Assembly (NCBI GenBank): GCA_040218535.1
Contig: JAVJRG010000009.1
Location: 1-64,000 of the forward strand
Direction of reading: 5' to 3'
Length of the DNA: 64,000 bases
Source of the DNA: Lacipirellulaceae bacterium
GTDB lineage: Bacteria; Planctomycetota; Planctomycetia; Pirellulales; Lacipirellulaceae
Positions 1 through 64,000 of this stretch are shown one piece after another. Position numbers and translations under genes: made by a program. The notes below the pieces were generated by a model, which was given only the letters and a program-made list of their open reading frames with translations, searched no databases and was not told the DNA's origin. How positions within the stretch are numbered: position 1 is the first letter of the stretch; every line of letters starts with the position of its first letter.

Positions 1-1721
1 CACAGCGTGGCGACGCTGCGGGAAGCTCATGTGTCTAGTGTATCTGAGCAGCGCTTCCGTCCAAGCCACATCTGTGAGGCAAAACACCAACCAGCAAGGC
101 AAGGGGATCTGAGCAGCGCTTCCTTCCAAGCCACAGCTGCCGATTCGCAAAGGTTTCCGCATGGGCGAGTGTATCTGAGCAGCGCTTCCTTCCAAGCCAC
201 AGCCGGGAACACGCGGGCTTGCGTGCGGTTCTCAGTGTATCTGAGCAGCGCTTCCTTCCAAGCCACAGCTTGTTGAGCATGATCCTGAGCCTCGAAGTAA
301 GTGTATCTGAGCAGCGCTTCCTTCCAAGCCACAGCCTGCCTCGCCAGTAGTGAAGCATGATGCCAAGTGTATCTGAGCAGCGCTTCCTTCCAAGCCACAG
401 CTCGTCCTGGACGACGCATTGCAAAATGCGGAGTGTATCTGAGCAGCGCTTCCTTCCAAGCCACAGCGTCTGAGGTCAGGCATTGATGCCAGACGTCAGT
501 GTATCTGAGCAGCGCTTCCTTCCAAGCCACAGCGCGACCCCAAACCATTGCGTGCCGGTGGGTAGTGTATCTGAGCAGCGCTTCCTTCCAAGCCACAGCC
601 AAGCGTTGCTCCGCTTCTAACCAAATAGTAGTGTATCTGAGCAGCGCTTCCTTCCAAGCCACAGCGTGATGTTCGCCTGGCTGATCGTGCTGACCAGTGT
701 ATCTGAGCAGCGCTTCCTTCCAAGCCACAGCTAGTGAGTGCTTGTTTGCTGAGCGAGAAGGCAGTGTATCTGAGCAGCGCTTCCTTCCAAGCCACAGCCG
801 GTGGACTTTCCCATGAACGGGACGTTTGAGTGTATCTGAGCAGCGCTTCCTTCCAAGCCACAGCGCTGTCGAACATTAGAAATCGCCTCCCTCTAGTGTA
901 TCTGAGCAGCGCTTCCTTCCAAGCCACAGCCGACGTCGCACTGTTCGCACAATTCGCGGTAGTGTATCTGAGCAGCGCTTCCTTCCAAGCCACAGCCTTA
1001 CCCACTTATCATCCGACCGCTTGGTCAGTGTATCTGAGCAGCGCTTCCTTCCAAGCCACAGCGCAATGGGAGCTGCATCGGAGACGCCGGGAGTGTATCT
1101 GAGCAGCGCTTCCTTCCAAGCCACAGCCAAACCAATGGCCGATCCACACACGCTAACAGTGTATCTGAGCAGCGCTTCCTTCCAAGCCACAGCAAAAGCT
1201 CGCGCCGCGAACGCATAGCTGTAAGTGTATCTGAGCAGCGCTTCCTTCCAAGCCACAGCTTACGCTTACGCGGAGCGAGCGAAACCAGAAGTGTATCTGA
1301 GCAGCGCTTCCTTCCAAGCCACAGCACGCACCGACGACGACGATGTAATGTATCAAGTGTATCTGAGCAGCGCTTCCTTCCAAGCCACAGCGAGAGTATC
1401 GGACAGGCTTCGTTCTACCGAAGTGTATCTGAGCAGCGCTTCCTTCCAAGCCACAGCTCGCAGCAATGCTTGTCAATGCTTTCCCCGAGTGTATCTGAGC
1501 AGCGCTTCCTTCCAAGCCACAGCTCGTGCTTGGCAGGGTGTAATCCGGGTACAAGTGTATCTGAGCAGCGCTTCCTTCCAAGCCACAGCGCTAGAGGTGA
1601 TGGGAGGAGCGTCTTACGAAGTGTATCTGAGCAGCGATTCCTTCCAAGCCACAGCTACTTCTGATGAAGACATAGGTCCAATTGTAGTGTATCTGAGCAG
1701 CGCTTCCTTCCAAGCCACAGC
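1..1721. CRISPR. CRISPR array, 36-bp repeats with about 30-bp spacers, open at left edge
   Basis: Twenty-six full copies of a 36-bp repeat start at 37, 102, 168 and then every 65-67 bp to 1686. Bases 1-6 are the end of a further copy, so the array continues leftwards. On the + strand the repeat starts AGTGTATCTGAG and ends CCAAGCCACAGC; the reverse complement starts GCTGTGGCTTGG. Spacers are 29-31 bp and all look different. Degenerate copies occur at 37 (changes at 59 and 71), 102 (changes at 104 and 106) and 1620 (C to A at 1637); the last copy is perfect. The 36/30 geometry is usual for type II, and also seen in type V, but no cas gene, tracrRNA or convincing leader is visible here. Decay at the left suggests the old end lies there; orientation remains uncertain. 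Confidence 0.95.
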
Positions 1722-1787
1722 GAGTCCTAGGAGTCGCGGCACATCTCGCCTTGCGTTATTCCAGGACGAATCTTTGCATTGAGCCAT

Positions 1788-1824
1788 GAAAAACACTCAC
1801 TAAGTCAAACGGCCTAGTGAGTGT
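1788..1824 (-). terminator. Rho-independent terminator for the rep-HTH operon
   Basis: Perfect 10-bp inverted repeat (1793-1802 with 1815-1824, 12-nt loop). On the minus strand it is followed by a run of five T, directly after the minus-strand HTH gene. The rest of the 1722-1865 gap shows no gene. Confidence 0.75.
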
Positions 1825-1865
1825 AGCGCGAGCCTAACGACCCGCTTCGCAGTGGTTTAATCCAG

Positions 1866-2090
1866 CTACAAATCAAGGTGAGGAAAAGACATCTTCCGCT
1901 CAGAAGGGCTTGTGCACTGGCTTTCTGTCAGGAAAGCTTCCAGTTGCTGCGTAGTAAATCGCATTGCGGTACCAACCCGATAGCATTGCAGCTTTCCGCC
2001 AGAGACAAGCTTGTAGACCATTCTGGTAGAGACGCGCAGCCGCTGGGCAACTTCTTTCGCTGTGAACATTCCTTGCTGTTCTCGTGACAT
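1866..2090 (-). CDS. Excisionase/AlpA-type helix-turn-helix protein
   Basis: A 74-residue protein. Residues 8-55 form the MerR-like winged helix of the excisionase DNA-binding family: FTAKEVAQRLRVSTRMVYKL is the helix-turn-helix and YRVGTAMRFTTQQLEAFL the wing and following helix. Such proteins direct excision or regulate mobile elements by binding DNA. It begins 10 bp after the stop of the Rep gene, so the two are probably co-transcribed, ending at the hairpin at 1788-1824. No integrase is next to it in the window, so its partner is unknown. Confidence 0.8.
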   Translation of the reverse strand: MSREQQGMFTAKEVAQRLRVSTRMVYKLVSGGKLQCYRVGTAMRFTTQQLEAFLTESQCTSPSERKMSFPHLDL

Positions 2091-2100
2091 GGCACTTCTC

Positions 2101-3420
2101 CTACGCTTCGTATTTCAAGCGACGACGTTCGATCTCGGTTAGAAACCTCTGGCGTTCTACAGGATCTCTGAACTGAGTGACCAGGAGCTCTCCTGCCTTC
2201 TTAGCAAACTCACTGTAAGAGACGATCCGCTCGCCACGCTGCAACAAGCAATTTGCCAAAGCTCCTCGAGCCATGCGTGCCAGTAGAAGCGGTTCGACTG
2301 CTTGCCTATCGATAGGCTTGAACTCTCCCAGCGGTTCTCCGAAAACTTGACGAAAGCCTTCTTGAATTGCTTTCCAGATTGGAGCCGTCTCTGCTCTTGA
2401 TTGGTGCTTTCTCTTGCGATCGACAGGACTCTCTGTCAGTCGAAAGAAGTCGTACGTAAGCGTCTCCGCGAGTTTTCCGCATAGATCCAGAAACTGCTCG
2501 GGTGTGTCGATAGACTTCTTCCGCAAATAGGGTCGCCCAAGTTGGAATTCTAGTCTTGTAGCAGTTGGGGGAATCTTGCCGTGCCATCGGCGTTCGATGA
2601 GGGCTCTGTTGTAAAGTGCATCAGCTACACCGAAACGCTCCTTGTACTTGTCGTAAACGATGAATCTTCTGGGTTTCTTCCCTACGACGAAGTCGGCCTT
2701 ATCCTCGTCCTGAAAGTCTATCTCAGGCTTCACAGAATGTGCCTGCGTGATATAGCAGTCCCGCTGTACGTAGCTTAGTAACCTCGCGGGGTTGAGATAC
2801 GAAACGTCGAGACACATGTCGGCGCGACTGATCACCTTCTCAAGGATTCGGTAGCCGAGTATTTCAAGCAGTACTTCAGCCGTGCTCAACACTTCCTGCA
2901 GGCCGACAAGTAGGCAGTGTCGGCCTGTTTGCTGTACGCAAAAGTTTGGTGTCGGGCGATTCCTTCGGTCCTTTAGCTCACACTCCTCGATGTTTCTTGG
3001 AGATATTCCAATAGTTGCTCCTCGAATCGATAGCTTGTATTCGAAGTGCTGGCCTTTCGCACCGCCTCGATTCAGACCCTGACGGTGAACGTGAATTTCT
3101 CCGAATTCCCAGAGGGTCAGTTTGACGTATGGCTTGCTTGACTGTTGGCATCTCTCTTTCGCTTCTGCGATAACACGCAGCGACATATTGGACGTAGAGT
3201 CTGCTATCCGCTGTGCCCATGCCGTCCACTCAAACCAGTCAATCCCTCCCGCCAATCCGTACTCTGGAAAGTTAGGAAGAGTTGGATGGCTACTGTTCCC
3301 TTGGGTGTTACTAAGGCACCCAGCGGCTTCGCCGCCCGCCTGCGGGGCGTTCCCTCCGGAAACGGACCGCTCCTCGGCAGCCGGCGAGACGTTCTTTTCT
3401 TCATAGTCCTTCGATTCCAT
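2101..3420 (-). CDS. Replication initiation protein, Rep_trans-like
   Basis: A 439-residue protein resembling the replication initiation factor family (Rep_trans, PF02486) of rolling-circle plasmids, filamentous phages and integrative elements, which nicks an origin with a tyrosine. Seen: an N-terminal tail rich in E, S and G (1-50); a core from about 52 (GLAGGIDWFEWTAWA); SRADMCLDVSY near the middle, matching the acidic motif of the family; a YDKYKER stretch; and TRLEFQL, the usual R-x-E element. The C-terminal 120 residues are basic and helical. A plausible ribosome site (GGAGTACC) precedes the ATG. A large inverted repeat lies 65-140 bp upstream and may be the origin. The family call is from motifs by eye; the nicking tyrosine was not assigned. 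Confidence 0.65.
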   Translation of the reverse strand: MESKDYEEKNVSPAAEERSVSGGNAPQAGGEAAGCLSNTQGNSSHPTLPNFPEYGLAGGIDWFEWTAWAQRIADSTSNMSLRVIAEAKERCQQSSKPYVKLTLWEFGEIHVHRQGLNRGGAKGQHFEYKLSIRGATIGISPRNIEECELKDRRNRPTPNFCVQQTGRHCLLVGLQEVLSTAEVLLEILGYRILEKVISRADMCLDVSYLNPARLLSYVQRDCYITQAHSVKPEIDFQDEDKADFVVGKKPRRFIVYDKYKERFGVADALYNRALIERRWHGKIPPTATRLEFQLGRPYLRKKSIDTPEQFLDLCGKLAETLTYDFFRLTESPVDRKRKHQSRAETAPIWKAIQEGFRQVFGEPLGEFKPIDRQAVEPLLLARMARGALANCLLQRGERIVSYSEFAKKAGELLVTQFRDPVERQRFLTEIERRRLKYEA

Positions 3421-3472
3421 TCTAAGGTACTCCTTTGATTACGTGATGTATAAGACCTCTGCTCTGGCTCGA

Positions 3473-3490
3473 CAAAAGGGGCCCGCCCCT
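3473..3490 (-). terminator. Short GC hairpin with T-tract, minus strand
   Basis: On the minus strand AGGGG-CGGG-CCCCT is followed by TTTTG, a compact terminator downstream of the 3581-4069 gene. It abuts the larger inverted repeat. Confidence 0.5.
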
Positions 3491-3560
3491 ACCACCTTCG
3501 CCGTCGCACCGGCCCCAACGGCGGGGCGTAGGCCGATGCGACGTCGAAGGCGGAAGGGGC
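3485..3560. repeat. Large imperfect inverted repeat upstream of rep (candidate origin)
   Basis: Arms 3485-3514 and 3531-3560 pair at 26 of 30 positions around a 16-nt loop. It lies between the Rep gene and the small HTH gene. Rolling-circle Rep proteins nick at hairpin origins, so this is a candidate origin; it could instead be only a transcription-ending structure. Confidence 0.6.
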
Positions 3561-3580
3561 TCACAGGCTCCCTATGAAGG

Positions 3581-4069
3581 CTACTTCTTACCCTTCTTCT
3601 TTCTCTCAATCTCGGCCTGCTTCTGCTCTTTAGCGTGAATCTCCTTCATCCTCTTAAATCGCTTCTCCTTCGGCAGAAAGTTGGCCATGATCTCATTCCA
3701 GTCTCGTTTACATTTGCTCCTTGCTTCACCTGACTTCCATAGTTCAACAACGTCTCCAAACGACACAAAGCACGCCTTCGGGAATGCATACGTTTGATCA
3801 AAGTCTCCAAGCCAAGCGGTAAGCTTGAGCCAGGTGGGATCATCATGACCCACTGCGACTCCCACTATGTCTGGAGGTTTGGGGAAATGGACAGCACGGA
3901 GGTAGCCACGATTGACTAAACGGCTTACCGCCATTCGGTTCAGGTTCAACATCGTTGCCGCCTGGGCTTGAGTGATTAGTCCATCCGGATATTCTTCGAG
4001 GGCTTCCGCGTACCATGCCATCATGGCGGCGCCGATGTCCTCTGCTTTGGGCTTCGGTTTTCTAGGCAT
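3581..4069 (-). CDS. HTH-domain protein of the Rep module, function unknown
   Basis: 162 residues. Residues 31-58 (GLITQAQAATMLNLNRMAVS, then RLVNRGYL) read as a helix-turn-helix, as in small regulators that choose targets on mobile elements. A middle segment (about 60-110) has no motif I recognise. The tail (125-162) is a highly charged lysine-rich helix that could bind nucleic acid. It lies upstream of rep in the same direction, separated by the inverted repeat, and probably belongs to the same element as a regulator or replication accessory. No enzymatic motif is seen. Confidence 0.6.
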   Translation of the reverse strand: MPRKPKPKAEDIGAAMMAWYAEALEEYPDGLITQAQAATMLNLNRMAVSRLVNRGYLRAVHFPKPPDIVGVAVGHDDPTWLKLTAWLGDFDQTYAFPKACFVSFGDVVELWKSGEARSKCKRDWNEIMANFLPKEKRFKRMKEIHAKEQKQAEIERKKKGKK

Positions 4070-4326
4070 GTTCTCTCGGTTTCAATCATTGTTACATTTG
4101 TCACCATATGCGCAACAGACACAGTAGGCAAGAGCAGTATAAGGGAATGCAATCACGTTTTCACTGAAAATTGATTGCGGGATAAGAAGTTGCAGAGTTA
4201 TTGCAGAGTTACGGAAGATAACCCATGCATTTCAGGGTATTGCAGAGACCCTGTTCCATTAGTAGATTCGACGCAAGTAATGGATTGATAATCGTTTGCG
4301 GTATTCTATGATTATCCCTCGCTAGA
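4070..4326. other. Gene-free region with TTGCAGAG direct repeats
   Basis: No coding potential seen. TTGCAGAG occurs three times between about 4190 and 4246, twice as the directly abutting TTGCAGAGTTA. These could be iteron-like or integrase arm-type sites next to the att site, or promoter elements of the gene ending at 4069; nothing decides between them. Confidence 0.35.
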
Positions 4327-4370
4327 TTCGGGACGCAGAGGTCGGAGGTTCAAATCCTCTCAGCCCGACT
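4327..4370 (+). other. Left attachment site: 3' half of tRNA-Pro (CGG)
   Basis: Begins with the anticodon loop TTCGGGA and continues through variable loop, T arm (GGAGG TTCAAAT CCTCT) and the acceptor 3' strand CAGCCCG. The upstream bases do not pair with the anticodon stem and no acceptor 5' strand is present, so this is a fragment and not a working tRNA. A second copy in the same orientation lies at 51510-51553, differing at two positions. Integrases commonly recombine at tRNA 3' ends and leave such fragments. Confidence 0.85.
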
Positions 4371-4442
4371 CGACCGAAACTACGCCGAAACAAGAGTTTA
4401 CGTTACCTGCCCAACCTCGGCAGTGCGGCACTTTCTTCGAGG

Positions 4443-4467
4443 CTAAAACGGTACGGTACCGTTTTAG
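4443..4467. promoter_or_regulatory. 25-bp near-perfect palindrome upstream of the integrase remnant
   Basis: Two perfect 12-bp arms (CTAAAACGGTAC and GTACCGTTTTAG) around one central base, 23 bp before the integrase ATG. It looks like an operator for a dimeric repressor of the integrase, or a recombination directionality site. Confidence 0.55.
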
Positions 4468-4490
4468 CAATCACTCCAAGGAGATTGCAT

Positions 4491-4743
4491 ATGCCGCGCA
4501 CTACTCACGCTATTCCAACATACCGCCGACGACGAGGTCGCAAGTACGCAAGTGGCCGCCGCGAGGTTGATCAGGCCGTCGTGACAATCAATGGCCATGA
4601 TCATTACCTAGGGCCTCGTGGAAAAGCTTGCAGCTCACTACCCGCCAGCCCACGATTTTCTCCGACAGCGGCGGGAGCTGGAGCAGTGGATCACAGAGCA
4701 ATGGGGACTGCTGGAAACCTACCGTAGCAACCGACCGAGATAG
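4491..4743 (+). pseudogene. Integrase (tyrosine recombinase) N-terminal remnant
   Basis: The ATG at 4491 has a good ribosome site (AAGGAGA). The first 45 codons give MPRTTHAIPTYRRRRGRKYA and then VDQAVVTINGHDHYLGP, the typical start of planctomycete phage-type integrases (basic P-x-Y-R segment, then QAVVTLNGRDYYLGP-like strand). After about codon 46 the frame no longer matches an integrase and stops at 4725-4727. In the +1 frame another coding-like stretch (LAAHYPPAHDFLRQRRELEQ onwards) runs to a stop at 4741-4743, which I cannot identify. The catalytic R-H-R-Y domain is absent. The position 120 bp inside the left att copy is where an island integrase is expected, so the island probably lost its own mobility. 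Confidence 0.65.
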
Positions 4744-4850
4744 CGATTGCCTCCTATCCCAGCGATCAATCCAATTCACTGCCCATTACTCATGCTGCTT
4801 CTGCTTAGCCGGCACTAATGACGTTCGGTAAACGTCTTTCATTGACAGAA
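4744..4850. other. Short non-coding stretch before the first island promoter
   Basis: No gene seen. An imperfect inverted repeat GACGTT/AACGTC lies near 4820-4836, in the place where an activator site for the following sigma-54 promoter would be expected, but it does not match the island palindrome. Confidence 0.3.
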
Positions 4851-4866
4851 TGGCGCGCCATTTGCG
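4851..4866 (+). promoter_or_regulatory. Sigma-54 promoter (TGGCGCG CCAT TTGCG)
   Basis: GG-N10-GC spacing and nearly full match to TGGCACG-N4-TTGCW, 50 bp before the start of the 68-residue gene. Confidence 0.75.
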
Positions 4867-4915
4867 TCAATTAATCTCTGGGAACAACCCAAACCAATGA
4901 AACGGAGAGAGCAAG

Positions 4916-5122
4916 ATGTCCACCACCTCACTCGAATTGCTGCTGCTCACTGAAGATGAGCTCGACGAAGCGAAAGCGCAAGTTGAGGAAGCAGCCTACT
5001 TTAAGTGGCTTGATGCAGGGTGCCCACAGGGCGTTGCTGACGAACTCTGGCAAGAAGCGGAGCTGGAATGGATTGAATACAGCTATGTTCCAGATCGATT
5101 GCCAGCAGCAATTAGTGATTAA
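4916..5122 (+). CDS. Small DUF2934-like protein
   Basis: 68 residues. Residues 22-50 (EEAAYFKWLDAGCPQGVADE, then LWQEAELEW) resemble DUF2934, whose members read roughly RAYELWEAEGRPEG-(x)n-HWLRAE and are of unknown function. It is acidic, with no signal or membrane segment. Ribosome site GGAGAG lies 7 bp before the ATG. It is first in the island and has its own sigma-54 promoter at 4851, so it is expected to be induced with the other stress genes. Confidence 0.6.
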   Translation: MSTTSLELLLLTEDELDEAKAQVEEAAYFKWLDAGCPQGVADELWQEAELEWIEYSYVPDRLPAAISD

Positions 5123-5123
5123 A

Positions 5124-5936
5124 TCAGCCCAGGGCAACATCCAAGATCATCATGACAGTGAAGCCAACTATTAGGTTTACTGTCGCCAAATCAACGTTGC
5201 CCTCCCTTTGGGATTCGGGAATCAGTTCTTCGACAACGACGTAGATCATTGCACCCGCAGCGAAGCTTAAAGCGTACGGCAGTATCGGAGCAGCATACAC
5301 TACCGCCGCCGCTCCTAGGACCGCAGCAGGAGGTTCAACCAATGCCGAAAGTTGTCCGTACCAAAAGCATCTCAACCGGCTGACACCTTCACCACGGAGT
5401 GGCAAGGCAACGGCCACACCTTCAGGGAAGTTTTGGATTCCGATTCCAATTGCAAGCGCTACGGCTGCCCCCAGGTTCGCAGACGGGAGGCCGGCAATCA
5501 CACCGCCGAATGCGACACCAACGGCCAGTCCTTCAGGGATGTTGTGCAAGGTAATCGCGGAGACCAGCAGGATTGCGCGTCGCCATGTCGTTTTCGGCCC
5601 TTCTGCCTCTTCCGTTGGATAGCCAATGTGAAGGTGCGGAAGCAGCTTATCCAGCATCCAGAGCGCAGCGCAGCCCAGGAGAAACCCTACTGCTGGAGGC
5701 AGCCATGCGGGGAGAGAACCCTGCTCGGAAATTTCAATCGCTGGTGCCAATAAAGACCAGTAACTTGCAGCGAGCATCACACCGCCTGAGAAACCCAACA
5801 TGGCGTCGAGAACTCTCCGATTCACTCTCGCAGCAAAGAATACCAGTGATGCACCCAGAGCAGTGACTGCCCAGGTAAACAATCCTGCCATCAATGATTG
5901 TCGAATCGGCGTTTGTTGGCTGAACCACTCGATCAT
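5124..5936 (-). CDS. ZIP-family divalent metal transporter
   Basis: 270 residues, about eight membrane helices. The two ZIP signature helices are present: [10 protein letters not shown] at 131-140 and [13 protein letters not shown] at 168-180, whose His, Glu, Asn and Pro line the binuclear metal site, plus VEELIPES near the end. Family knowledge: inner-membrane uptake of zinc, iron or manganese (ZupT/GufA type). It converges on the DUF2934 gene (1-bp gap) and is divergent from the MFS gene with 60-110 bp between. A weak GG-N10-GC sequence (CGGTTGTGAACCTGC, minus strand near 5957-5971) could be its promoter, but is far from consensus. Confidence 0.85.
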
Positions 5937-5984
5937 GCTAAGAATCGCTCACGTTCGCAGGTTCACAACCGCTTACTCCTTCCA

Positions 5985-6000
5985 CGGCACAGAACTTGCT
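5985..6000 (+). promoter_or_regulatory. Sigma-54 promoter (CGGCACA GAAC TTGCT)
   Basis: GG-N10-GC spacing, close to consensus. It places the transcript start near 6010, so the MFS gene must start downstream of that point. Confidence 0.7.
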
Positions 6001-6043
6001 TGTCGTAGGCAAGCAATTGCCAAGGCTTGTAGGGCATCGAACA

Positions 6044-7345
6044 TTGGTTCCTATTTCTCAAAAAAATGCTGACCAACCTGCTAGGCGTAGTGAGATAGCA
6101 GCTTGGGTTCTCTATGACTGGGCAAATAGTGGTTATGCCGTTCTTATCATCACGGTCTTCGTTGCGTACCTTCAAAACGACGTGTTTCCAGCGGCAGTAT
6201 GGGGATCGACAGGTCCCATCGTCTGGGCTTGGAGCATCGCGTTGTCGATGCTGATCGCTTCGATACTTTCTCCATTCCTAGGTGCGATTGCCGACGGGCA
6301 TGCTTGCAAGTGGTTGTGGCTGGCAGGCACAGCATACAGCGGTTCTGTCTGCTGCCTATTGCTGGGGATTATGCCGACCGATTACCCCTGGCTGATCGTT
6401 TTCATCTTCTTCCTAGCTAACCTAAGCTTCGAACTCTCGCTCACATTCTACAATGGTTTCCTTCCTGAGCTAGCTGAGGAAGATAGACTCAATCAAATCT
6501 CGTCGTGGGGGTATGGCCTTGGGTACGTCGGAGGCGGAATAGCGCTCTTGATCTCCGTACTAATCATTAGCTACGGCCAATACCTTGGGTTAACTGATCG
6601 AATATGCCAACTCAAGTTCAGCATCGTTTTCATGGGATTATGGTGGGGTATCTTCACGCTCCCCGCAGTACTGCTACTGCGTGACAAGCATGTTGCTGAG
6701 TCCGGCCCAAGGTCAACTCTCGATTGGGCCCAATACTCTTGGCGTGATGTGGTTTCCACAATACGTAGCATTCGAAAATACAAAATGCTTGCGTTGTTTC
6801 TGTTAGCTTTTCTTTGTTACAACGATGGAGTGCAAACCGTATTGAGCCAATCTTCGACCTTTGCCTTGCAAGAACTGAGTTTCACAGAGAGCGAGCTAGT
6901 AAAAGTCATTCTTATGATTCAGTTTGCCGCACTGCCGGGTGCGATCGCGGTTGGTTGGGCGTCTGACCAATGGGGGCAGAAGCGCGTGCTTATGTGGTGC
7001 CTTGCTGTTTGGATTATCCTGCTGACTCTTGCGTATTTCATAGAGAGTAAGCATGAGTTTTGGATACTTGGCGGAGCAGTCGCCATGGTAATGGGAGGAA
7101 CTCAATCGGTCAGTCGTGCCGTCATGGGAGTTATGACTCCCCAGAAACAGTCCGCGAAGTTCTTTGGATTTTATAATTTCTCTGGGAAGGCAACCGGATT
7201 CTTCGGCTCCTTCATGTTCGGGCTTATTCTGGCGTTCACAGGTAGCTCTCGCTTGGCCATTGTGAGTTTGTTAATCTTATTTGGCTTGGGTATGGCTCTT
7301 CTATCGCGTGCTAACTTCGTCAAGGCGCGGCGAGTAAGCAGCTAG
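6044..7345 (+). CDS. MFS transporter, UMF1 (Atg22-like) family
   Basis: About 433 residues with twelve predicted membrane helices. The N-terminus EIAAWVLYDWANSGYAVLI is the hallmark of UMF1/Atg22-like permeases, followed by the loop SPFLGAIADG. Substrate is unknown; yeast Atg22 exports amino acids from vacuoles, while bacterial members are undefined. The frame is open from 5996, but the sigma-54 promoter at 5985-6000 overlaps that point, so I favour the TTG at 6044 preceded by AGGG; no in-frame ATG lies before the conserved DWANS motif. Start therefore uncertain. Confidence 0.8.
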   Translation: MVPISQKNADQPARRSEIAAWVLYDWANSGYAVLIITVFVAYLQNDVFPAAVWGSTGPIVWAWSIALSMLIASILSPFLGAIADGHACKWLWLAGTAYSGSVCCLLLGIMPTDYPWLIVFIFFLANLSFELSLTFYNGFLPELAEEDRLNQISSWGYGLGYVGGGIALLISVLIISYGQYLGLTDRICQLKFSIVFMGLWWGIFTLPAVLLLRDKHVAESGPRSTLDWAQYSWRDVVSTIRSIRKYKMLALFLLAFLCYNDGVQTVLSQSSTFALQELSFTESELVKVILMIQFAALPGAIAVGWASDQWGQKRVLMWCLAVWIILLTLAYFIESKHEFWILGGAVAMVMGGTQSVSRAVMGVMTPQKQSAKFFGFYNFSGKATGFFGSFMFGLILAFTGSSRLAIVSLLILFGLGMALLSRANFVKARRVSS

Positions 7346-7395
7346 CCGGATCCATGAACGGAGAGGAGCCAGAAAGCAATCGTTCCGTTGGGCAG

Positions 7396-7854
7396 CTAGG
7401 GCATCTCGAATTCATGTTCGGCTTCTCGAACTGTTAAGACGGGGCAGCTGGCCTTGCGAACAACTTTTTCCGCGACACTTCCAATCAATGCATGTTTGAG
7501 ACCTGTTAGACCGTGGGTACCCATCACGATGAGATCAATCTGATTCTCTCTTGCATAGCGAATGATCTCTACGAAGGGGCTCCCATGGCGGATTGCGCGG
7601 CCACTTGAACGACTAACGCTGTGTTCTGCTGTCATCCAGCGATTCAATTGCTCCTGAACAGAACTCTCTTGTTGATCCAGGTAAGTTGTCGGCAGCGATT
7701 CTCCAATCATCGGGGCGACAATAATTGGCTCGATCACATGCAGCAAGTGAATTGCTGCGTCGAATCGTTCCGCAATTTCCTCAGCGTAGATCGTCGCGTC
7801 CTGCGAACACTTACTGAAGTCTACGGGAATGAGGATGTTCTTGATGGTACTCAT
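7396..7854 (-). CDS. Universal stress protein, single UspA domain
   Basis: 152 residues from the ATG at 7854, where the fold begins (MSTIKNILIPVDFSKCSQDA); an earlier in-frame start would add an unstructured tail. The ATP-binding signature GTHGLTGLKHALIGS (G-2x-G-9x-G-S) is complete, so it is of the ATP-binding class. Family role: survival of starvation and hypoxia, ATP-level sensing. It follows hsp20 in the same direction with a 163-bp gap and no promoter match of its own, so it is probably transcribed from the hsp20 sigma-54 promoter. Confidence 0.9.
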   Translation of the reverse strand: MSTIKNILIPVDFSKCSQDATIYAEEIAERFDAAIHLLHVIEPIIVAPMIGESLPTTYLDQQESSVQEQLNRWMTAEHSVSRSSGRAIRHGSPFVEIIRYARENQIDLIVMGTHGLTGLKHALIGSVAEKVVRKASCPVLTVREAEHEFEMP

Positions 7855-8017
7855 GCTTACACGCCAGTTGCCTTGGAAATTGCTCGGCCTTGGAGCGGTA
7901 GGACTGACTTCTATCAAGTCACCTCACCGCACTTCGGGCTCGCCTGAGTGCTTAGAAAGGGAAGCAGTGAGTCCCAACAAACAGTAGAGACTCGCTGCTT
8001 CGCTATTAGCCCCCTTG

Positions 8018-8479
8018 TTAGCTCTTGACTTCGATTTTTCGCGACTTTGCTTCTTCCGCCTTGGGAAGCGTGACGCAGAGGACCCCGTCATGAAATTCAG
8101 CGACGGCCTCTCCTTCTTCGACAGAGCAAGGCAAAGAGGTCGTTCTTGAGAAGCGACCGCTAGAGCGTTCAACTCGATGGAACGATTTCCCTTTTTCCTC
8201 TTTCTGCTCCTCGCGTTCGCCACTAATCGTAAGGATGTTGTCGCTGAGGCTGATGTCAATCTCGCTGGCCTTCATGCCTGGAAGATCTACTTTGACCTCA
8301 AGGGTACTTTCGGTTTCAGCGATGTCCATGTTTGCCGTGACGTGCGGGGCAAACCATCCTTCGCCAATCTCGCCCCAAAGTCGTGAAGCAGCCTGCTCAA
8401 GGTCATCGATCAAACCTCGCCCAGCGTTAGAGCGTGCTGTGGTAGAGCTGGGCCCTCGAGCTGTTAATGCACCTGCCAT
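8018..8479 (-). CDS. Hsp20 small heat-shock chaperone
   Basis: 153 residues from the ATG at 8479, preceded by AAGGAGA. The alpha-crystallin domain spans about 45-140 (ESTLEVKVDLPGMKASEIDI; ILTISGERE; FSRTTSLP; GVLCVTLPK, matching the GVLxVxLPK strand), with a short C-terminal tail KIEVKS. It holds unfolding proteins in soluble oligomers without ATP. Located upstream of a Usp gene and driven by the best sigma-54 match in the window (8564-8579). Hsp20 and Usp together recall the hspX/usp genes of the mycobacterial dormancy regulon. Confidence 0.93.
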   Translation of the reverse strand: MAGALTARGPSSTTARSNAGRGLIDDLEQAASRLWGEIGEGWFAPHVTANMDIAETESTLEVKVDLPGMKASEIDISLSDNILTISGEREEQKEEKGKSFHRVERSSGRFSRTTSLPCSVEEGEAVAEFHDGVLCVTLPKAEEAKSRKIEVKS

Positions 8480-8563
8480 TGTCTGGTCTCCTTTTTCCTG
8501 TTGCGCTTTGATAGATAATGATGACCTCGTTCCTAAAGAAGCCAATCGTCTCACTCCATGCTT

Positions 8564-8579
8564 TGCAACTGTCGTGCCA
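8564..8579 (-). promoter_or_regulatory. Sigma-54 promoter, exact consensus (TGGCACG ACAG TTGCA)
   Basis: Exact match on the minus strand, 85 bp before hsp20. Only a half-site resembling the island palindrome (CGCACG at 8691-8696) is found upstream. Confidence 0.85.
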
Positions 8580-8663
8580 TCGCACCTTCATCACTCCGTT
8601 CGCATTGCCGTTCCCAATTTGTTCTTCGCTTCTCCAAGAGAACCGGAACCTCTCAGAAATCTC

Positions 8664-9131
8664 CTAAAGATCGTTTAATCTCCCTGCATCTCGCACGAAC
8701 TGCTTCAGAGCTTTTTCTTCCATCCGTTGGACATTTGAGAAAACCTCGCGCAGAAATTTTGGCTCTGCTCGGTCCGCCAATTCACGATACTGAGCGATTA
8801 ATTCTTCACTAAGCGAGACACCAAGTGCGATGACTTCGTCCACGTCGGAGGAGACGTTGAGCTGCAAAGCTCTAATCCGATTATATAGATGGTGATGTGA
8901 TTCGCCGTTTCCAGCATCCTGAAGCCACGAATCGAGGACTTTTTTTGGGGCATCGTGTTCATACTCTGCCAAGGCCTCTGCGATCCTCTGCTCATGTTGA
9001 CTCATGTAGTCGAGCAGTAAGCGAACCCTCGTTTGATTGGCATCATCGGCCATTCTGTGATAGAGAGCGCTCACTTGCTCATGGAAATCTCGCGAACGAT
9101 CAATAATGGCGCGTGTTTGTGTGAGTGGCAT
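8664..9131 (-). CDS. Ferritin-like/rubrerythrin-like helical protein
   Basis: 155 residues from the ATG at 9131 (MPLTQTRAIIDRSRDFHEQV). It is almost entirely helical, with spaced E and H residues (HEQV; YMSQHEQRIAEALAEYEHDA; ESHHHLYNR; ELADRAEPKFLREVFSNVQ), consistent with a four-helix ferritin-like bundle; metal ligands cannot be assigned with certainty. Related proteins in stress islands may manage iron or peroxide, but the function here is an inference. It is transcribed towards hsp20 and lies between two promoter regions, with a weak -24/-12 match at 9173-9188. Confidence 0.6.
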   Translation of the reverse strand: MPLTQTRAIIDRSRDFHEQVSALYHRMADDANQTRVRLLLDYMSQHEQRIAEALAEYEHDAPKKVLDSWLQDAGNGESHHHLYNRIRALQLNVSSDVDEVIALGVSLSEELIAQYRELADRAEPKFLREVFSNVQRMEEKALKQFVRDAGRLNDL

Positions 9132-9172
9132 TGCTAACCCCCATTTCTGATAAGTAACCAGCAAGCTAGAGG

Positions 9173-9188
9173 GCATTTCTTATTCCAA
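9173..9188 (-). promoter_or_regulatory. Weak sigma-54-like promoter (TTGGAATAAGAAATGC)
   Basis: GG-N10-GC spacing is right but the TTGC box is degenerate (ATGC). Supported mainly by position, 40 bp before the ferritin-like gene. Confidence 0.4.
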
Positions 9189-9238
9189 GCCGCGTGACAG
9201 CGGTACGAAGTGGATTTCGCGGTAGCCCTTGAGCGATG

Positions 9239-9276
9239 CGAGCCGTTTCGCACAGTGAGGTGTGCGAAAAGTGGTC
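9239..9276. promoter_or_regulatory. Two half-sites of the island palindrome
   Basis: GTTTCGCACAG (9245-9255) and TGTGCGAAA (9261-9269) are perfect halves of the palindrome found at seven other places, but each lacks its partner half. Together they form an everted repeat 60-90 bp upstream of the weak promoter. Confidence 0.5.
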
Positions 9277-9889
9277 ACGGTGTACTCTGCTCGCCCCCAC
9301 AAGCCTTGGGTAAAAACCGTCCGCTGTGCTTAACATATGCTCGATAGTCTTCGCCAAACTTTGCTTCAAGATACCGTTCTTCGAGAAGCGCACGCTGGAA
9401 GAGCAGTGGCATTATCGACAGACCCAGTAACCCAATTAGCCAGTTACCCGTAATCAAGATCATTCCAAGGATAAGTAGCCCGAAAGAGGTGTACAGCGGA
9501 TGACGGACGCAGCGGTAGGGGCCTCTCGTGATCAAACGCTGTCCGGCATTGGTTTGAACACTGTCGCTCCAATTCATTCCCAGGCAACGATAAGACCAAA
9601 CCGCCAAGGCAGTACCGAGCGTGCCAGCAGTTGCTCCCATAACGATGACAGACGTTGAAGTCTGGAAACTTGACCACGCAAGCAATTCCGGGTTCAAGGT
9701 GTAAACCACAATTGCCAATGCTGTCAGGGCACTTGTGATTCGAACTCCGAAACGTGAAGCGATATGGTCGCTACGTTTCGTCACTGTGCTATCCGCCCCC
9801 GTAGCGCGCTTGCGAGCAAGCTGGGTAACAGCCAGTACGATCAGGAACCCAGTAATCAACAGGATCCTCGAAAGATGCGTCGCTGCCAT
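9275..9889 (-). CDS. Isoprenylcysteine carboxyl methyltransferase (ICMT)-family membrane protein
   Basis: 204 residues with about five membrane helices. The C-terminal half carries the family core: RGPYRCVRHPLYTSFGLLIL (S-adenosylmethionine-site RHP motif) and LLEERYLEAKFGEDYRAYVK. Members methylate small or lipid substrates at the membrane; bacterial substrates are mostly unknown. Ribosome site GGAGC lies before the ATG at 9889. It is the last gene of the CBS-cinA-DUF2267-ICMT series, 49 bp after the DUF2267 gene. Confidence 0.8.
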   Translation of the reverse strand: MAATHLSRILLITGFLIVLAVTQLARKRATGADSTVTKRSDHIASRFGVRITSALTALAIVVYTLNPELLAWSSFQTSTSVIVMGATAGTLGTALAVWSYRCLGMNWSDSVQTNAGQRLITRGPYRCVRHPLYTSFGLLILGMILITGNWLIGLLGLSIMPLLFQRALLEERYLEAKFGEDYRAYVKHSGRFLPKACGGEQSTP

Positions 9890-9938
9890 TTGATGCTCCT
9901 GCAGAACTTTTTGAGTTCATCTGTCGCGGCGTCATAGG

Positions 9939-10361
9939 CTACCAGAGTCCTTGAAGGCTATCGGGTAAGCAGTGTCGGATATCGCGGACTTCGCCTTCGC
10001 TGACATGCTTTGCAAGGACACGAAAGACTGCCCTCGTAACCCTCTCAACATCCGTGAATTTATCTTCTCTGTAGCCTTCACGCACATGTTCTAGAAATTG
10101 TTCTTTCGTACGATCTTGAATAGGGACCTCTACCGGCTGCCAACCTTCGTAGAAAAACCCTCGCACAAGCATGGGCAGTTGTGCAGCTAGATCGACTGTT
10201 TCAGGAAGCATCAAGCGATCTCGTAGCGTGTGCAGCACTGTCCGTAGGGCGTGGTAGGCTTGACCATGAGTCTCTAGTTCAAGCTCCTCGGACAATTCGT
10301 GGAGCCACTGGTTGGTCTTGTGTATCGTCGAGTCAAATTGTTTAAGCCCTGAGCTAGCCAT
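9939..10361 (-). CDS. DUF2267 protein
   Basis: 140 residues matching DUF2267: HKTNQWLHELSEELELETHG near the start, YHALRTVLHTLRDRLMLPE, LAAQLPMLVRGFFYEGW, and a conserved C-terminal helix pair ending in RHCLPDSLQGLW. It is a soluble helical protein of unknown function, often found beside Usp, CBS and hemerythrin genes, as here. Probably co-transcribed from 11566 with cinA and the CBS gene; an inverted repeat in the gap at 10394 may attenuate this. Confidence 0.85.
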   Translation of the reverse strand: MASSGLKQFDSTIHKTNQWLHELSEELELETHGQAYHALRTVLHTLRDRLMLPETVDLAAQLPMLVRGFFYEGWQPVEVPIQDRTKEQFLEHVREGYREDKFTDVERVTRAVFRVLAKHVSEGEVRDIRHCLPDSLQGLW

Positions 10362-10393
10362 TTGATTACTCCTGAGAAAACGTTAAGTGCAGC

Positions 10394-10413
10394 GAACGCT
10401 TGCTTAAGCGTTC
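10394..10413. repeat. 8-bp inverted repeat between cinA-like and DUF2267 genes
   Basis: GAACGCTT and AAGCGTTC around a 4-nt loop. No T-tract on the minus strand, so more likely an mRNA processing or stability hairpin than a terminator. Confidence 0.45.
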
Positions 10414-10426
10414 ATTTCTCGCTCCC

Positions 10427-10990
10427 TTATTCTGTGGGATGTCGTGTCGCAAGTATGCAACGTCTTAGCTGCTCAAATAATTCTGCTGTCGCTTCATCTC
10501 GGCGGGCCAATCGATTCTTCGCCTTGAGATTCTTCAAGGTTACTTGGTAGGGCTTCACTCCATCGTTAGTCCTCCAAGCTAAGCCGATATAAACCATGCC
10601 ATCGTGGCACTCTGCGGACATCGGACCAAGATGCCCGGTGATTGAAGCGGCATAATCAGCCTCAGAGGTCTTGAATAAAACACTGCACGCCATCTGCATC
10701 GCTACGGGTTCGCTGGTGCTAGTCCATTGCTCAATACCTTCCGCTCCAACGTCGAGCAGATCAATCTTTGTTTGATCGCGATAAGCAATCACCGAACCAC
10801 AGAAGTACTCCGAAATATCTGGGATCGCCCCCAGAGCAGCCGCAGCGCGCCCCGAAGTGCAACTTTCGGCCAGAACCATACGCAAGGACTCGCTCCTGAG
10901 CAGCCTGACCAAGCTTGTCGTACTGGCACTCAACGGGGCACGGATCGAGTTTTGGACTGCGGATGTTGTCTGCGGATCGCCGCCATTCAT
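10427..10990 (-). CDS. CinA C-terminal domain protein (nicotinamide-nucleotide amidase-like)
   Basis: 187 residues covering only the CinA/PncC amidase domain: LAESCTSGRAAAALGAIP (the AESCTGG-like catalytic serine motif), GSVIAYRDQTKIDLL and ASITGHLGP. PncC hydrolyses nicotinamide mononucleotide to nicotinate mononucleotide in NAD recycling. The usual GG of AESCTGG is SG here, so activity is likely but not certain. The stop of the CBS gene overlaps its ATG at 10990, indicating translational coupling. NAD salvage fits a regulon that also holds NAD-dependent formate dehydrogenase. Confidence 0.82.
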   Translation of the reverse strand: MNGGDPQTTSAVQNSIRAPLSASTTSLVRLLRSESLRMVLAESCTSGRAAAALGAIPDISEYFCGSVIAYRDQTKIDLLDVGAEGIEQWTSTSEPVAMQMACSVLFKTSEADYAASITGHLGPMSAECHDGMVYIGLAWRTNDGVKPYQVTLKNLKAKNRLARRDEATAELFEQLRRCILATRHPTE

Positions 10991-11514
10991 TACGACCTCC
11001 TCTGAGAGGCTTGCTTGAGTGCCATCAGAATATCAATCGTGGAGACCAATCCTTTGAGATGACGTTCCTCATCAAGCACGAGCAGGCGATGGATACGGGA
11101 ATCGATCACTGATGCAAGGATCTTCGACAAGGGAGCGTCAAGGTCCGCGTAGATCAGATCCGTTGACATGAACTCGCTGACTGGTCGCTCCGCAGCGAGA
11201 GCGATCTCCTTGCGAATCTTTTCGAGCTGTTCGTCATAGACTCTAGAGGGCAGGACCAAGTCGCTCGTAAAGTAACCTGAACTTGCTGCCTCTACCTGTT
11301 TCTCTGCAACCTTCTCTTCAGCCTTTAGGAAGTCGCTGATTGAGAAGACACCAACACAGACACCATCTTGCGAAACAACCGGGACACCGGAAACACCCTC
11401 CCTGAGAACAACGGCTGCAACTTGTGCCAGAGTGTGTGTCGGCCAAACAGACTCCACTTTTCGGGTCATGATGTCGCAAGCTCTTGTCTTGTTACACCAC
11501 TCATGAATATCCAT
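10990..11514 (-). CDS. CBS-pair protein
   Basis: 174 residues with two CBS motifs, about 14-75 (IMTRKVESVWPTHTLAQVAA; GVSGVPVVSQDGVCVGVFS) and 112-170 (FMSTDLIYADLDAPLSKILA; HRLLVLDEERHLKGLVSTID), forming one Bateman module that binds adenine nucleotides. The two are separated by a longer charged insert (SDFLKAEEKVAEKQVEAASS), as in the other island CBS protein. No catalytic domain. Family members sense energy charge; mycobacterial Hrp1 is a dormancy example. It is first in its operon, with a sigma-54 promoter at 11566 and an activator palindrome at 11673. Confidence 0.9.
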   Translation of the reverse strand: MDIHEWCNKTRACDIMTRKVESVWPTHTLAQVAAVVLREGVSGVPVVSQDGVCVGVFSISDFLKAEEKVAEKQVEAASSGYFTSDLVLPSRVYDEQLEKIRKEIALAAERPVSEFMSTDLIYADLDAPLSKILASVIDSRIHRLLVLDEERHLKGLVSTIDILMALKQASQRRS

Positions 11515-11565
11515 TGGGAATTTCCACCTTCAAGAGACGCAGGTTGTTAAACGGTTAAGGAACTC

Positions 11566-11581
11566 TGCAAAGAGAGTGCCA
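11566..11581 (-). promoter_or_regulatory. Sigma-54 promoter (TGGCACT CTCT TTGCA)
   Basis: Near-exact match on the minus strand, 52 bp before the CBS gene and 100 bp from the centre of the 11673 palindrome. Confidence 0.85.
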
Positions 11582-11672
11582 AATACGATTTCGTCTGGGC
11601 AGTTCAATTCCTTTCTAATGTGTGGTCCGCTCATCGACACAACGACGCACGAATGTGCGAAAAGCGTCCTTG

Positions 11673-11688
11673 TGTGCTGGATCGCACA
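11673..11688. promoter_or_regulatory. Activator palindrome TGTGCT GGAT CGCACA
   Basis: Matches TGTGCG-N4-CGCACA at 11 of 12 conserved positions. A related inverted repeat (CGCAC GAAT GTGCG) lies just left of it near 11646-11659. Confidence 0.7.
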
Positions 11689-11700
11689 TCAGAAAGGGGG

Positions 11701-12585
11701 CTAGCCCTCGTCTTGCCCGCGCAAATAGACGAACCAATAGACAAGCCCAACCATTAGTGAACCTCCAACAATGTTTCCCAGGGTCACGGGCAAAAGATTC
11801 GCTACTAGAAAGTTCTCCCAATTCAGGCCAACGAACTCAGTCGAAGTCTTATCGACGATCTCCCAGAAATGTTCTTCAGCAAAAGACTTCACAAAGAGCC
11901 CTGCCGGTACGAAGTACATGTTGGCAACACTATGCTCGAATCCAGCAGCAACGAACGCTGTGATCGGAAAGAGAATGGCGAGGATTTTGTCGGTAGTGCT
12001 TCGAGCGCTGTAGCAGAGCCACACAGCTAAGCAAACTAAGGCGTTGCAGAGGATACCTAAGGAAAAAGCCTGTAAGAAGCTATAAGAGCACTTGTTGGCG
12101 GCGATGCTTAGAACATTCAGGCCAATGCCACCATGAGCTTGGTTGTATTGTCGAGTAAAAAGCATGATCAACGCTGTTAGCACTGCTCCAGTGAAGTTGC
12201 CGGCATACACGATGGTCCAGCTCCAGAGCAGCCGGGTGACTGTCAGTTTGCCACTTGCAAGAGCCATCACGACAAGGTTATTTCCCGTGAAGAGTTCCGC
12301 TCCCGCTACGACAACGAGAACTAGCCCTAGACAAAAGGCGACGCCTCCTAGTAATCGGGTAACCCCGAATGATAATGTTTGTGCGGTTTGTGTCGTGACC
12401 ACTGTTGCGAAGATAGCTCCCAAGGCGATGAACGCACCGGCAAGCACCGCCAGGACAAACATTTTGCTCGCTGGGAGCGCTGCTTTCTGGACTCCAATCT
12501 GTTCGGCGCGCTTTGCCATTTCGACTGGTAAGAATGCGTCGATATGTATGTCTTGCGTCTGATTGTTTGTCTTACTGACAGGCAC
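11701..12585 (-). CDS. Formate/nitrite transporter (FNT) family channel, FocA-like
   Basis: About 294 residues, six membrane helices. FNT features: GAELFTGNNLVVMAL in the second repeat region, CNALVCLAVWLCYSARSTTD, FEHSVANMYFVPAGL (the conserved central His on the fifth helix) and NLLPVTLGNIVGG. It passes formate, or a related small anion, across the inner membrane. The frame is open to an ATG at 12651, but a GTG at 12585 has a GGGAGG ribosome site and lies just downstream of the candidate promoter at 12621, so I chose it. It pairs functionally with the formate dehydrogenase at 22.5-27.1 kb and shares its control region with the divergent Usp-GspE gene. Confidence 0.85.
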   Translation of the reverse strand: MPVSKTNNQTQDIHIDAFLPVEMAKRAEQIGVQKAALPASKMFVLAVLAGAFIALGAIFATVVTTQTAQTLSFGVTRLLGGVAFCLGLVLVVVAGAELFTGNNLVVMALASGKLTVTRLLWSWTIVYAGNFTGAVLTALIMLFTRQYNQAHGGIGLNVLSIAANKCSYSFLQAFSLGILCNALVCLAVWLCYSARSTTDKILAILFPITAFVAAGFEHSVANMYFVPAGLFVKSFAEEHFWEIVDKTSTEFVGLNWENFLVANLLPVTLGNIVGGSLMVGLVYWFVYLRGQDEG

Positions 12586-12620
12586 AGGCACCTCCCAACG
12601 GTTATCGCACAAGACTCTCC

Positions 12621-12636
12621 TGCAAGTTCGGGGCCG
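12621..12636 (-). promoter_or_regulatory. Sigma-54 promoter candidate (CGGCCCC GAAC TTGCA)
   Basis: GG-N10-GC and a perfect TTGCA box on the minus strand; the -24 box is imperfect. Its distance from the palindrome at 12719 (90 bp) mirrors that of the divergent promoter (92 bp). Confidence 0.65.
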
Positions 12637-12718
12637 CATTTGGGCGTACACCTACATAGTTGCCGCATTTCATCGGCTTGAGTTTCGGAAGTTTCAAGCC
12701 GTAGCAGTCCGTACAGAC

Positions 12719-12734
12719 TGTGCGAGTTCGCACG
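12719..12734. promoter_or_regulatory. Activator palindrome TGTGCG AGTT CGCACG
   Basis: Matches the island consensus at 11 of 12 conserved positions and sits midway between the divergent FNT and Usp-GspE promoters. Confidence 0.75.
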
Positions 12735-12818
12735 TACCCTGTTCGGCTTCTCCTGGTTGCGGGCGGTAGTCCACTGATTCTTCGCAAAATTCTGGGGGAT
12801 TCGGCGAGGGGGACTCTT

Positions 12819-12834
12819 TGGCACATTCGTTGCT
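12819..12834 (+). promoter_or_regulatory. Sigma-54 promoter (TGGCACA TTCG TTGCT)
   Basis: Near-exact match, about 100 bp before the Usp-GspE ATG. Confidence 0.87.
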
Positions 12835-12935
12835 ATTGTCTGGTTGGAAGATGAAAAGAAACCTAACTCGACAGCCAGTGGTGCGGACACTATTAGCAAT
12901 ACTAACTCTTGGTATTTGTTTCGCCGCCGAACTTT

Positions 12936-14603
12936 ATGGACACGACTAAACGCATCCTCGTTCCCCTTGACTTCAGCCATTGTTGTTCGATCGCTTTGTC
13001 GAAGGCATTGCATTACGCGGATGAACATCATGCGAGGCTTTTCTTGCTTCATGTGCTGACGGCATTGCCCCACACACAATCCACAACGCAATCGCATAGC
13101 GAAGAGTCGCGCCTCATCAAGGCGGAATTGGATAAGTTGATCTTGCCTAGGGGAGAGCGCAAATACGACCTGATTCGAGAAGTAAGAGTTGGCTGCCCCG
13201 CTGAACAGATCGTCGAGTACGCCAAAGAGGAGGGGATCGACCTCATTATCATGGGCACTCATGGGCGATCTGGAAGCTCGACCGAAACGCTAGGAACCGT
13301 TGCGGCCCGCGTCGTCCGGGACGCGCCATGTGCCGTCATGACCGTACGTTCTAGTGATCCCGTGTCGCAAGAAGCGGCGCCCGTTGACTTTGAAGAAATC
13401 AAAGTCCCACGGGAGGAATTACCTCCTTGCCTTGACCTCGTGGAACGTGGCGTTTCTTTGCGGGCGACAGATATCCACATCGATCCATTGGACGAAGACT
13501 TCGAAGTGCGGATGCGAATCGATGGTCGCCTGCAACATTACTGCAATCTGAGTCACGGCATTGGCCGTCATATCATCGGTCAGCTGAAAACGCTTACCGA
13601 CCTACCAATGACGGACAGTCTCCACACTTGGGAAGGGCGTTTGCATCTGCCGCGTCGACTCAATGAGCTTGAAGTACGCATGACCTCATCACCGGTGGCT
13701 GGAGGCGAAGCTTTGGCCCTGAGGATCCTTGATCGCAAGCACGCCTTGCGTCCGCTTCAAGAATTAGGACTCAGTACCGAAGCTGAGCAGGACGTAAGGC
13801 GAATGATCTCTCACAGAGAAGGGCTCGTGCTAGTTGTTGGTCCGACCAACTCTGGCAAGACAACGACTGTTTACTCGATCCTCAGCGAACTGAACGACAA
13901 GCAACAGAATATCATTTCGATCGAAGATCCTGCTGAGGTATCGGTCCCATTTGTACGCCAACTGACCGTGGATAGCAATCACGGGAGGACGATGGCAAGT
14001 GGTTTACAGACGGTTCTCCGGATGGACCCTGATGTCATCTTCGTTGGAGAAGTACGCGACCCAACAACGGCTAGCCTAACAATGCGGGCTGCTAGCTCCG
14101 GACAATACGTCCTGAGCACACTTCATGCCCGCGACGCTGCGTCAGCAGTGACGGCACTTCGTGATCTCGACCTTGATGGGCGGTCAATCGCTGGGCATCT
14201 GACAGGCGTCATTAGCCAACGGCTTATTCGCCGAGTCTGCAAAGAGTGTGCTGTGAAGCGCGCCTGCACTGAGGAGGAGAAGCAGCTGTACCAGCAACAC
14301 CAGCTACCTGTTCCTGAGTCTGTCTTGGATGCGAGGGGATGCGACACATGCCGCGATACGGGATATCTCGGAATGACGGGAGTCTTTGAAGCAGTCGTTC
14401 TGAGCGGTGAATTGAAATCGGCGATCGAGGGTGGGCACTCAGAAGAGGAACTGAGGGCGCAATTGATCGAGAACGATAAAACCTCGATTACGGTGGATGC
14501 ACTTCGCAAAGCAGCTTCCCACATCACGAGCCTTAGCGAAGCGACACAGCTTCGCTGGAATCACAGCAACAATCCTCTTAGCAGTGAGGAGATACCTCGA
14601 TGA
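12936..14603 (+). CDS. Fusion of a universal stress protein to a GspE/PilB-type ATPase
   Basis: 555 residues. Residues 1-140 are a complete UspA domain (MDTTKRILVPLDFSHCCSIA; GTHGRSGSSTETLGTVAARV with the ATP-binding glycines). From about 150 a type II secretion/type IV pilus ATPase follows: RATDIHIDPLDEDFEVRMRI, Walker A GPTNSGKTTT near 302, Asp box IISIEDPAE, Walker B DPDVIFVGEVRD, His box LSTLHARDA, and the zinc-binding cysteines VCKEC and CDTCRDTG. The normal N-terminal MshEN/GspE-N domain is absent and the Usp domain stands in its place. No pilin, inner-membrane platform or secretin genes lie nearby. It overlaps the next gene by ATGA and has its own sigma-54 promoter. All ATPase motifs look intact; its partner is unknown. 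Confidence 0.9.
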   Translation: MDTTKRILVPLDFSHCCSIALSKALHYADEHHARLFLLHVLTALPHTQSTTQSHSEESRLIKAELDKLILPRGERKYDLIREVRVGCPAEQIVEYAKEEGIDLIIMGTHGRSGSSTETLGTVAARVVRDAPCAVMTVRSSDPVSQEAAPVDFEEIKVPREELPPCLDLVERGVSLRATDIHIDPLDEDFEVRMRIDGRLQHYCNLSHGIGRHIIGQLKTLTDLPMTDSLHTWEGRLHLPRRLNELEVRMTSSPVAGGEALALRILDRKHALRPLQELGLSTEAEQDVRRMISHREGLVLVVGPTNSGKTTTVYSILSELNDKQQNIISIEDPAEVSVPFVRQLTVDSNHGRTMASGLQTVLRMDPDVIFVGEVRDPTTASLTMRAASSGQYVLSTLHARDAASAVTALRDLDLDGRSIAGHLTGVISQRLIRRVCKECAVKRACTEEEKQLYQQHQLPVPESVLDARGCDTCRDTGYLGMTGVFEAVVLSGELKSAIEGGHSEEELRAQLIENDKTSITVDALRKAASHITSLSEATQLRWNHSNNPLSSEEIPR

Positions 14604-15001
14604 ACAGTATCGACCTAGATAGCCGTGACTCCATTGTTCATGGTGAGCACCTTTTCTGGCACGAAGAGAATCTGCGTTGGGAAAAGGATGCGTTGGAATG
14701 GCAACAAGAGATGACCAAATCGATGGAACGACTAAAGCAGCTAGAGCTGCTGATTAAAGCGAACAGTCGTGCTGTTGGCGACCACGTTCTGGCAATTGAT
14801 GAGAACGAACGAGCCCTGAGAGAACACGATAATTGCCTACAAGACATTCCCGGCGACCTCAAAGACCCATTAGCCCGAGAACGATTCCGTGAGCAGCACG
14901 AAGCGCAGCGAGCTAAGCACGTAGCTCAACGAATCAAGCACGAAGAACTTAGGAAAGAACTCTACCAGCTGTGGGCGAAGATGCACGCTTTGACGAATTA
15001 G
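14600..15001 (+). CDS. Coiled-coil protein of unknown function
   Basis: 133 residues, rich in E, K, Q, R and H, predicted almost wholly helical (WEKDALEWQQEMTKSMERLK; RAKHVAQRIKHEELRKELYQ), with no signal peptide or membrane segment. The ATG overlaps the stop of the Usp-GspE gene (ATGA), implying coupled translation and perhaps a physical partnership. I recognise no family. Confidence 0.7.
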   Translation: MNSIDLDSRDSIVHGEHLFWHEENLRWEKDALEWQQEMTKSMERLKQLELLIKANSRAVGDHVLAIDENERALREHDNCLQDIPGDLKDPLARERFREQHEAQRAKHVAQRIKHEELRKELYQLWAKMHALTN

Positions 15002-15075
15002 CCTGAAGCTACCTAGGGGGCGTATCAGAACTTTTAGGTATACGTTTTCCAGGTCACTATATCCGAAAGTAAATC

Positions 15076-15555
15076 ATGACTACCAAGCAATCTAACCTCC
15101 TGTGCGAGCTCTTCTTGCAAGATCATAAAGATTTCACACGCAAGTTGAATTGCCTTGTAGAGCAACTAGATCAAGGAAGCCTTGCTGCGGCAAAGCGAAC
15201 TGCCTTCGAGCTCGATGTCTTGGCTGGCCCCCATGTCGCCTTTGAGGAAGAAGTGCTTTATCCCGTAACGGGCAAGGCTCAAGGGACGCCATTTCAAACT
15301 AGGTTGCTGCGGGAACATGATCAAACTCAAGCGGGATTAGTGCGTTTGCTATCCGCAAACGAAGACGAACTCAACGACCCTGGCTTCGTGAAAGCAGTCG
15401 CTGATGCCTTGCGAAAGGGACTGGAGCACGCGGAAAGCTGTGGGACTCTGGTCAGCCACCTGGGGATGCTTTCCAAGGAGGAAGAGTCGAAAGCTGCTCA
15501 GCGTTTTAAGGAACTCAAAGAGGAGGAGCGTCGTTGGACCGAGCTCCCAAGGTGA
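15076..15555 (+). CDS. Hemerythrin-like HHE-domain protein
   Basis: 159 residues, helical. The ligand pattern of hemerythrin-like di-iron proteins is visible: DHKDF near 16-20, HVAFEEEVLYP near 53-63, EHDQTQ near 85-90, and a late HAESCG near 117-122, with a lysine/glutamate-rich tail. Possible roles are oxygen or nitric oxide binding or iron storage. Last residues are followed 5 bp later by the amidotransferase ATG, so the two genes are co-translated. A second member lies at 29420. Confidence 0.85.
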   Translation: MTTKQSNLLCELFLQDHKDFTRKLNCLVEQLDQGSLAAAKRTAFELDVLAGPHVAFEEEVLYPVTGKAQGTPFQTRLLREHDQTQAGLVRLLSANEDELNDPGFVKAVADALRKGLEHAESCGTLVSHLGMLSKEEESKAAQRFKELKEEERRWTELPR

Positions 15556-15560
15556 AAGTT

Positions 15561-16400
15561 ATGTGCCGACTCTATGGACTACTTGCTAACGAACCCACGA
15601 AAGTAGAATGCACCTTAGTGCACGCACAAAATGCTCTTCTCCACCAGAGCCGTTCTGACTTAAGAGGGCACACGCACTCGGATGGTTGGGGAATCGGGTG
15701 CTATGCGAATTCCAAACCAACTTGCGAGCGCCGAGCGACTGCGGCCCATGAGGATCTGTGGTTCAGTGCAACTGCCGAGAGGACTTACTCGCAAGCGGTC
15801 GTCGCTCACGTACGACGAGCGACCGTCGGAAACCCAAGCTTAGAGAACTCCCATCCCTTTGTTTATGGTTGCTGGACGTTTGCCCATAATGGCACGCTGG
15901 CCAACTTCAAGCTGCACGAGCATCAACTTGCCGAGGAGATCAGCAGTTCACTGCTTGGCTGTCGTCATGGCAGCACTGACAGCGAGCTGATCTTCTTGTG
16001 GCTCTTAAGTCTTTTCGAGAATGAGGGCATCTCACTTCGCGCCGCTAATGCGGATGCCAGCCGCTCGATTGAGATTGTCTCAAGTGCCTTGTCTCAACTC
16101 GAATCATGGTCTGCAGAAATTACGTCGGAGAAAATGAATAAGCTGAACTTCGTTCTAACGAATGGAGAGTTCTTACTGGCGACTCGCTGGAACCACACCC
16201 TCTACTACACGGAGCGAATCGGTGTTCACGACTGCGAAATCTGTGGCATCCCTCATATTCAACATGCACGCGACCACGAATATCGGGCCTGCGTCGTTGC
16301 CTCTGAGCCTATCTCCGACGAGCCATGGAAGCTGGTCCCCAATCACTCAATTCTACTAGCTGACAGCAAAGTTAGACCCTGTATTTACCCTGCTGACTAG
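15561..16400 (+). CDS. Class II glutamine amidotransferase (YafJ/EgtC-like)
   Basis: 279 residues. MCRLYGL places the catalytic Cys at position 2 after Met removal. SDGWGIGCYAN, HVRRATVG and HPFVYGCWTFAHNGTL are the standard Ntn-glutaminase motifs. Such a domain releases ammonia from glutamine, or cleaves a gamma-glutamyl amide as in ergothioneine synthesis. The start at 15561 is fixed by the need for Cys2. It ends 2 bp before an ATP-grasp gene, suggesting that both act on one product. No synthase domain is attached, so the acceptor is unknown. Confidence 0.87.
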   Translation: MCRLYGLLANEPTKVECTLVHAQNALLHQSRSDLRGHTHSDGWGIGCYANSKPTCERRATAAHEDLWFSATAERTYSQAVVAHVRRATVGNPSLENSHPFVYGCWTFAHNGTLANFKLHEHQLAEEISSSLLGCRHGSTDSELIFLWLLSLFENEGISLRAANADASRSIEIVSSALSQLESWSAEITSEKMNKLNFVLTNGEFLLATRWNHTLYYTERIGVHDCEICGIPHIQHARDHEYRACVVASEPISDEPWKLVPNHSILLADSKVRPCIYPAD

Positions 16401-16402
16401 CC

Positions 16403-17905
16403 ATGAACGTGCCATCATTCACAGTTGTGAAGCAATATGAACCTAAAGTTGGGGAAGAACGGTTAGGCTCGGCCATTGACCTTGCAGACCAGATACTCAA
16501 AGAGCGGCCTTCCCTGCGGCTAACGAGTGAATTCCAAGCCTTGGTCCCAGAGCGTATTAGTCCGGCTCCTACTTTACATCTCGATGACCTTTCAGAAATT
16601 CGACGACTCAAGTCTCTTAGCAATGCTTGTTACTTCCAAGAACGTGCACGGCTTCGTGCTTCGGAAGATGACATGGTTGCAGTTTGCGGACCGGAGACTG
16701 CAGCGTACGAGGATTATTGCCGCGAACAGTTGGGGCTGGGAAGCGTTCGGTGGCTTCATCCGAAGCCTCGTGCCAGATTAGATCAACTAGCCGGGGCATG
16801 CTGGGAAGATGATGTTGTCCGAACCGAACTGATTTGTCGGGTTCTTAGCGATGAACTCGTTTACCTGCATCCCCACATGGGTTGTTTACCCGTCTGGGAA
16901 CTCGCTTCCCTCCTTAGCCACGAATCCGGGAGGAGCATTCAAGTCATTGCCCCGCCACCCCAACTAACGGCCTGGGTAAACAACAAACTCGAATTCGCTA
17001 CCATCGTTCAAAAGCTTTTAGGAGAGCGATATGTTCCGAGGACCGTCTCCGCTGGCTGCTATGCCACGCTAGCAGACCGCGTGATGGAAATCACTTCGTC
17101 TTGCAAAACGATTGGAATCAAAGTTACGAATTCAGCAGGAGGCAAAGGCATTGCCATTCTGGATGGGGCTAGCTTGCACAATCAGACTTTGAGCGGGCTT
17201 CGTACTCATCTGCAGTCGGAACTTGAATCTTTCCAATGGGATGGCCAGTCTGAACTGATTATCAACTGCTGGGAGACGGCGATTGCCTGCTCACCCTCGG
17301 CTCAGTTGTGGATTCCGCCTCCACAACAAGGGGGACCGATAATCGAAGGCATTTTCATGCAAGCCATGTCTGATCGACTTACCGACTTCAAGGGGAGCGA
17401 AGCTGCCGTTCTTCCTGAACCGCAAATGCAGGAAATCGTCGACAAAAGTTATCTAATTAGTTTGCTCTTTCAGCGGCTTGGCTATATGGGTAGGTGCTCG
17501 TTCGACCTCTTACTGGTAGGTGACGGTCTAGAAGACAGTCGCGTTGAATTTATCGAGTGCAATGGTAGATGGGGAGGAACCTCGGCTCCGATGACGCTGA
17601 TGAACCGCTTGTTCGATGATTGGAAGGAGCAACCTTACATCAGTCGCATAGTTACGGTGAATCATCTCAGCTCAGTGGGATTCAGCGAATTGAAGGACTC
17701 GCTAACGGACATTCTCTACAGTCAATCAGCAAAAAACGGTCGCGTTATCATCATCCTGCCAGGACGTGTTGCTTTCTGTAGTGAGATTGAATTGATCATT
17801 CTTGGTTCGACAACTATTGAAGCGAAAGAGTTCTTAGATGGTGTGATTCTGCCGAGGCTTCATAGGCTTGTCGACGACTACGATTTGGCTAGCGGCATCC
17901 ACTGA
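16403..17905 (+). CDS. ATP-grasp ligase-like protein
   Basis: 500 residues. The N-terminal ~190 residues read as a pre-ATP-grasp region (VCGPETAAYEDYCREQLGLG; LSDELVYLHPHMGCLPVWEL). Residues about 200-440 carry ATP-grasp features: KVTNSAGGKGIAIL (phosphate-binding loop with Lys), paired acidic strands, and FIECNGRWGGTSAPMTLMNR (metal-binding Glu-Asn). The C-terminal 60 residues are extra. It resembles the peptide or amide ligases of the pheganomycin/PGM1 type more than carboxylases. With the adjacent class II amidotransferase it suggests a small amide- or peptide-forming pathway. Product unknown. Confidence 0.7.
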   Translation: MNVPSFTVVKQYEPKVGEERLGSAIDLADQILKERPSLRLTSEFQALVPERISPAPTLHLDDLSEIRRLKSLSNACYFQERARLRASEDDMVAVCGPETAAYEDYCREQLGLGSVRWLHPKPRARLDQLAGACWEDDVVRTELICRVLSDELVYLHPHMGCLPVWELASLLSHESGRSIQVIAPPPQLTAWVNNKLEFATIVQKLLGERYVPRTVSAGCYATLADRVMEITSSCKTIGIKVTNSAGGKGIAILDGASLHNQTLSGLRTHLQSELESFQWDGQSELIINCWETAIACSPSAQLWIPPPQQGGPIIEGIFMQAMSDRLTDFKGSEAAVLPEPQMQEIVDKSYLISLLFQRLGYMGRCSFDLLLVGDGLEDSRVEFIECNGRWGGTSAPMTLMNRLFDDWKEQPYISRIVTVNHLSSVGFSELKDSLTDILYSQSAKNGRVIIILPGRVAFCSEIELIILGSTTIEAKEFLDGVILPRLHRLVDDYDLASGIH

Positions 17906-17963
17906 TCTTGGGGCAATGGCAAGAAGGGTAGGACACTGCAGGGATGGACGCTCGGCTCCGTGT

Positions 17964-18311
17964 TCAGCTTCGTTCAGAAAGCTGATGTTCGATCCACGCA
18001 CTAATTCCATGGATCAATTCTGAAGAGTGATCCAATCTGCAGAATTCTTCATACGCACGATCCAACGCCGCCAAGCAGGCAAACGCTCGATCTCCCTTGA
18101 ATTCGCTGAGAGCAGCTCGAAGGTCTTCCATGGCATAAATCCATTGGATCGCAGCCTTCGCCGGATGACTGGGATCGTCCACATAGTTTCTCGCAACTTC
18201 CCAGTAGGCAAACCGCGCACAACAGTCAGCAAGAGATTCTTGGAGTCCCAATGTGATCGCCTCTTGAAACAGTTGGTGGACACTGGTTTTTGCTGTGCTC
18301 AGTTCACTCAT
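17964..18311 (-). CDS. Small helical protein, unknown function
   Basis: 115 residues from the ATG at 18311, which has a strong GAGGAA ribosome site; an ATG at 18359 is possible but has none. All-helical and acidic (YWEVARNYVDDPSHPAKAAI; ACLAALDRAYEEFCRLDHSS). No family recognised. It has a sigma-54 promoter at 18393 divergent from the glycosyltransferase operon, so it is a real member of the island regulon. Confidence 0.65.
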   Translation of the reverse strand: MSELSTAKTSVHQLFQEAITLGLQESLADCCARFAYWEVARNYVDDPSHPAKAAIQWIYAMEDLRAALSEFKGDRAFACLAALDRAYEEFCRLDHSSELIHGISAWIEHQLSERS

Positions 18312-18392
18312 CGGATTCCTCGACGATTCTTTGCGGTAACGATTCCAGGTGGAGAGCATTACGCATCTCTGTGAAAACTTATGGTCATCACA

Positions 18393-18408
18393 CGCAAAAG
18401 CTGTACCA
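18393..18408 (-). promoter_or_regulatory. Sigma-54 promoter (TGGTACA GCTT TTGCG)
   Basis: GG-N10-GC on the minus strand, 82 bp before the small helical protein gene. Confidence 0.75.
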
Positions 18409-18458
18409 CGACTTGGCGAACAATGCTGACCAAAACGCGAAAAGTATCACCGACTCAC

Positions 18459-18474
18459 CGTGCGAAATAGCACA
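18459..18474. promoter_or_regulatory. Activator palindrome CGTGCG AAAT AGCACA
   Basis: Matches the island consensus at 10 of 12 conserved positions, between the divergent promoters at 18393 and 18568. Confidence 0.65.
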
Positions 18475-18567
18475 CCACCTGTCACTCTGCACACTGGTCT
18501 CTTGAGCAGCAACGGAGATTCTGACAGTAGATGTCGTGAGAAACATCACATGCGCAGGGATGCTTCT

Positions 18568-18583
18568 CGGCACACGCTTTGCG
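18568..18583 (+). promoter_or_regulatory. Sigma-54 promoter (CGGCACA CGCT TTGCG)
   Basis: GG-N10-GC, 53 bp before the glycosyltransferase ATG. The 18312-18636 gap holds nothing else that I can see. Confidence 0.8.
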
Positions 18584-18636
18584 ATTTAGTGGTAGAAACG
18601 CATGTTTCGAATCTGGCAAAGAAGTGGTGATTGTTC

Positions 18637-19920
18637 ATGAAGATTCTCATGCTAACCAACACGTATCTCCCTCATGTTGGTGGAGTCGCTCGTAGCGTCC
18701 AGCAATTCGCAGCAGAGTTTCGCGACCTAGGTCATAAAGTATTGGTCGTCGCTCCCAGTTTCGATGATGACAGCGACCAAGACGACGAGGTGGTCAGAGT
18801 ACCAGCGATTAAGCATTTCGGAGGCTCGAGTTTCTCAATCCCTCTTCCTATCCCCGGACTGCTTAGCGATCGGATCGATGCATTTCAGCCTGAACTGATC
18901 CACTCGCATCATCCCTTCCTCTTGGGTGATACGGCATTGAGAATCGCCTCCTCAAGGAACTTGCCTCTCGTTTTTACGAACCACACGGTCTATGCGAAAT
19001 ATGCGCACTATGTGGTTAGCAATTCAGAGGCTCTCAAGGCATTTGTCACCGATCTGGCGACAGGCTACTGCAATCTCTGTGACGCGGTCGTTGCACCTAG
19101 TAGCTCGATCAAGCAGATGCTGATCAAGAATGGCGTTGAGCGGCCGATCGAAGTGATCCCAACTGGCGTTGACTTGAAGAAGTTCACCCTGGGAGACAGA
19201 AAGGGATTTCGAGAGAATCATGCCATCCCAGATAGGGCTTTCCTGGTGGGACATGTGGGTCGGCTGGCACCCGAGAAGAGTATCGCCTTCCTTGCCGAGG
19301 CTGTGGCTGAGTTTGTCGCGTCCAACAAGAGATCTTGGTTCCTGGTCGCGGGAACCGGTCCATGTGATGAGGAGATCCTTTCGACCTTCATCAAAAAGGG
19401 AGTGGCAGATCGACTTGTGATTCTCGGGGAATTGCCGAGTCAGGAGCTCGTAGACGCGTACTACGCAATGGATACGTTTGCCTTCGCCTCCCTTTCTGAG
19501 ACTCAGGGGATGGTAGTCACTGAAGCAATGGCAGCGGGCACTCCTGTCGTGGCTATTGATGGGCCGGGTGTTAGGGAAGCCGTCCGAAATGGAATGAATG
19601 GTCTTCTATTACCAACGCAGGAGGTGTCGAGTTTCTCTGCTGCGCTACGTTCCATCGAGAGCCTGGGCGACGAAGCTCTAAGTCGAATGAAAATAGGTGC
19701 CCTTGCGACCGCTAGCGAATCTTCAATGACAGTAAGTGCTGAGCGAACTCTCAAGCTCTACGATCGGCTTCTAAATCAAGAAACTTTGCAGCATCACCAA
19801 GATGCCTGGACTTTCCTGGGCCATCGCGTAACTCAAGAATGGAAACTCTGGGAGAACATGCTGCTCGCAGCCGGTGACGCCCTACTCAAACACGAAAGCG
19901 TCGCCGAGCCATGTATGTAA
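18637..19920 (+). CDS. GT4-family glycosyltransferase
   Basis: 427 residues with the GT-B fold of family 4 (phosphatidylinositol mannosyltransferase or diacylglycerol glucosyltransferase type): MKILMLTNTYLPHVGGVARS start, IHSHHPFLLGDTALR, VIPTGVDLKKF, GHVGRLAPEKSIAFL (phosphate loop), and ETQGMVVTEAMAAGTPVVA (the E-x7-E nucleotide-sugar motif). A C-terminal extension of about 45 residues follows. It would transfer a sugar from a nucleotide sugar to a lipid or glycan at the cytoplasmic face of the membrane. Its stop lies 10 bp inside the next gene, so the two are coupled. Confidence 0.85.
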   Translation: MKILMLTNTYLPHVGGVARSVQQFAAEFRDLGHKVLVVAPSFDDDSDQDDEVVRVPAIKHFGGSSFSIPLPIPGLLSDRIDAFQPELIHSHHPFLLGDTALRIASSRNLPLVFTNHTVYAKYAHYVVSNSEALKAFVTDLATGYCNLCDAVVAPSSSIKQMLIKNGVERPIEVIPTGVDLKKFTLGDRKGFRENHAIPDRAFLVGHVGRLAPEKSIAFLAEAVAEFVASNKRSWFLVAGTGPCDEEILSTFIKKGVADRLVILGELPSQELVDAYYAMDTFAFASLSETQGMVVTEAMAAGTPVVAIDGPGVREAVRNGMNGLLLPTQEVSSFSAALRSIESLGDEALSRMKIGALATASESSMTVSAERTLKLYDRLLNQETLQHHQDAWTFLGHRVTQEWKLWENMLLAAGDALLKHESVAEPCM

Positions 19921-22367
19921 AGTGGACAGGCTGGTTTCCTCGGATTCGACGATGGTTCAGCCGGGGCGAGTTGGCAAGACGCATCCTCAAAGTGCCGCGA
20001 ATTCCGGGTCAATCCGAAGCGGATGGCTTGATCCTTATCCAGATCGATGGTCTTTCCAAGAGCGAACTCGAACTAGCGATCACCTACGGGAGGGTGCCGT
20101 TCTTGAGACGGCTCCTCAAGCGTGAGCGATACCGCCTTCACACGATGTACTCTGGTGTCCCCTCGACAACACCAAGTGTCCAAGCAGAGCTGTTCTACGG
20201 CGTAAGGTGTGCCGTGCCAGCCTTTAGTTATCGCTCATCTGCCTTAAAGAGAGCAGTGAGGATGGCAGAGCCAGAGGCGGCAGAAATCGTTGAGACGAAG
20301 ATATCTAAAAGCCGTGAGGGGCTCCTTGATTCGGGGAGTGCCTACTGCGATGTCTACAGTGGCGGAGCATCTGAGACGCATTTTTGTGCACAGAACCTGG
20401 GGTGGGGAGGTTTTGTTCGATCGGTCAGTCCGGTACGAATGTTGATGTTGGTAACTCTTTACGCTTGGAGTCTAGTGAGGGCTATTGGACTTGCTCTTGC
20501 GGAACTCTTCCTAGCACTAAGAGATTTCGTGACAGGGAAATTAAACGGAAGTGAACTCTGGCATGAGTTGCTCTTCATCCCATCCAGAGTGAGTGTTGGG
20601 GTCCTGCTCAGAGAACTTGTTGCAGCGGGGGTGGCACTAGATATAGCCCGAGGCGTTCCAAGAATTCACTGCAATTTTTTGGGCTACGACGAACAGGCTC
20701 ATCGACGTGGCCCCAGTTCAAAACTCGCAAGATGGAGCCTCAGGGGAATTGATCGCGTTGTCAGGTTGATCTGGAAAGCAGCGCATCGCTCACCACACCG
20801 GCACTACGATGTTTGGATCTACTCCGATCATGGGCAAGAAGCGACGGCTCCGTACGAGCAGAAGTATGGTCGTACGATTCAAGAGGCGATTGGAAGAGTC
20901 GTCTCCGAGGTCCAACGCGTTGAATTTCGTCTACCAACCAAGGCGTTGCGTCACCCCGGAATCGACCGCTCGCGTTGGATCGGCGGGGGACGCATCGCGA
21001 GAGCAATATTTGATCGTGAGCCACCACACGGCGAAACGACAGACGAATTGCCGGTTGTGGTCGCGAATGGCCCTATTGGGCTGGTCTATTTGTCGCACTC
21101 TGCTTCAGAGGAAGAAATAAGGAAGCTTGCCAGAGCGATAGTCGACGGTACAGGATGCCCGATTGTGCTAACGGCAAAGGCGGATGGTAAAGCCATCGCT
21201 CACAGAAGGTCAGGCGAGTACCTATTGCCAGAACAAGCAAGCAGCGTGTTGGGCGAGGGACATCCGTTTCTCAGAGAAGCAGCAGAAGATCTCGTTCGCT
21301 TGGTGCATCACCCTGACTCTGGGGACCTAGTCTTGAGCGGTTGGAACCCCAAGGGAGAGCCACTCTCATTCGCGCTCCAGCACGGAGCGCATGGCGGTCC
21401 TGGTGCAGCAGAGACAAACGCTTTTGTTCTCGCACCACCCGATACTCGACTTGAGGCGAAGGGTGGAAACGTGCTAAGGCCCAACGACCTCAGGAACGCA
21501 GGACTAGCTCATCTGTGCGAGCGGAATGGCTTTTCTATTTCCAAGGCAACGGAGCGTTCTAACACCGGTTTTCGTCCTCGTTTCCGCATGCTGACCTACA
21601 ACGTCCATAGCTGCATCGGTATGGACAATCGCCTCTCACCAGCACGAATAGCACGCGTGATCGCTCGCAGTCAGGCGGACGTCGTCGCACTCCAAGAGCT
21701 AGATGTGGTGCGAAAACGAACCGGACATATCGATCAAGCGCATGAGATCGCACGGCACTTGGAAATGGAATTCCACTTCCATCCAGCTTGGTCTCTCGAA
21801 GAGGAGCTCTACGGGGATGCGATCCTCAGCCGTTATCCGATGCGGCTCGTCAAAGCCGACAAGTTGCCGAATTCACTCACAGGGAGTCACGAGCCCCGTG
21901 GTGCTCTTTGGGTCGAGATCATGCTCGGTGAGGATCGAATCCAGATTATCAACACTCATCTCGCGGTAAATTCACGCATCCATGCAATTCAGATAGAAGA
22001 ACTCGCAGGTCAGAACTGGCTGGAAAGTGCGCTCGAAAGAGGTCCAACCATCCTCTGCGGAGACTTCAACTTCGGACCGCGCTCGCCACACTACAAACGG
22101 TTGTGTAAAAAACTATCGGACTCCCAAAGCGTAGCGGGTCGTCCCTCTCCTACTTGGTTCAGTTGGAAGCCGATGAGAAGAATCGACCACATTATGATCT
22201 CACGAAAGCTTTATGTTACAAGTGCGTACGTCTGGGCGGATCATCTCGCACGGCAAGCCTCTGACCACTTACCCTTAGTCGTTGATCTTCAATTGAAAGC
22301 TGAGAGCTTCAGTGCAGACATGAATGCCCCTTCAGAATATGTGGCACCAGATTCCAACGCTTACTGA
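19911..22367 (+). CDS. Fusion of alkaline-phosphatase-superfamily and EEP nuclease/phosphatase domains
   Basis: 818 residues. Residues ~35-520 look like the type I phosphodiesterase/nucleotide pyrophosphatase branch of the alkaline phosphatase superfamily: LILIQIDGLSKSELELAI, GVPSTTPSVQAEL (nucleophile Thr/Ser region), NFLGYDEQAHRRGP, VWIYSDHGQEA (metal-binding DHG) and HGAHGGPGA. A hydrophobic stretch near 180-215 may anchor it. Residues ~556-800 form an endonuclease/exonuclease/phosphatase domain: MLTYNVHSCIGMD, VVALQELD, ILCGDFNFGP, RRIDHIMIS and ASDHLPLVVD, all catalytic motifs intact. EEP enzymes cleave phosphodiesters, including lipid headgroups. Overlap with the GT4 gene suggests joint work on a glyco- or phospholipid. 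Confidence 0.78.
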   Translation: MYVKWTGWFPRIRRWFSRGELARRILKVPRIPGQSEADGLILIQIDGLSKSELELAITYGRVPFLRRLLKRERYRLHTMYSGVPSTTPSVQAELFYGVRCAVPAFSYRSSALKRAVRMAEPEAAEIVETKISKSREGLLDSGSAYCDVYSGGASETHFCAQNLGWGGFVRSVSPVRMLMLVTLYAWSLVRAIGLALAELFLALRDFVTGKLNGSELWHELLFIPSRVSVGVLLRELVAAGVALDIARGVPRIHCNFLGYDEQAHRRGPSSKLARWSLRGIDRVVRLIWKAAHRSPHRHYDVWIYSDHGQEATAPYEQKYGRTIQEAIGRVVSEVQRVEFRLPTKALRHPGIDRSRWIGGGRIARAIFDREPPHGETTDELPVVVANGPIGLVYLSHSASEEEIRKLARAIVDGTGCPIVLTAKADGKAIAHRRSGEYLLPEQASSVLGEGHPFLREAAEDLVRLVHHPDSGDLVLSGWNPKGEPLSFALQHGAHGGPGAAETNAFVLAPPDTRLEAKGGNVLRPNDLRNAGLAHLCERNGFSISKATERSNTGFRPRFRMLTYNVHSCIGMDNRLSPARIARVIARSQADVVALQELDVVRKRTGHIDQAHEIARHLEMEFHFHPAWSLEEELYGDAILSRYPMRLVKADKLPNSLTGSHEPRGALWVEIMLGEDRIQIINTHLAVNSRIHAIQIEELAGQNWLESALERGPTILCGDFNFGPRSPHYKRLCKKLSDSQSVAGRPSPTWFSWKPMRRIDHIMISRKLYVTSAYVWADHLARQASDHLPLVVDLQLKAESFSADMNAPSEYVAPDSNAY

Positions 22368-22393
22368 ACTCTGATTATGTTCAATAGTATCCG

Positions 22394-22406
22394 GATGTAA
22401 TACATC
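22394..22406. repeat. 13-bp palindrome upstream of the formate dehydrogenase operon
   Basis: GATGTA-A-TACATC, 80 bp before the fdh ATG. The 118-bp gap contains no sigma-54 match, so this palindrome may mark a different regulator, or chance. Confidence 0.35.
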
Positions 22407-22485
22407 ATACCGATCCTCAAATAAGAGATAATGGACATCACCAAAACTCACTGATTCCTGTACCCCATTAGGGCAGGACTAAGCC

Positions 22486-24255
22486 ATGCGAAATCATTAC
22501 CATCAGTCGAGAAAGGGCAACGGAGATGCGAATAGGGCATCGCACCACGACTTACTAGAGAGCGACATTGAGAAGCAAGTTGCAATCCATGGTTCGAACG
22601 AGCAGGCCATCTTGCCCATTCTGCAAACACTGGCCAACACCAGTGTAGATCCTACCAGCAACCAACTAAATGAAGTGTCTGCTGCCACACGAACTCCGCC
22701 AGCTCAAGTCGCGGGAATTCAGTCGTTTTACACGATGCTTTCAGGCTCCGAAGGAGCGAAGATTCCTGTTCGCGTTTGTGATGGTCCTGTTTGCATGGCG
22801 CTTGGAGCAGCAGATTTTCGGAAAGCTCTCGAGGCAATCGATCGCGGGCAAGAGCGATTTCGAATCTGCCGCACGAGTTGCCTGGGCTTGTGTGACCGAG
22901 CTCCAGCAGCCTTGGTCGGAATTCATCCATGTGGTCCGCTCTCGCAGGAGGAGTTGCCTCACAGCCTCATAGTTCCCCAGAGAAGTAGCTTCACGTATTC
23001 GCAACCTCTCACTCACGAACACCGAGTAGCTATGGCTCGGCTACAACCATCGAGTGAACAAAATCCTAATGGCGGCATTCCGAAAGAAGCTTATAGATCA
23101 CTCGAATCGGCACTTTCTCAGCCAAGTGAACAGGTATTGAAAGAGATTGAGGACGCCGGACTACGCGGTTGTGGGGGGGCTGGCTTTCCTACTGCCCAAA
23201 AATGGCGGATGGTAGCACAAACCGGGGCGAAACAGAAATTCGTCATCTGCAATGCCGATGAGTCAGAGCCAGGTGCCTTCAAAGATCGAGTTCTCATGGA
23301 GGGAGATCCCCACTTAGTCATTGAAGGCATGGCGCTGACAGCTTACGCAGTTGGAGCAAACGAAGGAATCGTTTATGTGCGTGGCGAATACGAGCAAAGT
23401 GCGACGCAAATTGAACGAGCGATAGAGCAGGCCCGCCAAGCTGGGTGGCTTCGAAATCGCCTCGGAGATTCTGAATTCCTCTTTGATGTTCACGTTCATC
23501 GTGGCGCAGGTGCGTATATCTGTGGAGAGGAAACGGCTCTGCTCGAATCTCTTGAGGGGCACCGCGGTGAACCAAGGTTACGACCGCCTTATCCCACAAC
23601 TCAGGGATACCTGGGCCAACCAACGGTCGTAAACAATGTTGAAACCCTCTGCTTGGTCCCGCCGATCGTGCAGAGAGGTGGAGCCTGGTATCGGAACATT
23701 GGTCACCGTGGAACTTCGGGTACGAAAGTCTTAACGTTGTCGGGCCACATCAAGCGTGCTGGTGCCTTTGAAGCACCCCTCGGCTTGACCGTCAGGGAGG
23801 CGATCGACTGGTTCGGCGCTGGGATGCGAGAAGGCAGTCGATTCAAAATGGCGCTCACCGGAGGTGCTGCCGGCACATTCGTACCCGCTGATTTACTTGA
23901 TACACCGCTCGACTATGGGGCAATTGAAGAAGGAGTTGCCTTAGGGTCGGGGGTTATTATGGTATTCGACGAGTCGATCTCTGCGGTCGATACTCTAAGC
24001 TGGGTATTGAAGTTTTTCCGCAATGAGTCTTGTGGGAAGTGCACTCCTTGTCGTGAAGGATCATCAGTCGCTTGCAACATCGTTGATCGCATCGCTCATG
24101 GCAACGGATGCTCAGGCGATTTCTCTCGGCTGAGGCAGCTAGCACGGATGCTCGATTTAACCTCTCTCTGTGGTCTGGGAAAATCGATAGCTCTGCCAAT
24201 TGGTAGTGCCCTAAATCATTTCGCTGAAGATTTCTTGGTACGAGGTGCATCATGA
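22486..24255 (+). CDS. NAD-dependent formate dehydrogenase beta subunit, NuoE-NuoF fusion
   Basis: 589 residues. Residues ~20-150 are a thioredoxin-like [2Fe-2S] NuoE/FdsG domain with cysteines in RVCDGPVCMALGA and RTSCLGLCDRAP. Residues ~190-570 are NuoF/FdsB: GCGGAGFPTAQKW (NADH site), NADESEPGAFKDR (FMN/NAD loop), GAGAYICGEETALLESLEG, and ESCGKCTPCREGSS (4Fe-4S ligands). It passes electrons from the formate site to NAD+ through FMN, or in reverse for CO2 reduction. The gene overlaps the alpha subunit by ATGA. No sigma-54 promoter was found in front, so it may be read through from the GT4 operon. Confidence 0.9.
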   Translation: MRNHYHQSRKGNGDANRASHHDLLESDIEKQVAIHGSNEQAILPILQTLANTSVDPTSNQLNEVSAATRTPPAQVAGIQSFYTMLSGSEGAKIPVRVCDGPVCMALGAADFRKALEAIDRGQERFRICRTSCLGLCDRAPAALVGIHPCGPLSQEELPHSLIVPQRSSFTYSQPLTHEHRVAMARLQPSSEQNPNGGIPKEAYRSLESALSQPSEQVLKEIEDAGLRGCGGAGFPTAQKWRMVAQTGAKQKFVICNADESEPGAFKDRVLMEGDPHLVIEGMALTAYAVGANEGIVYVRGEYEQSATQIERAIEQARQAGWLRNRLGDSEFLFDVHVHRGAGAYICGEETALLESLEGHRGEPRLRPPYPTTQGYLGQPTVVNNVETLCLVPPIVQRGGAWYRNIGHRGTSGTKVLTLSGHIKRAGAFEAPLGLTVREAIDWFGAGMREGSRFKMALTGGAAGTFVPADLLDTPLDYGAIEEGVALGSGVIMVFDESISAVDTLSWVLKFFRNESCGKCTPCREGSSVACNIVDRIAHGNGCSGDFSRLRQLARMLDLTSLCGLGKSIALPIGSALNHFAEDFLVRGAS

Positions 24256-27092
24256 TGCCACCTGCAGAAACAGTGAGAGTTTGTATTGACGGTCACGAGA
24301 GTCGCGTCGATGCAAACATCTCGATCCTAGAAGCTGCCAGAAAGTTGGACATTGAGATTCCCACACTTTGCTACCACAAAGATCTTTCTGTGGTTGGCTC
24401 ATGCCGACTTTGTCTCGTCGAGATTGAGGGTCGTGAGGGGCAGTATCCTGCCTGCGCTGAATCGGTTCAGGACGGGATGGAAGTCTTTACCGAGTCATCC
24501 GATCTTTCTGAGTCCCGACGATTCGTTCTCGAGATGTTGCTATCCAACTACCTTAGCGAACAACTGGAAGCAAACCATTCCGCTTCCGAGTTCTTACGTT
24601 GGGTCAGGCAATACCAAGCGAAAAGCCCTCCTGAAAGCTCTTCTCCGACGCATCATCCCGTTGATGCGGACTCCAACCCCTTTATTAGAGTCGACCTCAA
24701 CAAATGCATTCTCTGCACTCGCTGCGTTCGTGCTTGCGCGGAAGTACAAGGGCGATTCGTCTTGGGAGTCGCTGAGCGTGGACCGGAAACCAGAATCATC
24801 GCAGGGCTTGGCACGGACCTACTTGACGCGCGCTGCGAGTCCTGCGGAGCCTGCTCAGCCTATTGTCCTACGGAGGCACTCATTGATCGTGACAAGTTTG
24901 AGTCGGATTCTCCGGACCGATTGGTCAGGACAACGTGTGGCTATTGTGGAGTTGGCTGCCAGTTCAACCTCAACGTGAAAGAGCAGCGTGTCATAAGCGT
25001 TACTTCACACCCAGACGCACCAGTGAACGGCATGTCGCTTTGTGTCAAAGGAAGATACGGATACGACTTTCTGCATCACAACCAGCGGTTGAAGCAACCA
25101 AAGATTCGCCGCTACCTCCTTGATGACATCGCATTCACCCGTCGTCCCAACGACAGGGGACCTTGGATGGAGGTCGATTGGGAAACAGCAATTGATCTAG
25201 TCGCCCGAAAGTTGGCTGCGATTAAGAGTCAATCTGGAGCAGATGCACTAGGATTCCTCTCCTCGGCGAAGTGCACCAATGAGGAGAACTATCTCGTCCA
25301 GAAACTGGCACGCCAACTCATCGGTACAAACAATGTCGATCACTGTGCACGGCTCTGCCACTCGTCGACAGTCGCTGGCTTAGGAATGGCGTTTGGGAGC
25401 GGTGCGATGAGTAATTCGATGGATGACGTTGTTCAGGAAGCAAAAGCAATGCTGATCATCGGTTCCAACACCACGGAGCAGCATCCTGTGTTTGGTGCAA
25501 TGATTAGGCAGTCGGTGCTGCGTCGGAAGGCCAAACTCATTGTCGCTGATCCTCGAATGATCGATATGACGGAGTTTGCAACGGTGCACTTGCGGCAAAG
25601 ACCTGGCACGGATGTCGCACTTATCAATGGAATCATGCACCTTGCCATCAAGAATGACTGGCATAATCAGGACTTCATTGAGCAACGCTGCAAAGGCTTT
25701 GAAGAACTGAAAGCAATGCTAGAAGCCTATCCGCCTGAGCGTGTTTCGCAGATAACCGGTATCCCTGAGAGGCGACTCTGCGAAGCGGCAGAAATACTCT
25801 GTACCAACCGTCCTATGGCTGTGATTTGGGCGATGGGGATTACTCAGCACACCACGGGAGTCTTCAACGTTCTCTCATTAGCAAACTTGCAGATGTTGCT
25901 AGGAAATATGGGCATCCCCGGTGGGGGAGTCAATCCGCTGCGTGGCCAAAACAACGTTCAGGGCGCCTGCGACATGGGAGCGCTACCCAACGTCTACCCT
26001 GGCTATCAGCCTGTTAATGATGAGCAGACCTACAAGAAATTCGTCGAAGCTTGGTCACTTCAAGACAATGGCAACGGTGGAGAAGCTCGATTTGGACTAT
26101 CCCAGAGCAGCGGATTGACGGTTACCGAACTAATTGAGGCAGCAGGCGAGAATAAGATTAGGGGGCTCTACATCCTCGGTGAAGACCCGGCCATGACGGA
26201 GCCCAACGTCAATCATGCGGTGGATTGTTTACAACGGGCGGAGTTCACTGTCCTGCAGGAAATCTTTCCCTCAGAGACCTCAAAGTATGCAGACGTGCTA
26301 CTGCCTGGGGCAGCTTTCGCAGAGAAGAATGGCACGTTTACGAATACCGAACGTAGGATCCAACCGGTACGTAAAGCGATTGATCCGCCTGGAGCTGCTT
26401 TGCCAGATTGGCAGGTCTTAGCACGACTTGGAACATCCCTGCAAAGAGAGCTGGACTATTACCCCCATGGCACGCAATCGGGGTGGGAATATCAGGATGC
26501 TGCTGAAGTGCTCGCAGAAATCAACACGCTGACACCGTCCTATGCAGGTGTCACCTGGAACCGCGTGGATGCCGGAGAAAGACTACAGTGGCCCGTCCTT
26601 TCTGAATCCCACGATGGGACACCGATTCTGCACGTCGAAAAGTTTACTTGTGGGCTCGGAGAGTTTCATCCCGTTGAACACCTTCCTCCAGCTGAAATAC
26701 CGGACGACGAGTATCCCCTGCTTCTGACCACAGGTCGGGTTCTTTATCACTGGCATGGTGGAGAGTTGACCAGGCGCAGCCAAGGGCTTTCTGCCGTGTA
26801 TCCTAATCCAATAGTCGAAGTCTCTCACGAGGATGCTCGAAGAAGTCGCATCGCAGACGGGATGACTGTGTCGATTCAATCGCGACGAGGGATCCTAGTT
26901 GCTCGGGCAGCGGTGACTGATCGCGTTCCAGAAGGCCTCATCTTTGGGAGCTTCCATTTCCCAGGCTTGGGCAACGTAAACAATCTTACGATCTCAGCAC
27001 TTGATCCCGTGGCAAAGATTCCCGAGTACAAAGTCTGCAGTGTCAGACTTCAGCCATACGATGAGGAGCAAGTTTCAGAGGCTGATTCCTAA
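24252..27092 (+). CDS. NAD-dependent formate dehydrogenase alpha subunit (molybdopterin)
   Basis: 946 residues, FdsA-like. In order: an N-terminal [2Fe-2S] domain (IPTLCYHKDL, GSCRLCLVEIEG), a His-Cys cluster region (~100), two 4Fe-4S motifs (NKCILCTRCVRACAE and CESCGACSAYCPTEAL), the domain-specific 4Fe-4S CGYCGVGCQFNLNV, and the molybdenum bis-MGD domain with ARLCHSSTV near 368-372. The active residue is cysteine (TGC), not selenocysteine. It oxidises formate to CO2 in the cytoplasm with NAD+ as acceptor. The accessory FdsC/FdsD proteins were not found. Formate would enter by the FNT channel at 11701-12585. It ends 4 bp into the convergent antiporter gene. Confidence 0.92.
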   Translation: MMPPAETVRVCIDGHESRVDANISILEAARKLDIEIPTLCYHKDLSVVGSCRLCLVEIEGREGQYPACAESVQDGMEVFTESSDLSESRRFVLEMLLSNYLSEQLEANHSASEFLRWVRQYQAKSPPESSSPTHHPVDADSNPFIRVDLNKCILCTRCVRACAEVQGRFVLGVAERGPETRIIAGLGTDLLDARCESCGACSAYCPTEALIDRDKFESDSPDRLVRTTCGYCGVGCQFNLNVKEQRVISVTSHPDAPVNGMSLCVKGRYGYDFLHHNQRLKQPKIRRYLLDDIAFTRRPNDRGPWMEVDWETAIDLVARKLAAIKSQSGADALGFLSSAKCTNEENYLVQKLARQLIGTNNVDHCARLCHSSTVAGLGMAFGSGAMSNSMDDVVQEAKAMLIIGSNTTEQHPVFGAMIRQSVLRRKAKLIVADPRMIDMTEFATVHLRQRPGTDVALINGIMHLAIKNDWHNQDFIEQRCKGFEELKAMLEAYPPERVSQITGIPERRLCEAAEILCTNRPMAVIWAMGITQHTTGVFNVLSLANLQMLLGNMGIPGGGVNPLRGQNNVQGACDMGALPNVYPGYQPVNDEQTYKKFVEAWSLQDNGNGGEARFGLSQSSGLTVTELIEAAGENKIRGLYILGEDPAMTEPNVNHAVDCLQRAEFTVLQEIFPSETSKYADVLLPGAAFAEKNGTFTNTERRIQPVRKAIDPPGAALPDWQVLARLGTSLQRELDYYPHGTQSGWEYQDAAEVLAEINTLTPSYAGVTWNRVDAGERLQWPVLSESHDGTPILHVEKFTCGLGEFHPVEHLPPAEIPDDEYPLLLTTGRVLYHWHGGELTRRSQGLSAVYPNPIVEVSHEDARRSRIADGMTVSIQSRRGILVARAAVTDRVPEGLIFGSFHFPGLGNVNNLTISALDPVAKIPEYKVCSVRLQPYDEEQVSEADS

Positions 27093-28087
27093 CCACTTAT
27101 GTAGCCGATTGCCACTAACGCTGTTACCGAGAGGCATACGATCAGTAGAGCATCAGGCTCGAACAACCAGAAACGTTTCTCGGGCCGGTAGAGCAAACTC
27201 ATCGCGGCGAGACTTGTAATGACAACGATGAAGCCTGCCGTCACGGAGTGAAAAGGATCGATTGCCTTCAGTAGACTGCCTGGCTCGTAGAAGGCATCAA
27301 CAATTGGCAGTATGGCGACGTTAAAGCAGTTACTGCCGAAGACATTTCCAGCTGCAAGCTCATAGGCACCCAACCTAACGGCTGCCAAGGTGGTTACAAT
27401 CTCGGGCAATGAGGTGGTCAGTGCCACCAAAATAGTCCCGACGAAAGTACCGCCCAAACCTGTTTCATGCGCTAAGGAGTCCGCAGTCCTTGCCAGATGG
27501 GGTGCCCCTACGAAAACGACCGCTCCCCCTAGGCAAAACAAGAACAAACTCTGCTTAACAGGAGGTGCTTTTTCACTCGATATTTCCTCCACCCCTGATT
27601 CTGCTTTTCGTGCAAGGTATTGGTCAATGAAGATGAGCCTCACAGAGAATAGATAGACGATCGCTACTGCCCACAAACCAAGGCCAATGCCCAGAAACTC
27701 TTTCTCGAAGGGCGAGAGAATTCCTAGTAGCACGATGCCCGTCAGCGCAATGCTGGTTGTTGCACTAAGAGCATGTGCCGCACAGACGGGAGATAGGATG
27801 CGAACCGGGCTTCGATGCGCAAGATCGATGATTCCTAGTATGAGCAGATTGAAAATCGAGCTTCCCAGGAGGTCGCCAACTGCCAGGTTAGGTGCTCTAA
27901 TTCTTGCGGCGTTGCAATCGATCACCAACTCGGGAAGACTTGTTGCCGCAGCCAGTAGAAAGAAGCCAACGAGCGTTCCTCCTAGCTTTGTCCCCCGAGC
28001 GATCCGATCCGCTGAGGTCGCCAGTAGAATCCCGGACGCAACCATAAGTATGGCTAGCACTATGAACCGGATTGCTAGCTCAAGCAT
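27089..28087 (-). CDS. Calcium/sodium antiporter (CaCA family, YrbG-like)
   Basis: 332 residues, ten membrane helices in two inverted alpha repeats. Repeat signatures are AAATSLPELVIDCNAARI with GDLLGSSIFNLLIL, and ALTTSLPEIVTTLAAVRLGA with AGNVFGSNCFNVAIL. Family members exchange Ca2+ for Na+ or H+ across the inner membrane. It follows a tandem Usp gene by 61 bp in the same direction and is probably expressed from its promoter at 29168. Also in the island is a P-type cation ATPase, so calcium homeostasis is represented twice. Confidence 0.88.
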   Translation of the reverse strand: MLELAIRFIVLAILMVASGILLATSADRIARGTKLGGTLVGFFLLAAATSLPELVIDCNAARIRAPNLAVGDLLGSSIFNLLILGIIDLAHRSPVRILSPVCAAHALSATTSIALTGIVLLGILSPFEKEFLGIGLGLWAVAIVYLFSVRLIFIDQYLARKAESGVEEISSEKAPPVKQSLFLFCLGGAVVFVGAPHLARTADSLAHETGLGGTFVGTILVALTTSLPEIVTTLAAVRLGAYELAAGNVFGSNCFNVAILPIVDAFYEPGSLLKAIDPFHSVTAGFIVVITSLAAMSLLYRPEKRFWLFEPDALLIVCLSVTALVAIGYISG

Positions 28088-28148
28088 TTGATGCCTTCAG
28101 GATTTTCTGTCGAATGAGGTTACTGAAAGTAAGTGAAAGTCGGAGGCC

Positions 28149-29069
28149 CTACGGAAGATCATGGTGGGGTACTATTAGTATTGAGCAGCTTGCGAAGTTC
28201 AAGATGTGCTCGGAGGTGCTCCCAACGAGGAGCCGCGTCACTGGCCCGCTGTGATGGGCTCCAATGACGACAAGATCCATTTTCTCTTTCTCAGCATAAT
28301 CCACGATTTGTGCTCCTGCGCTACCTGAGAGAACAACCGGCAGACTCTCGAGGAATGCCGCAGGTAACTCTCGGCAATGGTCTCGTAGTTGTTGCCTGAG
28401 TTCCTCAAACTCTCTGTCCTGCTGATCGATATACGCTTTTGCTATTGGGTCATTCTCGGCAGTTCGCGCTTCTTCTTCAATCCAGCTCGGTATGCCGTGC
28501 ACAAACGGTGATTCCACGACATGCAGAATGCGTCCCTTCACATTCTCAGGAAATGAAAGACTCCCGAGCAAAGCATCAGCATCTCTATTCGCATCGATGC
28601 GGTCGTAGCATAGAAGGACTCGTAGAGATTCAAAGTGGTCTCGAGTACTGGGGCGTGCGATCAAGACGGGGATATCTGTGGAATGAACAACGGCTCGGCT
28701 GACGCTCCCGATCCTTGGCAGACCTAAACGATTCGTACCCCGAGCGCCGACAGCAATGAGGTCAGGGCGATGCGTCTTGATGGCTGCAAGAATTCCGGCT
28801 CGCGGCTTCTGCTGGCCGGTGATGGCCATCGAGTGCTCCGCTAGCTGCTGTGGCAGTAACTCGCGTGCATGTTCGAAGATTCTCTCAGCAAGCGAGGCCC
28901 TGGCCTGCTCAATGAGCTTCGAATCAGGGGACGACTGACCGTGGACAGTAATCTCCGGGGGCGAGTAATAGAAAATGACAAGATCGTCGTCTTGGGAAAG
29001 GAACTGACCTAACATCTCGACGGCAGCATCGCTGCCTGCTGACCCGTCGATAGCACATAACGCTTTCAT
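28149..29069 (-). CDS. Tandem universal stress protein
   Basis: 306 residues with two Usp domains. The first (1-145: MKALCAIDGSAGSDAAVEML; VGARGTNRLGLPRIGSVSRA) and the second (~150-306: VVIGAHHSGPVTRLLVGSTS) both keep the G-2x-G-9x-G-S type ATP-site pattern. No membrane segment. First gene of a unit with the CaCA antiporter; sigma-54 promoter at 29168, shared activator palindrome at 29268 with the divergent hemerythrin operon. Confidence 0.87.
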   Translation of the reverse strand: MKALCAIDGSAGSDAAVEMLGQFLSQDDDLVIFYYSPPEITVHGQSSPDSKLIEQARASLAERIFEHARELLPQQLAEHSMAITGQQKPRAGILAAIKTHRPDLIAVGARGTNRLGLPRIGSVSRAVVHSTDIPVLIARPSTRDHFESLRVLLCYDRIDANRDADALLGSLSFPENVKGRILHVVESPFVHGIPSWIEEEARTAENDPIAKAYIDQQDREFEELRQQLRDHCRELPAAFLESLPVVLSGSAGAQIVDYAEKEKMDLVVIGAHHSGPVTRLLVGSTSEHILNFASCSILIVPHHDLP

Positions 29070-29167
29070 TTTCGCGTCCCTCTTACTTTGTGGAAATCGT
29101 CCAAGAAATCATGCTGCCGAAGCACTCTTACTCAACCTAAGTCTCAAGTGGCCTCCTATTGCTGGAA

Positions 29168-29183
29168 AGCAAACAGTGCGCCA
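29168..29183 (-). promoter_or_regulatory. Sigma-54 promoter (TGGCGCA CTGT TTGCT)
   Basis: Minus-strand match with GG-N10-GC, about 100 bp before the tandem Usp gene and 92 bp from the palindrome centre. Confidence 0.8.
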
Positions 29184-29267
29184 ACGCGCCAAGAAACTCA
29201 TTTGAAGAAGGTTAGCTCGAATACTAAGCCCCTCACCGCCACAGAACTGTGCAGATTGGCTTACCGG

Positions 29268-29283
29268 TGTGCGATACCGCTCA
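29268..29283. promoter_or_regulatory. Activator palindrome TGTGCG ATAC CGCTCA
   Basis: Matches the island consensus at 11 of 12 conserved positions. An additional half-site TGTGCA lies at 29249-29254. The 29070-29419 gap otherwise holds no convincing gene. Confidence 0.7.
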
Positions 29284-29355
29284 CAACCCTTGCAACATGC
29301 CGAGAATCCCTCAGCCAGATGACTCGTGTTTGACTCCATTTGTAAGGGGTCGCAT

Positions 29356-29371
29356 TGGCATGATCATTGCT
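29356..29371 (+). promoter_or_regulatory. Sigma-54 promoter (TGGCATG ATCA TTGCT)
   Basis: Near-exact match with GG-N10-GC, 48 bp before the hemerythrin gene. Confidence 0.85.
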
Positions 29372-29419
29372 TTCTTTCAACTGCGAATACGTCTTTAGGC
29401 TCAAGTATGGAGATTCGAA

Positions 29420-29866
29420 ATGGCCGCTGGTGAATGGGACCATGAGCTATTCAAGGTCATCAAACGAAAGAATGAGGAACTCTACGACTCAATCGAAGCC
29501 GTTCGTCTGTTAGTGGCTGGACGATCCTACGAGAAGCTTGATCTAGAAAAGACGATGGACGAGCTGCATGACTTACTCGAGCTCCACTTCGAGATAGAAG
29601 AACGGGGCGGCTACTTAGCCGACCTTGTCAAGAATGAACCACGATACGAAGCACGGGTTGGTACTCTCTTGTCTGAGCATCGAGCTTTACTTGAACAGTG
29701 TGAGAAATTGCGACTGCTTGTTCGCTCGGGCGTCGAATCGCCCGCATTCCAGACCCGCATCGAGAGCGATTTCCACAAGTTCTTGTCGAGATTTCTTGCC
29801 CACGAACACGCAGAGCACCAACTCTTGCAGGGCGCGTTTAGCGACGACATTGGCTCCGGCGATTGA
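29420..29866 (+). CDS. Hemerythrin-like protein
   Basis: 148 residues, helical. HDLLELHFEIEERGGYLADL, EHRALLEQCEKL and FLAHEHAEHQLLQGAF give the His/Glu pattern of a hemerythrin-like di-iron site; the N-terminal WDHELFKVIKR supplies a further His. Could bind oxygen or handle iron. First gene of hemerythrin-ppsA-ATPase-usp. No signal peptide. Confidence 0.82.
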   Translation: MAAGEWDHELFKVIKRKNEELYDSIEAVRLLVAGRSYEKLDLEKTMDELHDLLELHFEIEERGGYLADLVKNEPRYEARVGTLLSEHRALLEQCEKLRLLVRSGVESPAFQTRIESDFHKFLSRFLAHEHAEHQLLQGAFSDDIGSGD

Positions 29867-29923
29867 CGACGTTCGCGAACGGTGACTCCCTCGACGTTTA
29901 CTTTCACACTTAATGAGAATGTC

Positions 29924-32371
29924 ATGGCTAACGTGCAAACTAGTACCGCTTACATTCGCTGGTTCGATGACCTGACTATCAAGGATGTTGATACGGTCGG
30001 CGGCAAGAACGCCTCCTTAGGCGAGTTGATTCGTGAGTTGCAGCCCAAAGGCATCAAAGTTCCCGACGGGTTCGCCACGACGGCTGACGCATTTTGCTAT
30101 TTTCTCCGCGATTCTGGGCTCGATACTTTTATCGCAGAAACTCTCGCCGAGATCGATGTTCACGACGTAGCAAGCCTGCAAAAAGGGGGCAACGCAATCC
30201 GCCAAGCAATCGTCACGCAACCGTTGCCAACGGATTTGGAGCTAGAAATCGTAGATGCTTACACGCAACTGCGATCGCGATCTGTATGTGATCCCGACGC
30301 ACTGCTTGAGGTTGCCGTGAGAAGTAGTGCCACTGCTGAGGACCTCCCGGACGCAAGCTTTGCCGGCCAGCAAGAAACCTACTTGAATGTGCGTGGAGAA
30401 TCCGACTTACTTCAGACGTGTCGGCGCTGCTTCGCGTCTCTTTATACCGACCGTGCTATTTCCTATCGGATTGATAAGGGCTTTGATCATCAACAAGTAG
30501 CCCTTTCCATAGGAGTCCAGGAAATGGTGCGTTCTGATTTGGGTGCTGCCGGTGTCATGTTCACGATCGATACCGAAAGTGGATTTCCCGATGTCATTCT
30601 TATCAATTCCGCCTACGGACTTGGAGAAAACGTCGTACAAGGTGCTGTAATCCCTGATGAATTCTATGTCTTCAAACCTACACTGAAGCAGGGCTTCGAT
30701 GCCATTGTGCGAAAGAAGCTTGGCTCCAAGGAGTTCAAGTTGATTTATGACACCGGTGGGGGAAGAATGACGAAAAATGTGCCCGTAGATTCGTCTGACC
30801 GCCATCGTTTTTCGATTAGCGACTCCGAGGTTCTCCAACTCGCCCGTTGGGGACAGATCATCGAAACTCACTACAGTGAGCAGGCAGGGACACCTCGCCC
30901 AATGGACATCGAGTGGGCCAAGGATGGGATCACAGGCGATCTGTTTATTGTCCAGGCAAGACCTGAAACGGTTCAGTCGCAAAAGTCGCTGGATTGCCTA
31001 GAGCAGTATCGTCTACTGTCTCAAGGAAAAGTGCTGGCCACGGGCCGAGCGGTCGGCTCAAAAATCGGCACCGGCTCAGTTCATTGCATCACTGACGTAA
31101 GCCAGCTTAGCGGTTTTCAAAAGGGAGAGGTCCTGATCGCTGAGAAGACCGATCCAGATTGGGAACCTGTCATGAAGAAAGCTGCTGCGATCGTTACCGA
31201 GCGTGGCGGTAGGACATGCCACGCTGCAATCGTCAGTCGTGAGTTGGGACTACCTGCAGTGGTGGGTGTCGAGAAGGCAACCCATGCCCTCAAGGACGGT
31301 CAAGCAGTCACTGTTTCTTGCAGTGAAGGAGATGTTGGTAAGGTCTACGAGGGGACCTTGGATTTTCAAGTTGACCGCATATCGCTAGCCGATCTTCCGC
31401 GCCCCAAAACGCAAGTCATGATGAACCTTGCGAACCCTGAACAGGCGTTTTCTCTGGCTGCCGTTCCTAATGACGGAGTCGGCCTCGCTAGAATGGAGTT
31501 CATCATCAACGATACCATCAAGATTCACCCGATGGCTCTTCTGAATTTTGAGAAAATCGATCACTGGAATACTCGCTCTACCATCGATACCCTCACCCGC
31601 GGGTTCGCTGATAAGGCGACCTTCTTTGTTGATCGGCTTGCGCAGGGCATCGCGACTATTGCTGCCGCGTTCTACCCGAAGGACGTGATCGTACGGATGA
31701 GCGACTTCAAGACGAATGAATACGCCAACCTAATCGGAGGAGAGCCGTTTGAACCGCGCGAAGAGAATCCTATGATCGGCTTTCGTGGCGCTGCTCGATA
31801 CTACCACCCTCGCTACAAGGAGGCGTTTGGCCTTGAGTGCCGAGCGATCCGCAAAGTTCGCGAGGAAATGGGGCTGATCAACGTGAAACTGATGATTCCC
31901 TTCTGTCGGACGGCAGATGAGGGGAGGCAGGTTCAGGCCGTCATGGCACAGCACGGTTTGGAGCGTGGGAGCAACGGCCTGGAAATCTACGTGATGTGCG
32001 AACTGCCTAGCAATGTGTTTAATGCGGAAGAGTTTGCAGAAATCTTTGATGGATTTTCAATTGGTTCGAACGACCTCACACAACTTATCCTTGGAGTCGA
32101 TCGCGACTCAGAAATCGTCGCCAACATCTTTGATGAGCGAAATCCGGCGGTCGTCAGTGCTATTGAGTCGGTTATCAGTGTGGCGAAGGCCAAAGGCCGG
32201 AAAATAGGCATCTGTGGACAAGCGCCAAGCGACTACCCCGACTTTGCGCAAATGCTTGTCAAAGCGGGCATCGACAGCATATCGCTCACGCCCGACGCCA
32301 TTCTTTCAACGACCGTCAAGATCGACGAAGCCGAGAAGTCGCTGAAGGAGCGAATATGCCAACAGTCCTAG
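29924..32371 (+). CDS. ppsA: Phosphoenolpyruvate synthase
   Basis: 815 residues from the ATG at 29924 (MANVQTSTAYIRWFDDLTIK); upstream codons do not match the family. N-terminal ATP-grasp domain (KDVDTVGGKNASLGEL; VAVRSSATAEDLPDASFAGQ), central phosphohistidine domain GGRTCHAAIVSRELGLPAVV with the catalytic His near 432, and C-terminal PEP/pyruvate barrel ending in KIGICGQAPSDYPDF with the catalytic Cys near 763. It makes PEP, AMP and phosphate from pyruvate and ATP. It feeds gluconeogenesis during energy limitation; pps genes occur in other anaerobic Usp regulons. It overlaps the next gene by 16 bp. Confidence 0.95.
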   Translation: MANVQTSTAYIRWFDDLTIKDVDTVGGKNASLGELIRELQPKGIKVPDGFATTADAFCYFLRDSGLDTFIAETLAEIDVHDVASLQKGGNAIRQAIVTQPLPTDLELEIVDAYTQLRSRSVCDPDALLEVAVRSSATAEDLPDASFAGQQETYLNVRGESDLLQTCRRCFASLYTDRAISYRIDKGFDHQQVALSIGVQEMVRSDLGAAGVMFTIDTESGFPDVILINSAYGLGENVVQGAVIPDEFYVFKPTLKQGFDAIVRKKLGSKEFKLIYDTGGGRMTKNVPVDSSDRHRFSISDSEVLQLARWGQIIETHYSEQAGTPRPMDIEWAKDGITGDLFIVQARPETVQSQKSLDCLEQYRLLSQGKVLATGRAVGSKIGTGSVHCITDVSQLSGFQKGEVLIAEKTDPDWEPVMKKAAAIVTERGGRTCHAAIVSRELGLPAVVGVEKATHALKDGQAVTVSCSEGDVGKVYEGTLDFQVDRISLADLPRPKTQVMMNLANPEQAFSLAAVPNDGVGLARMEFIINDTIKIHPMALLNFEKIDHWNTRSTIDTLTRGFADKATFFVDRLAQGIATIAAAFYPKDVIVRMSDFKTNEYANLIGGEPFEPREENPMIGFRGAARYYHPRYKEAFGLECRAIRKVREEMGLINVKLMIPFCRTADEGRQVQAVMAQHGLERGSNGLEIYVMCELPSNVFNAEEFAEIFDGFSIGSNDLTQLILGVDRDSEIVANIFDERNPAVVSAIESVISVAKAKGRKIGICGQAPSDYPDFAQMLVKAGIDSISLTPDAILSTTVKIDEAEKSLKERICQQS

Positions 32372-35079
32372 CAGAACCAAGGGGGGAAGTGGAAAAAACT
32401 CAGTCCGAACTCTGGCATGCCAAGGAACCCGCGTACGCCATGGGGCAACTGGGCACAAGTGTCGACTTCGGCCTGAGTACAGAGGAGGCCAAGTTTCGCC
32501 GTAACCAATATGGCAATAACGAAATCCGTTCTGAGGCAGAAACGCTCTGGTACGAAGTGTTAGGACGTCAGTTTTTCGATGTCCTCATTTTTATCTTGCT
32601 CATCGCCGCGGGAGTCTCTTTAGCCGTTGGCGAATTGACTGACGCCATCACCATCCTTGCTATCGTCTTGCTTAACGGACTCTTAGGCTTTGTCCAAGAG
32701 TGGAAAGCGGAGAAAGCAATCGCGGCGTTAAAACAGATGCTGAGCCCGCAATGCCGCGTCATTCGCGATGGAGACGAGCAACAGATTGATGCAGTTGCTC
32801 TGGTCCCCGGAGATGTCGTTCTGCTTTCCACGGGCGATCGAGTTCCGGCTGATCTGAGATTAGTAGAGACTCTGAGCCTCAAAGTAGATGAATCGGCGTT
32901 GACCGGGGAATCTCTCTCTGTGGATAAACAATCCGATGCGATTGATACGAACGCTCCGCTTGCTGAAAGACCCTCGATGGCATGGGCAGGTACGGCAGTG
33001 ACGAATGGACGTGCGTTGGGGATTACTGTTGCTACGGGTTCGAATACCGAGTTTGGACGCATCGCCAAACTCACACAAGACATTGGTCCTGAGACAACCA
33101 CCTTGCAACGCGAACTCAGCGGCCTTGGTAAGCAACTTGGCATCTTTGCCATCGGGGTGTCACTTCTCATCGGCTTCACTGGTTGGTGGATGGGAAAAGA
33201 ACTACTCGAGATGATTATGACCGGCATCTCCCTTGCCGTGGCTGTCGTCCCCGAGGGCTTACCAGCGGTCGTCACGCTCACGATGGCTCTAGGAATCCGG
33301 GAGATGGTCCGCCGAAAGGCCTTGCTTAGGCGTTTGCAAGCTGCCGAAGGACTTGGAGCCGCGACTGTGATTTGCACTGACAAAACGGGCACACTGACAC
33401 AAAACCAAATGACCGTCCAAGCGATTTGGACGCCCTCGCAAAGCTACGAGGTGACAGGAGTCGGCTACGATCCGGCTGGACACTTTGAGGTGAACGGCGA
33501 GAAGATTAACTACCGTGCACAGCCTGATCTCCTTACGCTCTTGCATACAGCACTGATCTGTAACAGCGCCAAACTGACCAAGGATTCTGACGGCTGGCAC
33601 GAAAGCGGTGAACCCACTGAAGCCGCTCTAGTCACCGCTGCTTTGAAGGCTTGGCTAGTGCCGCAAAAAGGGATGGCGAATGAGGCTGAGTTTCCATTCA
33701 ACTCGGCACGAAAACGCATGACGGTCGTACTTCGTGATAAAGACTGCTTGACGTCACATACCAAGGGGGCACCTGAAGTCATTTTGCCACTCTGCACAAG
33801 TTGGCTCGCCGATGGCCAACAACAGCCAATGACCGACCAAGACCGTAATGCAATCTTCGAAGCTTACACGGAGATGGCCGAACAAGGATTGCGGACGCTC
33901 ATCGTCGCTCGCCGTGAACTACCTGCAAGCGAGGTATTGATTGAAAGTGCCGTAGAGAAAGAGCTCACCTTGCTGGGAATCGTTGGCATGACCGATCCGC
34001 CGCGACCTGAAGCCGCGAGCGCGGTTCAGTTAGCGCAGACGGCAGGTATTCGGGTCCTCATGATCACCGGAGATTCTGCACCGACAGCAATCGCTATTGC
34101 GCGGCGTGTCGGAATCAATGCAGAGCAAGCGATTACCGGGCAGCAATTGGAGCAACTCAGCAATGAGCAGTTAAGTGAAGAATTGAAAAATGACATTGTC
34201 TTCGCCCGCACGACACCCGAACACAAACTGAGAATCGTCAAGCTGCTACAAAGCCAGGGCCATATCGTGGGTATGACTGGCGATGGTGTGAATGATGCAC
34301 CGGCTTTGAAAAAAGCAGATGTCGGTATCGCCATGGGGATTCGGGGCACCGAGGTTGCCAAGGGAGCAGCTGACATGGTACTCACCGACGATAATTTCAA
34401 CTCCATTGTGAAGGCCGTCGAAGAAGGGCGGCGACAGTACGACAACATTCAGAAGTTTGTGCGCTATTTGCTTTCCGCAAATACCGGCGAGATCGTTGCG
34501 ATCTTTCTAAATATCGTGCTCGGCGGCCCGCTTATCCTGCTTCCGGTACAAATCCTTTGGATGAATTTGGTCACCGACGGTTTGAGTGCTTTGGCACTTG
34601 GGTTGGAGCCTGCCGAGCCTGCCCTGATGCGCTCTAAGCCACGTGATCCGCGTCAGCCGATCTTGGATCGCAAGGGAATGCTTATTATCGCGTGCCTAGG
34701 AACCTACATCGGCGTTGCAACGCTGGCCTTGTTCCAATTTTATCTCCGGAGCAACGATCCACACCAAGTTGCTCTGGCCGGAACTGTGGCATTTACTGGG
34801 ATCATCATCATCGAGAAAATGAATGTTCTCAACTTTCGCTCACTCCGTTCGCCCCTAACCTCGATTGGATTTTTTACGAATCCGTGGATATTGATCGCGA
34901 TCCTTTCGACAATCAGCCTGCAGGTAATGGCCGTTTATTTCCCCCCTTTGCAACGAGCCCTACATACCGTGCCGCTAGGATGGCGTGATTGGGGACTAAT
35001 GGTTGCGATCTCGCTGCCCATTCTAATCGTTCCGCAGGCATATCGGTTGGTGATGTCGGAGGGAAAGGAGCCCGTTTAA
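32356..35079 (+). CDS. P-type cation-transporting ATPase (P2 type, calcium pump-like)
   Basis: 907 residues, about ten membrane helices. Cation_ATPase_N (LSTEEAKFRRNQYGNNEI), actuator SALTGESLSVDK, VAVVPEGLPAVVTLTMALGI (M4 with PEGL), phosphorylation motif CTDKTGTLTQNQM with Asp near 342, KGAPEVILPLC, and hinge MTGDGVNDAPALKKADVGIA. PEGLP on M4 and the closing helices match bacterial P2A/P2B calcium pumps; other divalent cations cannot be excluded. It pumps cations out of the cytoplasm with ATP. Located between ppsA and a tandem Usp gene in one operon. Confidence 0.92.
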   Translation: MPTVLAEPRGEVEKTQSELWHAKEPAYAMGQLGTSVDFGLSTEEAKFRRNQYGNNEIRSEAETLWYEVLGRQFFDVLIFILLIAAGVSLAVGELTDAITILAIVLLNGLLGFVQEWKAEKAIAALKQMLSPQCRVIRDGDEQQIDAVALVPGDVVLLSTGDRVPADLRLVETLSLKVDESALTGESLSVDKQSDAIDTNAPLAERPSMAWAGTAVTNGRALGITVATGSNTEFGRIAKLTQDIGPETTTLQRELSGLGKQLGIFAIGVSLLIGFTGWWMGKELLEMIMTGISLAVAVVPEGLPAVVTLTMALGIREMVRRKALLRRLQAAEGLGAATVICTDKTGTLTQNQMTVQAIWTPSQSYEVTGVGYDPAGHFEVNGEKINYRAQPDLLTLLHTALICNSAKLTKDSDGWHESGEPTEAALVTAALKAWLVPQKGMANEAEFPFNSARKRMTVVLRDKDCLTSHTKGAPEVILPLCTSWLADGQQQPMTDQDRNAIFEAYTEMAEQGLRTLIVARRELPASEVLIESAVEKELTLLGIVGMTDPPRPEAASAVQLAQTAGIRVLMITGDSAPTAIAIARRVGINAEQAITGQQLEQLSNEQLSEELKNDIVFARTTPEHKLRIVKLLQSQGHIVGMTGDGVNDAPALKKADVGIAMGIRGTEVAKGAADMVLTDDNFNSIVKAVEEGRRQYDNIQKFVRYLLSANTGEIVAIFLNIVLGGPLILLPVQILWMNLVTDGLSALALGLEPAEPALMRSKPRDPRQPILDRKGMLIIACLGTYIGVATLALFQFYLRSNDPHQVALAGTVAFTGIIIIEKMNVLNFRSLRSPLTSIGFFTNPWILIAILSTISLQVMAVYFPPLQRALHTVPLGWRDWGLMVAISLPILIVPQAYRLVMSEGKEPV

Positions 35080-35162
35080 ATGAAATCGTGACTAACGGCT
35101 TAGCAGATGCAGTATGCTGCAAAGCAAAAAAAAACAATCGAAAGAATATTGGAGGTGAGGCT

Positions 35163-36122
35163 ATGAACCGTTTTAAGAAAATCCTAGTAGGAGTTGATTT
35201 ATCATGGGGAGACCGCCTGGTCGCACAAAGGCTGACTCCCCCCAATGCTGAGGCGGTCAAGCAGGCCATTTGGCTCGCAAAGCGCAACTCCGCGGCGATT
35301 CATTTTTTCGCGGCGCTCGACCTCTCTGCAAGAGCGCAACATCTACTCTCACAGTGCGAAACCACGGAGAAGACGATTCTGGATGAAGCGCAGCAGCAAC
35401 TCGATGCCTGCGTTGCTCGTGCGAAGGAACGAGGAGTCGATGCCAGCGACGAAGTCGTCATCGGACGAAGTTGGTTGGAATTAATCAGGCAGGTCATTCG
35501 CGGCCAGCATGATTTGCTTGTGGTCGGAACACGCCATCTGGGAGCCATGCAGGGAGCATTGTTTGGTAGTACAGGCATGAAACTCCTGCGGAAATGTCCC
35601 TGTGCGCTCTGGGTGACACAGCCCTTAAGAGACGAGGCTTTCGATTCGATCCTGGTAGCGCATGACCTGCGTCCTGTCGGCGACCTCGCATTGGAATTGG
35701 GGAGTACGATGGCGCAGCTACACGATGCGAAACTCCACGTGCTTCACGCAGCCGACCCTCGTGAGGTCGACCATCTGCCTGGCGAGAGTGACTCTGCGGA
35801 AAGTGCAGAAGGCTACTGTCGCGAGGCAGAGAAGCGGCTTCGCTCGAATCTTTCGAATGCAGACTTTTCCAGTCCGCCACAAGTACACGTGAGCATCGAG
35901 CGCCCAGATATCGCTATTTTAGATAGCATCGCGAAGAATCAGATTGACCTGGTCGTCATGGGAACGATTGGACGAACGGGTTTCCCAGGTTTCGTCATCG
36001 GGAACACGGCCGAACGACTGCTGCCTAAGATTCCTTGTTCCTTACTGGCTGTGAAGCCAGAGGACTTCAAAAGCCCTGTCCAGCTAACTTCCGATGAGTT
36101 TGAAGACGATCTCGTCACTTAG
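35163..36122 (+). CDS. Tandem universal stress protein
   Basis: 319 residues from the ATG at 35163, which has a GGAGGTGA ribosome site; the longer open frame upstream overlaps the ATPase gene and does not match. Two Usp domains: 1-150 (MNRFKKILVGVDLSWGDRLV; VGTRHLGAMQGALFGSTGMK) and ~155-300 (FDSILVAHDLRPVGDLALEL; VMGTIGRTGFPGFVIGNTAE), both with ATP-site glycines. Last gene of the hemerythrin-ppsA-ATPase operon, and convergent with the usp at 36134. Confidence 0.88.
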   Translation: MNRFKKILVGVDLSWGDRLVAQRLTPPNAEAVKQAIWLAKRNSAAIHFFAALDLSARAQHLLSQCETTEKTILDEAQQQLDACVARAKERGVDASDEVVIGRSWLELIRQVIRGQHDLLVVGTRHLGAMQGALFGSTGMKLLRKCPCALWVTQPLRDEAFDSILVAHDLRPVGDLALELGSTMAQLHDAKLHVLHAADPREVDHLPGESDSAESAEGYCREAEKRLRSNLSNADFSSPPQVHVSIERPDIAILDSIAKNQIDLVVMGTIGRTGFPGFVIGNTAERLLPKIPCSLLAVKPEDFKSPVQLTSDEFEDDLVT

Positions 36123-36133
36123 CAAATCACTCA

Positions 36134-36562
36134 CTAATCCCGCAGCACAAACACAGGACAATGAGCTAATCGAACAACGCGTTCTGCGACCGATCCTAGT
36201 AGAATACGCTTGATTCCTGTCCTGCCGTGCGAGGGGATCACGATCACGTCAGCACCGATTTCCTCCGCGCACTTGGCGATCTCGTGCCCTGGGTCACCAA
36301 AAGAAACTCGGAAATCGATTACACGGTATCGCTCATCCGCGAAGTTTTTCCAGAATGCTTCCTCAATGTGGTCGCGTTGCGACTTCTCTGAAAGGGCACC
36401 CCAAACCGATTCCGGCGAAGTCACAGACAGATTCACCCCCACATTAACAGCACAAACGTCCGTGGTTAGGGAAACCATCTGCAACGCCTCGTCTAGAGCA
36501 CGATGCGATTCCTCACTGAAATCGATTGGCACCAGTATTTTCTTGCCCTCAAACCAGTTCAT
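36134..36562 (-). CDS. Universal stress protein
   Basis: 142 residues, one Usp domain: MNWFEGKKILVPIDFSEESH and IPSHGRTGIKRILLGSVAER with the complete ATP-binding pattern. Fourth and last gene of the minus-strand operon usp-usp-CBS-usp that starts at 38145. It lies 15 bp after the CBS gene. Confidence 0.9.
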   Translation of the reverse strand: MNWFEGKKILVPIDFSEESHRALDEALQMVSLTTDVCAVNVGVNLSVTSPESVWGALSEKSQRDHIEEAFWKNFADERYRVIDFRVSFGDPGHEIAKCAEEIGADVIVIPSHGRTGIKRILLGSVAERVVRLAHCPVFVLRD

Positions 36563-36577
36563 TCTGATGACTCCGTG

Positions 36578-37096
36578 TTAGAGGTTCTTGGTCGACAGCC
36601 GCGAGCCTTCCTGAGGCATCACAATGGCCTTTAGGATGTCAAAGGTGCTCACGATCCCTACTGGGCGTGAGTTCTCATCAATGACAATCAAACGATGGAT
36701 GTGACTGCCAATCATGTATTCCGCCGCATCCAGCAGCGAGAGGTTTAAATCGACTGTCTGCGGTGCTCGACTCATGAACTGATCGACCAGATCTTCTGCT
36801 CCAAACTCAGCCCAGTAGCGTTGGTCGCGGACTTCAGTCGTTTCGGATGAGTCGTCAGGATGCATCGCTACACCGCACCAACCCTCTCTTGGTCGTTCGC
36901 GTCGCATAAAGTCGTAATCGCTGAGTACCCCCACGCAGTGATCGAACTCATCAACGACGGGGGCCCCAGTGACGCCAGCCTTAATGAGGAGTTGTGACGC
37001 CTCAGACATCGTGGCGTGGACTGGCAGTGTGACCAATTCCCGTGACATGGCGTCACTGACTGGAATCTCTTGCAAATGTCGGGCAGCAACATTCAT
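36578..37096 (-). CDS. CBS-pair protein
   Basis: 172 residues with two CBS motifs: 13-70 (AMSRELVTLPVHATMSEASQ; GVTGAPVVDEFDHCVGVLSD) and ~105-165 (FMSRAPQTVDLNLSLLDAAE; HRLIVIDENSRPVGIVSTFD). As in the CBS protein at 10990, a charged insert separates the halves (RRERPREGWCGVAMHPDDSS). Likely adenine nucleotide sensor. Its ATG overlaps the stop of the upstream usp (ATGA), so they are co-translated. Confidence 0.9.
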   Translation of the reverse strand: MNVAARHLQEIPVSDAMSRELVTLPVHATMSEASQLLIKAGVTGAPVVDEFDHCVGVLSDYDFMRRERPREGWCGVAMHPDDSSETTEVRDQRYWAEFGAEDLVDQFMSRAPQTVDLNLSLLDAAEYMIGSHIHRLIVIDENSRPVGIVSTFDILKAIVMPQEGSRLSTKNL

Positions 37097-37575
37097 GAGC
37101 TAGCCATCTTCTGTTTTTCCGTGCTTGACTCCTCAAGCTCCGGGTTTGGCATCTTTACCGTGAGAACCGGGCACTTCGCTTGTCGAACCAGGGACTCCGC
37201 CACGCTTCCCATCAACAACCGGTAGGCTCCTGTCCTACCGTGTGTGCCGATGACAATCATGTCAGGCTCTTCCTTGGCAGCGTATAGCAGGATCTGCTCC
37301 GTGGCTTTTCCACGCATGAAGACATGCTCGTAGGAGACCTTTAAAGACGCCGGGCGAATACGGAGCAGGCGATCGTATTGCCGACGGGCTATTTCATCCA
37401 CCTGCGGGACATATCCGTACCCGACATCCCCAAAGATCAACCCTGGCGTCTCATCATCAACGTGGAGGATCAGAAGCTTGGCACCCGTCGCTGCTGCCAG
37501 GGTAGTGGCATACTCAAGGGCCAAATCACTGTTTGGGGAAAAGTCAGTCGCATAGAGAATCTTGCCGAATTTCAT
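37093..37575 (-). CDS. Universal stress protein
   Basis: 160 residues, one Usp domain: MKFGKILYATDFSPNSDLAL and VIGTHGRTGAYRLLMGSVAE with complete ATP-binding glycines, plus a polar tail (ELEESSTEKQKMASS). Close relative of the neighbour at 37615, suggesting local duplication. Coupled to the CBS gene by a 4-bp overlap. Confidence 0.9.
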   Translation of the reverse strand: MKFGKILYATDFSPNSDLALEYATTLAAATGAKLLILHVDDETPGLIFGDVGYGYVPQVDEIARRQYDRLLRIRPASLKVSYEHVFMRGKATEQILLYAAKEEPDMIVIGTHGRTGAYRLLMGSVAESLVRQAKCPVLTVKMPNPELEESSTEKQKMASS

Positions 37576-37614
37576 GGCTTCTCTCCACCTAAGTCCGTGA
37601 CGTAGTGCCCGAGA

Positions 37615-38145
37615 TCAGTGCAGGCTGAGCTTCGATCTGATACTCGGTCCTTTCTGGCCAGCCGACTGTCTGTCGCCTTCATCGCCCTCGGTGCTTGCCT
37701 GAGGCATTGGTTGCTTGACGGTTAGCACGGGGCATTTTGCGTGACGCAACACGCCTTCCGCGATACTTCCCATGAGCAGACGGGAAAGGCCGGACCGACC
37801 GTGCGTACCCATGACAATCAAGTCCACCTGCTCTCGGTCAGCGAGGCTCACGATCTCCTGCTCTGGAGAGCCTTCCAAGAAGCGATGCTCTACTTGAACA
37901 CCGTCTTTGGTGGGCTGGACTTGCTCAAGCAACCTGCGGTTCTCGCGTTCCACATCCTGAGCGTAGTCAGGCATCGTTGCCATTGACACTCCCGTGTACC
38001 CTGTGAGGTAAAGTGGTGTCGCATTAAATACATGGGCAATGATGAGCTTTGCCCCAGTCTCCGCTGCAAGCGTGGAAGCATATCCGAGGGCAGCTTCACT
38101 CGACTCAGAGAAATCGGTTGGGAATAGGATCTTAAGAATGTTCAT
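37615..38145 (-). CDS. Universal stress protein
   Basis: 176 residues, one Usp domain: MNILKILFPTDFSESSEAAL and VMGTHGRSGLSRLLMGSIAE with a full ATP-site pattern, then a 30-residue polar tail. First gene of the usp-usp-CBS-usp operon, ribosome site GAAGGAGAA. Its sigma-54 promoter is at 38225 and shares the activator site at 38325 with the divergent kinase operon. Confidence 0.9.
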   Translation of the reverse strand: MNILKILFPTDFSESSEAALGYASTLAAETGAKLIIAHVFNATPLYLTGYTGVSMATMPDYAQDVERENRRLLEQVQPTKDGVQVEHRFLEGSPEQEIVSLADREQVDLIVMGTHGRSGLSRLLMGSIAEGVLRHAKCPVLTVKQPMPQASTEGDEGDRQSAGQKGPSIRSKLSLH

Positions 38146-38224
38146 GACTTCTCCTTCAGGCTAAGGCGACAGTTCGACGACAACGTGCTTCGCGTTTTTC
38201 CCCGTCCAACTAGCTGACTAGTGA

Positions 38225-38240
38225 AGCAATTCACGTACCA
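38225..38240 (-). promoter_or_regulatory. Sigma-54 promoter (TGGTACG TGAA TTGCT)
   Basis: Near-exact minus-strand match, 80 bp before the Usp operon; its -24 edge is 92 bp from the palindrome centre. Confidence 0.83.
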
Positions 38241-38324
38241 AGTTCAGGGCCTTTGCCTGTCTGACTCTTATCCGTGTCTCTTAACAAGTTTCCGCCTTTA
38301 TGGTTCGTGACCGCACAGTGCCGC

Positions 38325-38340
38325 TGTGCAGTTCCGCACA
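38325..38340. promoter_or_regulatory. Activator palindrome TGTGCA GTTC CGCACA
   Basis: Matches the consensus at 11 of 12 conserved positions, midway between two divergent sigma-54 promoters. A half-site CGCACAG lies at 38313-38319. The 38146-38494 gap has no gene. Confidence 0.78.
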
Positions 38341-38421
38341 CTAAATCACAGTTTCCGACGGGAAGCTGCAGTTTCGTAATAGATTTCCCAGCAATTGAAA
38401 GGGTTCGGTAGTCCTTCTTCT

Positions 38422-38437
38422 GGGTACGCAGTTTGCT
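38422..38437 (+). promoter_or_regulatory. Sigma-54 promoter (GGGTACG CAGT TTGCT)
   Basis: GG-N10-GC, 58 bp before the cytochrome gene and 90 bp from the palindrome centre. Drives the unit that contains the sensor kinase. Confidence 0.78.
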
Positions 38438-38494
38438 TACTGCAAAGTGGGATCTCGCTGAGTAAGCATATTCTCTCGTTACTAGGAGTCACGA

Positions 38495-38959
38495 ATGAAA
38501 ATTGTCATCGCAGGGGTTGCCGCTTTATCCCTCATCCTTATCTCGCAAGTCTCTGGGCAAGGTGAGATCGCAGGAGGGGGGTCGAAGAGTAAGAATCCAC
38601 CCGCGGCAAAGAAGATTGATGATCCAGTGAAGTTCAATATCTGGATGGATGTCAAACTCAAGCAATCGCAGGAAGTCCTCGCCGGTTTGGCCGAGGGTGA
38701 TTTTCAAGCGATACAAGAGAGCACGAAGCAGCTCAAAACCTTGAGTAAGATTGAAGGCTTTGTGCGACGTGGCTTTCCCGGTTACACAACCCAGCTGCAA
38801 TCTTTCGAGTTTGCCGTCGAAGAGATCGAAAATCAGGCTAAGAAAGAGAATATTGAAGGCGTTGCGCTGGGATTCCAGCAACTCACACTTAGTTGCGTGA
38901 ATTGCCATAAACAGCTCAGGCAGCCTCTGGCAGCTGAGCGTGAGGAGAGTGCCAAGTGA
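38495..38959 (+). CDS. Exported cytochrome c'-like protein
   Basis: 154 residues. A signal peptide (MKIVIAGVAALSLILISQVS, then GQG) directs export. The mature part is four-helical with one haem c site, CVNCHKQL, near residues 134-141 close to the C-terminus, as in cytochrome c'. The family binds NO or CO and protects against nitrosative stress. First gene of a unit with the cytidylate-kinase-like gene and the sensor kinase. Confidence 0.82.
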   Translation: MKIVIAGVAALSLILISQVSGQGEIAGGGSKSKNPPAAKKIDDPVKFNIWMDVKLKQSQEVLAGLAEGDFQAIQESTKQLKTLSKIEGFVRRGFPGYTTQLQSFEFAVEEIENQAKKENIEGVALGFQQLTLSCVNCHKQLRQPLAAEREESAK

Positions 38960-39017
38960 ATCGTCTACGTGGTCTGTCTAATAGTCTCGTAACAGTGCAG
39001 AAAGAAAGGGTGCAAAA

Positions 39018-39734
39018 ATGACAACCTATGCGAATGCACGCGGAGCGGCGCTTGAGCGTGCCTATCAACACTGGCGTGAACGTGGTGCACTCTTGCAGGT
39101 CCACCCCAAATCCGCGAAAGAACTTCCAAGCCCGGTGACAATTGCCATTAGCCGCGAAAAGGGAACTGGAGGCGAAGTCGTTGCGAGACGTGTCGCCCAG
39201 GAGCTTGGCTGGCCCTGCTATGACCGTGAACTGGTAGAAACGATCGCGGAAGATTCAGGAGTGCGAGCAGATCTGCTAGAGAAACTTGACGAGAAGCGTC
39301 CTAACTGGATAGCCGAGTGCTTGGAAAGTTTCTCCGACGGTAAGCACATGAGCGGCGCAGGCTATGCGAAGCGTCTCCGCGATACGCTGTTAGCACTCTA
39401 TTGCCATGGAAATTGCGTCATCCTCGGTCGGGGTGCCGCACAAGTCCTTCCGCCTGCGAACACACTGCGGGTATGTCTGATCGCACCTAAGCTGTTTCGC
39501 ATACGGGAAGCGACCGGTCGGCTTGGAGTTAGCGAAAAAGCAGAAAAGGAAGTCGCACACGCCGACCGCGACCGTGTGGACTTCGTCAAGAGCTACTTCC
39601 ACAAGGATCCCAAAAATCTACGTGACTACGATGTTGTGTTGGATGCATCGCGGCTAGGAGAGGAGACGATGGTTCGTCTCCTCGTTGCGGCTGCAAAGGC
39701 TAAGCAGCCTCTCCAAGATTCGACAAGTACGTAA
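39018..39734 (+). CDS. Cytidylate kinase-like protein
   Basis: 238 residues of the cytidylate kinase-like family (PF13189): TIAISREKGTGGEVVARRVA (P-loop-like start), WPCYDRELVETIAEDSGVRA, CVILGRGAAQVLPP, and the basic helix RDRVDFVKSYFHKDPKNLRD. Family members are presumed nucleoside monophosphate or small-molecule kinases; the substrate is unknown. It is often found next to Usp or CBS genes, as here. 58 bp after the cytochrome gene. Confidence 0.82.
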   Translation: MTTYANARGAALERAYQHWRERGALLQVHPKSAKELPSPVTIAISREKGTGGEVVARRVAQELGWPCYDRELVETIAEDSGVRADLLEKLDEKRPNWIAECLESFSDGKHMSGAGYAKRLRDTLLALYCHGNCVILGRGAAQVLPPANTLRVCLIAPKLFRIREATGRLGVSEKAEKEVAHADRDRVDFVKSYFHKDPKNLRDYDVVLDASRLGEETMVRLLVAAAKAKQPLQDSTST

Positions 39735-39851
39735 GTCACGACCGAGGCTTGCAAAATGGACTAATACCGCCCAAGATGGCTGGCTTACCTCCAGCTTTTC
39801 CGAGGCGTACGCGTCCCCGCGTTACCGTAGGTCCAGATTGTCAGGCCATCC

Positions 39852-41696
39852 ATGGAACCGCACTCCACCGAACGTGAGTTTGGTCGCCTTCTCGAAGATT
39901 CGCTCAACGAGATTTTCATCTTCGATGCAGAAACCCTGCAGTTCTTACAAGTGAACCGAGGTGGCCGAGAGAATCTCGGGATGACGATGGAGGAGTTGCG
40001 CGAGCTGACCCCCGTTGATATCAAGCCCGAGTTAACCCGCCAAGCCTTCGAAACGCTCCTTCAGCCATTGAGGGATGGCTCCCAGGAGACACTGGTCTTT
40101 AACACCCTGCATCGACGTAAAGATAGTTCCGACTACAGTGTCGAGGTTCACCTGCAGTTGGCAACCTTTCACGACCGGCCAGCCTTCATCGCCATCATCC
40201 TGGATACGACGCTCCGCAATGAGACGGCTGACCAGTTAAGGGTGCGCAACCAAGCGATAGAATCTGTCGGGGTAGGCGTGGTAATTAGCGATGCTCGGCA
40301 ACATGATATGCCGATCGTGTATTGCAACCAGGCTTTCACAAAAATCACGGGCTATTCTTCGGCGGAGGTTATTGGTCACAACTGTCGTTTCCTGCAACAG
40401 AACGACCGCGATCAAGAAGCGAGACATACTATCCGCGATGCGGTGAAATCAGGCACAGAATGTCGGGTTCTCCTGCGTAATTATCGTAAGAATGGCGAAC
40501 TCTTTTGGAACGATCTGCTCATTTCTCCGGTGAGAAACATCGAGGGTACCGTCACTCACTATATCGGGCTCTGCAATGATCTCACCCAACGCATTCGCGC
40601 TGAGGAAGACAAAGCCGATCGAGAAGCACGACTACGGGCAATTCTGGAAGCGGCCGTTGAGGCAATCATCACGATTGATGAAGACGGTATCTGCGAATCC
40701 CTAAATCCTGCGGCAGAATCAATGTTTGGCTATTCTGCAGGTGAGGTCCTTGGCAAGAACATTTCGATGCTCATGCCCTCTCCCTACCGCGAGGAACATG
40801 ACCAGTATCTTCAAAATTATTTGAGCACGGGCGAGAAGAAGATCATCGGAATAGGTCGTGAGGTGATCGGGAGGCGTAAAAACGGAGAAGAATTCCCGAT
40901 GGAACTCTCCGTCAGCGAGGTCGACGTCAAGGGAAGGCGGCTCTTCACGGGAATGATTCGCGACATCACCGATATCAAACGATCTCAACAGCAGCTGATC
41001 CAGTCGGAACGACTTGCAGCATTGGGTGAAGCCACAGCTCGATTAGCGCATGAAAGCCGCAATTCGTTGCAGCGGATCCAGATTGCCGTGGAAACGGCAC
41101 GACTACATTGCGATGAGCATCAACTGCTTGAGGATCAACTCGATTCCATCGAAAATGCCAGTGATCGACTCCATGCTTTGCACGAAGAGGTACGCAACTA
41201 TGCCGCGCCACTGAACCTCGAGTTGACGAAAACGAATCTTACGGAAGTTTGGAGAAACGCCTGGGAGTCAACCCGGTCTCTCCGGGAGGGGCGAAAAGTC
41301 TTGCTAACGGAAAACGTACAGCGTGAGGAAGTGCATGGCCATGTTGATAAGTTTCGGTTCGAGCAAGTCTTTCGCAACCTGTTTGAAAACGCACTTGTTG
41401 CGTGCCCCGATCCGGTTGAGATAACGATCGATTTGAAGAAGAGCCATACTGCTTCGGGGGACGAATGGCACATCACGGTGCAGGACAACGGTACTGGCCT
41501 TGATGAGCAGCAGTGCAAGCGTGTTTTTGAGCCGTTCTATTCAACGAAATCTAAAGGGACCGGTCTCGGCCTTGCTATTGCGCAGAGAATTGTGAGGGCT
41601 CACGGCGGCAATATGGCCGTGATTTCAACCGAAGAGCGTGGTGCCAAATTCGAAATCGTGCTACCGGACGATTCAGCCACGAAGTTGCCGACTTAG
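39852..41696 (+). CDS. Histidine kinase with LOV and FixL-type haem PAS sensor domains
   Basis: 614 residues, no membrane helices. PAS 1 at 12-125. Residues 131-245 are a LOV domain: ITGYSSAEVIGHNCRFLQ with the photoactive Cys at 178, and LLRNYRKNGELFWNDLLISP with the flavin-binding Asn residues. Residues 262-377 match FixL's haem PAS: EEHDQYL places a His at 316 where FixL has its haem ligand (His200), and KKIIGIGREVIGRRKNGEEF aligns Arg336 with the oxygen-sensing Arg220. HisKA follows with LAHESRNSLQRI (phospho-His400), then the ATPase domain (NLFENALVA, DNGTGLDE, STKSKGTGLGLAIA). Likely partner: the sigma-54 activator at 43440. The gene sits in an operon with a sigma-54 promoter, implying autoregulation. 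Confidence 0.9.
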   Translation: MEPHSTEREFGRLLEDSLNEIFIFDAETLQFLQVNRGGRENLGMTMEELRELTPVDIKPELTRQAFETLLQPLRDGSQETLVFNTLHRRKDSSDYSVEVHLQLATFHDRPAFIAIILDTTLRNETADQLRVRNQAIESVGVGVVISDARQHDMPIVYCNQAFTKITGYSSAEVIGHNCRFLQQNDRDQEARHTIRDAVKSGTECRVLLRNYRKNGELFWNDLLISPVRNIEGTVTHYIGLCNDLTQRIRAEEDKADREARLRAILEAAVEAIITIDEDGICESLNPAAESMFGYSAGEVLGKNISMLMPSPYREEHDQYLQNYLSTGEKKIIGIGREVIGRRKNGEEFPMELSVSEVDVKGRRLFTGMIRDITDIKRSQQQLIQSERLAALGEATARLAHESRNSLQRIQIAVETARLHCDEHQLLEDQLDSIENASDRLHALHEEVRNYAAPLNLELTKTNLTEVWRNAWESTRSLREGRKVLLTENVQREEVHGHVDKFRFEQVFRNLFENALVACPDPVEITIDLKKSHTASGDEWHITVQDNGTGLDEQQCKRVFEPFYSTKSKGTGLGLAIAQRIVRAHGGNMAVISTEERGAKFEIVLPDDSATKLPT

Positions 41697-41710
41697 TTAT
41701 GGCCAGTTTG

Positions 41711-41726
41711 TGTGCCGAACCGCTCA
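41711..41726. promoter_or_regulatory. Activator palindrome TGTGCC GAAC CGCTCA
   Basis: Matches 10 of 12 conserved positions and is centred 90 bp before the -24 edge of the BON promoter. Confidence 0.6.
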
Positions 41727-41808
41727 ACACGGTGACGTATTCGCTCACTTCCTTCGAGATAGATTTTCGAACACGGGCTCTGGTCTGTGCTGGTGAGAAG
41801 AAAATGAT

Positions 41809-41824
41809 TGGCGCGCGAGTTGCG
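41809..41824 (+). promoter_or_regulatory. Sigma-54 promoter (TGGCGCG CGAG TTGCG)
   Basis: GG-N10-GC with strong boxes, 88 bp before the BON-domain gene. Confidence 0.78.
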
Positions 41825-41912
41825 ACAGCTCTCTACTCCTGCATGATCTGGCTGCGGATTGAGTTTTCCAGCTAGGTTACGGAACTTCGAGAGAGCGAAA
41901 GGAACTTGCCCA

Positions 41913-42203
41913 ATGGTTGCTGCTACAAAGCTAGTGAGTACTACTTCCGAACCACGACAGTCGACAAGAACGGCTTCGTCCGCCTATCACGTCGCTGAAG
42001 CTTTGCGAAAGAATGCACATCACGGCTTAACTTGCGTGACTTGCGAGATTCGCGACGGGATGGTGATTCTGCACGGCAAAGTGCCTCGCTACTATGTCAA
42101 GCAAATGGCCCAAGAAATCGCAAAGAATTCCGAGGGGGTCGACTCGGTAGTGAATCGCATTCAGGTAGAAACAGAGCCTTTGGACCCAACACACTCCCGC
42201 TAG
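41913..42203 (+). CDS. BON-domain protein
   Basis: 96 residues from the ATG at 41913. Residues 27-88 form one BON domain (ALRKNAHHGLTCVTCEIRDG; VILHGKVPRYYVKQMAQEIA; GVDSVVNRIQV), a small module that binds phospholipid or links proteins to membranes under stress. No signal peptide seen, so it may stay in the cytoplasm. Monocistronic with its own promoter; its stop overlaps the convergent transporter by 4 bp. Confidence 0.83.
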   Translation: MVAATKLVSTTSEPRQSTRTASSAYHVAEALRKNAHHGLTCVTCEIRDGMVILHGKVPRYYVKQMAQEIAKNSEGVDSVVNRIQVETEPLDPTHSR

Positions 42204-42961
42204 ACAATACCAGCTAGCCCCAAACCAACGAGGTAGGCAAGCGCTGCAGCTCCTCCGCCGATCGCCAATGTTTCGAATCCAGCTCGGTACCATGGTTCGT
42301 CCACGAACCAAGACTTGGAAGCGCCAACCAAGAAAAAAGCGACTGCCGTCAGGACGGTGCTCATGACATAAGGATTGCCGATTCCCTCAGCAAAAATCAT
42401 TTCCAAGAAGAATGCCAGGAGTGGAATAAAACCGACGACGATAAACGCGACCAGGGTCGTCACCGCGGCTCGGATCGCCGAGGGACCCTCCAGCTGCAAA
42501 CCCAACTCCTCCACGAGCATTGTATCGACCCAACGTCGGCGATCCGCGGTAATCACATCAACGGCTCCTTCCAGCTGCTCGCCTTCGAACCCCTTGCTAG
42601 CGAAGATTTGGCGTATCTCCTCACGCTCTCCTTCCGGGTATTCTGCGATTTGGCTCTCTTCGATCCGGCGAGCCTTTCGGAGGAGCTCTTCTTCGGTTTT
42701 GGTTCCCAAGTAGTTACTCGCCGCCATACTGAATCCGTCACCGACAAGATTTGCCATCCCAAGTATGATGATCACGCCTGTAGATAGTCCTGCGCCTGCA
42801 ACTCCCGAGACGACGGCAAAGGTCGTCACGGTGCCATCGATAGCTCCGTAGACAAAGTCCTTCAAATAGCTGTGAGTCTTCGGGGCTTGAAGTCGCTCGC
42901 GGATAAGGTCAGGGGTGTGGGAGGCAGCGAGCTCATTTTCCTTGCCAGATGCAGTCTTCAC
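42200..42961 (-). CDS. VIT1/CCC1-family iron/manganese transporter
   Basis: 253 residues, five membrane helices. DFVYGAIDGTVTTFAVVSGV is the family's first helix; GDGFSMAASNYLGTKTEEEL follows, with a long charged helical insert carrying E-rich metal-binding turns (EEELLRKARRIEESQIAEYP; EREEIRQIF), then three more helices. It moves Fe2+ or Mn2+ out of the cytoplasm. Last gene of the DHOD-like/regulator/membrane/VIT1 operon, complementing the ZIP importer at the other end of the island. Confidence 0.85.
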   Translation of the reverse strand: MKTASGKENELAASHTPDLIRERLQAPKTHSYLKDFVYGAIDGTVTTFAVVSGVAGAGLSTGVIIILGMANLVGDGFSMAASNYLGTKTEEELLRKARRIEESQIAEYPEGEREEIRQIFASKGFEGEQLEGAVDVITADRRRWVDTMLVEELGLQLEGPSAIRAAVTTLVAFIVVGFIPLLAFFLEMIFAEGIGNPYVMSTVLTAVAFFLVGASKSWFVDEPWYRAGFETLAIGGGAAALAYLVGLGLAGIV

Positions 42962-42974
42962 AGTTGATATTCCC

Positions 42975-43424
42975 TTATGAATAATCCTCGAGAGCTAGTC
43001 TGTTCTCTGAACTCGTCTTATTAGCCTGAGCAGACGTGTGTGTCATCCGCTTGTGTAACTTCCGATTCAAACCCCAGCTAATCAAGGCCAGTATGCCTGT
43101 GATCAGTAGGCTTGGGAAAACCCAACCTCCTGGTAAGTCACCGGTTATTTTGAAGTGGATAAGATAGAACGAGCTGATTCCAATGGCGACCAACAGACCT
43201 CCTGCGAATTCCCAGCGCCAGAGGATAGCAAAGCCGAGTAAACTTGTGACAAAACTTAGTGTCAGTAACGCTTCGCCTGGTTTGCTAAAAAGTTCCTTAG
43301 GGATGCCTTCTCCCAGGATATGCAGGATCACGAAAGCTAAAATCAATAAGCCAACGATTCTTGCTGACCACCTGAGAAGCAAAGATGAAATGCGGAGCAG
43401 ATCAATTTTCACAATGCCCTCCAT
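42975..43424 (-). CDS. Four-helix inner-membrane protein, unknown function
   Basis: 149 residues with four hydrophobic segments (ARIVGLLILAFVILHILGEG; LLTLSFVTSLLGFAILW; GGLLVAIGISSFYLIHF; WVFPSLLITGILALISWGL) and a basic C-terminal tail. Similar small membrane proteins are widespread but uncharacterised. 15 bp after the sigma-54 activator gene and 13 bp before the VIT1 gene. Confidence 0.7.
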   Translation of the reverse strand: MEGIVKIDLLRISSLLLRWSARIVGLLILAFVILHILGEGIPKELFSKPGEALLTLSFVTSLLGFAILWRWEFAGGLLVAIGISSFYLIHFKITGDLPGGWVFPSLLITGILALISWGLNRKLHKRMTHTSAQANKTSSENRLALEDYS

Positions 43425-43439
43425 AGGCTTGATGATCTG

Positions 43440-44795
43440 TCAGGACTCGCGTGCTGTTTCGGTCGCGTCAATCTGAAATTTTTCAATTAGGCGGTACAAA
43501 CTACGTCGGCTCACTCCTAGAGCCTTGGCGGACCTGAGCTTATTCCCATTTTCTTTCTGTAGCGCCTGGACGACTCGAGCACGCGTCAGTGACGCCAAGT
43601 CGGCATCAGCCATGGCGGGTGAACTCGACGACGTATCATCGGGGCTGAGAACCTCCGGGGGCAAGTTCTCTCTCCGAAGCAACTCGTCGCTAGCGAGAAT
43701 CTTGGCCCGCTCGATCGCGTTGATCAGTTGCCTGACATTCCCAGGCCAGGAGTACTCCTGAATCGCCTTGCGGAATGCAGGTTCCAGCTCCCAGCCTGCA
43801 CCCGCAAAATGCCCCGCCAGCAGGAGGACATCGTCTCCACGCTCACGCAGCGGCGGAAGGACGAGTGACATAACGTTGATTCGATAGTAGAGATCTTCCC
43901 GAAATCGCTTCTCGGCAACCTCCTTGACCATGTCGCGATTCGTCGCGGCAATGATGCGGACATTGACTCGGCGTTCTTTCAGCGAACCGACTCTTCTTAG
44001 GGAACCGTCCTCTAGTACACGCAAAAGTTTAGGTTGTAGTGATGGTGCAAGCTCGCCGATCTCATCAATGAAGAGCGTACCGCCATCGGCAACCTCGAAG
44101 AGACCAGGTTTCGTATTCGCGGCTCCAGTAAAGGCTCCCTTCTCGTGGCCAAACAGTTCACTTTCTAAGAGTTGCTCCGGCAGGGCTGCACAATTGACCA
44201 CAACGAGAGGCTTCTTTGCCCGCTGACTGGACTCGTGCAATGCGCGAGCGACCAACTCTTTGCCCGTGCCGCTTTCTCCCTGGATGAGAATCGGCTTATC
44301 GCTAGGAGCAACGCGTTCAATCAATCGAAAAACTTCGTGCATTGCTGGCGATTCACCAATCATGCTGCCATGAGGCTCGTTTCGCCTTATTAGAGTCCGC
44401 AGTTGATTGTTTTCCTTTCGTATGCGGCCTGCTTCTGCAGCCTTGGTGATCACCGCCTCAAGTTGGCTTAGCTTGGTAGGCTTAGTAAGAAAGTCATACG
44501 CACCAAGCTTCATCGCTTGGACAGCTTTTTCTACTGTTCCCTCACCAGTAAGTAGGATCACTTGAGTTTCTGTGTTGTCTGTGTTGATCTTTTCTAACAG
44601 GTCAATTCCTGACATTCCTGCCATGACCATATCCAAGATCACCACGTCATAGGCGCGGCTCTGCAACTTCTCCAAGGCGGCCTCAGCACTTTCCGCTTGC
44701 TCAACCTGATGCCCTAACTGGAAAAAATAGTTGGCAAACCCTTGGCGAAGATTGTCGTCGTCATCCACAAACAGAAGATCGAGGGTGCTACTCAT
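43440..44795 (-). CDS. NtrC-family sigma-54-dependent response regulator
   Basis: 451 residues. Receiver domain 1-120 (acidic pocket FVDDDD, phospho-acceptor Asp55 in VVILDMVMAG, conserved Lys in DFLTKPTKL). AAA+ domain ~140-370: GESGTGKE (Walker A), ELFGHEKGAFTGA (the GAFTGA sigma-54 contact loop), GGTLFIDEIGEL (Walker B) and the R-finger region FREDLYYRINV. C-terminal Fis-type HTH (KLRSAKALGVSRRSLYRLIE). It should bind as a dimer to a palindrome about 100 bp upstream of -24/-12 promoters. The palindromes and promoters described in this island fit exactly that role. Its own operon has one at 45978. Confidence 0.94.
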   Translation of the reverse strand: MSSTLDLLFVDDDDNLRQGFANYFFQLGHQVEQAESAEAALEKLQSRAYDVVILDMVMAGMSGIDLLEKINTDNTETQVILLTGEGTVEKAVQAMKLGAYDFLTKPTKLSQLEAVITKAAEAGRIRKENNQLRTLIRRNEPHGSMIGESPAMHEVFRLIERVAPSDKPILIQGESGTGKELVARALHESSQRAKKPLVVVNCAALPEQLLESELFGHEKGAFTGAANTKPGLFEVADGGTLFIDEIGELAPSLQPKLLRVLEDGSLRRVGSLKERRVNVRIIAATNRDMVKEVAEKRFREDLYYRINVMSLVLPPLRERGDDVLLLAGHFAGAGWELEPAFRKAIQEYSWPGNVRQLINAIERAKILASDELLRRENLPPEVLSPDDTSSSSPAMADADLASLTRARVVQALQKENGNKLRSAKALGVSRRSLYRLIEKFQIDATETARES

Positions 44796-44835
44796 GTTGC
44801 GTTTTCACATGGTTTTATTTGATCGTCATGAAGGA

Positions 44836-45828
44836 CTATTGAGCGGCGACTCCTTCGTCCATGTAAGATGCCAGAGTGGTTGCGTAGTTCGCCCGCTCGA
44901 AAACGGCTGAAGAGCCACATGCTTTTCTGCTGAGGCTTCCAATCAACTGGCTTACCTTCTGGTACTCATGATACGTTAACCAAGCAAGCATCTCATCCCG
45001 AATATCTAACAGGGAATCGACCCCATTCTGCAGCAGCGTCGAGGTTAGCATGACCACGTCAGCTCCCGACGCTAGAGCCTTGAGGGCATCAGTCCCGTTG
45101 TGAATGCCGCTAGAAGCTGCCAATGAAATCCTGAGTTGGTCTCGAAGAATGCCCAGCCAACGTATCGAGAGTCGCGCTTCACTGGGGTGGCTAAGCTCAA
45201 GGTGCGGAGCTACGCGGTGATGCTCCAGGTCAATGTCAGGCTCAAGAAACCGGTTGAAGAGTACTACCCCGTCGACTCCGGCTTCCGCCAACTGCCTAGC
45301 AAAGTAGGGGAGACTCGAAAAATAGGGCCCGATTTTCACCGCAAGGGGAATGTCCACTTTTTGCCTGACCTTCGAAATGACATCGAGATACTGTGCCTCG
45401 ACCGTCATGGGGGATGCACTCGGATCGATGGGAACGTAGTAGAGATTGAGTTCCAATGCATCAGCACCGGCGTCTCGGATGCGTCGTGCGAAATCAATCC
45501 AGCCCCCAAGCGATATTCCGTTAAGGCTCCCGATAATTGGCATTGTTACTGCTGCCCTTGCCCTCCCCACAAGCGATGCGTAATTGTCAGGGCCTGAATT
45601 GTAGTAGTTGAGAGTTGGAAACTCTGCCATTGATTCGAGAGCTTCGTCGGTCTTTTTGCTCCGCGTCACCTGTTCTTCAAATAGTGAGGGAAGGACCGCA
45701 GCCCCCGCTCCAAGTTCCTCCATATGCCGTAGCACATCCGGCTGTCCGGTACATGGCGATGCAGAAGCGACGATTGGGCTGCGAAGTTTTAGTCCAAGAT
45801 ATTCCGTGGAAAAATCAACAGCAGGCAT
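44836..45828 (-). CDS. Dihydroorotate dehydrogenase-like flavoprotein
   Basis: 330 residues with the FMN-dependent TIM barrel of dihydroorotate dehydrogenases: YLGLKLRSPIVASASPCTGQ, IIGSLNGISLGG, ALELNLYYVP, IPLAVKIGPYFSSLPYF, VVLFNRFLEPDI and AASSGIHNGTDALKALASGA. Such paralogues cluster with stress and anaerobic genes and may reduce another substrate; the loop that carries the base in genuine PyrD is not clearly identified. First gene of the regulator operon. Confidence 0.83.
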   Translation of the reverse strand: MPAVDFSTEYLGLKLRSPIVASASPCTGQPDVLRHMEELGAGAAVLPSLFEEQVTRSKKTDEALESMAEFPTLNYYNSGPDNYASLVGRARAAVTMPIIGSLNGISLGGWIDFARRIRDAGADALELNLYYVPIDPSASPMTVEAQYLDVISKVRQKVDIPLAVKIGPYFSSLPYFARQLAEAGVDGVVLFNRFLEPDIDLEHHRVAPHLELSHPSEARLSIRWLGILRDQLRISLAASSGIHNGTDALKALASGADVVMLTSTLLQNGVDSLLDIRDEMLAWLTYHEYQKVSQLIGSLSRKACGSSAVFERANYATTLASYMDEGVAAQ

Positions 45829-45875
45829 GATTCATCCTCTCAATGAAGATTGATGGGTTTATGGTCAATTGAAAG

Positions 45876-45891
45876 AGCAATTCACGCGCCA
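45876..45891 (-). promoter_or_regulatory. Sigma-54 promoter (TGGCGCG TGAA TTGCT)
   Basis: Near-exact minus-strand match, 48 bp before the DHOD-like gene, 94 bp from the palindrome centre. Controls the regulator operon. Confidence 0.83.
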
Positions 45892-45977
45892 ACTGCATCT
45901 ATGCAGGGACGAACTATCGGAAACGCTGAAAGATCGCAACGATCCTCAGGAAACAAGCGTGCGTTCCTTACGGCAAC

Positions 45978-45993
45978 TGTGCGGTTTCGCACA
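45978..45993. promoter_or_regulatory. Activator palindrome TGTGCG GTTT CGCACA (perfect)
   Basis: The best copy: the dyad extends to 18 bp, CTGTGCGGTTTCGCACAG. It lies midway between divergent promoters at 45876 and 46071. The 45829-46149 gap has no gene. Confidence 0.85.
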
Positions 45994-46070
45994 GCGACCA
46001 ACCTGTCAAAGGGGGGAGTGTTTGTAAGCGGAGATTGAAAAGAGCATCAATCACACCTTCGGCAACGATT

Positions 46071-46086
46071 AGGCGCAAATGTTGCG
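46071..46086 (+). promoter_or_regulatory. Sigma-54 promoter (AGGCGCA AATG TTGCG)
   Basis: GG-N10-GC, 64 bp before the APH/AAA gene and 86 bp from the palindrome centre. Confidence 0.72.
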
Positions 46087-46149
46087 GTGGGTTAGACCGA
46101 AGGCCTCATTGACAATTTACTGCAAGTAATCCGTATCAGGGTCTATCCG

Positions 46150-47757
46150 ATGCTCTCACTCAAAAGCGAAAAGAAGCAGTACGAATCGGCTAATCTCGTC
46201 CAGTTGCTATGCGATCCGAATACTTACTCTGATGGTACTCAGCGAGTGGATTTGCTTGAGACCCATATCTCGTGGCTGTTTTTGACAGAACGCTACGTGT
46301 ACAAGCTCAAGAAACCTGTCAAATACGACTTCCTCGACTTCTCAACCCCTCAAGCGAGACGGCAGGCATGTGACGAGGAAGTACGAATCAACAAGCGTCT
46401 AGCCTACCAAGTCTACTTCGGAGTCTTGCCAATTACGTCAGACGAAACTGGCCAGCTTACCCTAAATGGCGAGGGCCGCCCGATTGACTGCGTCGTGAAG
46501 ATGAGGCGTTTGCCGAGCGACCTAGCGTTAGACACGACCATCAAACGTGATCGTCTCGACGAACGAAAAACGAAAGAGCTGGCAAACTCCCTCGCCTCTT
46601 TCTACTGCCAGTTGCCGCCACTTATTTTGCGGCCTGAAGAGTATTATCAGAGAACACTACATCACTGTCAGTCAAATTTTCGCGATCTGACGAGCCTAGC
46701 AGAACCACTTCATCGTCCTTGCATAGCGAAGATCCATAACGCCCAGCTTCTATTTGCTTGGCTTCAGAGAGACGTCTTATTCGACCGGACTCGCGATGGC
46801 CGAATCGTCGATGGACATGGTGATCTGCGTGCTGAGCATATCTTCCTAGAAACACCACCAGTCGTTATCGATGGGATCGAGTTCTCCGAAGAGCTTCGAC
46901 AAATTGATGTTCTTGATGAGCTTAGCTTCCTAGCTATGGACTGCACGCGTCTGGGCAGTAGCGATATTGGTGAAAAGCTGCTTGATACCTACACAAAACT
47001 TAGTGGCGACAGGCCTCCCCTTAGACTTCGGGACTTCTATAAGAGCTACCGTGCGACGGTAAGAGCAAAAGTAGCTCTACTCAGAGTTTCTCAATCGACT
47101 GGTAAAGCTCGTAAACGCTGCCTTCGAGAATTCCACCAATACCTCAAATGGGCAGATCACTATGCCTCAAGGATCGGCGGGCCTTATCTCTTTATTATCG
47201 GTGGTCTGATGGGCACAGGAAAATCGACTCTTGCAGCTGGCTTGGCGGAAATAATCGCTGCAAAAGTCATCAGCACGGATACCATTCGTCGCAAACTATT
47301 TGGAGGAAGCGAAAGCCCGGCCGACTTCGGGGAAGGGAACTATCGTCCAGAGCTTCGAGAGACTGTTTACCGTGAGATGTTTATCGAAGCTGGAGAGGCT
47401 CTCGACTTCGGGCAGACGGTCATTCTTGACGGCACCTTTCTCACAGACGAACAACGCCAACGTGCTACCAGTTTGGCGATAAAGCACGGTGCTAACCCAG
47501 TCCATATCCAGTGTGAATGCCCGATTGACGAAGCTCGACTCAGAATCATAGAGCGTAGTTCTAGCAGCGATTCGGAAGCAAGACCTGAACTATTGCGTCA
47601 GCAAGTTGCCGAACGTGAAGAGTTAGCAGATTCACATAAGTGCATTCGAATTGATTCGTCTCAATCGATGCTAATGATGATCGACGACATTGCCAAAGCA
47701 GTGGTACAGCGGCAAGCTGCGGCTGACAGAGCTGACCACTCGCCAAACACCCTCTGA
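46150..47757 (+). CDS. Bifunctional aminoglycoside phosphotransferase-like/AAA kinase protein
   Basis: 535 residues. N-terminal ~1-320 resembles the APH protein-kinase-like fold: TERYVYKLKKPVKYDFLDFS (Lys strand), DGHGDLRAEHIFL near 219-231 (catalytic HGD) and VVIDGIEFSE (metal-binding Asp). Residues ~345-520 are a P-loop kinase: IIGGLMGTGKSTLAAGLA (Walker A), TVILDGTFLTDEQRQ and ECPIDEARLRI. This pair is a known family of unknown substrate, not evidence of antibiotic resistance by itself. First gene before the sulfur cassette, 18 bp from tauE. Confidence 0.82.
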   Translation: MLSLKSEKKQYESANLVQLLCDPNTYSDGTQRVDLLETHISWLFLTERYVYKLKKPVKYDFLDFSTPQARRQACDEEVRINKRLAYQVYFGVLPITSDETGQLTLNGEGRPIDCVVKMRRLPSDLALDTTIKRDRLDERKTKELANSLASFYCQLPPLILRPEEYYQRTLHHCQSNFRDLTSLAEPLHRPCIAKIHNAQLLFAWLQRDVLFDRTRDGRIVDGHGDLRAEHIFLETPPVVIDGIEFSEELRQIDVLDELSFLAMDCTRLGSSDIGEKLLDTYTKLSGDRPPLRLRDFYKSYRATVRAKVALLRVSQSTGKARKRCLREFHQYLKWADHYASRIGGPYLFIIGGLMGTGKSTLAAGLAEIIAAKVISTDTIRRKLFGGSESPADFGEGNYRPELRETVYREMFIEAGEALDFGQTVILDGTFLTDEQRQRATSLAIKHGANPVHIQCECPIDEARLRIIERSSSSDSEARPELLRQQVAEREELADSHKCIRIDSSQSMLMMIDDIAKAVVQRQAAADRADHSPNTL

Positions 47758-47775
47758 TTATTTAAAGGCTTGCAG

Positions 47776-48639
47776 ATGACAGCGGTATTCATCGGAGCAC
47801 TGGTAATCGGGCTGACACTTGGACTGCTAGGATCGGGTGGGTCCGCAATAACCGTTCCGGTATTGGTCTACCTTGTCGGACACCAACCGAAACAGTCCAT
47901 CGCTGAATCAATGGCAATTGTCGGAATCATCTCGATCGTGGCTGCGATACCGTACGCCAAATCAAGTCAAGTTGATTGGAGGAGTGTTCTCTACTTCGGA
48001 CTGCCTGGGATGGTGGGAACCTTTATTGGTGCGTGGCTAGGTGGCCTCGCTACGGAGCCGATTCAATTGATCGTATTCGGAGCTGTTTTGCTCGCGGCCG
48101 CCTACGCCATGCTGCGAGATCCCAAGCCACGCACATCAGCTACCTCTCATAGCGAGATATCAACTCCAAATCCTTCACCAATCGGGAAGATTGCTCTCGA
48201 AGGCACAACCGTTGGCATCGTGACGGGGTTTGTTGGAGTCGGGGGAGGTTTCCTGATTGTCCCCGCACTGGTTATCTTCGGAAACTTGCCGATACGATTA
48301 GCCATTGGCACTAGCCTTGTGATTATTGGCATGAAGGGGTTAATTGGCTTCGCAAAGTACCAGCACTACCTTATGGCTCATGACCTGTCGGTCGACACTC
48401 AGACCATTCTCATATTCGTATTGATTGGTGTTGCGGGCAGTGCAATCGGCAAAATATTGAACACTCGCATGAATCAGAAGACACTGAAAACGGGCTTTGG
48501 TATGTTTCTCGTGGCGATTGGGTGCTTCGTTATTATCAACGAAGGCAGCCAGCTAATCGCTTCGGAAGATTATCAATCGGCTGTAGAGTCCTTCAAGATT
48601 CGAAGTGTGATTACAAATACACTGCTCACTGCAACCTAA
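47776..48639 (+). CDS. TauE/SafE-family sulfite/sulfonate exporter-like permease
   Basis: 287 residues from the ATG at 47776. Eight to nine membrane helices in two repeats: LVIGLTLGLLGSGGSAITVP and TVGIVTGFVGVGGGFLIVPA carry the glycine-rich signature of the family. Members move sulfite, sulfoacetate or thiosulfate-like anions. The position before a persulfide dioxygenase-like gene and two YeeE genes supports a sulfur role. Confidence 0.87.
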   Translation: MTAVFIGALVIGLTLGLLGSGGSAITVPVLVYLVGHQPKQSIAESMAIVGIISIVAAIPYAKSSQVDWRSVLYFGLPGMVGTFIGAWLGGLATEPIQLIVFGAVLLAAAYAMLRDPKPRTSATSHSEISTPNPSPIGKIALEGTTVGIVTGFVGVGGGFLIVPALVIFGNLPIRLAIGTSLVIIGMKGLIGFAKYQHYLMAHDLSVDTQTILIFVLIGVAGSAIGKILNTRMNQKTLKTGFGMFLVAIGCFVIINEGSQLIASEDYQSAVESFKIRSVITNTLLTAT

Positions 48640-48656
48640 TGAGAAAGGAGCAAACG

Positions 48657-50084
48657 ATGTTGCTCAAGTATTTCTACGACACGTCTCTAGCGCACGCTTC
48701 CTACATGGTCGGCTGCCAACGTGCGAAAGTGGCCATAGTGATCGATCCAGGTCGTGACATAGAACAATATCTGGATATGGCCGAACGCGAAAATCTCAAC
48801 TTAATCGCAGCAGTTGAAACTCACATACATGCGGACTTCGTCTCTGGAGCACGAGAACTTGCCGATAGAATCAACGCGAAAGTTTATCTCTCCGACGAAG
48901 GGCCTGAGGAGTGGAAGTATCAATTTACTGATCAGTATGATCATCAGCTACTAACAGGTGGCGACACATTCATGATTGGCAATATTAAATTCGATGTTCT
49001 CCATACGCCTGGACACACGCCCGAAAGTCTCTCATTACTGCTGACCGACCAAGGTGGAGGAGCAGACCAGCCTATGGGAATCTTCACAGGAGACTTTGTG
49101 TTCGTCGGTTCGATAGGTCGCCCTGATTTACTGGAAGAAGCGGCTGGAATAGCGAACACTGCCGAACCTGGCGCCCGGGACCTCTTCCGATCTGCCCAGA
49201 AATTCAAGCAATTACCCGACTACCTGCAAGTATGGCCTGCTCATGGTGCCGGTAGTGCATGCGGCAAAGGGCTAGGTGCCATTCCTTCTTCGACTGTCGG
49301 ATACGAAAAAATGTACAACCCGGCACTTCAGTTTACTGATGAGGAAAAGTTTGTTCAGTACATCCTGGCCGATCAGCCAGAGGCTCCTAAGTACTTTGCG
49401 CTCATGAAACGTGTCAACAAAGAAGGTCCAGACGTGATCGGTAACTCGGACTTACCCAAGTCCCAACCGACCAAAGAGTTAACTGCTATCTCGGAAATAG
49501 CAACGGTGATTGACCTGTCTCCGTCAGCTCAATTTGCCGAAGGCCATGTTCCTGGCTCAATAAACATACCGACTTCGATGCTGGCAGGTTGGGCCGGCTG
49601 GGTCGTAGATTATTCCAAGCCCACCTACTTGATTGCGACGAAGAGGCAACTGCCCGAAGCAACTCGGATACTTCGTAAGATCGGCCTCGACGATATCAGA
49701 GGCTATTTCGACCGTGAAAAGGTCTGTGAAGCAGGACTAGCCTGTGAGCGAATGCAGCGTAAAACACCAGAAGAATTAGCAGAACGAATTAAGACTGGCG
49801 AAGCCACGTTACTAGACGTACGCTCCGATGAGGAATGGAAACTGGGCCATATCTCTTGTGCCAAGCATCACTTCTTAGGACGTTTGCCCGATGAGCTAGA
49901 ATCGCTGCCTAACTCGAAACCGTTTATTACTCAGTGCCGCAGTTCCGCTCGTTCGGCTATCGCTGCGAGCATCCTGCAAGCGGCTGGTGTGGCTGTTATC
50001 GACATGAGCGGTGGAATCGACGAGTGGCAAGACGCGGGCTTGCCCGTGAGTACCGCTGAGGAACTTATCCCTTGTGATGCTTAG
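48657..50084 (+). CDS. Metallo-beta-lactamase-fold persulfide dioxygenase-like protein with two rhodanese domains
   Basis: 475 residues from the ATG at 48657 (ribosome site GAAAGGAG, no homology upstream). Residues 1-240: ETHE1-like domain, ETHIHADFVSGAREL (HxHxD), HTPGHTPES and TGDFVFVGSIGRPDLLEEA. Residues ~275-370: a rhodanese fold lacking the catalytic cysteine (YLIATKRQLPEA). Residues ~375-470: active rhodanese, ITQCRSSARSAIAAS. It is expected to oxidise persulfides to sulfite and transfer sulfane sulfur in the cytoplasm. Confidence 0.88.
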   Translation: MLLKYFYDTSLAHASYMVGCQRAKVAIVIDPGRDIEQYLDMAERENLNLIAAVETHIHADFVSGARELADRINAKVYLSDEGPEEWKYQFTDQYDHQLLTGGDTFMIGNIKFDVLHTPGHTPESLSLLLTDQGGGADQPMGIFTGDFVFVGSIGRPDLLEEAAGIANTAEPGARDLFRSAQKFKQLPDYLQVWPAHGAGSACGKGLGAIPSSTVGYEKMYNPALQFTDEEKFVQYILADQPEAPKYFALMKRVNKEGPDVIGNSDLPKSQPTKELTAISEIATVIDLSPSAQFAEGHVPGSINIPTSMLAGWAGWVVDYSKPTYLIATKRQLPEATRILRKIGLDDIRGYFDREKVCEAGLACERMQRKTPEELAERIKTGEATLLDVRSDEEWKLGHISCAKHHFLGRLPDELESLPNSKPFITQCRSSARSAIAASILQAAGVAVIDMSGGIDEWQDAGLPVSTAEELIPCDA

Positions 50085-50157
50085 AAAAACCCGTAGTTGA
50101 CTAGCAATACTGGCCAACTTGGACGAGATGAACATCGGTTAGAAAGGAGTGATGCAG

Positions 50158-50643
50158 ATGGACTGGATTATGGAACCTTGGCCTTGGTGGTTTTCGGGCA
50201 TTCTCATTGGATTAACCGTACCATTGCTCTACTTGTTAGCAGGGAAGGCCTTCGGAATATCAACAAGCCTGCAGCAAGCCGGAGCAATGTGCTTTCCGAA
50301 CAGTAAGTTGGAATACCTTCGCAAGCATGATCGCAAGGGAAACCTTTGGACGATTGTATTCGCTGTTGGCATTGGTTTAGGTGCCTTTGTCGCGACGCGA
50401 TTTCTGTCAAACACACCCGTTGAGTTTCTCCCTGCATCGTTTAGCAGTCCCGCGGGAAGTATCAAACTGTTGCTCGGCGGGTTTCTCATAGGGTTTGGAA
50501 CACGATACGCCGGTGGTTGCACGTCTGGGCATTCAATCACGGGAATTGCAAATCTTAATTGGCCTAGTCTCGTCGCAACCACTTTCTTCTTTGTAGGTGG
50601 ATTAGCGGTGACGTGGGGGTTCGGCCATTTGATCTTCGAATAA
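50158..50643 (+). CDS. YeeE/YedE-family (thiosulfate transporter-like) membrane protein, first half
   Basis: 161 residues, about four membrane helices. GFGTRYAGGCTSGHSITGIA is the conserved Cys motif that binds thiosulfate in TsuA/YeeE proteins. It forms half of the family's usual size and is followed 20 bp later by the second half. An ATG at 50152 is possible; 50158 has the better spacing to GGAG. Confidence 0.85.
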   Translation: MDWIMEPWPWWFSGILIGLTVPLLYLLAGKAFGISTSLQQAGAMCFPNSKLEYLRKHDRKGNLWTIVFAVGIGLGAFVATRFLSNTPVEFLPASFSSPAGSIKLLLGGFLIGFGTRYAGGCTSGHSITGIANLNWPSLVATTFFFVGGLAVTWGFGHLIFE

Positions 50644-50663
50644 GATCACGAGAGGAAATCCAA

Positions 50664-51116
50664 ATGAAAGAAACAACAAAGCCTGTAGTGAGTCCAGGAA
50701 TGTCTGCTGGTAGCTACCTCAGCGTGCTATTGATTGGAAGCTACCTAGGTGCGCTTTTCGTCAAATCCGAAGTGGCCAATTGGCAGAGAATACATGATAT
50801 GTTTCTCTTCCGCGAAGCGCACATGTACCTCATTATCAGCGTCGCAATACTTGTGGCAGCGATCTCAATGTTCATCATTAAACGTTTGGGGATTAAAAGC
50901 ATCGAAGGGAAGCCAATTATCTACAAGCCAAAACCATTTCACACTGGAGTTGTGATAGGAGGGATGCTATTCGGAGCAGGCTGGTCAATCACAGGTGCCT
51001 GCCCCGGTCCGATTTATGCCCAGATCGGAGCAGGAGAGTGGATGGCTTTGCTAACTCTGATAGGAGCAATGCTAGGTATGTTCGCCTATGCTTATTTGAA
51101 ACCAAGGCTCCCGTGA
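50664..51116 (+). CDS. YeeE/YedE-family membrane protein, second half
   Basis: 150 residues, about four membrane helices, with the second Cys motif GAGWSITGACPGPIYAQIG. With the preceding gene it makes a two-chain version of the single-chain YeeE transporter. Last gene before the right end of the island. Confidence 0.85.
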   Translation: MKETTKPVVSPGMSAGSYLSVLLIGSYLGALFVKSEVANWQRIHDMFLFREAHMYLIISVAILVAAISMFIIKRLGIKSIEGKPIIYKPKPFHTGVVIGGMLFGAGWSITGACPGPIYAQIGAGEWMALLTLIGAMLGMFAYAYLKPRLP

Positions 51117-51509
51117 GCTTCCTGATAGATGGCTCAATCAACTTCGCATCGAGCTTGAGCTTGGTATATTATTGCTAAGGCCTACACGTGAGTACGATAA
51201 TTTCAAGACCATGAATTCTATGAACTCCCCTGTTCCAAAAAAATGCGACTCTAATAGCTGCGGGTTCAACCTATTTTCGGCTTAGATAGAGTCAATGGTC
51301 TGCAACCGGACACGATGTCCGGCGGGGATCACTGCTCTCACCGAATTCATCATTTTCGTACCGCCAAAGTTAGATTCGCTTCTGAACGGTTCCGGTATTC
51401 AACGGGTATGAGTGACATTAAGTGATAGGGCTTGACATTGCAGGCATGCTACCGAAACTCAATTGATTCTCGAGAGAAAAGGCTGCAAACGTTCAATTCG
51501 TCACTCGGT
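51117..51509. other. Gene-free end of the island
   Basis: No gene seen. It contains an inverted repeat CCGGACA-CGA-TGTCCGG at 51306-51322, without a T-tract. Confidence 0.5.
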
Positions 51510-51553
51510 TTCGGGACGCAGAGGTCGGAGGTTCAAGTCCTATCAGCCCGACT
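51510..51553 (+). other. Right attachment site: 3' half of tRNA-Pro (CGG)
   Basis: Same 44 bp as at 4327-4370 (anticodon loop through acceptor 3' strand) with two changes, at 51537 and 51543. The upstream sequence cannot complete the tRNA. Right boundary of the island. Confidence 0.85.
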
Positions 51554-51566
51554 GTCTTTAGAATCG

Positions 51567-51600
51567 AGCCCTTCGGCCAGCACATCGAAGGGCTTTCTCC
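51567..51600 (+). terminator. Terminator-like hairpin directly after the tRNA-Pro fragment
   Basis: AGCCCTTCG (51567-51575) pairs perfectly with CGAAGGGCT (51586-51594), followed by TTCTCCTTT. Placed 14 bp after the tRNA 3' end, it fits the original terminator of the intact tRNA-Pro gene, displaced when the islands inserted. The left copy has none. From here to 51895 no gene is seen. Confidence 0.6.
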
Positions 51601-51895
51601 TTTCCGGCACAAGCGTTACGTCATCGAGCGTGAAGTTCAAACAGACAGTTTTCAGGAAACGGTTTCCGACTCGACAACCAGTGCTGCCATTTGTGGGATG
51701 CGAAAAAACCAATTTGCTTCGCACTTGAAGCCAAGGGGATCCGAAGCATCAAACAAAAGCGTTTAGCAGAGGATCAGATCGCGTTTACTCTCCTGTCACA
51801 CGGACAATGCAAGTACCACTCTGCTCCTATAAGAATCAACCGTCTCGTTCCGGTTACCGCGAGGACGACTCAAGAAATACCCAAACGCACTCACT

Positions 51896-52693
51896 TCAGT
51901 TCCAAGAACGGACCTCTCCACTGAAGAAGGGTTGCAGTCCGGTCTCTGTTTCTAGGAGCAGGGCTCCAGCTTTGTCGATGCCACGGCAGGTCCCTACAAT
52001 CTCTGTCGAGCCAGTAACTAAGGTCACTCGCCTAGCGGTAAGTAAACAGTAGGCGGGCCAATCGTCAAGAATCTCTTCACCCGCTCTTAATGAGTTCAAC
52101 AGAGCTTCAAACTCAAGTAATAAGGTCCGTAGAATTTGAATTCGACGATGCTGAACACCCGACTTGTCGGACAGCGAAATACTGGTTGCCGACAGCTCCT
52201 CGGGAGCCTCCGAGAATGAGTTATTGACATTCAAGCCAATGCCAATCACTGCCTGACCGGCGGAATGAGACGGAACTTCGATAAGCACCCCAGCCAACTT
52301 TCGTCCCGCCAGATAAACGTCGTTGGGCCACTTAAGCGCGAAATCAGCGTTTGGCAGAAGTGACTCACCAGTACGGAGGATGGCCTTCCCGGTTAGTAAC
52401 GGAAGCAATGCTTTCCGCTCCGCAGACAAAGCCTTGTTCGGGAATTCGACGACGAGCGAAAAAGTGAGACTACCGCTGGCAGACCACCACCGGTTCGCAC
52501 CCCGCCCTCGCCCTGCGATCTGAGATTCGGCATAGATCAAGCAAGGTGATTTCATGGAATCACCAGATGCTAGAAGCTCGATGGCTCGTGTGTTCGTCGA
52601 ATCGGTTTCGTCATAGTGAAACACACTTTGGAGAAACGTATCCTCCAGCAGCGATTCGAGTTCGCCTTGGCAGATAGGATCGGTAATGCTCAA
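51896..52693 (-). CDS. birA: Biotin-[acetyl-CoA-carboxylase] ligase
   Basis: 265 residues, class I (no N-terminal repressor HTH). VFHYDETDSTNTRAIELLAS, the biotinoyl-AMP loop GRGRGANRWWS, FALKWPNDVYLAGRKLAGVL (catalytic Lys) and GIGLNVNNSF are all present, followed by the small C-terminal SH3-like domain. It attaches biotin to carboxylases. It follows pyruvate carboxylase by 22 bp in the same direction, its probable substrate. Confidence 0.93.
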   Translation of the reverse strand: MSITDPICQGELESLLEDTFLQSVFHYDETDSTNTRAIELLASGDSMKSPCLIYAESQIAGRGRGANRWWSASGSLTFSLVVEFPNKALSAERKALLPLLTGKAILRTGESLLPNADFALKWPNDVYLAGRKLAGVLIEVPSHSAGQAVIGIGLNVNNSFSEAPEELSATSISLSDKSGVQHRRIQILRTLLLEFEALLNSLRAGEEILDDWPAYCLLTARRVTLVTGSTEIVGTCRGIDKAGALLLETETGLQPFFSGEVRSWN

Positions 52694-52715
52694 AGAATGA
52701 TGATCCTCGTGAGAG

Positions 52716-55700
52716 CTATTCCAATTCGATCATCAGGTCGCCCGCTTCGACCTGAATGCCTGGGGAAACATGGACCTTGGCAACGGTCGCGTCGACTTCC
52801 GCGTTGATGGTTGTCTCCATCTTCATCGCTTCTAGCGTGATCAGTTTCTGGCCCTTCGTGATCTTATTCCCTGCCTTGACGGCAACCGTGACCACCATTC
52901 CTGGCATCGCTGTTCCAACGTGCTTTAGGTTATCGGCATCGGCTTTTGTACGCGAAGCCACGCCGCTGCCAAGAGATTTATCAAGCACCGAAACGTCGCG
53001 CGGTTGTCCGTTTAATTCAAAGAAGACCTTCCGGTAACCATCGGCATTGCCTCCATCAGCGGTCAGGAACTTGACGATAAGCGTTTTGCCTTCTTCAATC
53101 ACGACTGTAAACTCTTCACCTGGCACCTGGCCGAAGAAAAAATAAGGTGTCGGAATGCAGCTAACGTTACCGTAGTTTCTATGGTGCTCAGCGTAGTCTT
53201 TGTAGACCTTGGGGTAGAGCAAATAGGTTACGATCTCACGCTGGGTCGGTTCGCGGCCGAGGAATTTGGCGATCTCCTCACCAGCGGCTGCGAAGTCGGC
53301 CGGGGGAAGCGATTCTCCTGGTCGACCGACGACAGGCTTCTGCTGTTGCAGGACGCGTTTCACTAAATTCGGATCGAAGCCGCCCGGCGGTTGGCCCATC
53401 ATGCCGCCGACGAGGTCGATCACTGATTGTGGAAATGCAAAATCGCGGGTCTCGTCGAGCACGGTTTCGGTAGTGAAATCGTTCGCCACCAGGAACAAAG
53501 CCAAGTCCCCTACTGCTTTGGACGTCGGCGTCACTTTGACGATGTCCCCTAACAGTTGATTGCAGTCGGCATAGGTCCTGCAAACCTCCGACCAACGATC
53601 GGCTAGGCCGAGGGCTTGTGCCTGAGCAAACAGGTTTGTGTACTGACCGCCGGGCATCTCGTGGTTGTAGAGATCTGCCGTCGAGGGCAAAACGGTTGTT
53701 TCGAACGGCGCGTAAAACTCGCGAGTACACCGCCAGTATTCGGCAATCTCATCCAGCGCTTGCTGATTGAGTCCCGTGTTCCGGTCAGTGAATTCCAGCG
53801 AAGCGAGAATCGTATTCAAATTCGGCTGCGACGTATTGCCCGACATTGGAGCCATCGCCGCGTCTGCAATATCAAGATCGACTTCAGCACCCTTGAGAAT
53901 TGCAGCCGCTTGGATACCCGACGTATCGTGGGTGTGGAAATGAATGGGGATTCCGACTTCCTGCTTGAGAGTTTTGACTAGCAACGCCGTAGCGTCGGGT
54001 TTGCACAGTCCGGCCATGTCCTTGATCGCCAGAATGTGAGCGCCCATGTTCTCCAGTTCTTTGGCAAGCTCGACATAGTATTTCAAGTCGTACTTAGTGC
54101 GCTGGGGATTAAGAATATCACCGGTGTAACAAATGGACGCTTCACAGATGGCCCCGGTTTCAAGCACCGCGTCCATAGCCACCTTCATATTTGGCGTCCA
54201 GTTGAGTGCATCGAAAACCCGGAAAACATCCAGCCCGGCATCAGCCGTTTCCTTGACAAACGCTTTGACAACGTTGTCGGGGTAGTTCGTATAACCAACA
54301 GCGTTCGATGCTCGCAGCAACATTTGCAGCAAGATGTTTGGAACTTTTGAACGAATGTCTGCCAGTCTTTGCCACGGGTCTTCTTTCAAGAATCGCATCG
54401 ACGTATCGAAGGTCGCACCGCCCCACATTTCTAGTGAGAACAAATCAGGAGCAAGCTTGGAATACGACTCGGCGATGTTGAGCAAGTCGTGCGTTCGGAA
54501 CCGGGTCGCATGCAGCGACTGGTGCGCGTCGCGGAAGGTCGTGTCCGTGATGAATAGTCGCTTTTGCTCTTTCACCCATTGCGCAAATTTCTCCGGGCCG
54601 AGTTCCTTGAGTTTGTCTCGTGTCCCGGTCGGCACGGGAGATGCCGTGTCAAAGTGCGGAATCGGGGCCGGATCTCGACGCGTAGAAGCCGCCCGCCCTT
54701 TCACCAATTCGTTCCCGTTGACAATCACATCACCGAGAAACCTCAGGAGCTTCGTAGCACGATTTTTTTGGGCTGGAAACTCAAACAGCTCTGGGGTTTG
54801 GTCAATAAAGCGAGTCGTACAATCACCCTGAACAAAAGTTGCGTGTTCCAGAAGCTTTACCAAAAACGGGATGTTGGTCTTCACGCCACGAATTCGGAAT
54901 TCTAACAAGCAACGCTTCGCACGCTGGATTGCGTCAGAAAACTTTCGCCCACGTACGGAAAGCTTCACAAGCATCGAGTCATAGAAGGGATTAACAACCG
55001 CTCCCGAGTAAGCAGACCCTGCATCCAATCGAACGCCTGCTCCACCAGGAGAACGGTAATGTACGACCCGCCCGTAATCGGGCATGAAGTTGTTCGCAGG
55101 ATCTTCAGTCGTTATGCGGCATTGGAGTGCAAAGCCGTTGGTCTTGATCGATTCTTGACTGGCGAGTCCGATCGCCTCGTCGGCCAGCGGTAGACCTTGG
55201 GCGATCAAGATCTGGGACTTCACGATGTCAACGCCGGTGACCTCCTCGGTGACCGTGTGTTCCACCTGAACGCGAGGATTCACCTCGATGAAGTAAAACT
55301 TGTTCGTATCCGCATCGACTAGAAACTCAACGGTGCCAGCGTTCTGGTAACCAACCTGCCGGCCGATTGCGATCGCAGCATCGCACAGAGCTTGGCGAAC
55401 GTCTGGAAGGAGGTTCGGTGCGGGAGCGATCTCAACAACCTTCTGATGTCGCCGCTGCACGGAGCAATCACGTTCAAACAAGTGAACAAGATTTCCATGT
55501 GTGTCACCGAGCAGTTGAATTTCAATGTGCCGAGCATTCTCAATGAACTTTTCAACAAACACCTCGGAACTTCCGAACGCAGACAGCGACTCGCGCGACG
55601 CTTGCTCGAATGCGGAGTTGAATTCGCCTTCGCTGCGAACGATCCGCATCCCGCGACCACCGCCACCATGAGATGCTTTCAAAATCACAGGATACCCAAG

Positions 55701-56159
55701 CGAGTTCGCCTGCTCGCGACCGGCGTCAGCATCGGTAATCGCTGAGTCAGTTCCACTCAGCACCGGGACTTTAGCGGCTTTGGCAATCTTCCGAGCAGAC
55801 GTTTTATCACCAAGGTTTTGAAGCGTGTCGAGCGTTGGTCCAACAAAGATGATGCCATTTTCCTGACAAGCTTTCGCCAAGTCAGGATTCTCAGAGAGAA
55901 AGCCGTACCCCGGATGGATGGCGTCGACATCGTGGTCGAGGCACAACTCGATCAAGGCGGGAATGTTCAGGTATGATTTGATCGGCTCCCCCGGTTCACC
56001 AATCTGATAGGCCTCATCGGCCTTGAACCGATGCAGTGCATAACGATCTTCGTGTGCATAAACGGCAACTGTGTTAATCCCAAGTTCCGTCGCGCTACGA
56101 AACACCCGAATGGCGATTTCACTTCGGTTGGCAGCAAGCAGTTTTTTGATCGGTTTCAT
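52716..56159 (-). CDS. pyc: Pyruvate carboxylase, single chain
   Basis: 1147 residues from the ATG at 56159 (MKPIKKLLAANRSEIAIRVF). Order: biotin carboxylase (1-~450; KASHGGGGRGMRIV, EVNPRVQVEHTVTE), carboxyltransferase barrel (~525-~830; TDTTFRDAHQSLHATR, ending HTHDTSGIQAAA), PC-binding domain, and C-terminal biotinyl domain with EAMKMETTINA near 1110 (biotin-Lys). Converts pyruvate, bicarbonate and ATP to oxaloacetate. It belongs to the core chromosome next to birA, outside the island. Confidence 0.96.
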   Translation of the reverse strand: MKPIKKLLAANRSEIAIRVFRSATELGINTVAVYAHEDRYALHRFKADEAYQIGEPGEPIKSYLNIPALIELCLDHDVDAIHPGYGFLSENPDLAKACQENGIIFVGPTLDTLQNLGDKTSARKIAKAAKVPVLSGTDSAITDADAGREQANSLGYPVILKASHGGGGRGMRIVRSEGEFNSAFEQASRESLSAFGSSEVFVEKFIENARHIEIQLLGDTHGNLVHLFERDCSVQRRHQKVVEIAPAPNLLPDVRQALCDAAIAIGRQVGYQNAGTVEFLVDADTNKFYFIEVNPRVQVEHTVTEEVTGVDIVKSQILIAQGLPLADEAIGLASQESIKTNGFALQCRITTEDPANNFMPDYGRVVHYRSPGGAGVRLDAGSAYSGAVVNPFYDSMLVKLSVRGRKFSDAIQRAKRCLLEFRIRGVKTNIPFLVKLLEHATFVQGDCTTRFIDQTPELFEFPAQKNRATKLLRFLGDVIVNGNELVKGRAASTRRDPAPIPHFDTASPVPTGTRDKLKELGPEKFAQWVKEQKRLFITDTTFRDAHQSLHATRFRTHDLLNIAESYSKLAPDLFSLEMWGGATFDTSMRFLKEDPWQRLADIRSKVPNILLQMLLRASNAVGYTNYPDNVVKAFVKETADAGLDVFRVFDALNWTPNMKVAMDAVLETGAICEASICYTGDILNPQRTKYDLKYYVELAKELENMGAHILAIKDMAGLCKPDATALLVKTLKQEVGIPIHFHTHDTSGIQAAAILKGAEVDLDIADAAMAPMSGNTSQPNLNTILASLEFTDRNTGLNQQALDEIAEYWRCTREFYAPFETTVLPSTADLYNHEMPGGQYTNLFAQAQALGLADRWSEVCRTYADCNQLLGDIVKVTPTSKAVGDLALFLVANDFTTETVLDETRDFAFPQSVIDLVGGMMGQPPGGFDPNLVKRVLQQQKPVVGRPGESLPPADFAAAGEEIAKFLGREPTQREIVTYLLYPKVYKDYAEHHRNYGNVSCIPTPYFFFGQVPGEEFTVVIEEGKTLIVKFLTADGGNADGYRKVFFELNGQPRDVSVLDKSLGSGVASRTKADADNLKHVGTAMPGMVVTVAVKAGNKITKGQKLITLEAMKMETTINAEVDATVAKVHVSPGIQVEAGDLMIELE

Positions 56160-56940
56160 GGGATGAATTAGCAAAGATTTGGCAAGTGATGAGAGAGGTA
56201 CTGGGAACCGAGTGGTGCAAGAGCGGAGCCACGCCCCGTCTGCCAAGAAAACCAGACTTTGAGACTTGGTTATCAGAATACTACAATTCAACAGCAAGCT
56301 GCAGTGGTGAACTGCCCTTCTCCGCCGCGTTCAATTGAATTGACACATCCGATAGCACTTGACCGCTAGAATCAGGAAAGCATCCGGGTTCCCTTGTCAT
56401 CGTCCCCTCATATAAGCAGGCAAAAGCTGGGCCATGCCAACGACACTTTCCCACTGAACGTCAGGCTGGCCCGCTTTCGACCGCGAACAACTGTTCGATC
56501 TCAGGGCCGACCCCCGGAAGAGAACGGTTTTGCGAACTCCCCAGCCCACGCTGAGCGGTTGCGAGAAATGCGGGCGAGGTTTCAGGAACTGAAATCGACT
56601 TAGAAATGATCGTCGCGAAGTTTGGATGGGCGAGGATTGATATGGCACAGACGAAGGGCCAGTTCTCTACCTGCAAGAGTGCCGCTGGCTCTGCCAGTGC
56701 CGGACTTCTCTGGTGGCAACAACTTCGATGAAGTATTTGGTGTCGCAGCCACAAGCCTATCGATACACACCGATGCTTGCAGCTTGTATCCGACTAGAGG
56801 TTTCGTAAGTCCTAACACTCTCGCAAATAAATCCACAACCCAAGCCACATACAGGCAGAGCCAGTGCCGCCCGCCGAAAAAGGCAAGACAAATCTGAAAC
56901 TGCAACAGTTCTTTGGGCAGATCTCCTGGATACAAAAGGC
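56160..56940. other. Long region with no intact gene
   Basis: No convincing full-length gene on either strand. The stretch 56505-56603 (+) is treated separately as a possible gene tail. Confidence 0.5.
56505..56603 (+). pseudogene. Possible sulfatase C-terminal remnant
   Basis: The reading frame ends in FANSPAHAERLREMRARFQE and a stop. That resembles the closing helix of planctomycete sulfatases (NLANSPEHAERLREMRARL-like). No sulfatase catalytic motif precedes it in any frame, so it would be a relic. Weak call. Confidence 0.25.
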
Positions 56941-56976
56941 GACTCACCCTCGACCAACGTGGGCCAAGGGTGAGTC
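56941..56976 (-). terminator. Rho-independent terminator after the HPF gene
   Basis: GACTCACCCT (56941-56950) pairs perfectly with AGGGTGAGTC (56967-56976). On the minus strand it is followed by GCCTTTTG, 48 bp after the stop of the HPF-like gene. Confidence 0.65.
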
Positions 56977-57023
56977 ATTACTGGTCATCTCGGTTTGCTT
57001 GATTCGAAAAAGTTCTACATCAG

Positions 57024-57419
57024 CTACGCAGAAGCTGGCAGCATTGCATCAGCAAGCCCGAGCTCAGACGGCACCCACGGTGGTTCGGATTGGCTCGTGC
57101 GGCGGCGACGTTTTGTCATTCGGTTGCGATCAATCGCTCTTGAGACCGTCCGACCAGCTCGCTCAGCCGTTCGAGCAATGCACGTGAGCAAGTCTGAGTC
57201 GCTGTCAGTAATGACGATCTCCGAGCTTCGCTTCAATTTGACCAGAAGTTTGCAGTGCTGATCGACGCCACCCTTGGGACCATTCAGGTCAGATAATACC
57301 AGGATCACGTCATCGATCTTATTATGAAACCGCGACAGGGCGAAACGCAGGCGTCGCTCAGCATAATCCCGCGACTTCCCGTCCAGACACTCATTACGGT
57401 CGACAATCGATAGCTTCAT
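57024..57419 (-). CDS. Short HPF/RaiA-family ribosome hibernation factor
   Basis: 131 residues. The S30AE fold is visible (MKLSIVDRNECLDGKSRDYA; RRLRFALSRFHNKIDDVILV; LLVKLKRSSEIVITDSDSDL; DLLTCIARTAERAGRTVSRA), then a basic tail. It lacks the long-form C-terminal dimerisation domain. The family binds the 30S decoding site and shuts down translation in stationary phase. Confidence 0.8.
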   Translation of the reverse strand: MKLSIVDRNECLDGKSRDYAERRLRFALSRFHNKIDDVILVLSDLNGPKGGVDQHCKLLVKLKRSSEIVITDSDSDLLTCIARTAERAGRTVSRAIDRNRMTKRRRRTSQSEPPWVPSELGLADAMLPASA

Positions 57420-57543
57420 CCGAAACTCTCCTGAAAGAAATGAAGGAATATGTCCTTGCCTATTGAGGTATACGACAATAATAACATATAAATAAATAGA
57501 ATATTTCTCTCGCAGACATTGAAAACTTCAATGGGAGGCTTTC

Positions 57544-58443
57544 GTGGATTGGCTCAATTATCACCACCTCCTTTACTTCTACACCGTCGCAAAGCATGGC
57601 AATATGACGCAAGCGGCAGAGCACCTTCATCTCTCGCAACCGACGCTCAGTAGCCAGATCAAAAAACTCGAGACTTCCGTTGGCCAAAAGCTCTTCTCGC
57701 GGACGGGAAGAACCATGGTCCTGACGGAAACGGGGCAAACCGTCTTTCGATACGCCGACGAAATCTTCTCCATTGGAAAAGAGCTTTCCGAAGTCTTGAA
57801 GGGAAAGGCTTCAAAGAGTCGGCGACGTCTCATCGTGGGCGTAACTGACGTGTTGCCTAAACTGATCGTCTACGAACTCCTCAAGCCAGCAATGTCGATT
57901 GAGGATGAAGTGCAGATTCAGTGCTTCGAGGGCAAGCTTCAGGATCTACTAGCCGAACTCGCCCTTCATCGCTTCGATCTTGTCCTCGCCGACTCGCCGT
58001 TGACACCCGATGCAAATGTCCGGGCCTACAACCACTTACTGGGCGAATGTGACGCAACCGTATTCGGCACCAAAGAGCTTGCGCAGAAATATAAGAAAAA
58101 CTTTCCGAAGTCGCTCTCCGACGCTCCCATGCTCTTGCCGCTGCAAAGCACAACGTTGCGCAGACAGCTTGAGCAATGGTTTGATACGCATGAGATTATG
58201 CCGGATGTGGTTCACGAATTTGAAGACAGTGCCGTCATCAAGATTTTTGGACAAGCAGGTCACGGGCTTTTCGTCGCCCCGAGCGTGATCGAAAAAGACG
58301 TGTGCCAACGATATTCGGTCGAAATCGTAGGGAAGCTGACAGAAGTCAAGGAGCGATTCTACGCAATTTCTGTTGAGCGACGCCTCAAGCACCCCGCGGT
58401 ACTCGCGATATCCAAAGCGGCGAAAAATCGGTTCGAAGAATAA
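57544..58443 (+). CDS. nhaR: LysR-family regulator, NhaR-like
   Basis: 299 residues from a GTG at 57544 (GGGAGG ribosome site). The N-terminal winged HTH MDWLNYHHLLYFYTVAKHGN, MTQAAEHLHLSQPTLSSQIK is distinctive of NhaR; the effector domain follows (~95-290; VGVTDVLPKLIVYELLKPA, LADSPLTPDANV). NhaR activates sodium/proton antiporter genes in response to Na+. No nhaA lies nearby, so its target here is unknown. Confidence 0.87.
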   Translation: MDWLNYHHLLYFYTVAKHGNMTQAAEHLHLSQPTLSSQIKKLETSVGQKLFSRTGRTMVLTETGQTVFRYADEIFSIGKELSEVLKGKASKSRRRLIVGVTDVLPKLIVYELLKPAMSIEDEVQIQCFEGKLQDLLAELALHRFDLVLADSPLTPDANVRAYNHLLGECDATVFGTKELAQKYKKNFPKSLSDAPMLLPLQSTTLRRQLEQWFDTHEIMPDVVHEFEDSAVIKIFGQAGHGLFVAPSVIEKDVCQRYSVEIVGKLTEVKERFYAISVERRLKHPAVLAISKAAKNRFEE

Positions 58444-58774
58444 CAACCTCAATGTCATTCATCACACCGTTCACTGCCATTCCAAGGACTCCTGGCCAGA
58501 ATCCGTTGCTGAATCAACCGGTGCAATACACTAAAATGGGTTCACCGGACGTTCTACTTCCTACTTCCGTCTTGAGCAACAAGAAAGTAACTCGATTCTG
58601 ACCGCGGCACCAGCAATTCTGCCGACAGAATTGTGGCCGAGTCGAAGCAGCACGGCTTCGTAAGCCTTGCCGAGCGGAGGGCTTGGCCTCGGACGGATTT
58701 CTGACCGAAGGGCTTATTTTGTCTACTGGATTTTATTTTTGGGTAGCGCGACGAATTCAATTAAAGGCATTCCT
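58444..58774. other. Intergenic region without a visible gene
   Basis: 331 bp between nhaR and the exported protein gene. I see no RNA gene, palindrome or promoter of note. Confidence 0.4.
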
Positions 58775-59647
58775 ATGAACCAAGCATTGAACAAATTCAT
58801 TAGCCTGAGAGTCTCGCTGGGCTTGCTTGCATTTCTTCCTGTGGACGAACCAGCTCTGGCTCAAGACTCCCCCAAGAGTGTTGTCGAAGAATTAACTTTT
58901 CAAGTCGAGCCCGATGCCGTGGCCAGCTTTTTACAGCAAGACCATCGCATCTGGACGGCGACGCTCAGCAAGCAGCCAGGATTCCTTCGTAAGGCCACGT
59001 GGACCTCTCGCAAAAAGCAAAACAACGTGCGGCTAATCATTCACTGGCGTTCGCAGGCTGATTGGCATTCGGTACCACCAAGTGTACTTAAAGAAACAGA
59101 GGAAGAATTTGCTGCTGCGATGAAGAACGTAGGCGAATACAAACTCATCGGCGTTAACGCCTGGGAAGAAGTTTCCGTAAGGCACCACCCGAGACACCTC
59201 GCGAGAGTGAGCGATTCCGTAGGCGAATGGCATCGTCAGGCGACCAACATCGTAATCGAGAAGGATCTCTCGTACGGACAGCGAAAACGCTACCGAGCTT
59301 TGCCTCTAAAGGCTGCGATTGCTTCGATGTTCGACCTCTCCAGCTACGATCTCGCCACAACAAAAGTTGTTTTTCATTGCAAAGACGATTATCAGGCGAG
59401 CATGCAACTGGAAAACGCTCTCGCTTCAGCCGGCTGGCTGGCTCTCTCGGATCTCGAGGCGCCCGAGCTTTCCGATTGGATCCCAATCAGCAAAGGCGGG
59501 AAGGAAAAGTTCCCCGGTCCGAGCTATGTCGTTTGGAAAGAACAACTAGGAAGCTATCAGGAATACCCCTGGCCGTATGCCATCTTGAGCATCGAACTCG
59601 TTTCAGAACAAGACACTAAAGAAGCCGACGCAATCCATTCAGAGTAG
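58775..59647 (+). CDS. Exported TIGR03792/ABM-like protein
   Basis: 290 residues from the ATG at 58775. A signal peptide (1-~30, ending PALAQDS) directs export. Residues ~32-130 match the TIGR03792 ferredoxin-like family related to antibiotic biosynthesis monooxygenases (VVEELTFQVEPDAVASFLQQ; QPGFLRKATW; LIIHWRSQADWHSV). The second half is unassigned. Function unknown. Confidence 0.65.
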   Translation: MNQALNKFISLRVSLGLLAFLPVDEPALAQDSPKSVVEELTFQVEPDAVASFLQQDHRIWTATLSKQPGFLRKATWTSRKKQNNVRLIIHWRSQADWHSVPPSVLKETEEEFAAAMKNVGEYKLIGVNAWEEVSVRHHPRHLARVSDSVGEWHRQATNIVIEKDLSYGQRKRYRALPLKAAIASMFDLSSYDLATTKVVFHCKDDYQASMQLENALASAGWLALSDLEAPELSDWIPISKGGKEKFPGPSYVVWKEQLGSYQEYPWPYAILSIELVSEQDTKEADAIHSE

Positions 59648-59678
59648 GCGGAATAGCGCTGGTCATTCTCGCCTAGGC

Positions 59679-59885
59679 TCATTCCTCGGCGAGATTCTTG
59701 TCCGCACTTTTTCCGATCCACATCGGGGCAGAGCCAAACCAGACAAGGGTTCCTGCTAGTGCCACATACTTGACCGCTGCGTGATCGATCGTCCCAGCCA
59801 GAAACAGCAAGCAAGGAACAACCGTAGCGGCGAGCGCCACATACGAAACAGCTTTGCAGATATTCATCTCTCGATCAGACTCCAA
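59679..59885 (-). CDS. Small two-helix membrane protein
   Basis: 68 residues (or 62 from the ATG at 59867) with two hydrophobic helices (AVSYVALAATVVPCLLFLAG; YVALAGTLVWFGSAPMWIG). It lies 42 bp downstream of the permease gene in the same direction and may be its accessory subunit. No family recognised. Confidence 0.55.
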   Translation of the reverse strand: MESDREMNICKAVSYVALAATVVPCLLFLAGTIDHAAVKYVALAGTLVWFGSAPMWIGKSADKNLAEE

Positions 59886-59927
59886 AAAGTTAACCAGGTT
59901 GGGCCATGACGTTGTCAGGGTTCGGCG

Positions 59928-61337
59928 CTAGTGCTGTTTCTGTTGAGTGAAAGAACTAAGGATTAAGTAAAGAATACCACAAGCGATCCACGCAGGGATC
60001 ACCGCGTAGGCCGCGAATAAATCTTGCTTCAAAATCAGGTAAAGGCCCACCGAGACGGGCGCTAGCCAAGCAATCAGTACCGCGATATTGACCGGCAACG
60101 ATCGCTGGTGAGCGTATTCCTCAGACAGCCGGAACTTTTTCATGAAGTAATGATCCACGAAGATCACCGCCCCCATCGGCCCGAGGACGGTGCCGTAGGT
60201 TCCGACGAAATCCAACAGCTTGTAGGCCAAGCTTGGGAACGCTCCCGCCAACGTGGCGACTGCCCCAGCCACTAGCGTCATCGTCGTTCGAGAAGCGGTA
60301 GGAACTACCCCCTGGAAAGCTAGACCAGCACGATAGATCGTTGGGTTGGCGGTAGTCCAACCAGCAATCACTACACAGATAATTCCCGCCAAGCCAATGG
60401 ACTGATAAGCAAGCAGGCCAGGATTTGCTGACGCCTTCCCTTGGCTGTCGACAGCCAATTCGGGCTGAACCTTAATCAACGCGGCAAGCATCAAGGCTGC
60501 GGCGATCCAGGCCATATAGTGCCCCAGAAACATTCCGATTGCCGGAGCCCAGCCTGAGGAGGATCGCTTGGCGAATCGAAAGATCGAGAGGTCGGCCATA
60601 CCAAAGTGCATTGCCCCGTTGCAAAGCCAGGCGAACACCACGATTTTCCAGAACCCAAACTCCCCAGGTCCGTTGCGCTCCTGCACGAACGCAATAGCGT
60701 CATTCCAAAACTGGCCATCGGTGATCGCGCTAAGACTGGTCGCTTCGGCTTGGACAAGCGAAATGATTCCGCACGCGGCAAAGATCGAGATCATCCATGG
60801 AGCGGCAATATTAGCCACGCGAGCAACCGTCTCGTAACCAGCCGCGGCGATCACGGCCATTACGAGACCAACGACGACAACAAGTCCCGTGAAGGAAGGG
60901 GCCCCAAAAGCGAAGGTTTCTTTGGGCACCTCGTACAGAATGTCAAAGGGAATACCAACAGCGCTAGCCGAGACGGTTACCATGGCCCCTGCAAGAAAGC
61001 AGAACAGGACACCATTGACCACGTTATAAAGTTTCACAAGCGATCCGCCCGCAATCCGCTCCAGTTGGTAGTAGAGCGTATAGCGTTTAGCGATTGCGAT
61101 TGGCGTGACAAGGTATCTCCAAGTCAGAACCGCCAATATGTTTCCTAGTAGAAGGCCAACGATCAGGTCTTGCAGACTCGCCCCCGCTGCAAGAAACAGA
61201 GGACCAATCATAAACTCGGTGCCAGCGGCGTGCTCGCCCGCATACATACCCCAGAACTTGCTTGGCCCCAACAGCGCGCTGTCCGGCACCCTCTCTCGTT
61301 CGAATTCCCCGGAGCTCTCTGCTTGTTCTTCCGCCAT
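59928..61337 (-). CDS. NCS1-type (cytosine/purine permease family) transporter
   Basis: 469 residues, twelve membrane helices. ALLGPSKFWGMYAGEHAAGT and PLFLAAGASLQDLIVGLLLG resemble the first helices of nucleobase cation symporters, with GTYGTVLGPMGAVIFVDHYF near the end. The usual substrates are nucleobases or related compounds. Its position 18 bp downstream of rhamnose isomerase suggests transport of a substrate or product of that pathway, but that is inference. Confidence 0.8.
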   Translation of the reverse strand: MAEEQAESSGEFERERVPDSALLGPSKFWGMYAGEHAAGTEFMIGPLFLAAGASLQDLIVGLLLGNILAVLTWRYLVTPIAIAKRYTLYYQLERIAGGSLVKLYNVVNGVLFCFLAGAMVTVSASAVGIPFDILYEVPKETFAFGAPSFTGLVVVVGLVMAVIAAAGYETVARVANIAAPWMISIFAACGIISLVQAEATSLSAITDGQFWNDAIAFVQERNGPGEFGFWKIVVFAWLCNGAMHFGMADLSIFRFAKRSSSGWAPAIGMFLGHYMAWIAAALMLAALIKVQPELAVDSQGKASANPGLLAYQSIGLAGIICVVIAGWTTANPTIYRAGLAFQGVVPTASRTTMTLVAGAVATLAGAFPSLAYKLLDFVGTYGTVLGPMGAVIFVDHYFMKKFRLSEEYAHQRSLPVNIAVLIAWLAPVSVGLYLILKQDLFAAYAVIPAWIACGILYLILSSFTQQKQH

Positions 61338-61355
61338 GACGCTTCAACTTTCTAT

Positions 61356-62615
61356 CTAGTTTCGTTCGCTGAGGGTTTTCTCTTCGTACTGTTTGACGTC
61401 TTGCAGCCATGCGGGGCCAACCGGCACGTCCTGTTTCTGACAGTAGTAGTCCCAAACTGCCCCGAGCGGCAGATTCTTGCTTTCTTCCAACCAAGCCAGT
61501 CGCGAAGTCAGGTCCCCCTCAGCTTCTTGTTCCTTGAGCAGTTCAACCGGTTCGAGAAGAGCGTTCAGTAGTGCTCGCAAGGTGGCCCGCGTTCCAATTA
61601 CCCAGGCTGCGATGCGATTAATGCTTGCGTCGAAGAAGTCGAGGCCGATGTGAACGCGTCCCAAATAGCCACCGCGTACGATTTCCTGAGCGATGGCCTG
61701 CAACTCGTCCGTATAGGTCACGACATGATCACTATCCCAACGAACGCCACGGCTAACGTGCAACAGAATCTCTTCGACCGACTGAAGGACGGAGGAGATT
61801 TTATCGGAGATCACCTCGGTCGGGTGAAAGTGTCCCGCATCAAGGCAAAGCAGCTTGTTGTTCTTGACCGCGTAACCGAGATAGAACTCGTGGGAACCAA
61901 CGACGTAACTCTCGGAGCCAATTCCAAAAAGCTTGCACTCGACGGCGTCTCGATTGTGCTGGGGATCGATAGCGTCAGCAAATATTGCATCCAGGGATTG
62001 CCCCAGCCTCTCTCGCGGTCCTCTGCGATCGACTGGGGTATCTTTGTAGCCATCTGGGATCCAAACGTTGTTGATGCAGGGTGTGCCCAATGCCTTCCCC
62101 ATTTCGGCGCCGATCTCACGGCAACGACGTCCGTGCTCGATCCAGAACTCGCGAATCCCCGCGTCTTGGTGAGAAAGAGTAAAACCGTCGGCTGATTTCG
62201 GGTGCGAGAAGTAAGTCGGGTTGAAATCGAGCCCCATCTTCTTTCCCGCAGCCCACTCGATCCAATTGGAAAAGTGCTCTGTGGAAAGTTGATCCCGGTC
62301 GACCTTCTTGCCGCCGGTTTCCGCATAGCAAGCGTGCAGGTTGAGTCGATGAGTCCCGGGAATCAAGGAGAGGGCTTGATCGAGATCGGCCCGTAATTCA
62401 TCGGCCGTGCGAGCCTTGCCGGGATAGTTCCCTGTGACGGCGATGCCGCCCGTCAACTCGCCATCGGGATTCTCAAAACCTCCCACGTCGTCTCCTTGCC
62501 AACAATGCAGCGAGACGGCGATCTCCTGGAGTTGCTCAATCGCTTTCTCCGTACTGACGCCGTGGGCGGCATACTGCTCACTCGCTAGTTGGTAGGCTTG
62601 TTCTACGTTCGACAT
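61356..62615 (-). CDS. rhaA: L-rhamnose isomerase
   Basis: 419 residues, full length. [15 protein letters not shown] start, [25 protein letters not shown] (metal-site region), [26 protein letters not shown] and [17 protein letters not shown]. Metal-dependent barrel that converts L-rhamnose to L-rhamnulose. 21 bp after rhaB. Confidence 0.95.
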
Positions 62616-62636
62616 CTAGATTATCCACAATCGTTA

Positions 62637-64000
62637 TTAGGACAGTATCGAGCGATACCGAGTGCGTTGTTCCTGCCAACGGTCCTCTGCAGGAGGGCTT
62701 AAGGTTTGTACGCCGAAGGAATCAGCGACGACGTGTCTCAGTTCATTGAGACTGCCAAGCTCTCCGCAACCTATTGCCTGCACCAGCAAGTTGCCGATGG
62801 CTGTCGCTTCGACAGGTCCAACGGCAACGGTCTTCCCGGTTGCTTCCGCTGTGAGTTCGTTCAGCAGATCGTTCTTTGTTCCACCACCGATGAGATGGAG
62901 CACGTCGACTTTTTGGTCGAGCACTTTCTCTAGCTGTCCAAGCGTATCATCGTAGCAGAGTGCGAGGCTCTCCAAGCAGCTGCGTACGATCTGGCCGACG
63001 GACTCGGGCACCGGCTGATCGGTTTTCCGCGCGAAGGTTTGAATCTTTTCGATCATCTTCCCCGGAGCCGCAAATTCGGGATAGTTCGGATCGACCAGCG
63101 TTCGACCTGCTTCGGCACTGCGAGCTTCTTGTGTGAGTTGAGCAAAATCGTAGTCTTGCCCCTTTGATTGCAAGTCGCGACGAACTTCTTGGACGAGCCA
63201 CAACCCCCCGATGTTCTTCAATAACCGGATCGTCCCGGAGACGCCCCGTTCATTCGTGAGCGGAATCTCTCGGCAGTCATCCGAGAAGCAGGGCTCGGCC
63301 AATTCAGCGCCGAGCAAAGACCAAGTACCACTGGACAAATACGCCCAGCTCGTTGCTTCATCCGCGGGCACGGCAGCGATCGCTGAACCTGTATCGTGCG
63401 TTGCGGGGACGATGACCTCGACATCACCATCCACCCCGGCTGACTCCGCAACTTCACGACGGAGTTTTCCGAGCGAGGTTCCCGGTTCGACGATATCGCC
63501 AAGAATGTGCGTTGGAAGCCCTAGTTGCTCGACGAGCTCGCGGTCCCACTCTCCTGATTCCACCTGCAACATACTGCTGGTGGAAGCGATCGTCCGCTCG
63601 ATGGCGACTTCCCCAGATAACCAGTAGTGGAGTAAGTCAGGCAGGAAAACCAACTTTGTAGCGGCTTCGAATAGCTGGGGCTCGCGTTCGTACCTGGCGG
63701 CCAATTGAAAGAGGCTATTAAACGGTAGAAGCTGAATCCCGGTGCGCGCGTAGAGCTTCTCAAAGCCTCCGAGCTGATCCATCACACGCTGGCACGCCTG
63801 CTCGTTTTGTGGATCGCGATAGCAGTGTGGCAAGGAAAGCACTTCACCGCTAGAGCCCAGGAGGGTCCAGTCGACCCCCCAAGTATCAACCCCCACCGAG
63901 GCCAACTTCACCTGATTATCGCGGCACCACTGGGATCCGCTTTTCAAACCAGTTAGTAGATTCAGCCAAATTCCCGTGAGATCCCAAACGGGGCCGGTTG
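62637..64000 (-). CDS. rhaB: Rhamnulokinase, N-terminus off the right edge
   Basis: About 454 residues visible; the frame is open through the right edge, so the first part of the FGGY kinase is missing. VGVDTWGVDWTLLG, GIQLLPFNSLFQLA, PATHDTGSAIAAVP, YLSSGTWSLLGAEL and LHLIGGGTKNDLLNELTAEA match RhaB. It phosphorylates L-rhamnulose with ATP. First visible gene of the rhaB-rhaA-permease series. Confidence 0.93.
   Translation of the reverse strand, partial: TGPVWDLTGIWLNLLTGLKSGSQWCRDNQVKLASVGVDTWGVDWTLLGSSGEVLSLPHCYRDPQNEQACQRVMDQLGGFEKLYARTGIQLLPFNSLFQLAARYEREPQLFEAATKLVFLPDLLHYWLSGEVAIERTIASTSSMLQVESGEWDRELVEQLGLPTHILGDIVEPGTSLGKLRREVAESAGVDGDVEVIVPATHDTGSAIAAVPADEATSWAYLSSGTWSLLGAELAEPCFSDDCREIPLTNERGVSGTIRLLKNIGGLWLVQEVRRDLQSKGQDYDFAQLTQEARSAEAGRTLVDPNYPEFAAPGKMIEKIQTFARKTDQPVPESVGQIVRSCLESLALCYDDTLGQLEKVLDQKVDVLHLIGGGTKNDLLNELTAEATGKTVAVGPVEATAIGNLLVQAIGCGELGSLNELRHVVADSFGVQTLSPPAEDRWQEQRTRYRSILS

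Follow-up and report, generated by a model that had tools for sequence, protein, structure and literature searches.

Organization of the locus

The window, by which we mean the whole 64,000-nucleotide stretch of Lacipirellulaceae DNA analysed here (contig JAVJRG010000009.1), encodes a histidine kinase in which an N-terminal PAS domain, a LOV domain, a FixL-type haem PAS domain and a HisKA/HATPase core follow one another (Table 1). Two of these domains match their profiles below the cut-offs, the first PAS scoring 23.5 bits against PAS_9 and HisKA 22.8 bits against a Pfam cut-off of 26.9; HATPase_c follows HisKA, and His400, the H-box histidine, is the expected phospho-acceptor. The initial annotation had placed the kinase in the cytoplasm and its hydropathy, with a highest 19-residue Kyte-Doolittle mean of 1.14, indeed fits a soluble protein.

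On the opposite strand lies a response regulator with the receiver, the GAFTGA-containing AAA+ domain and the Fis-type helix-turn-helix of NtrC-type activators. It belongs to a separate operon from the kinase. The RpoN DNA-binding domain has one match in the genome. Predicted sigma-54 promoters, most of them accompanied by a palindrome, TGTGCG-N4-CGCACA, form a cluster that spans window positions 8018-45891.

Table 1. Features of the window discussed in the text.
Feature	Position	Strand	Remarks
HSP20 gene 8018, sigma-54 site	8564..8579	-	Perfect; without palindrome (best 5 mismatches)
Palindrome	11673..11688		91 bp before promoter 11566-11581(-), CBS gene 10990
Palindrome	12719..12734		84 bp before promoter 12819-12834(+), Usp/T2SSE gene 12909
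Palindrome	18459..18474		2 mismatches; 50 bp before promoter 18393(-), gene 17964 (no Pfam match)
Sigma-54 promoter, stress protein	29168-29183	-	Palindrome 29268
Palindrome	29268..29283		Common to two divergent promoters
Sigma-54 promoter, hemerythrin, PEP synthase and cation ATPase genes	29356-29371	+	Palindrome 29268
Sigma-54 promoter, stress-protein genes 37615-36134	38225..38240	-
Two palindromes	38302..38340		38302, 2 mismatches; 38325, 1 mismatch
Weak candidate sigma-54 promoter	38422..38437	+	2 mismatches; before 38495-39018-39852, likely kinase operon
Dual-sensor histidine kinase	39852..41696	+	ORF of 614 aa
N-terminal PAS	39879..40196	+	Residues ~10-115; weak PAS_9 match, limits by eye
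LOV domain	40263..40601	+	Residues 138-250; Cys178 at 40383-40385; Cys241 at usual Gln position
FixL-type haem PAS	40617..41003	+	Residues 256-384; His316 at 40797-40799, Arg336 at 40857-40859
Kinase core	41004..41669	+	HisKA with His400, HATPase_c; domain matches
Palindrome	41711..41726		2 mismatches; 82 bp before promoter 41809(+), BON-domain gene
NtrC-type response regulator	43440..44795	-	Sigma-54 activator, likely kinase partner; receiver D55, GAFTGA, Fis-type HTH
Dihydroorotate-dehydrogenase-like gene	44836..45828	-	First of likely regulator operon
Sigma-54 promoter, regulator operon	45876..45891	-	1 mismatch
Palindrome	45978..45993		Genome's only perfect copy; 86 bp from regulator-operon promoter

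Two sensor domains in one kinase

That a LOV photosensor and a FixL-type oxygen sensor share this kinase had been proposed in the initial annotation from motifs, with profile searches as the suggested check, and both domains are recovered among PDB sequence matches. At E ≤ 0.001, residues 138-248 have matches to 155 distinct PDB sequences, the best of all being 9vf7/9vf8; 9vf7 is the LOV domain of a histidine kinase (E = 2.1e-33). Cys178, in GHNCRFLQ, occupies the position of the adduct-forming cysteine in the GxNCRFLQ motif, as had been supposed. The matches of residues 251-381 comprise 16 distinct PDB sequences, headed by seven of FixL, with DosP next (1d06, E = 1.4e-35; 1dp6, 2.7e-31; DosP, 3e-15). 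H316, in REEHDQYL, and R336, at H+20 in IIGIGREVIGRRKNG, align with the H and R of the FixL chains, bearing out the spacing argument originally made; in FixL these are the haem ligand and the oxygen-contacting arginine (His200 and Arg220 in B. japonicum). By the NCBIfam test the kinase is nevertheless not FixL, since it scores 257.5 bits with model NF041777, far below the cut-off of 850.

An AlphaFold2 model of residues 128-384, made from 20 sequences and of the protein only (pLDDT 89.9, pTM 0.63), joins the two sensors by a continuous helix (model residues 118-140). With VIA-align, the LOV half superposes on 9vf7 with Z = 21.8 (rmsd 1.3, 136 aa) and the haem PAS half on the FixL oxygen complex 1dp6 with Z = 20.3 (rmsd 1.3, 115 aa, 44% identity). 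For the whole tandem, Foldseek ranks the FixL PAS-A/PAS-B structure 8js5 first (TM 0.77, rmsd 3.7) and the Brucella LOV-PAS lower (TM 0.43); the LOV domain therefore occupies the place of PAS-A in FixL. The linker from PAS to kinase is exactly seven residues, one heptad, shorter than that of YF1, in which heptad steps in the linker are described, in the part of the source available, as preserving light regulation. Sequence matches, relatives (see below) and structural superposition together rule out a generic PAS domain resembling FixL by chance. The resemblance of the two sensors to LOV and FixL is thus not accidental, and sequence and model alike give strong support to both identities.

At one position the LOV domain departs from the usual pattern. 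In the column of strand I-beta where 9vf7 has glutamine the kinase has Cys241, and across the five tandem proteins identified here (see below) the residues are C, C, T, M and A, so that the usual active-site glutamine is missing from all five. All five retain Cys178, the NCRFLQ motif, the flavin-side residues N210 and N220, His316 and its H+20 arginine. According to the available part of Dietler et al. (2022; PMC9098866), the conserved glutamine is common but not essential: it is generally dispensable, functional replacements include Ala and Cys, often with attenuated responses, most glutamine-less receptors still signal, and about 350 natural glutamine-less LOV proteins are catalogued. By its sequence, the LOV domain of the kinase belongs among these natural glutamine-less examples.

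Distribution and lability of the LOV domain

In the kin set of 59 genomes, the window's own plus 58 others, full-length close relatives of the kinase occur in G001 (78%), G026 (60%) and G013 (57%), and searching 396 genomes of the order with a tandem profile brings in G181 as well. At least five of the 396 genomes thus have the tandem; this is a lower bound because, although 116 gave a match at 1e-30, reading was limited to 30 loci and scoring to at most six candidates per genome. Spacings are identical in all five proteins: 138 residues between the Cys and the His, 128 between the D of the LOV domain and that of the PAS, and 29 from the latter to the phospho-His. Among 392 genomes sampled from the phylum, no further tandem was found at E ≤ 1e-65, the other four matches having the Cys replaced.

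Within the kinase family, the LOV domain is labile. Four close orthologues of the core (L136, L139, L142 and L156) keep the haem PAS and kinase without any LOV, while three more (L014, L149 and L153) have a PAS that lacks the Cys. On the kinase-core tree, of 12 labelled rows, the LOV changes at least three times; one possible history is a single gain below a fork supported 92/93 followed by two losses, the inner forks being weak. Absence of the LOV from these close orthologues and of the glutamine from the LOV leaves room for a light input that is weak or dispensable. The integration of light and oxygen in one kinase to drive the sigma-54 activator, as proposed in the initial annotation, is partly supported.

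The wider search, of genome_contigs, confirmed at least 589 relatives, of which 80 loci were kept; it favours a LOV directly before a PAS, excludes records close to the window's genome and can therefore miss cases. A LOV domain was present by profile and motif in all 80 kept loci, yet LOV together with a FixL-type PAS (above 40 bits, with His and its H+20 Arg) in only one, L048, so the combination is not a widespread one. Two others, L049 and L057, have a FixL-like PAS (85 and 91 bits) without the His/Arg pair. L048 is a kinase of a Candidatus Competibacteraceae bacterium, a 1259-residue frame with PAS, LOV and FixL-type haem PAS in the same order; its LOV keeps the usual glutamine and its kinase part differs from that of the window's kinase. 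Given these differences, the combination may have arisen more than once. By eye, the C-terminal end of L048 resembles receiver domains.

Other arrangements of these sensors were also seen. In a 785-residue frame at L147 (G075:C44), four FixL-type haem PAS domains stand in a row, and all have the His and H+20 Arg. At eight loci (L133, L134, L135, L137, L138, L140, L143 and L144) a LOV-resembling PAS with the Cys replaced (47-75 bits) directly precedes a FixL-like haem PAS, which at L138, L140 and L144 fails the strict His/Arg pattern.

The neighbouring activator

In eight of 11 other neighbourhoods (L039, L040, L041, L042, L045, L046, L158 and L160), including those of all four other LOV-bearing genomes, the kinase has a homologue of the regulator (60-82% identity) no more than about 2.3 kb away. 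L043, L044 and L159 lack it, L043 and L159 being short contigs. The order and strand of the genes differ between neighbourhoods. The regulator is the likely partner of the kinase, and the link to a sigma-54 activator made in the initial annotation gains support from this conservation and from the sites described next.

Sigma-54 promoters and an associated palindrome

Sigma-54 sites with at most one mismatch number 12 in the window against 2.56 expected, a count reached by none of 100 shuffles, and three of the ten perfect sites in the 5.36 Mb genome fall there; over the whole genome, the one-mismatch pattern is no commoner than a reversed-pattern control (233 against 245). A dyad count upstream of 31 promoters found TGTGC-N6-GCACA at 13, where the maximum for a 5-base dyad in 20 shuffles was two; those shuffles preserve base content only, divergent promoters among the 31 share upstream DNA and, with nine promoters from the window and 22 from relatives, the palindrome is derived partly from the window itself. 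In its longer form TGTGCG-N4-CGCACA (≤1 mismatch), it has 11 places in the genome, a slight excess over seven in the control, and five of these are in the window. Palindromes alone show a modest excess in the window (eight against 3.46 expected, reached by three of 100 shuffles). As the window was looked at first, binomial figures for its shares of palindromes (5/11) and perfect promoters (3/10) are biased.

Palindrome/promoter pairs number 13 in the window, where 100 dinucleotide shuffles give 0.03 on average and one at most. A sigma-54 candidate lies 30-160 bp from each of the five window palindromes with at most one mismatch, compared with none of six outside. For nine of the ten window promoters examined, a palindrome (≤2 mismatches) lies 50-91 bp upstream, the nearest at 82-86 bp for five and at 50, 72, 81 and 91 bp for the others; the HSP20 gene is the sole exception. 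The seven perfect sites outside the window have no palindrome within 200 bp (best 4 or 5 mismatches); setting them against the ten window promoters compares unmatched sets, because the window's includes the weaker promoters 18393, 38422 and 41809 from looser scans. Among perfect sites alone, two of the three in the window have a palindrome, against none of the seven outside. Pairs at 12621(-) and 18568(+) involve two-mismatch promoters, the former inside gene 11701-12651. Of 39 palindrome-promoter distances, 15 are 82-87 bp and the best period is 10.8 bp, equalled in strength by one in 2000 uniform draws, which is suggestive only since the promoters are related and the null is uniform.

Pairs recur at orthologous genes in seven kin genomes (G001, G013, G021, G026, G181, G193 and G197). 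None was found in G011, which keeps the kinase and the regulator (67%), or in G019 and G007, both without the regulator nearby; G043 has one weak pair. The palindromes at 38302-38340 sit between the stress-protein genes and the gene run ending in the kinase, and a palindrome/promoter pair precedes the kinase genes of the window, G001 and G181, with two, two and one mismatches, respectively, in the kinase-side promoter.

Predicted targets in the window are universal stress proteins, a CBS protein, hemerythrin with a downstream PEP synthase/PPDK-like protein and cation ATPase, a Usp/T2SSE fusion, a BON protein and the regulator's own operon. Because this set resembles the DosR regulon and the Myxococcus xanthus NmpR regulon, we infer that the cluster is a regulon of low-oxygen or dormancy type. 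The NmpR regulon is hypoxia-induced and includes hemerythrin, according to the available part of its description (PMC11841059). Two further observations concern genes within the cluster. At 22486-27092 there are NuoF- and NuoG-like genes, standing apart from a full complex I among the genes scanned, with Complex1_51K and molybdopterin oxidoreductase domains, the latter with 2Fe-2S and 4Fe-4S domains; and gene 12909-14603 is an odd fusion of a universal stress protein domain to a T2SSE secretion ATPase domain.

Proposed mechanism and alternatives

The reading that we favour, and think probable, is of a natural counterpart of the engineered YHF, a soluble dual-sensor kinase and FixL-like oxygen switch with a LOV in the place of PAS-A, that drives a local sigma-54 low-oxygen or dormancy regulon through the neighbouring regulator. 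In FixL, low oxygen frees the haem and switches the kinase on. The kinase here would bind haem and flavin; by analogy with FixL, oxygen on the haem would most likely turn it off and low oxygen would turn it on. Blue light, through a Cys178-flavin adduct, would act along the helix that joins the LOV to the haem PAS and so shift the same on/off balance; the sign of this effect is not readable from the sequence. The active kinase would phosphorylate the NtrC-type regulator which, presumably by binding TGTGCG-N4-CGCACA upstream of sigma-54 promoters, would activate them and so switch on universal stress proteins, CBS protein, hemerythrin, PEP synthase and cation ATPase, along with its own operon and perhaps that of the kinase. 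If the kinase follows YHF, full activity of the regulon would need both darkness and the absence of oxygen. More tentatively, and as something we hold to be somewhat less likely than not, this counterpart of YHF could be a naturally evolved two-input gate that reads light and oxygen cooperatively and is fully on only when dark and anoxic, self-amplifying a local sigma-54 dormancy regulon, its LOV grafted onto a pre-existing haem-PAS/kinase/regulator system and signalling without the canonical glutamine.

The sensors could be correctly identified and yet feed another regulator, with the adjoining activator serving a different kinase. The known partner of FixL is FixJ, which is not of NtrC type, and here kinase and regulator are in separate operons; retention of the pair in most neighbourhoods despite changing order and strand, and the palindrome/promoter pair before the kinase genes in three genomes, make this very improbable. 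Alternatively, the LOV flavin might read redox rather than light, so that the kinase would sense oxygen and redox. Flavin PAS domains of NifL and MmoS sense redox, and structures of both are among the fold matches, but the adduct-forming cysteine, superfluous for redox sensing, is kept in all five proteins and we regard this too as distinctly unlikely. A better case, if still an unlikely one, can be made for an oxygen switch regulated by its haem PAS, to which a vestigial or merely modulatory LOV adds little. The variety of residues at the glutamine position, the orthologues that manage without a LOV and its repeated changes on the core tree all point that way. Against it stand the intact cysteine, NCRFLQ motif and asparagines in five of five proteins, and the fact that glutamine-less LOVs, those with Ala and Cys included, mostly signal, on the available account (PMC9098866).

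Comparison with known systems

Several characterized systems share part of this design. In DosS/DosT-DosR, haem-sensor kinases control stress proteins, alpha-crystallin, a CBS protein and a cation ATPase, through GAF haem sensors and a LuxR-type regulator, with neither sigma-54 nor LOV. The window's system likewise has a haem-sensor kinase and similar predicted targets (stress proteins, CBS protein, cation ATPase), but its haem sensor is a PAS and it has a LOV and a sigma-54 activator. AppA of Rhodobacter sphaeroides, in the part of its description available, combines blue light (flavin) and redox or oxygen (haem) in one protein, though with BLUF and SCHIC domains and as an antirepressor rather than a kinase (PMC4844311). 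NmpRSTU of Myxococcus xanthus, again as far as the available text goes, has an NtrC-like regulator, palindromes near sigma-54 promoters, a hypoxia response, a hemerythrin target and a site before its own kinase genes, as predicted for the window; it differs in its protoglobin sensor, its phosphorelay and its site GCGCA-N5-TGCGC, and that text describes no light input (PMC11841059). Its PAS sensor and TGTGCG-N4-CGCACA site set the window's system apart from NmpRSTU.

Brucella LOV-PAS-HK (6pps, 6ph4) has, by its structure titles, the same succession of LOV, PAS and kinase, but its TM for the tandem is 0.43 and its PAS is absent from the haem PAS sequence matches. FixL of rhizobia shares the haem PAS adjoining the kinase, the His and H+20 Arg, and the closest tandem fold; unlike FixL, whose PAS-A is light-inert, the window kinase has a LOV there, and its likely partner is a sigma-54 activator rather than FixJ. 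Among open PMC papers, judged by title and abstract opening and with planctomycete LOV proteins included, we found no natural kinase combining LOV and FixL domains, although most subscription papers and the supplements of LOV censuses lie outside that search and one may stand unremarked there. The single domains are known; what is new is their natural combination, the glutamine-less LOV within it and the predicted regulon.

The nearest likeness is to a designed protein, YHF, whose LOV carries the usual glutamine. The window kinase has an additional N-terminal PAS and its LOV is glutamine-less. YHF was engineered from the LOV of B. subtilis YtvA and B. japonicum FixL and, in the available parts of its descriptions, answers light and oxygen cooperatively (PMC6798134, PMC4469895). 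The domain order, LOV then retained haem PAS-B before the kinase, and the predicted inputs of blue light and oxygen are the same in both, but YHF is man-made and works with FixJ, whereas the window kinase is natural and has an NtrC-type neighbour. Combined control of one kinase by light and oxygen through LOV and haem PAS has been demonstrated for YHF. A natural case, with a likely partner, target promoters and LOV-less orthologues, would open to test the reasons for which a light input on an oxygen switch is gained or lost in evolution, the way in which serial PAS domains join their signals and the means by which a LOV signals without glutamine, and it offers a possible two-input optogenetic part together with a predicted low-oxygen regulon.
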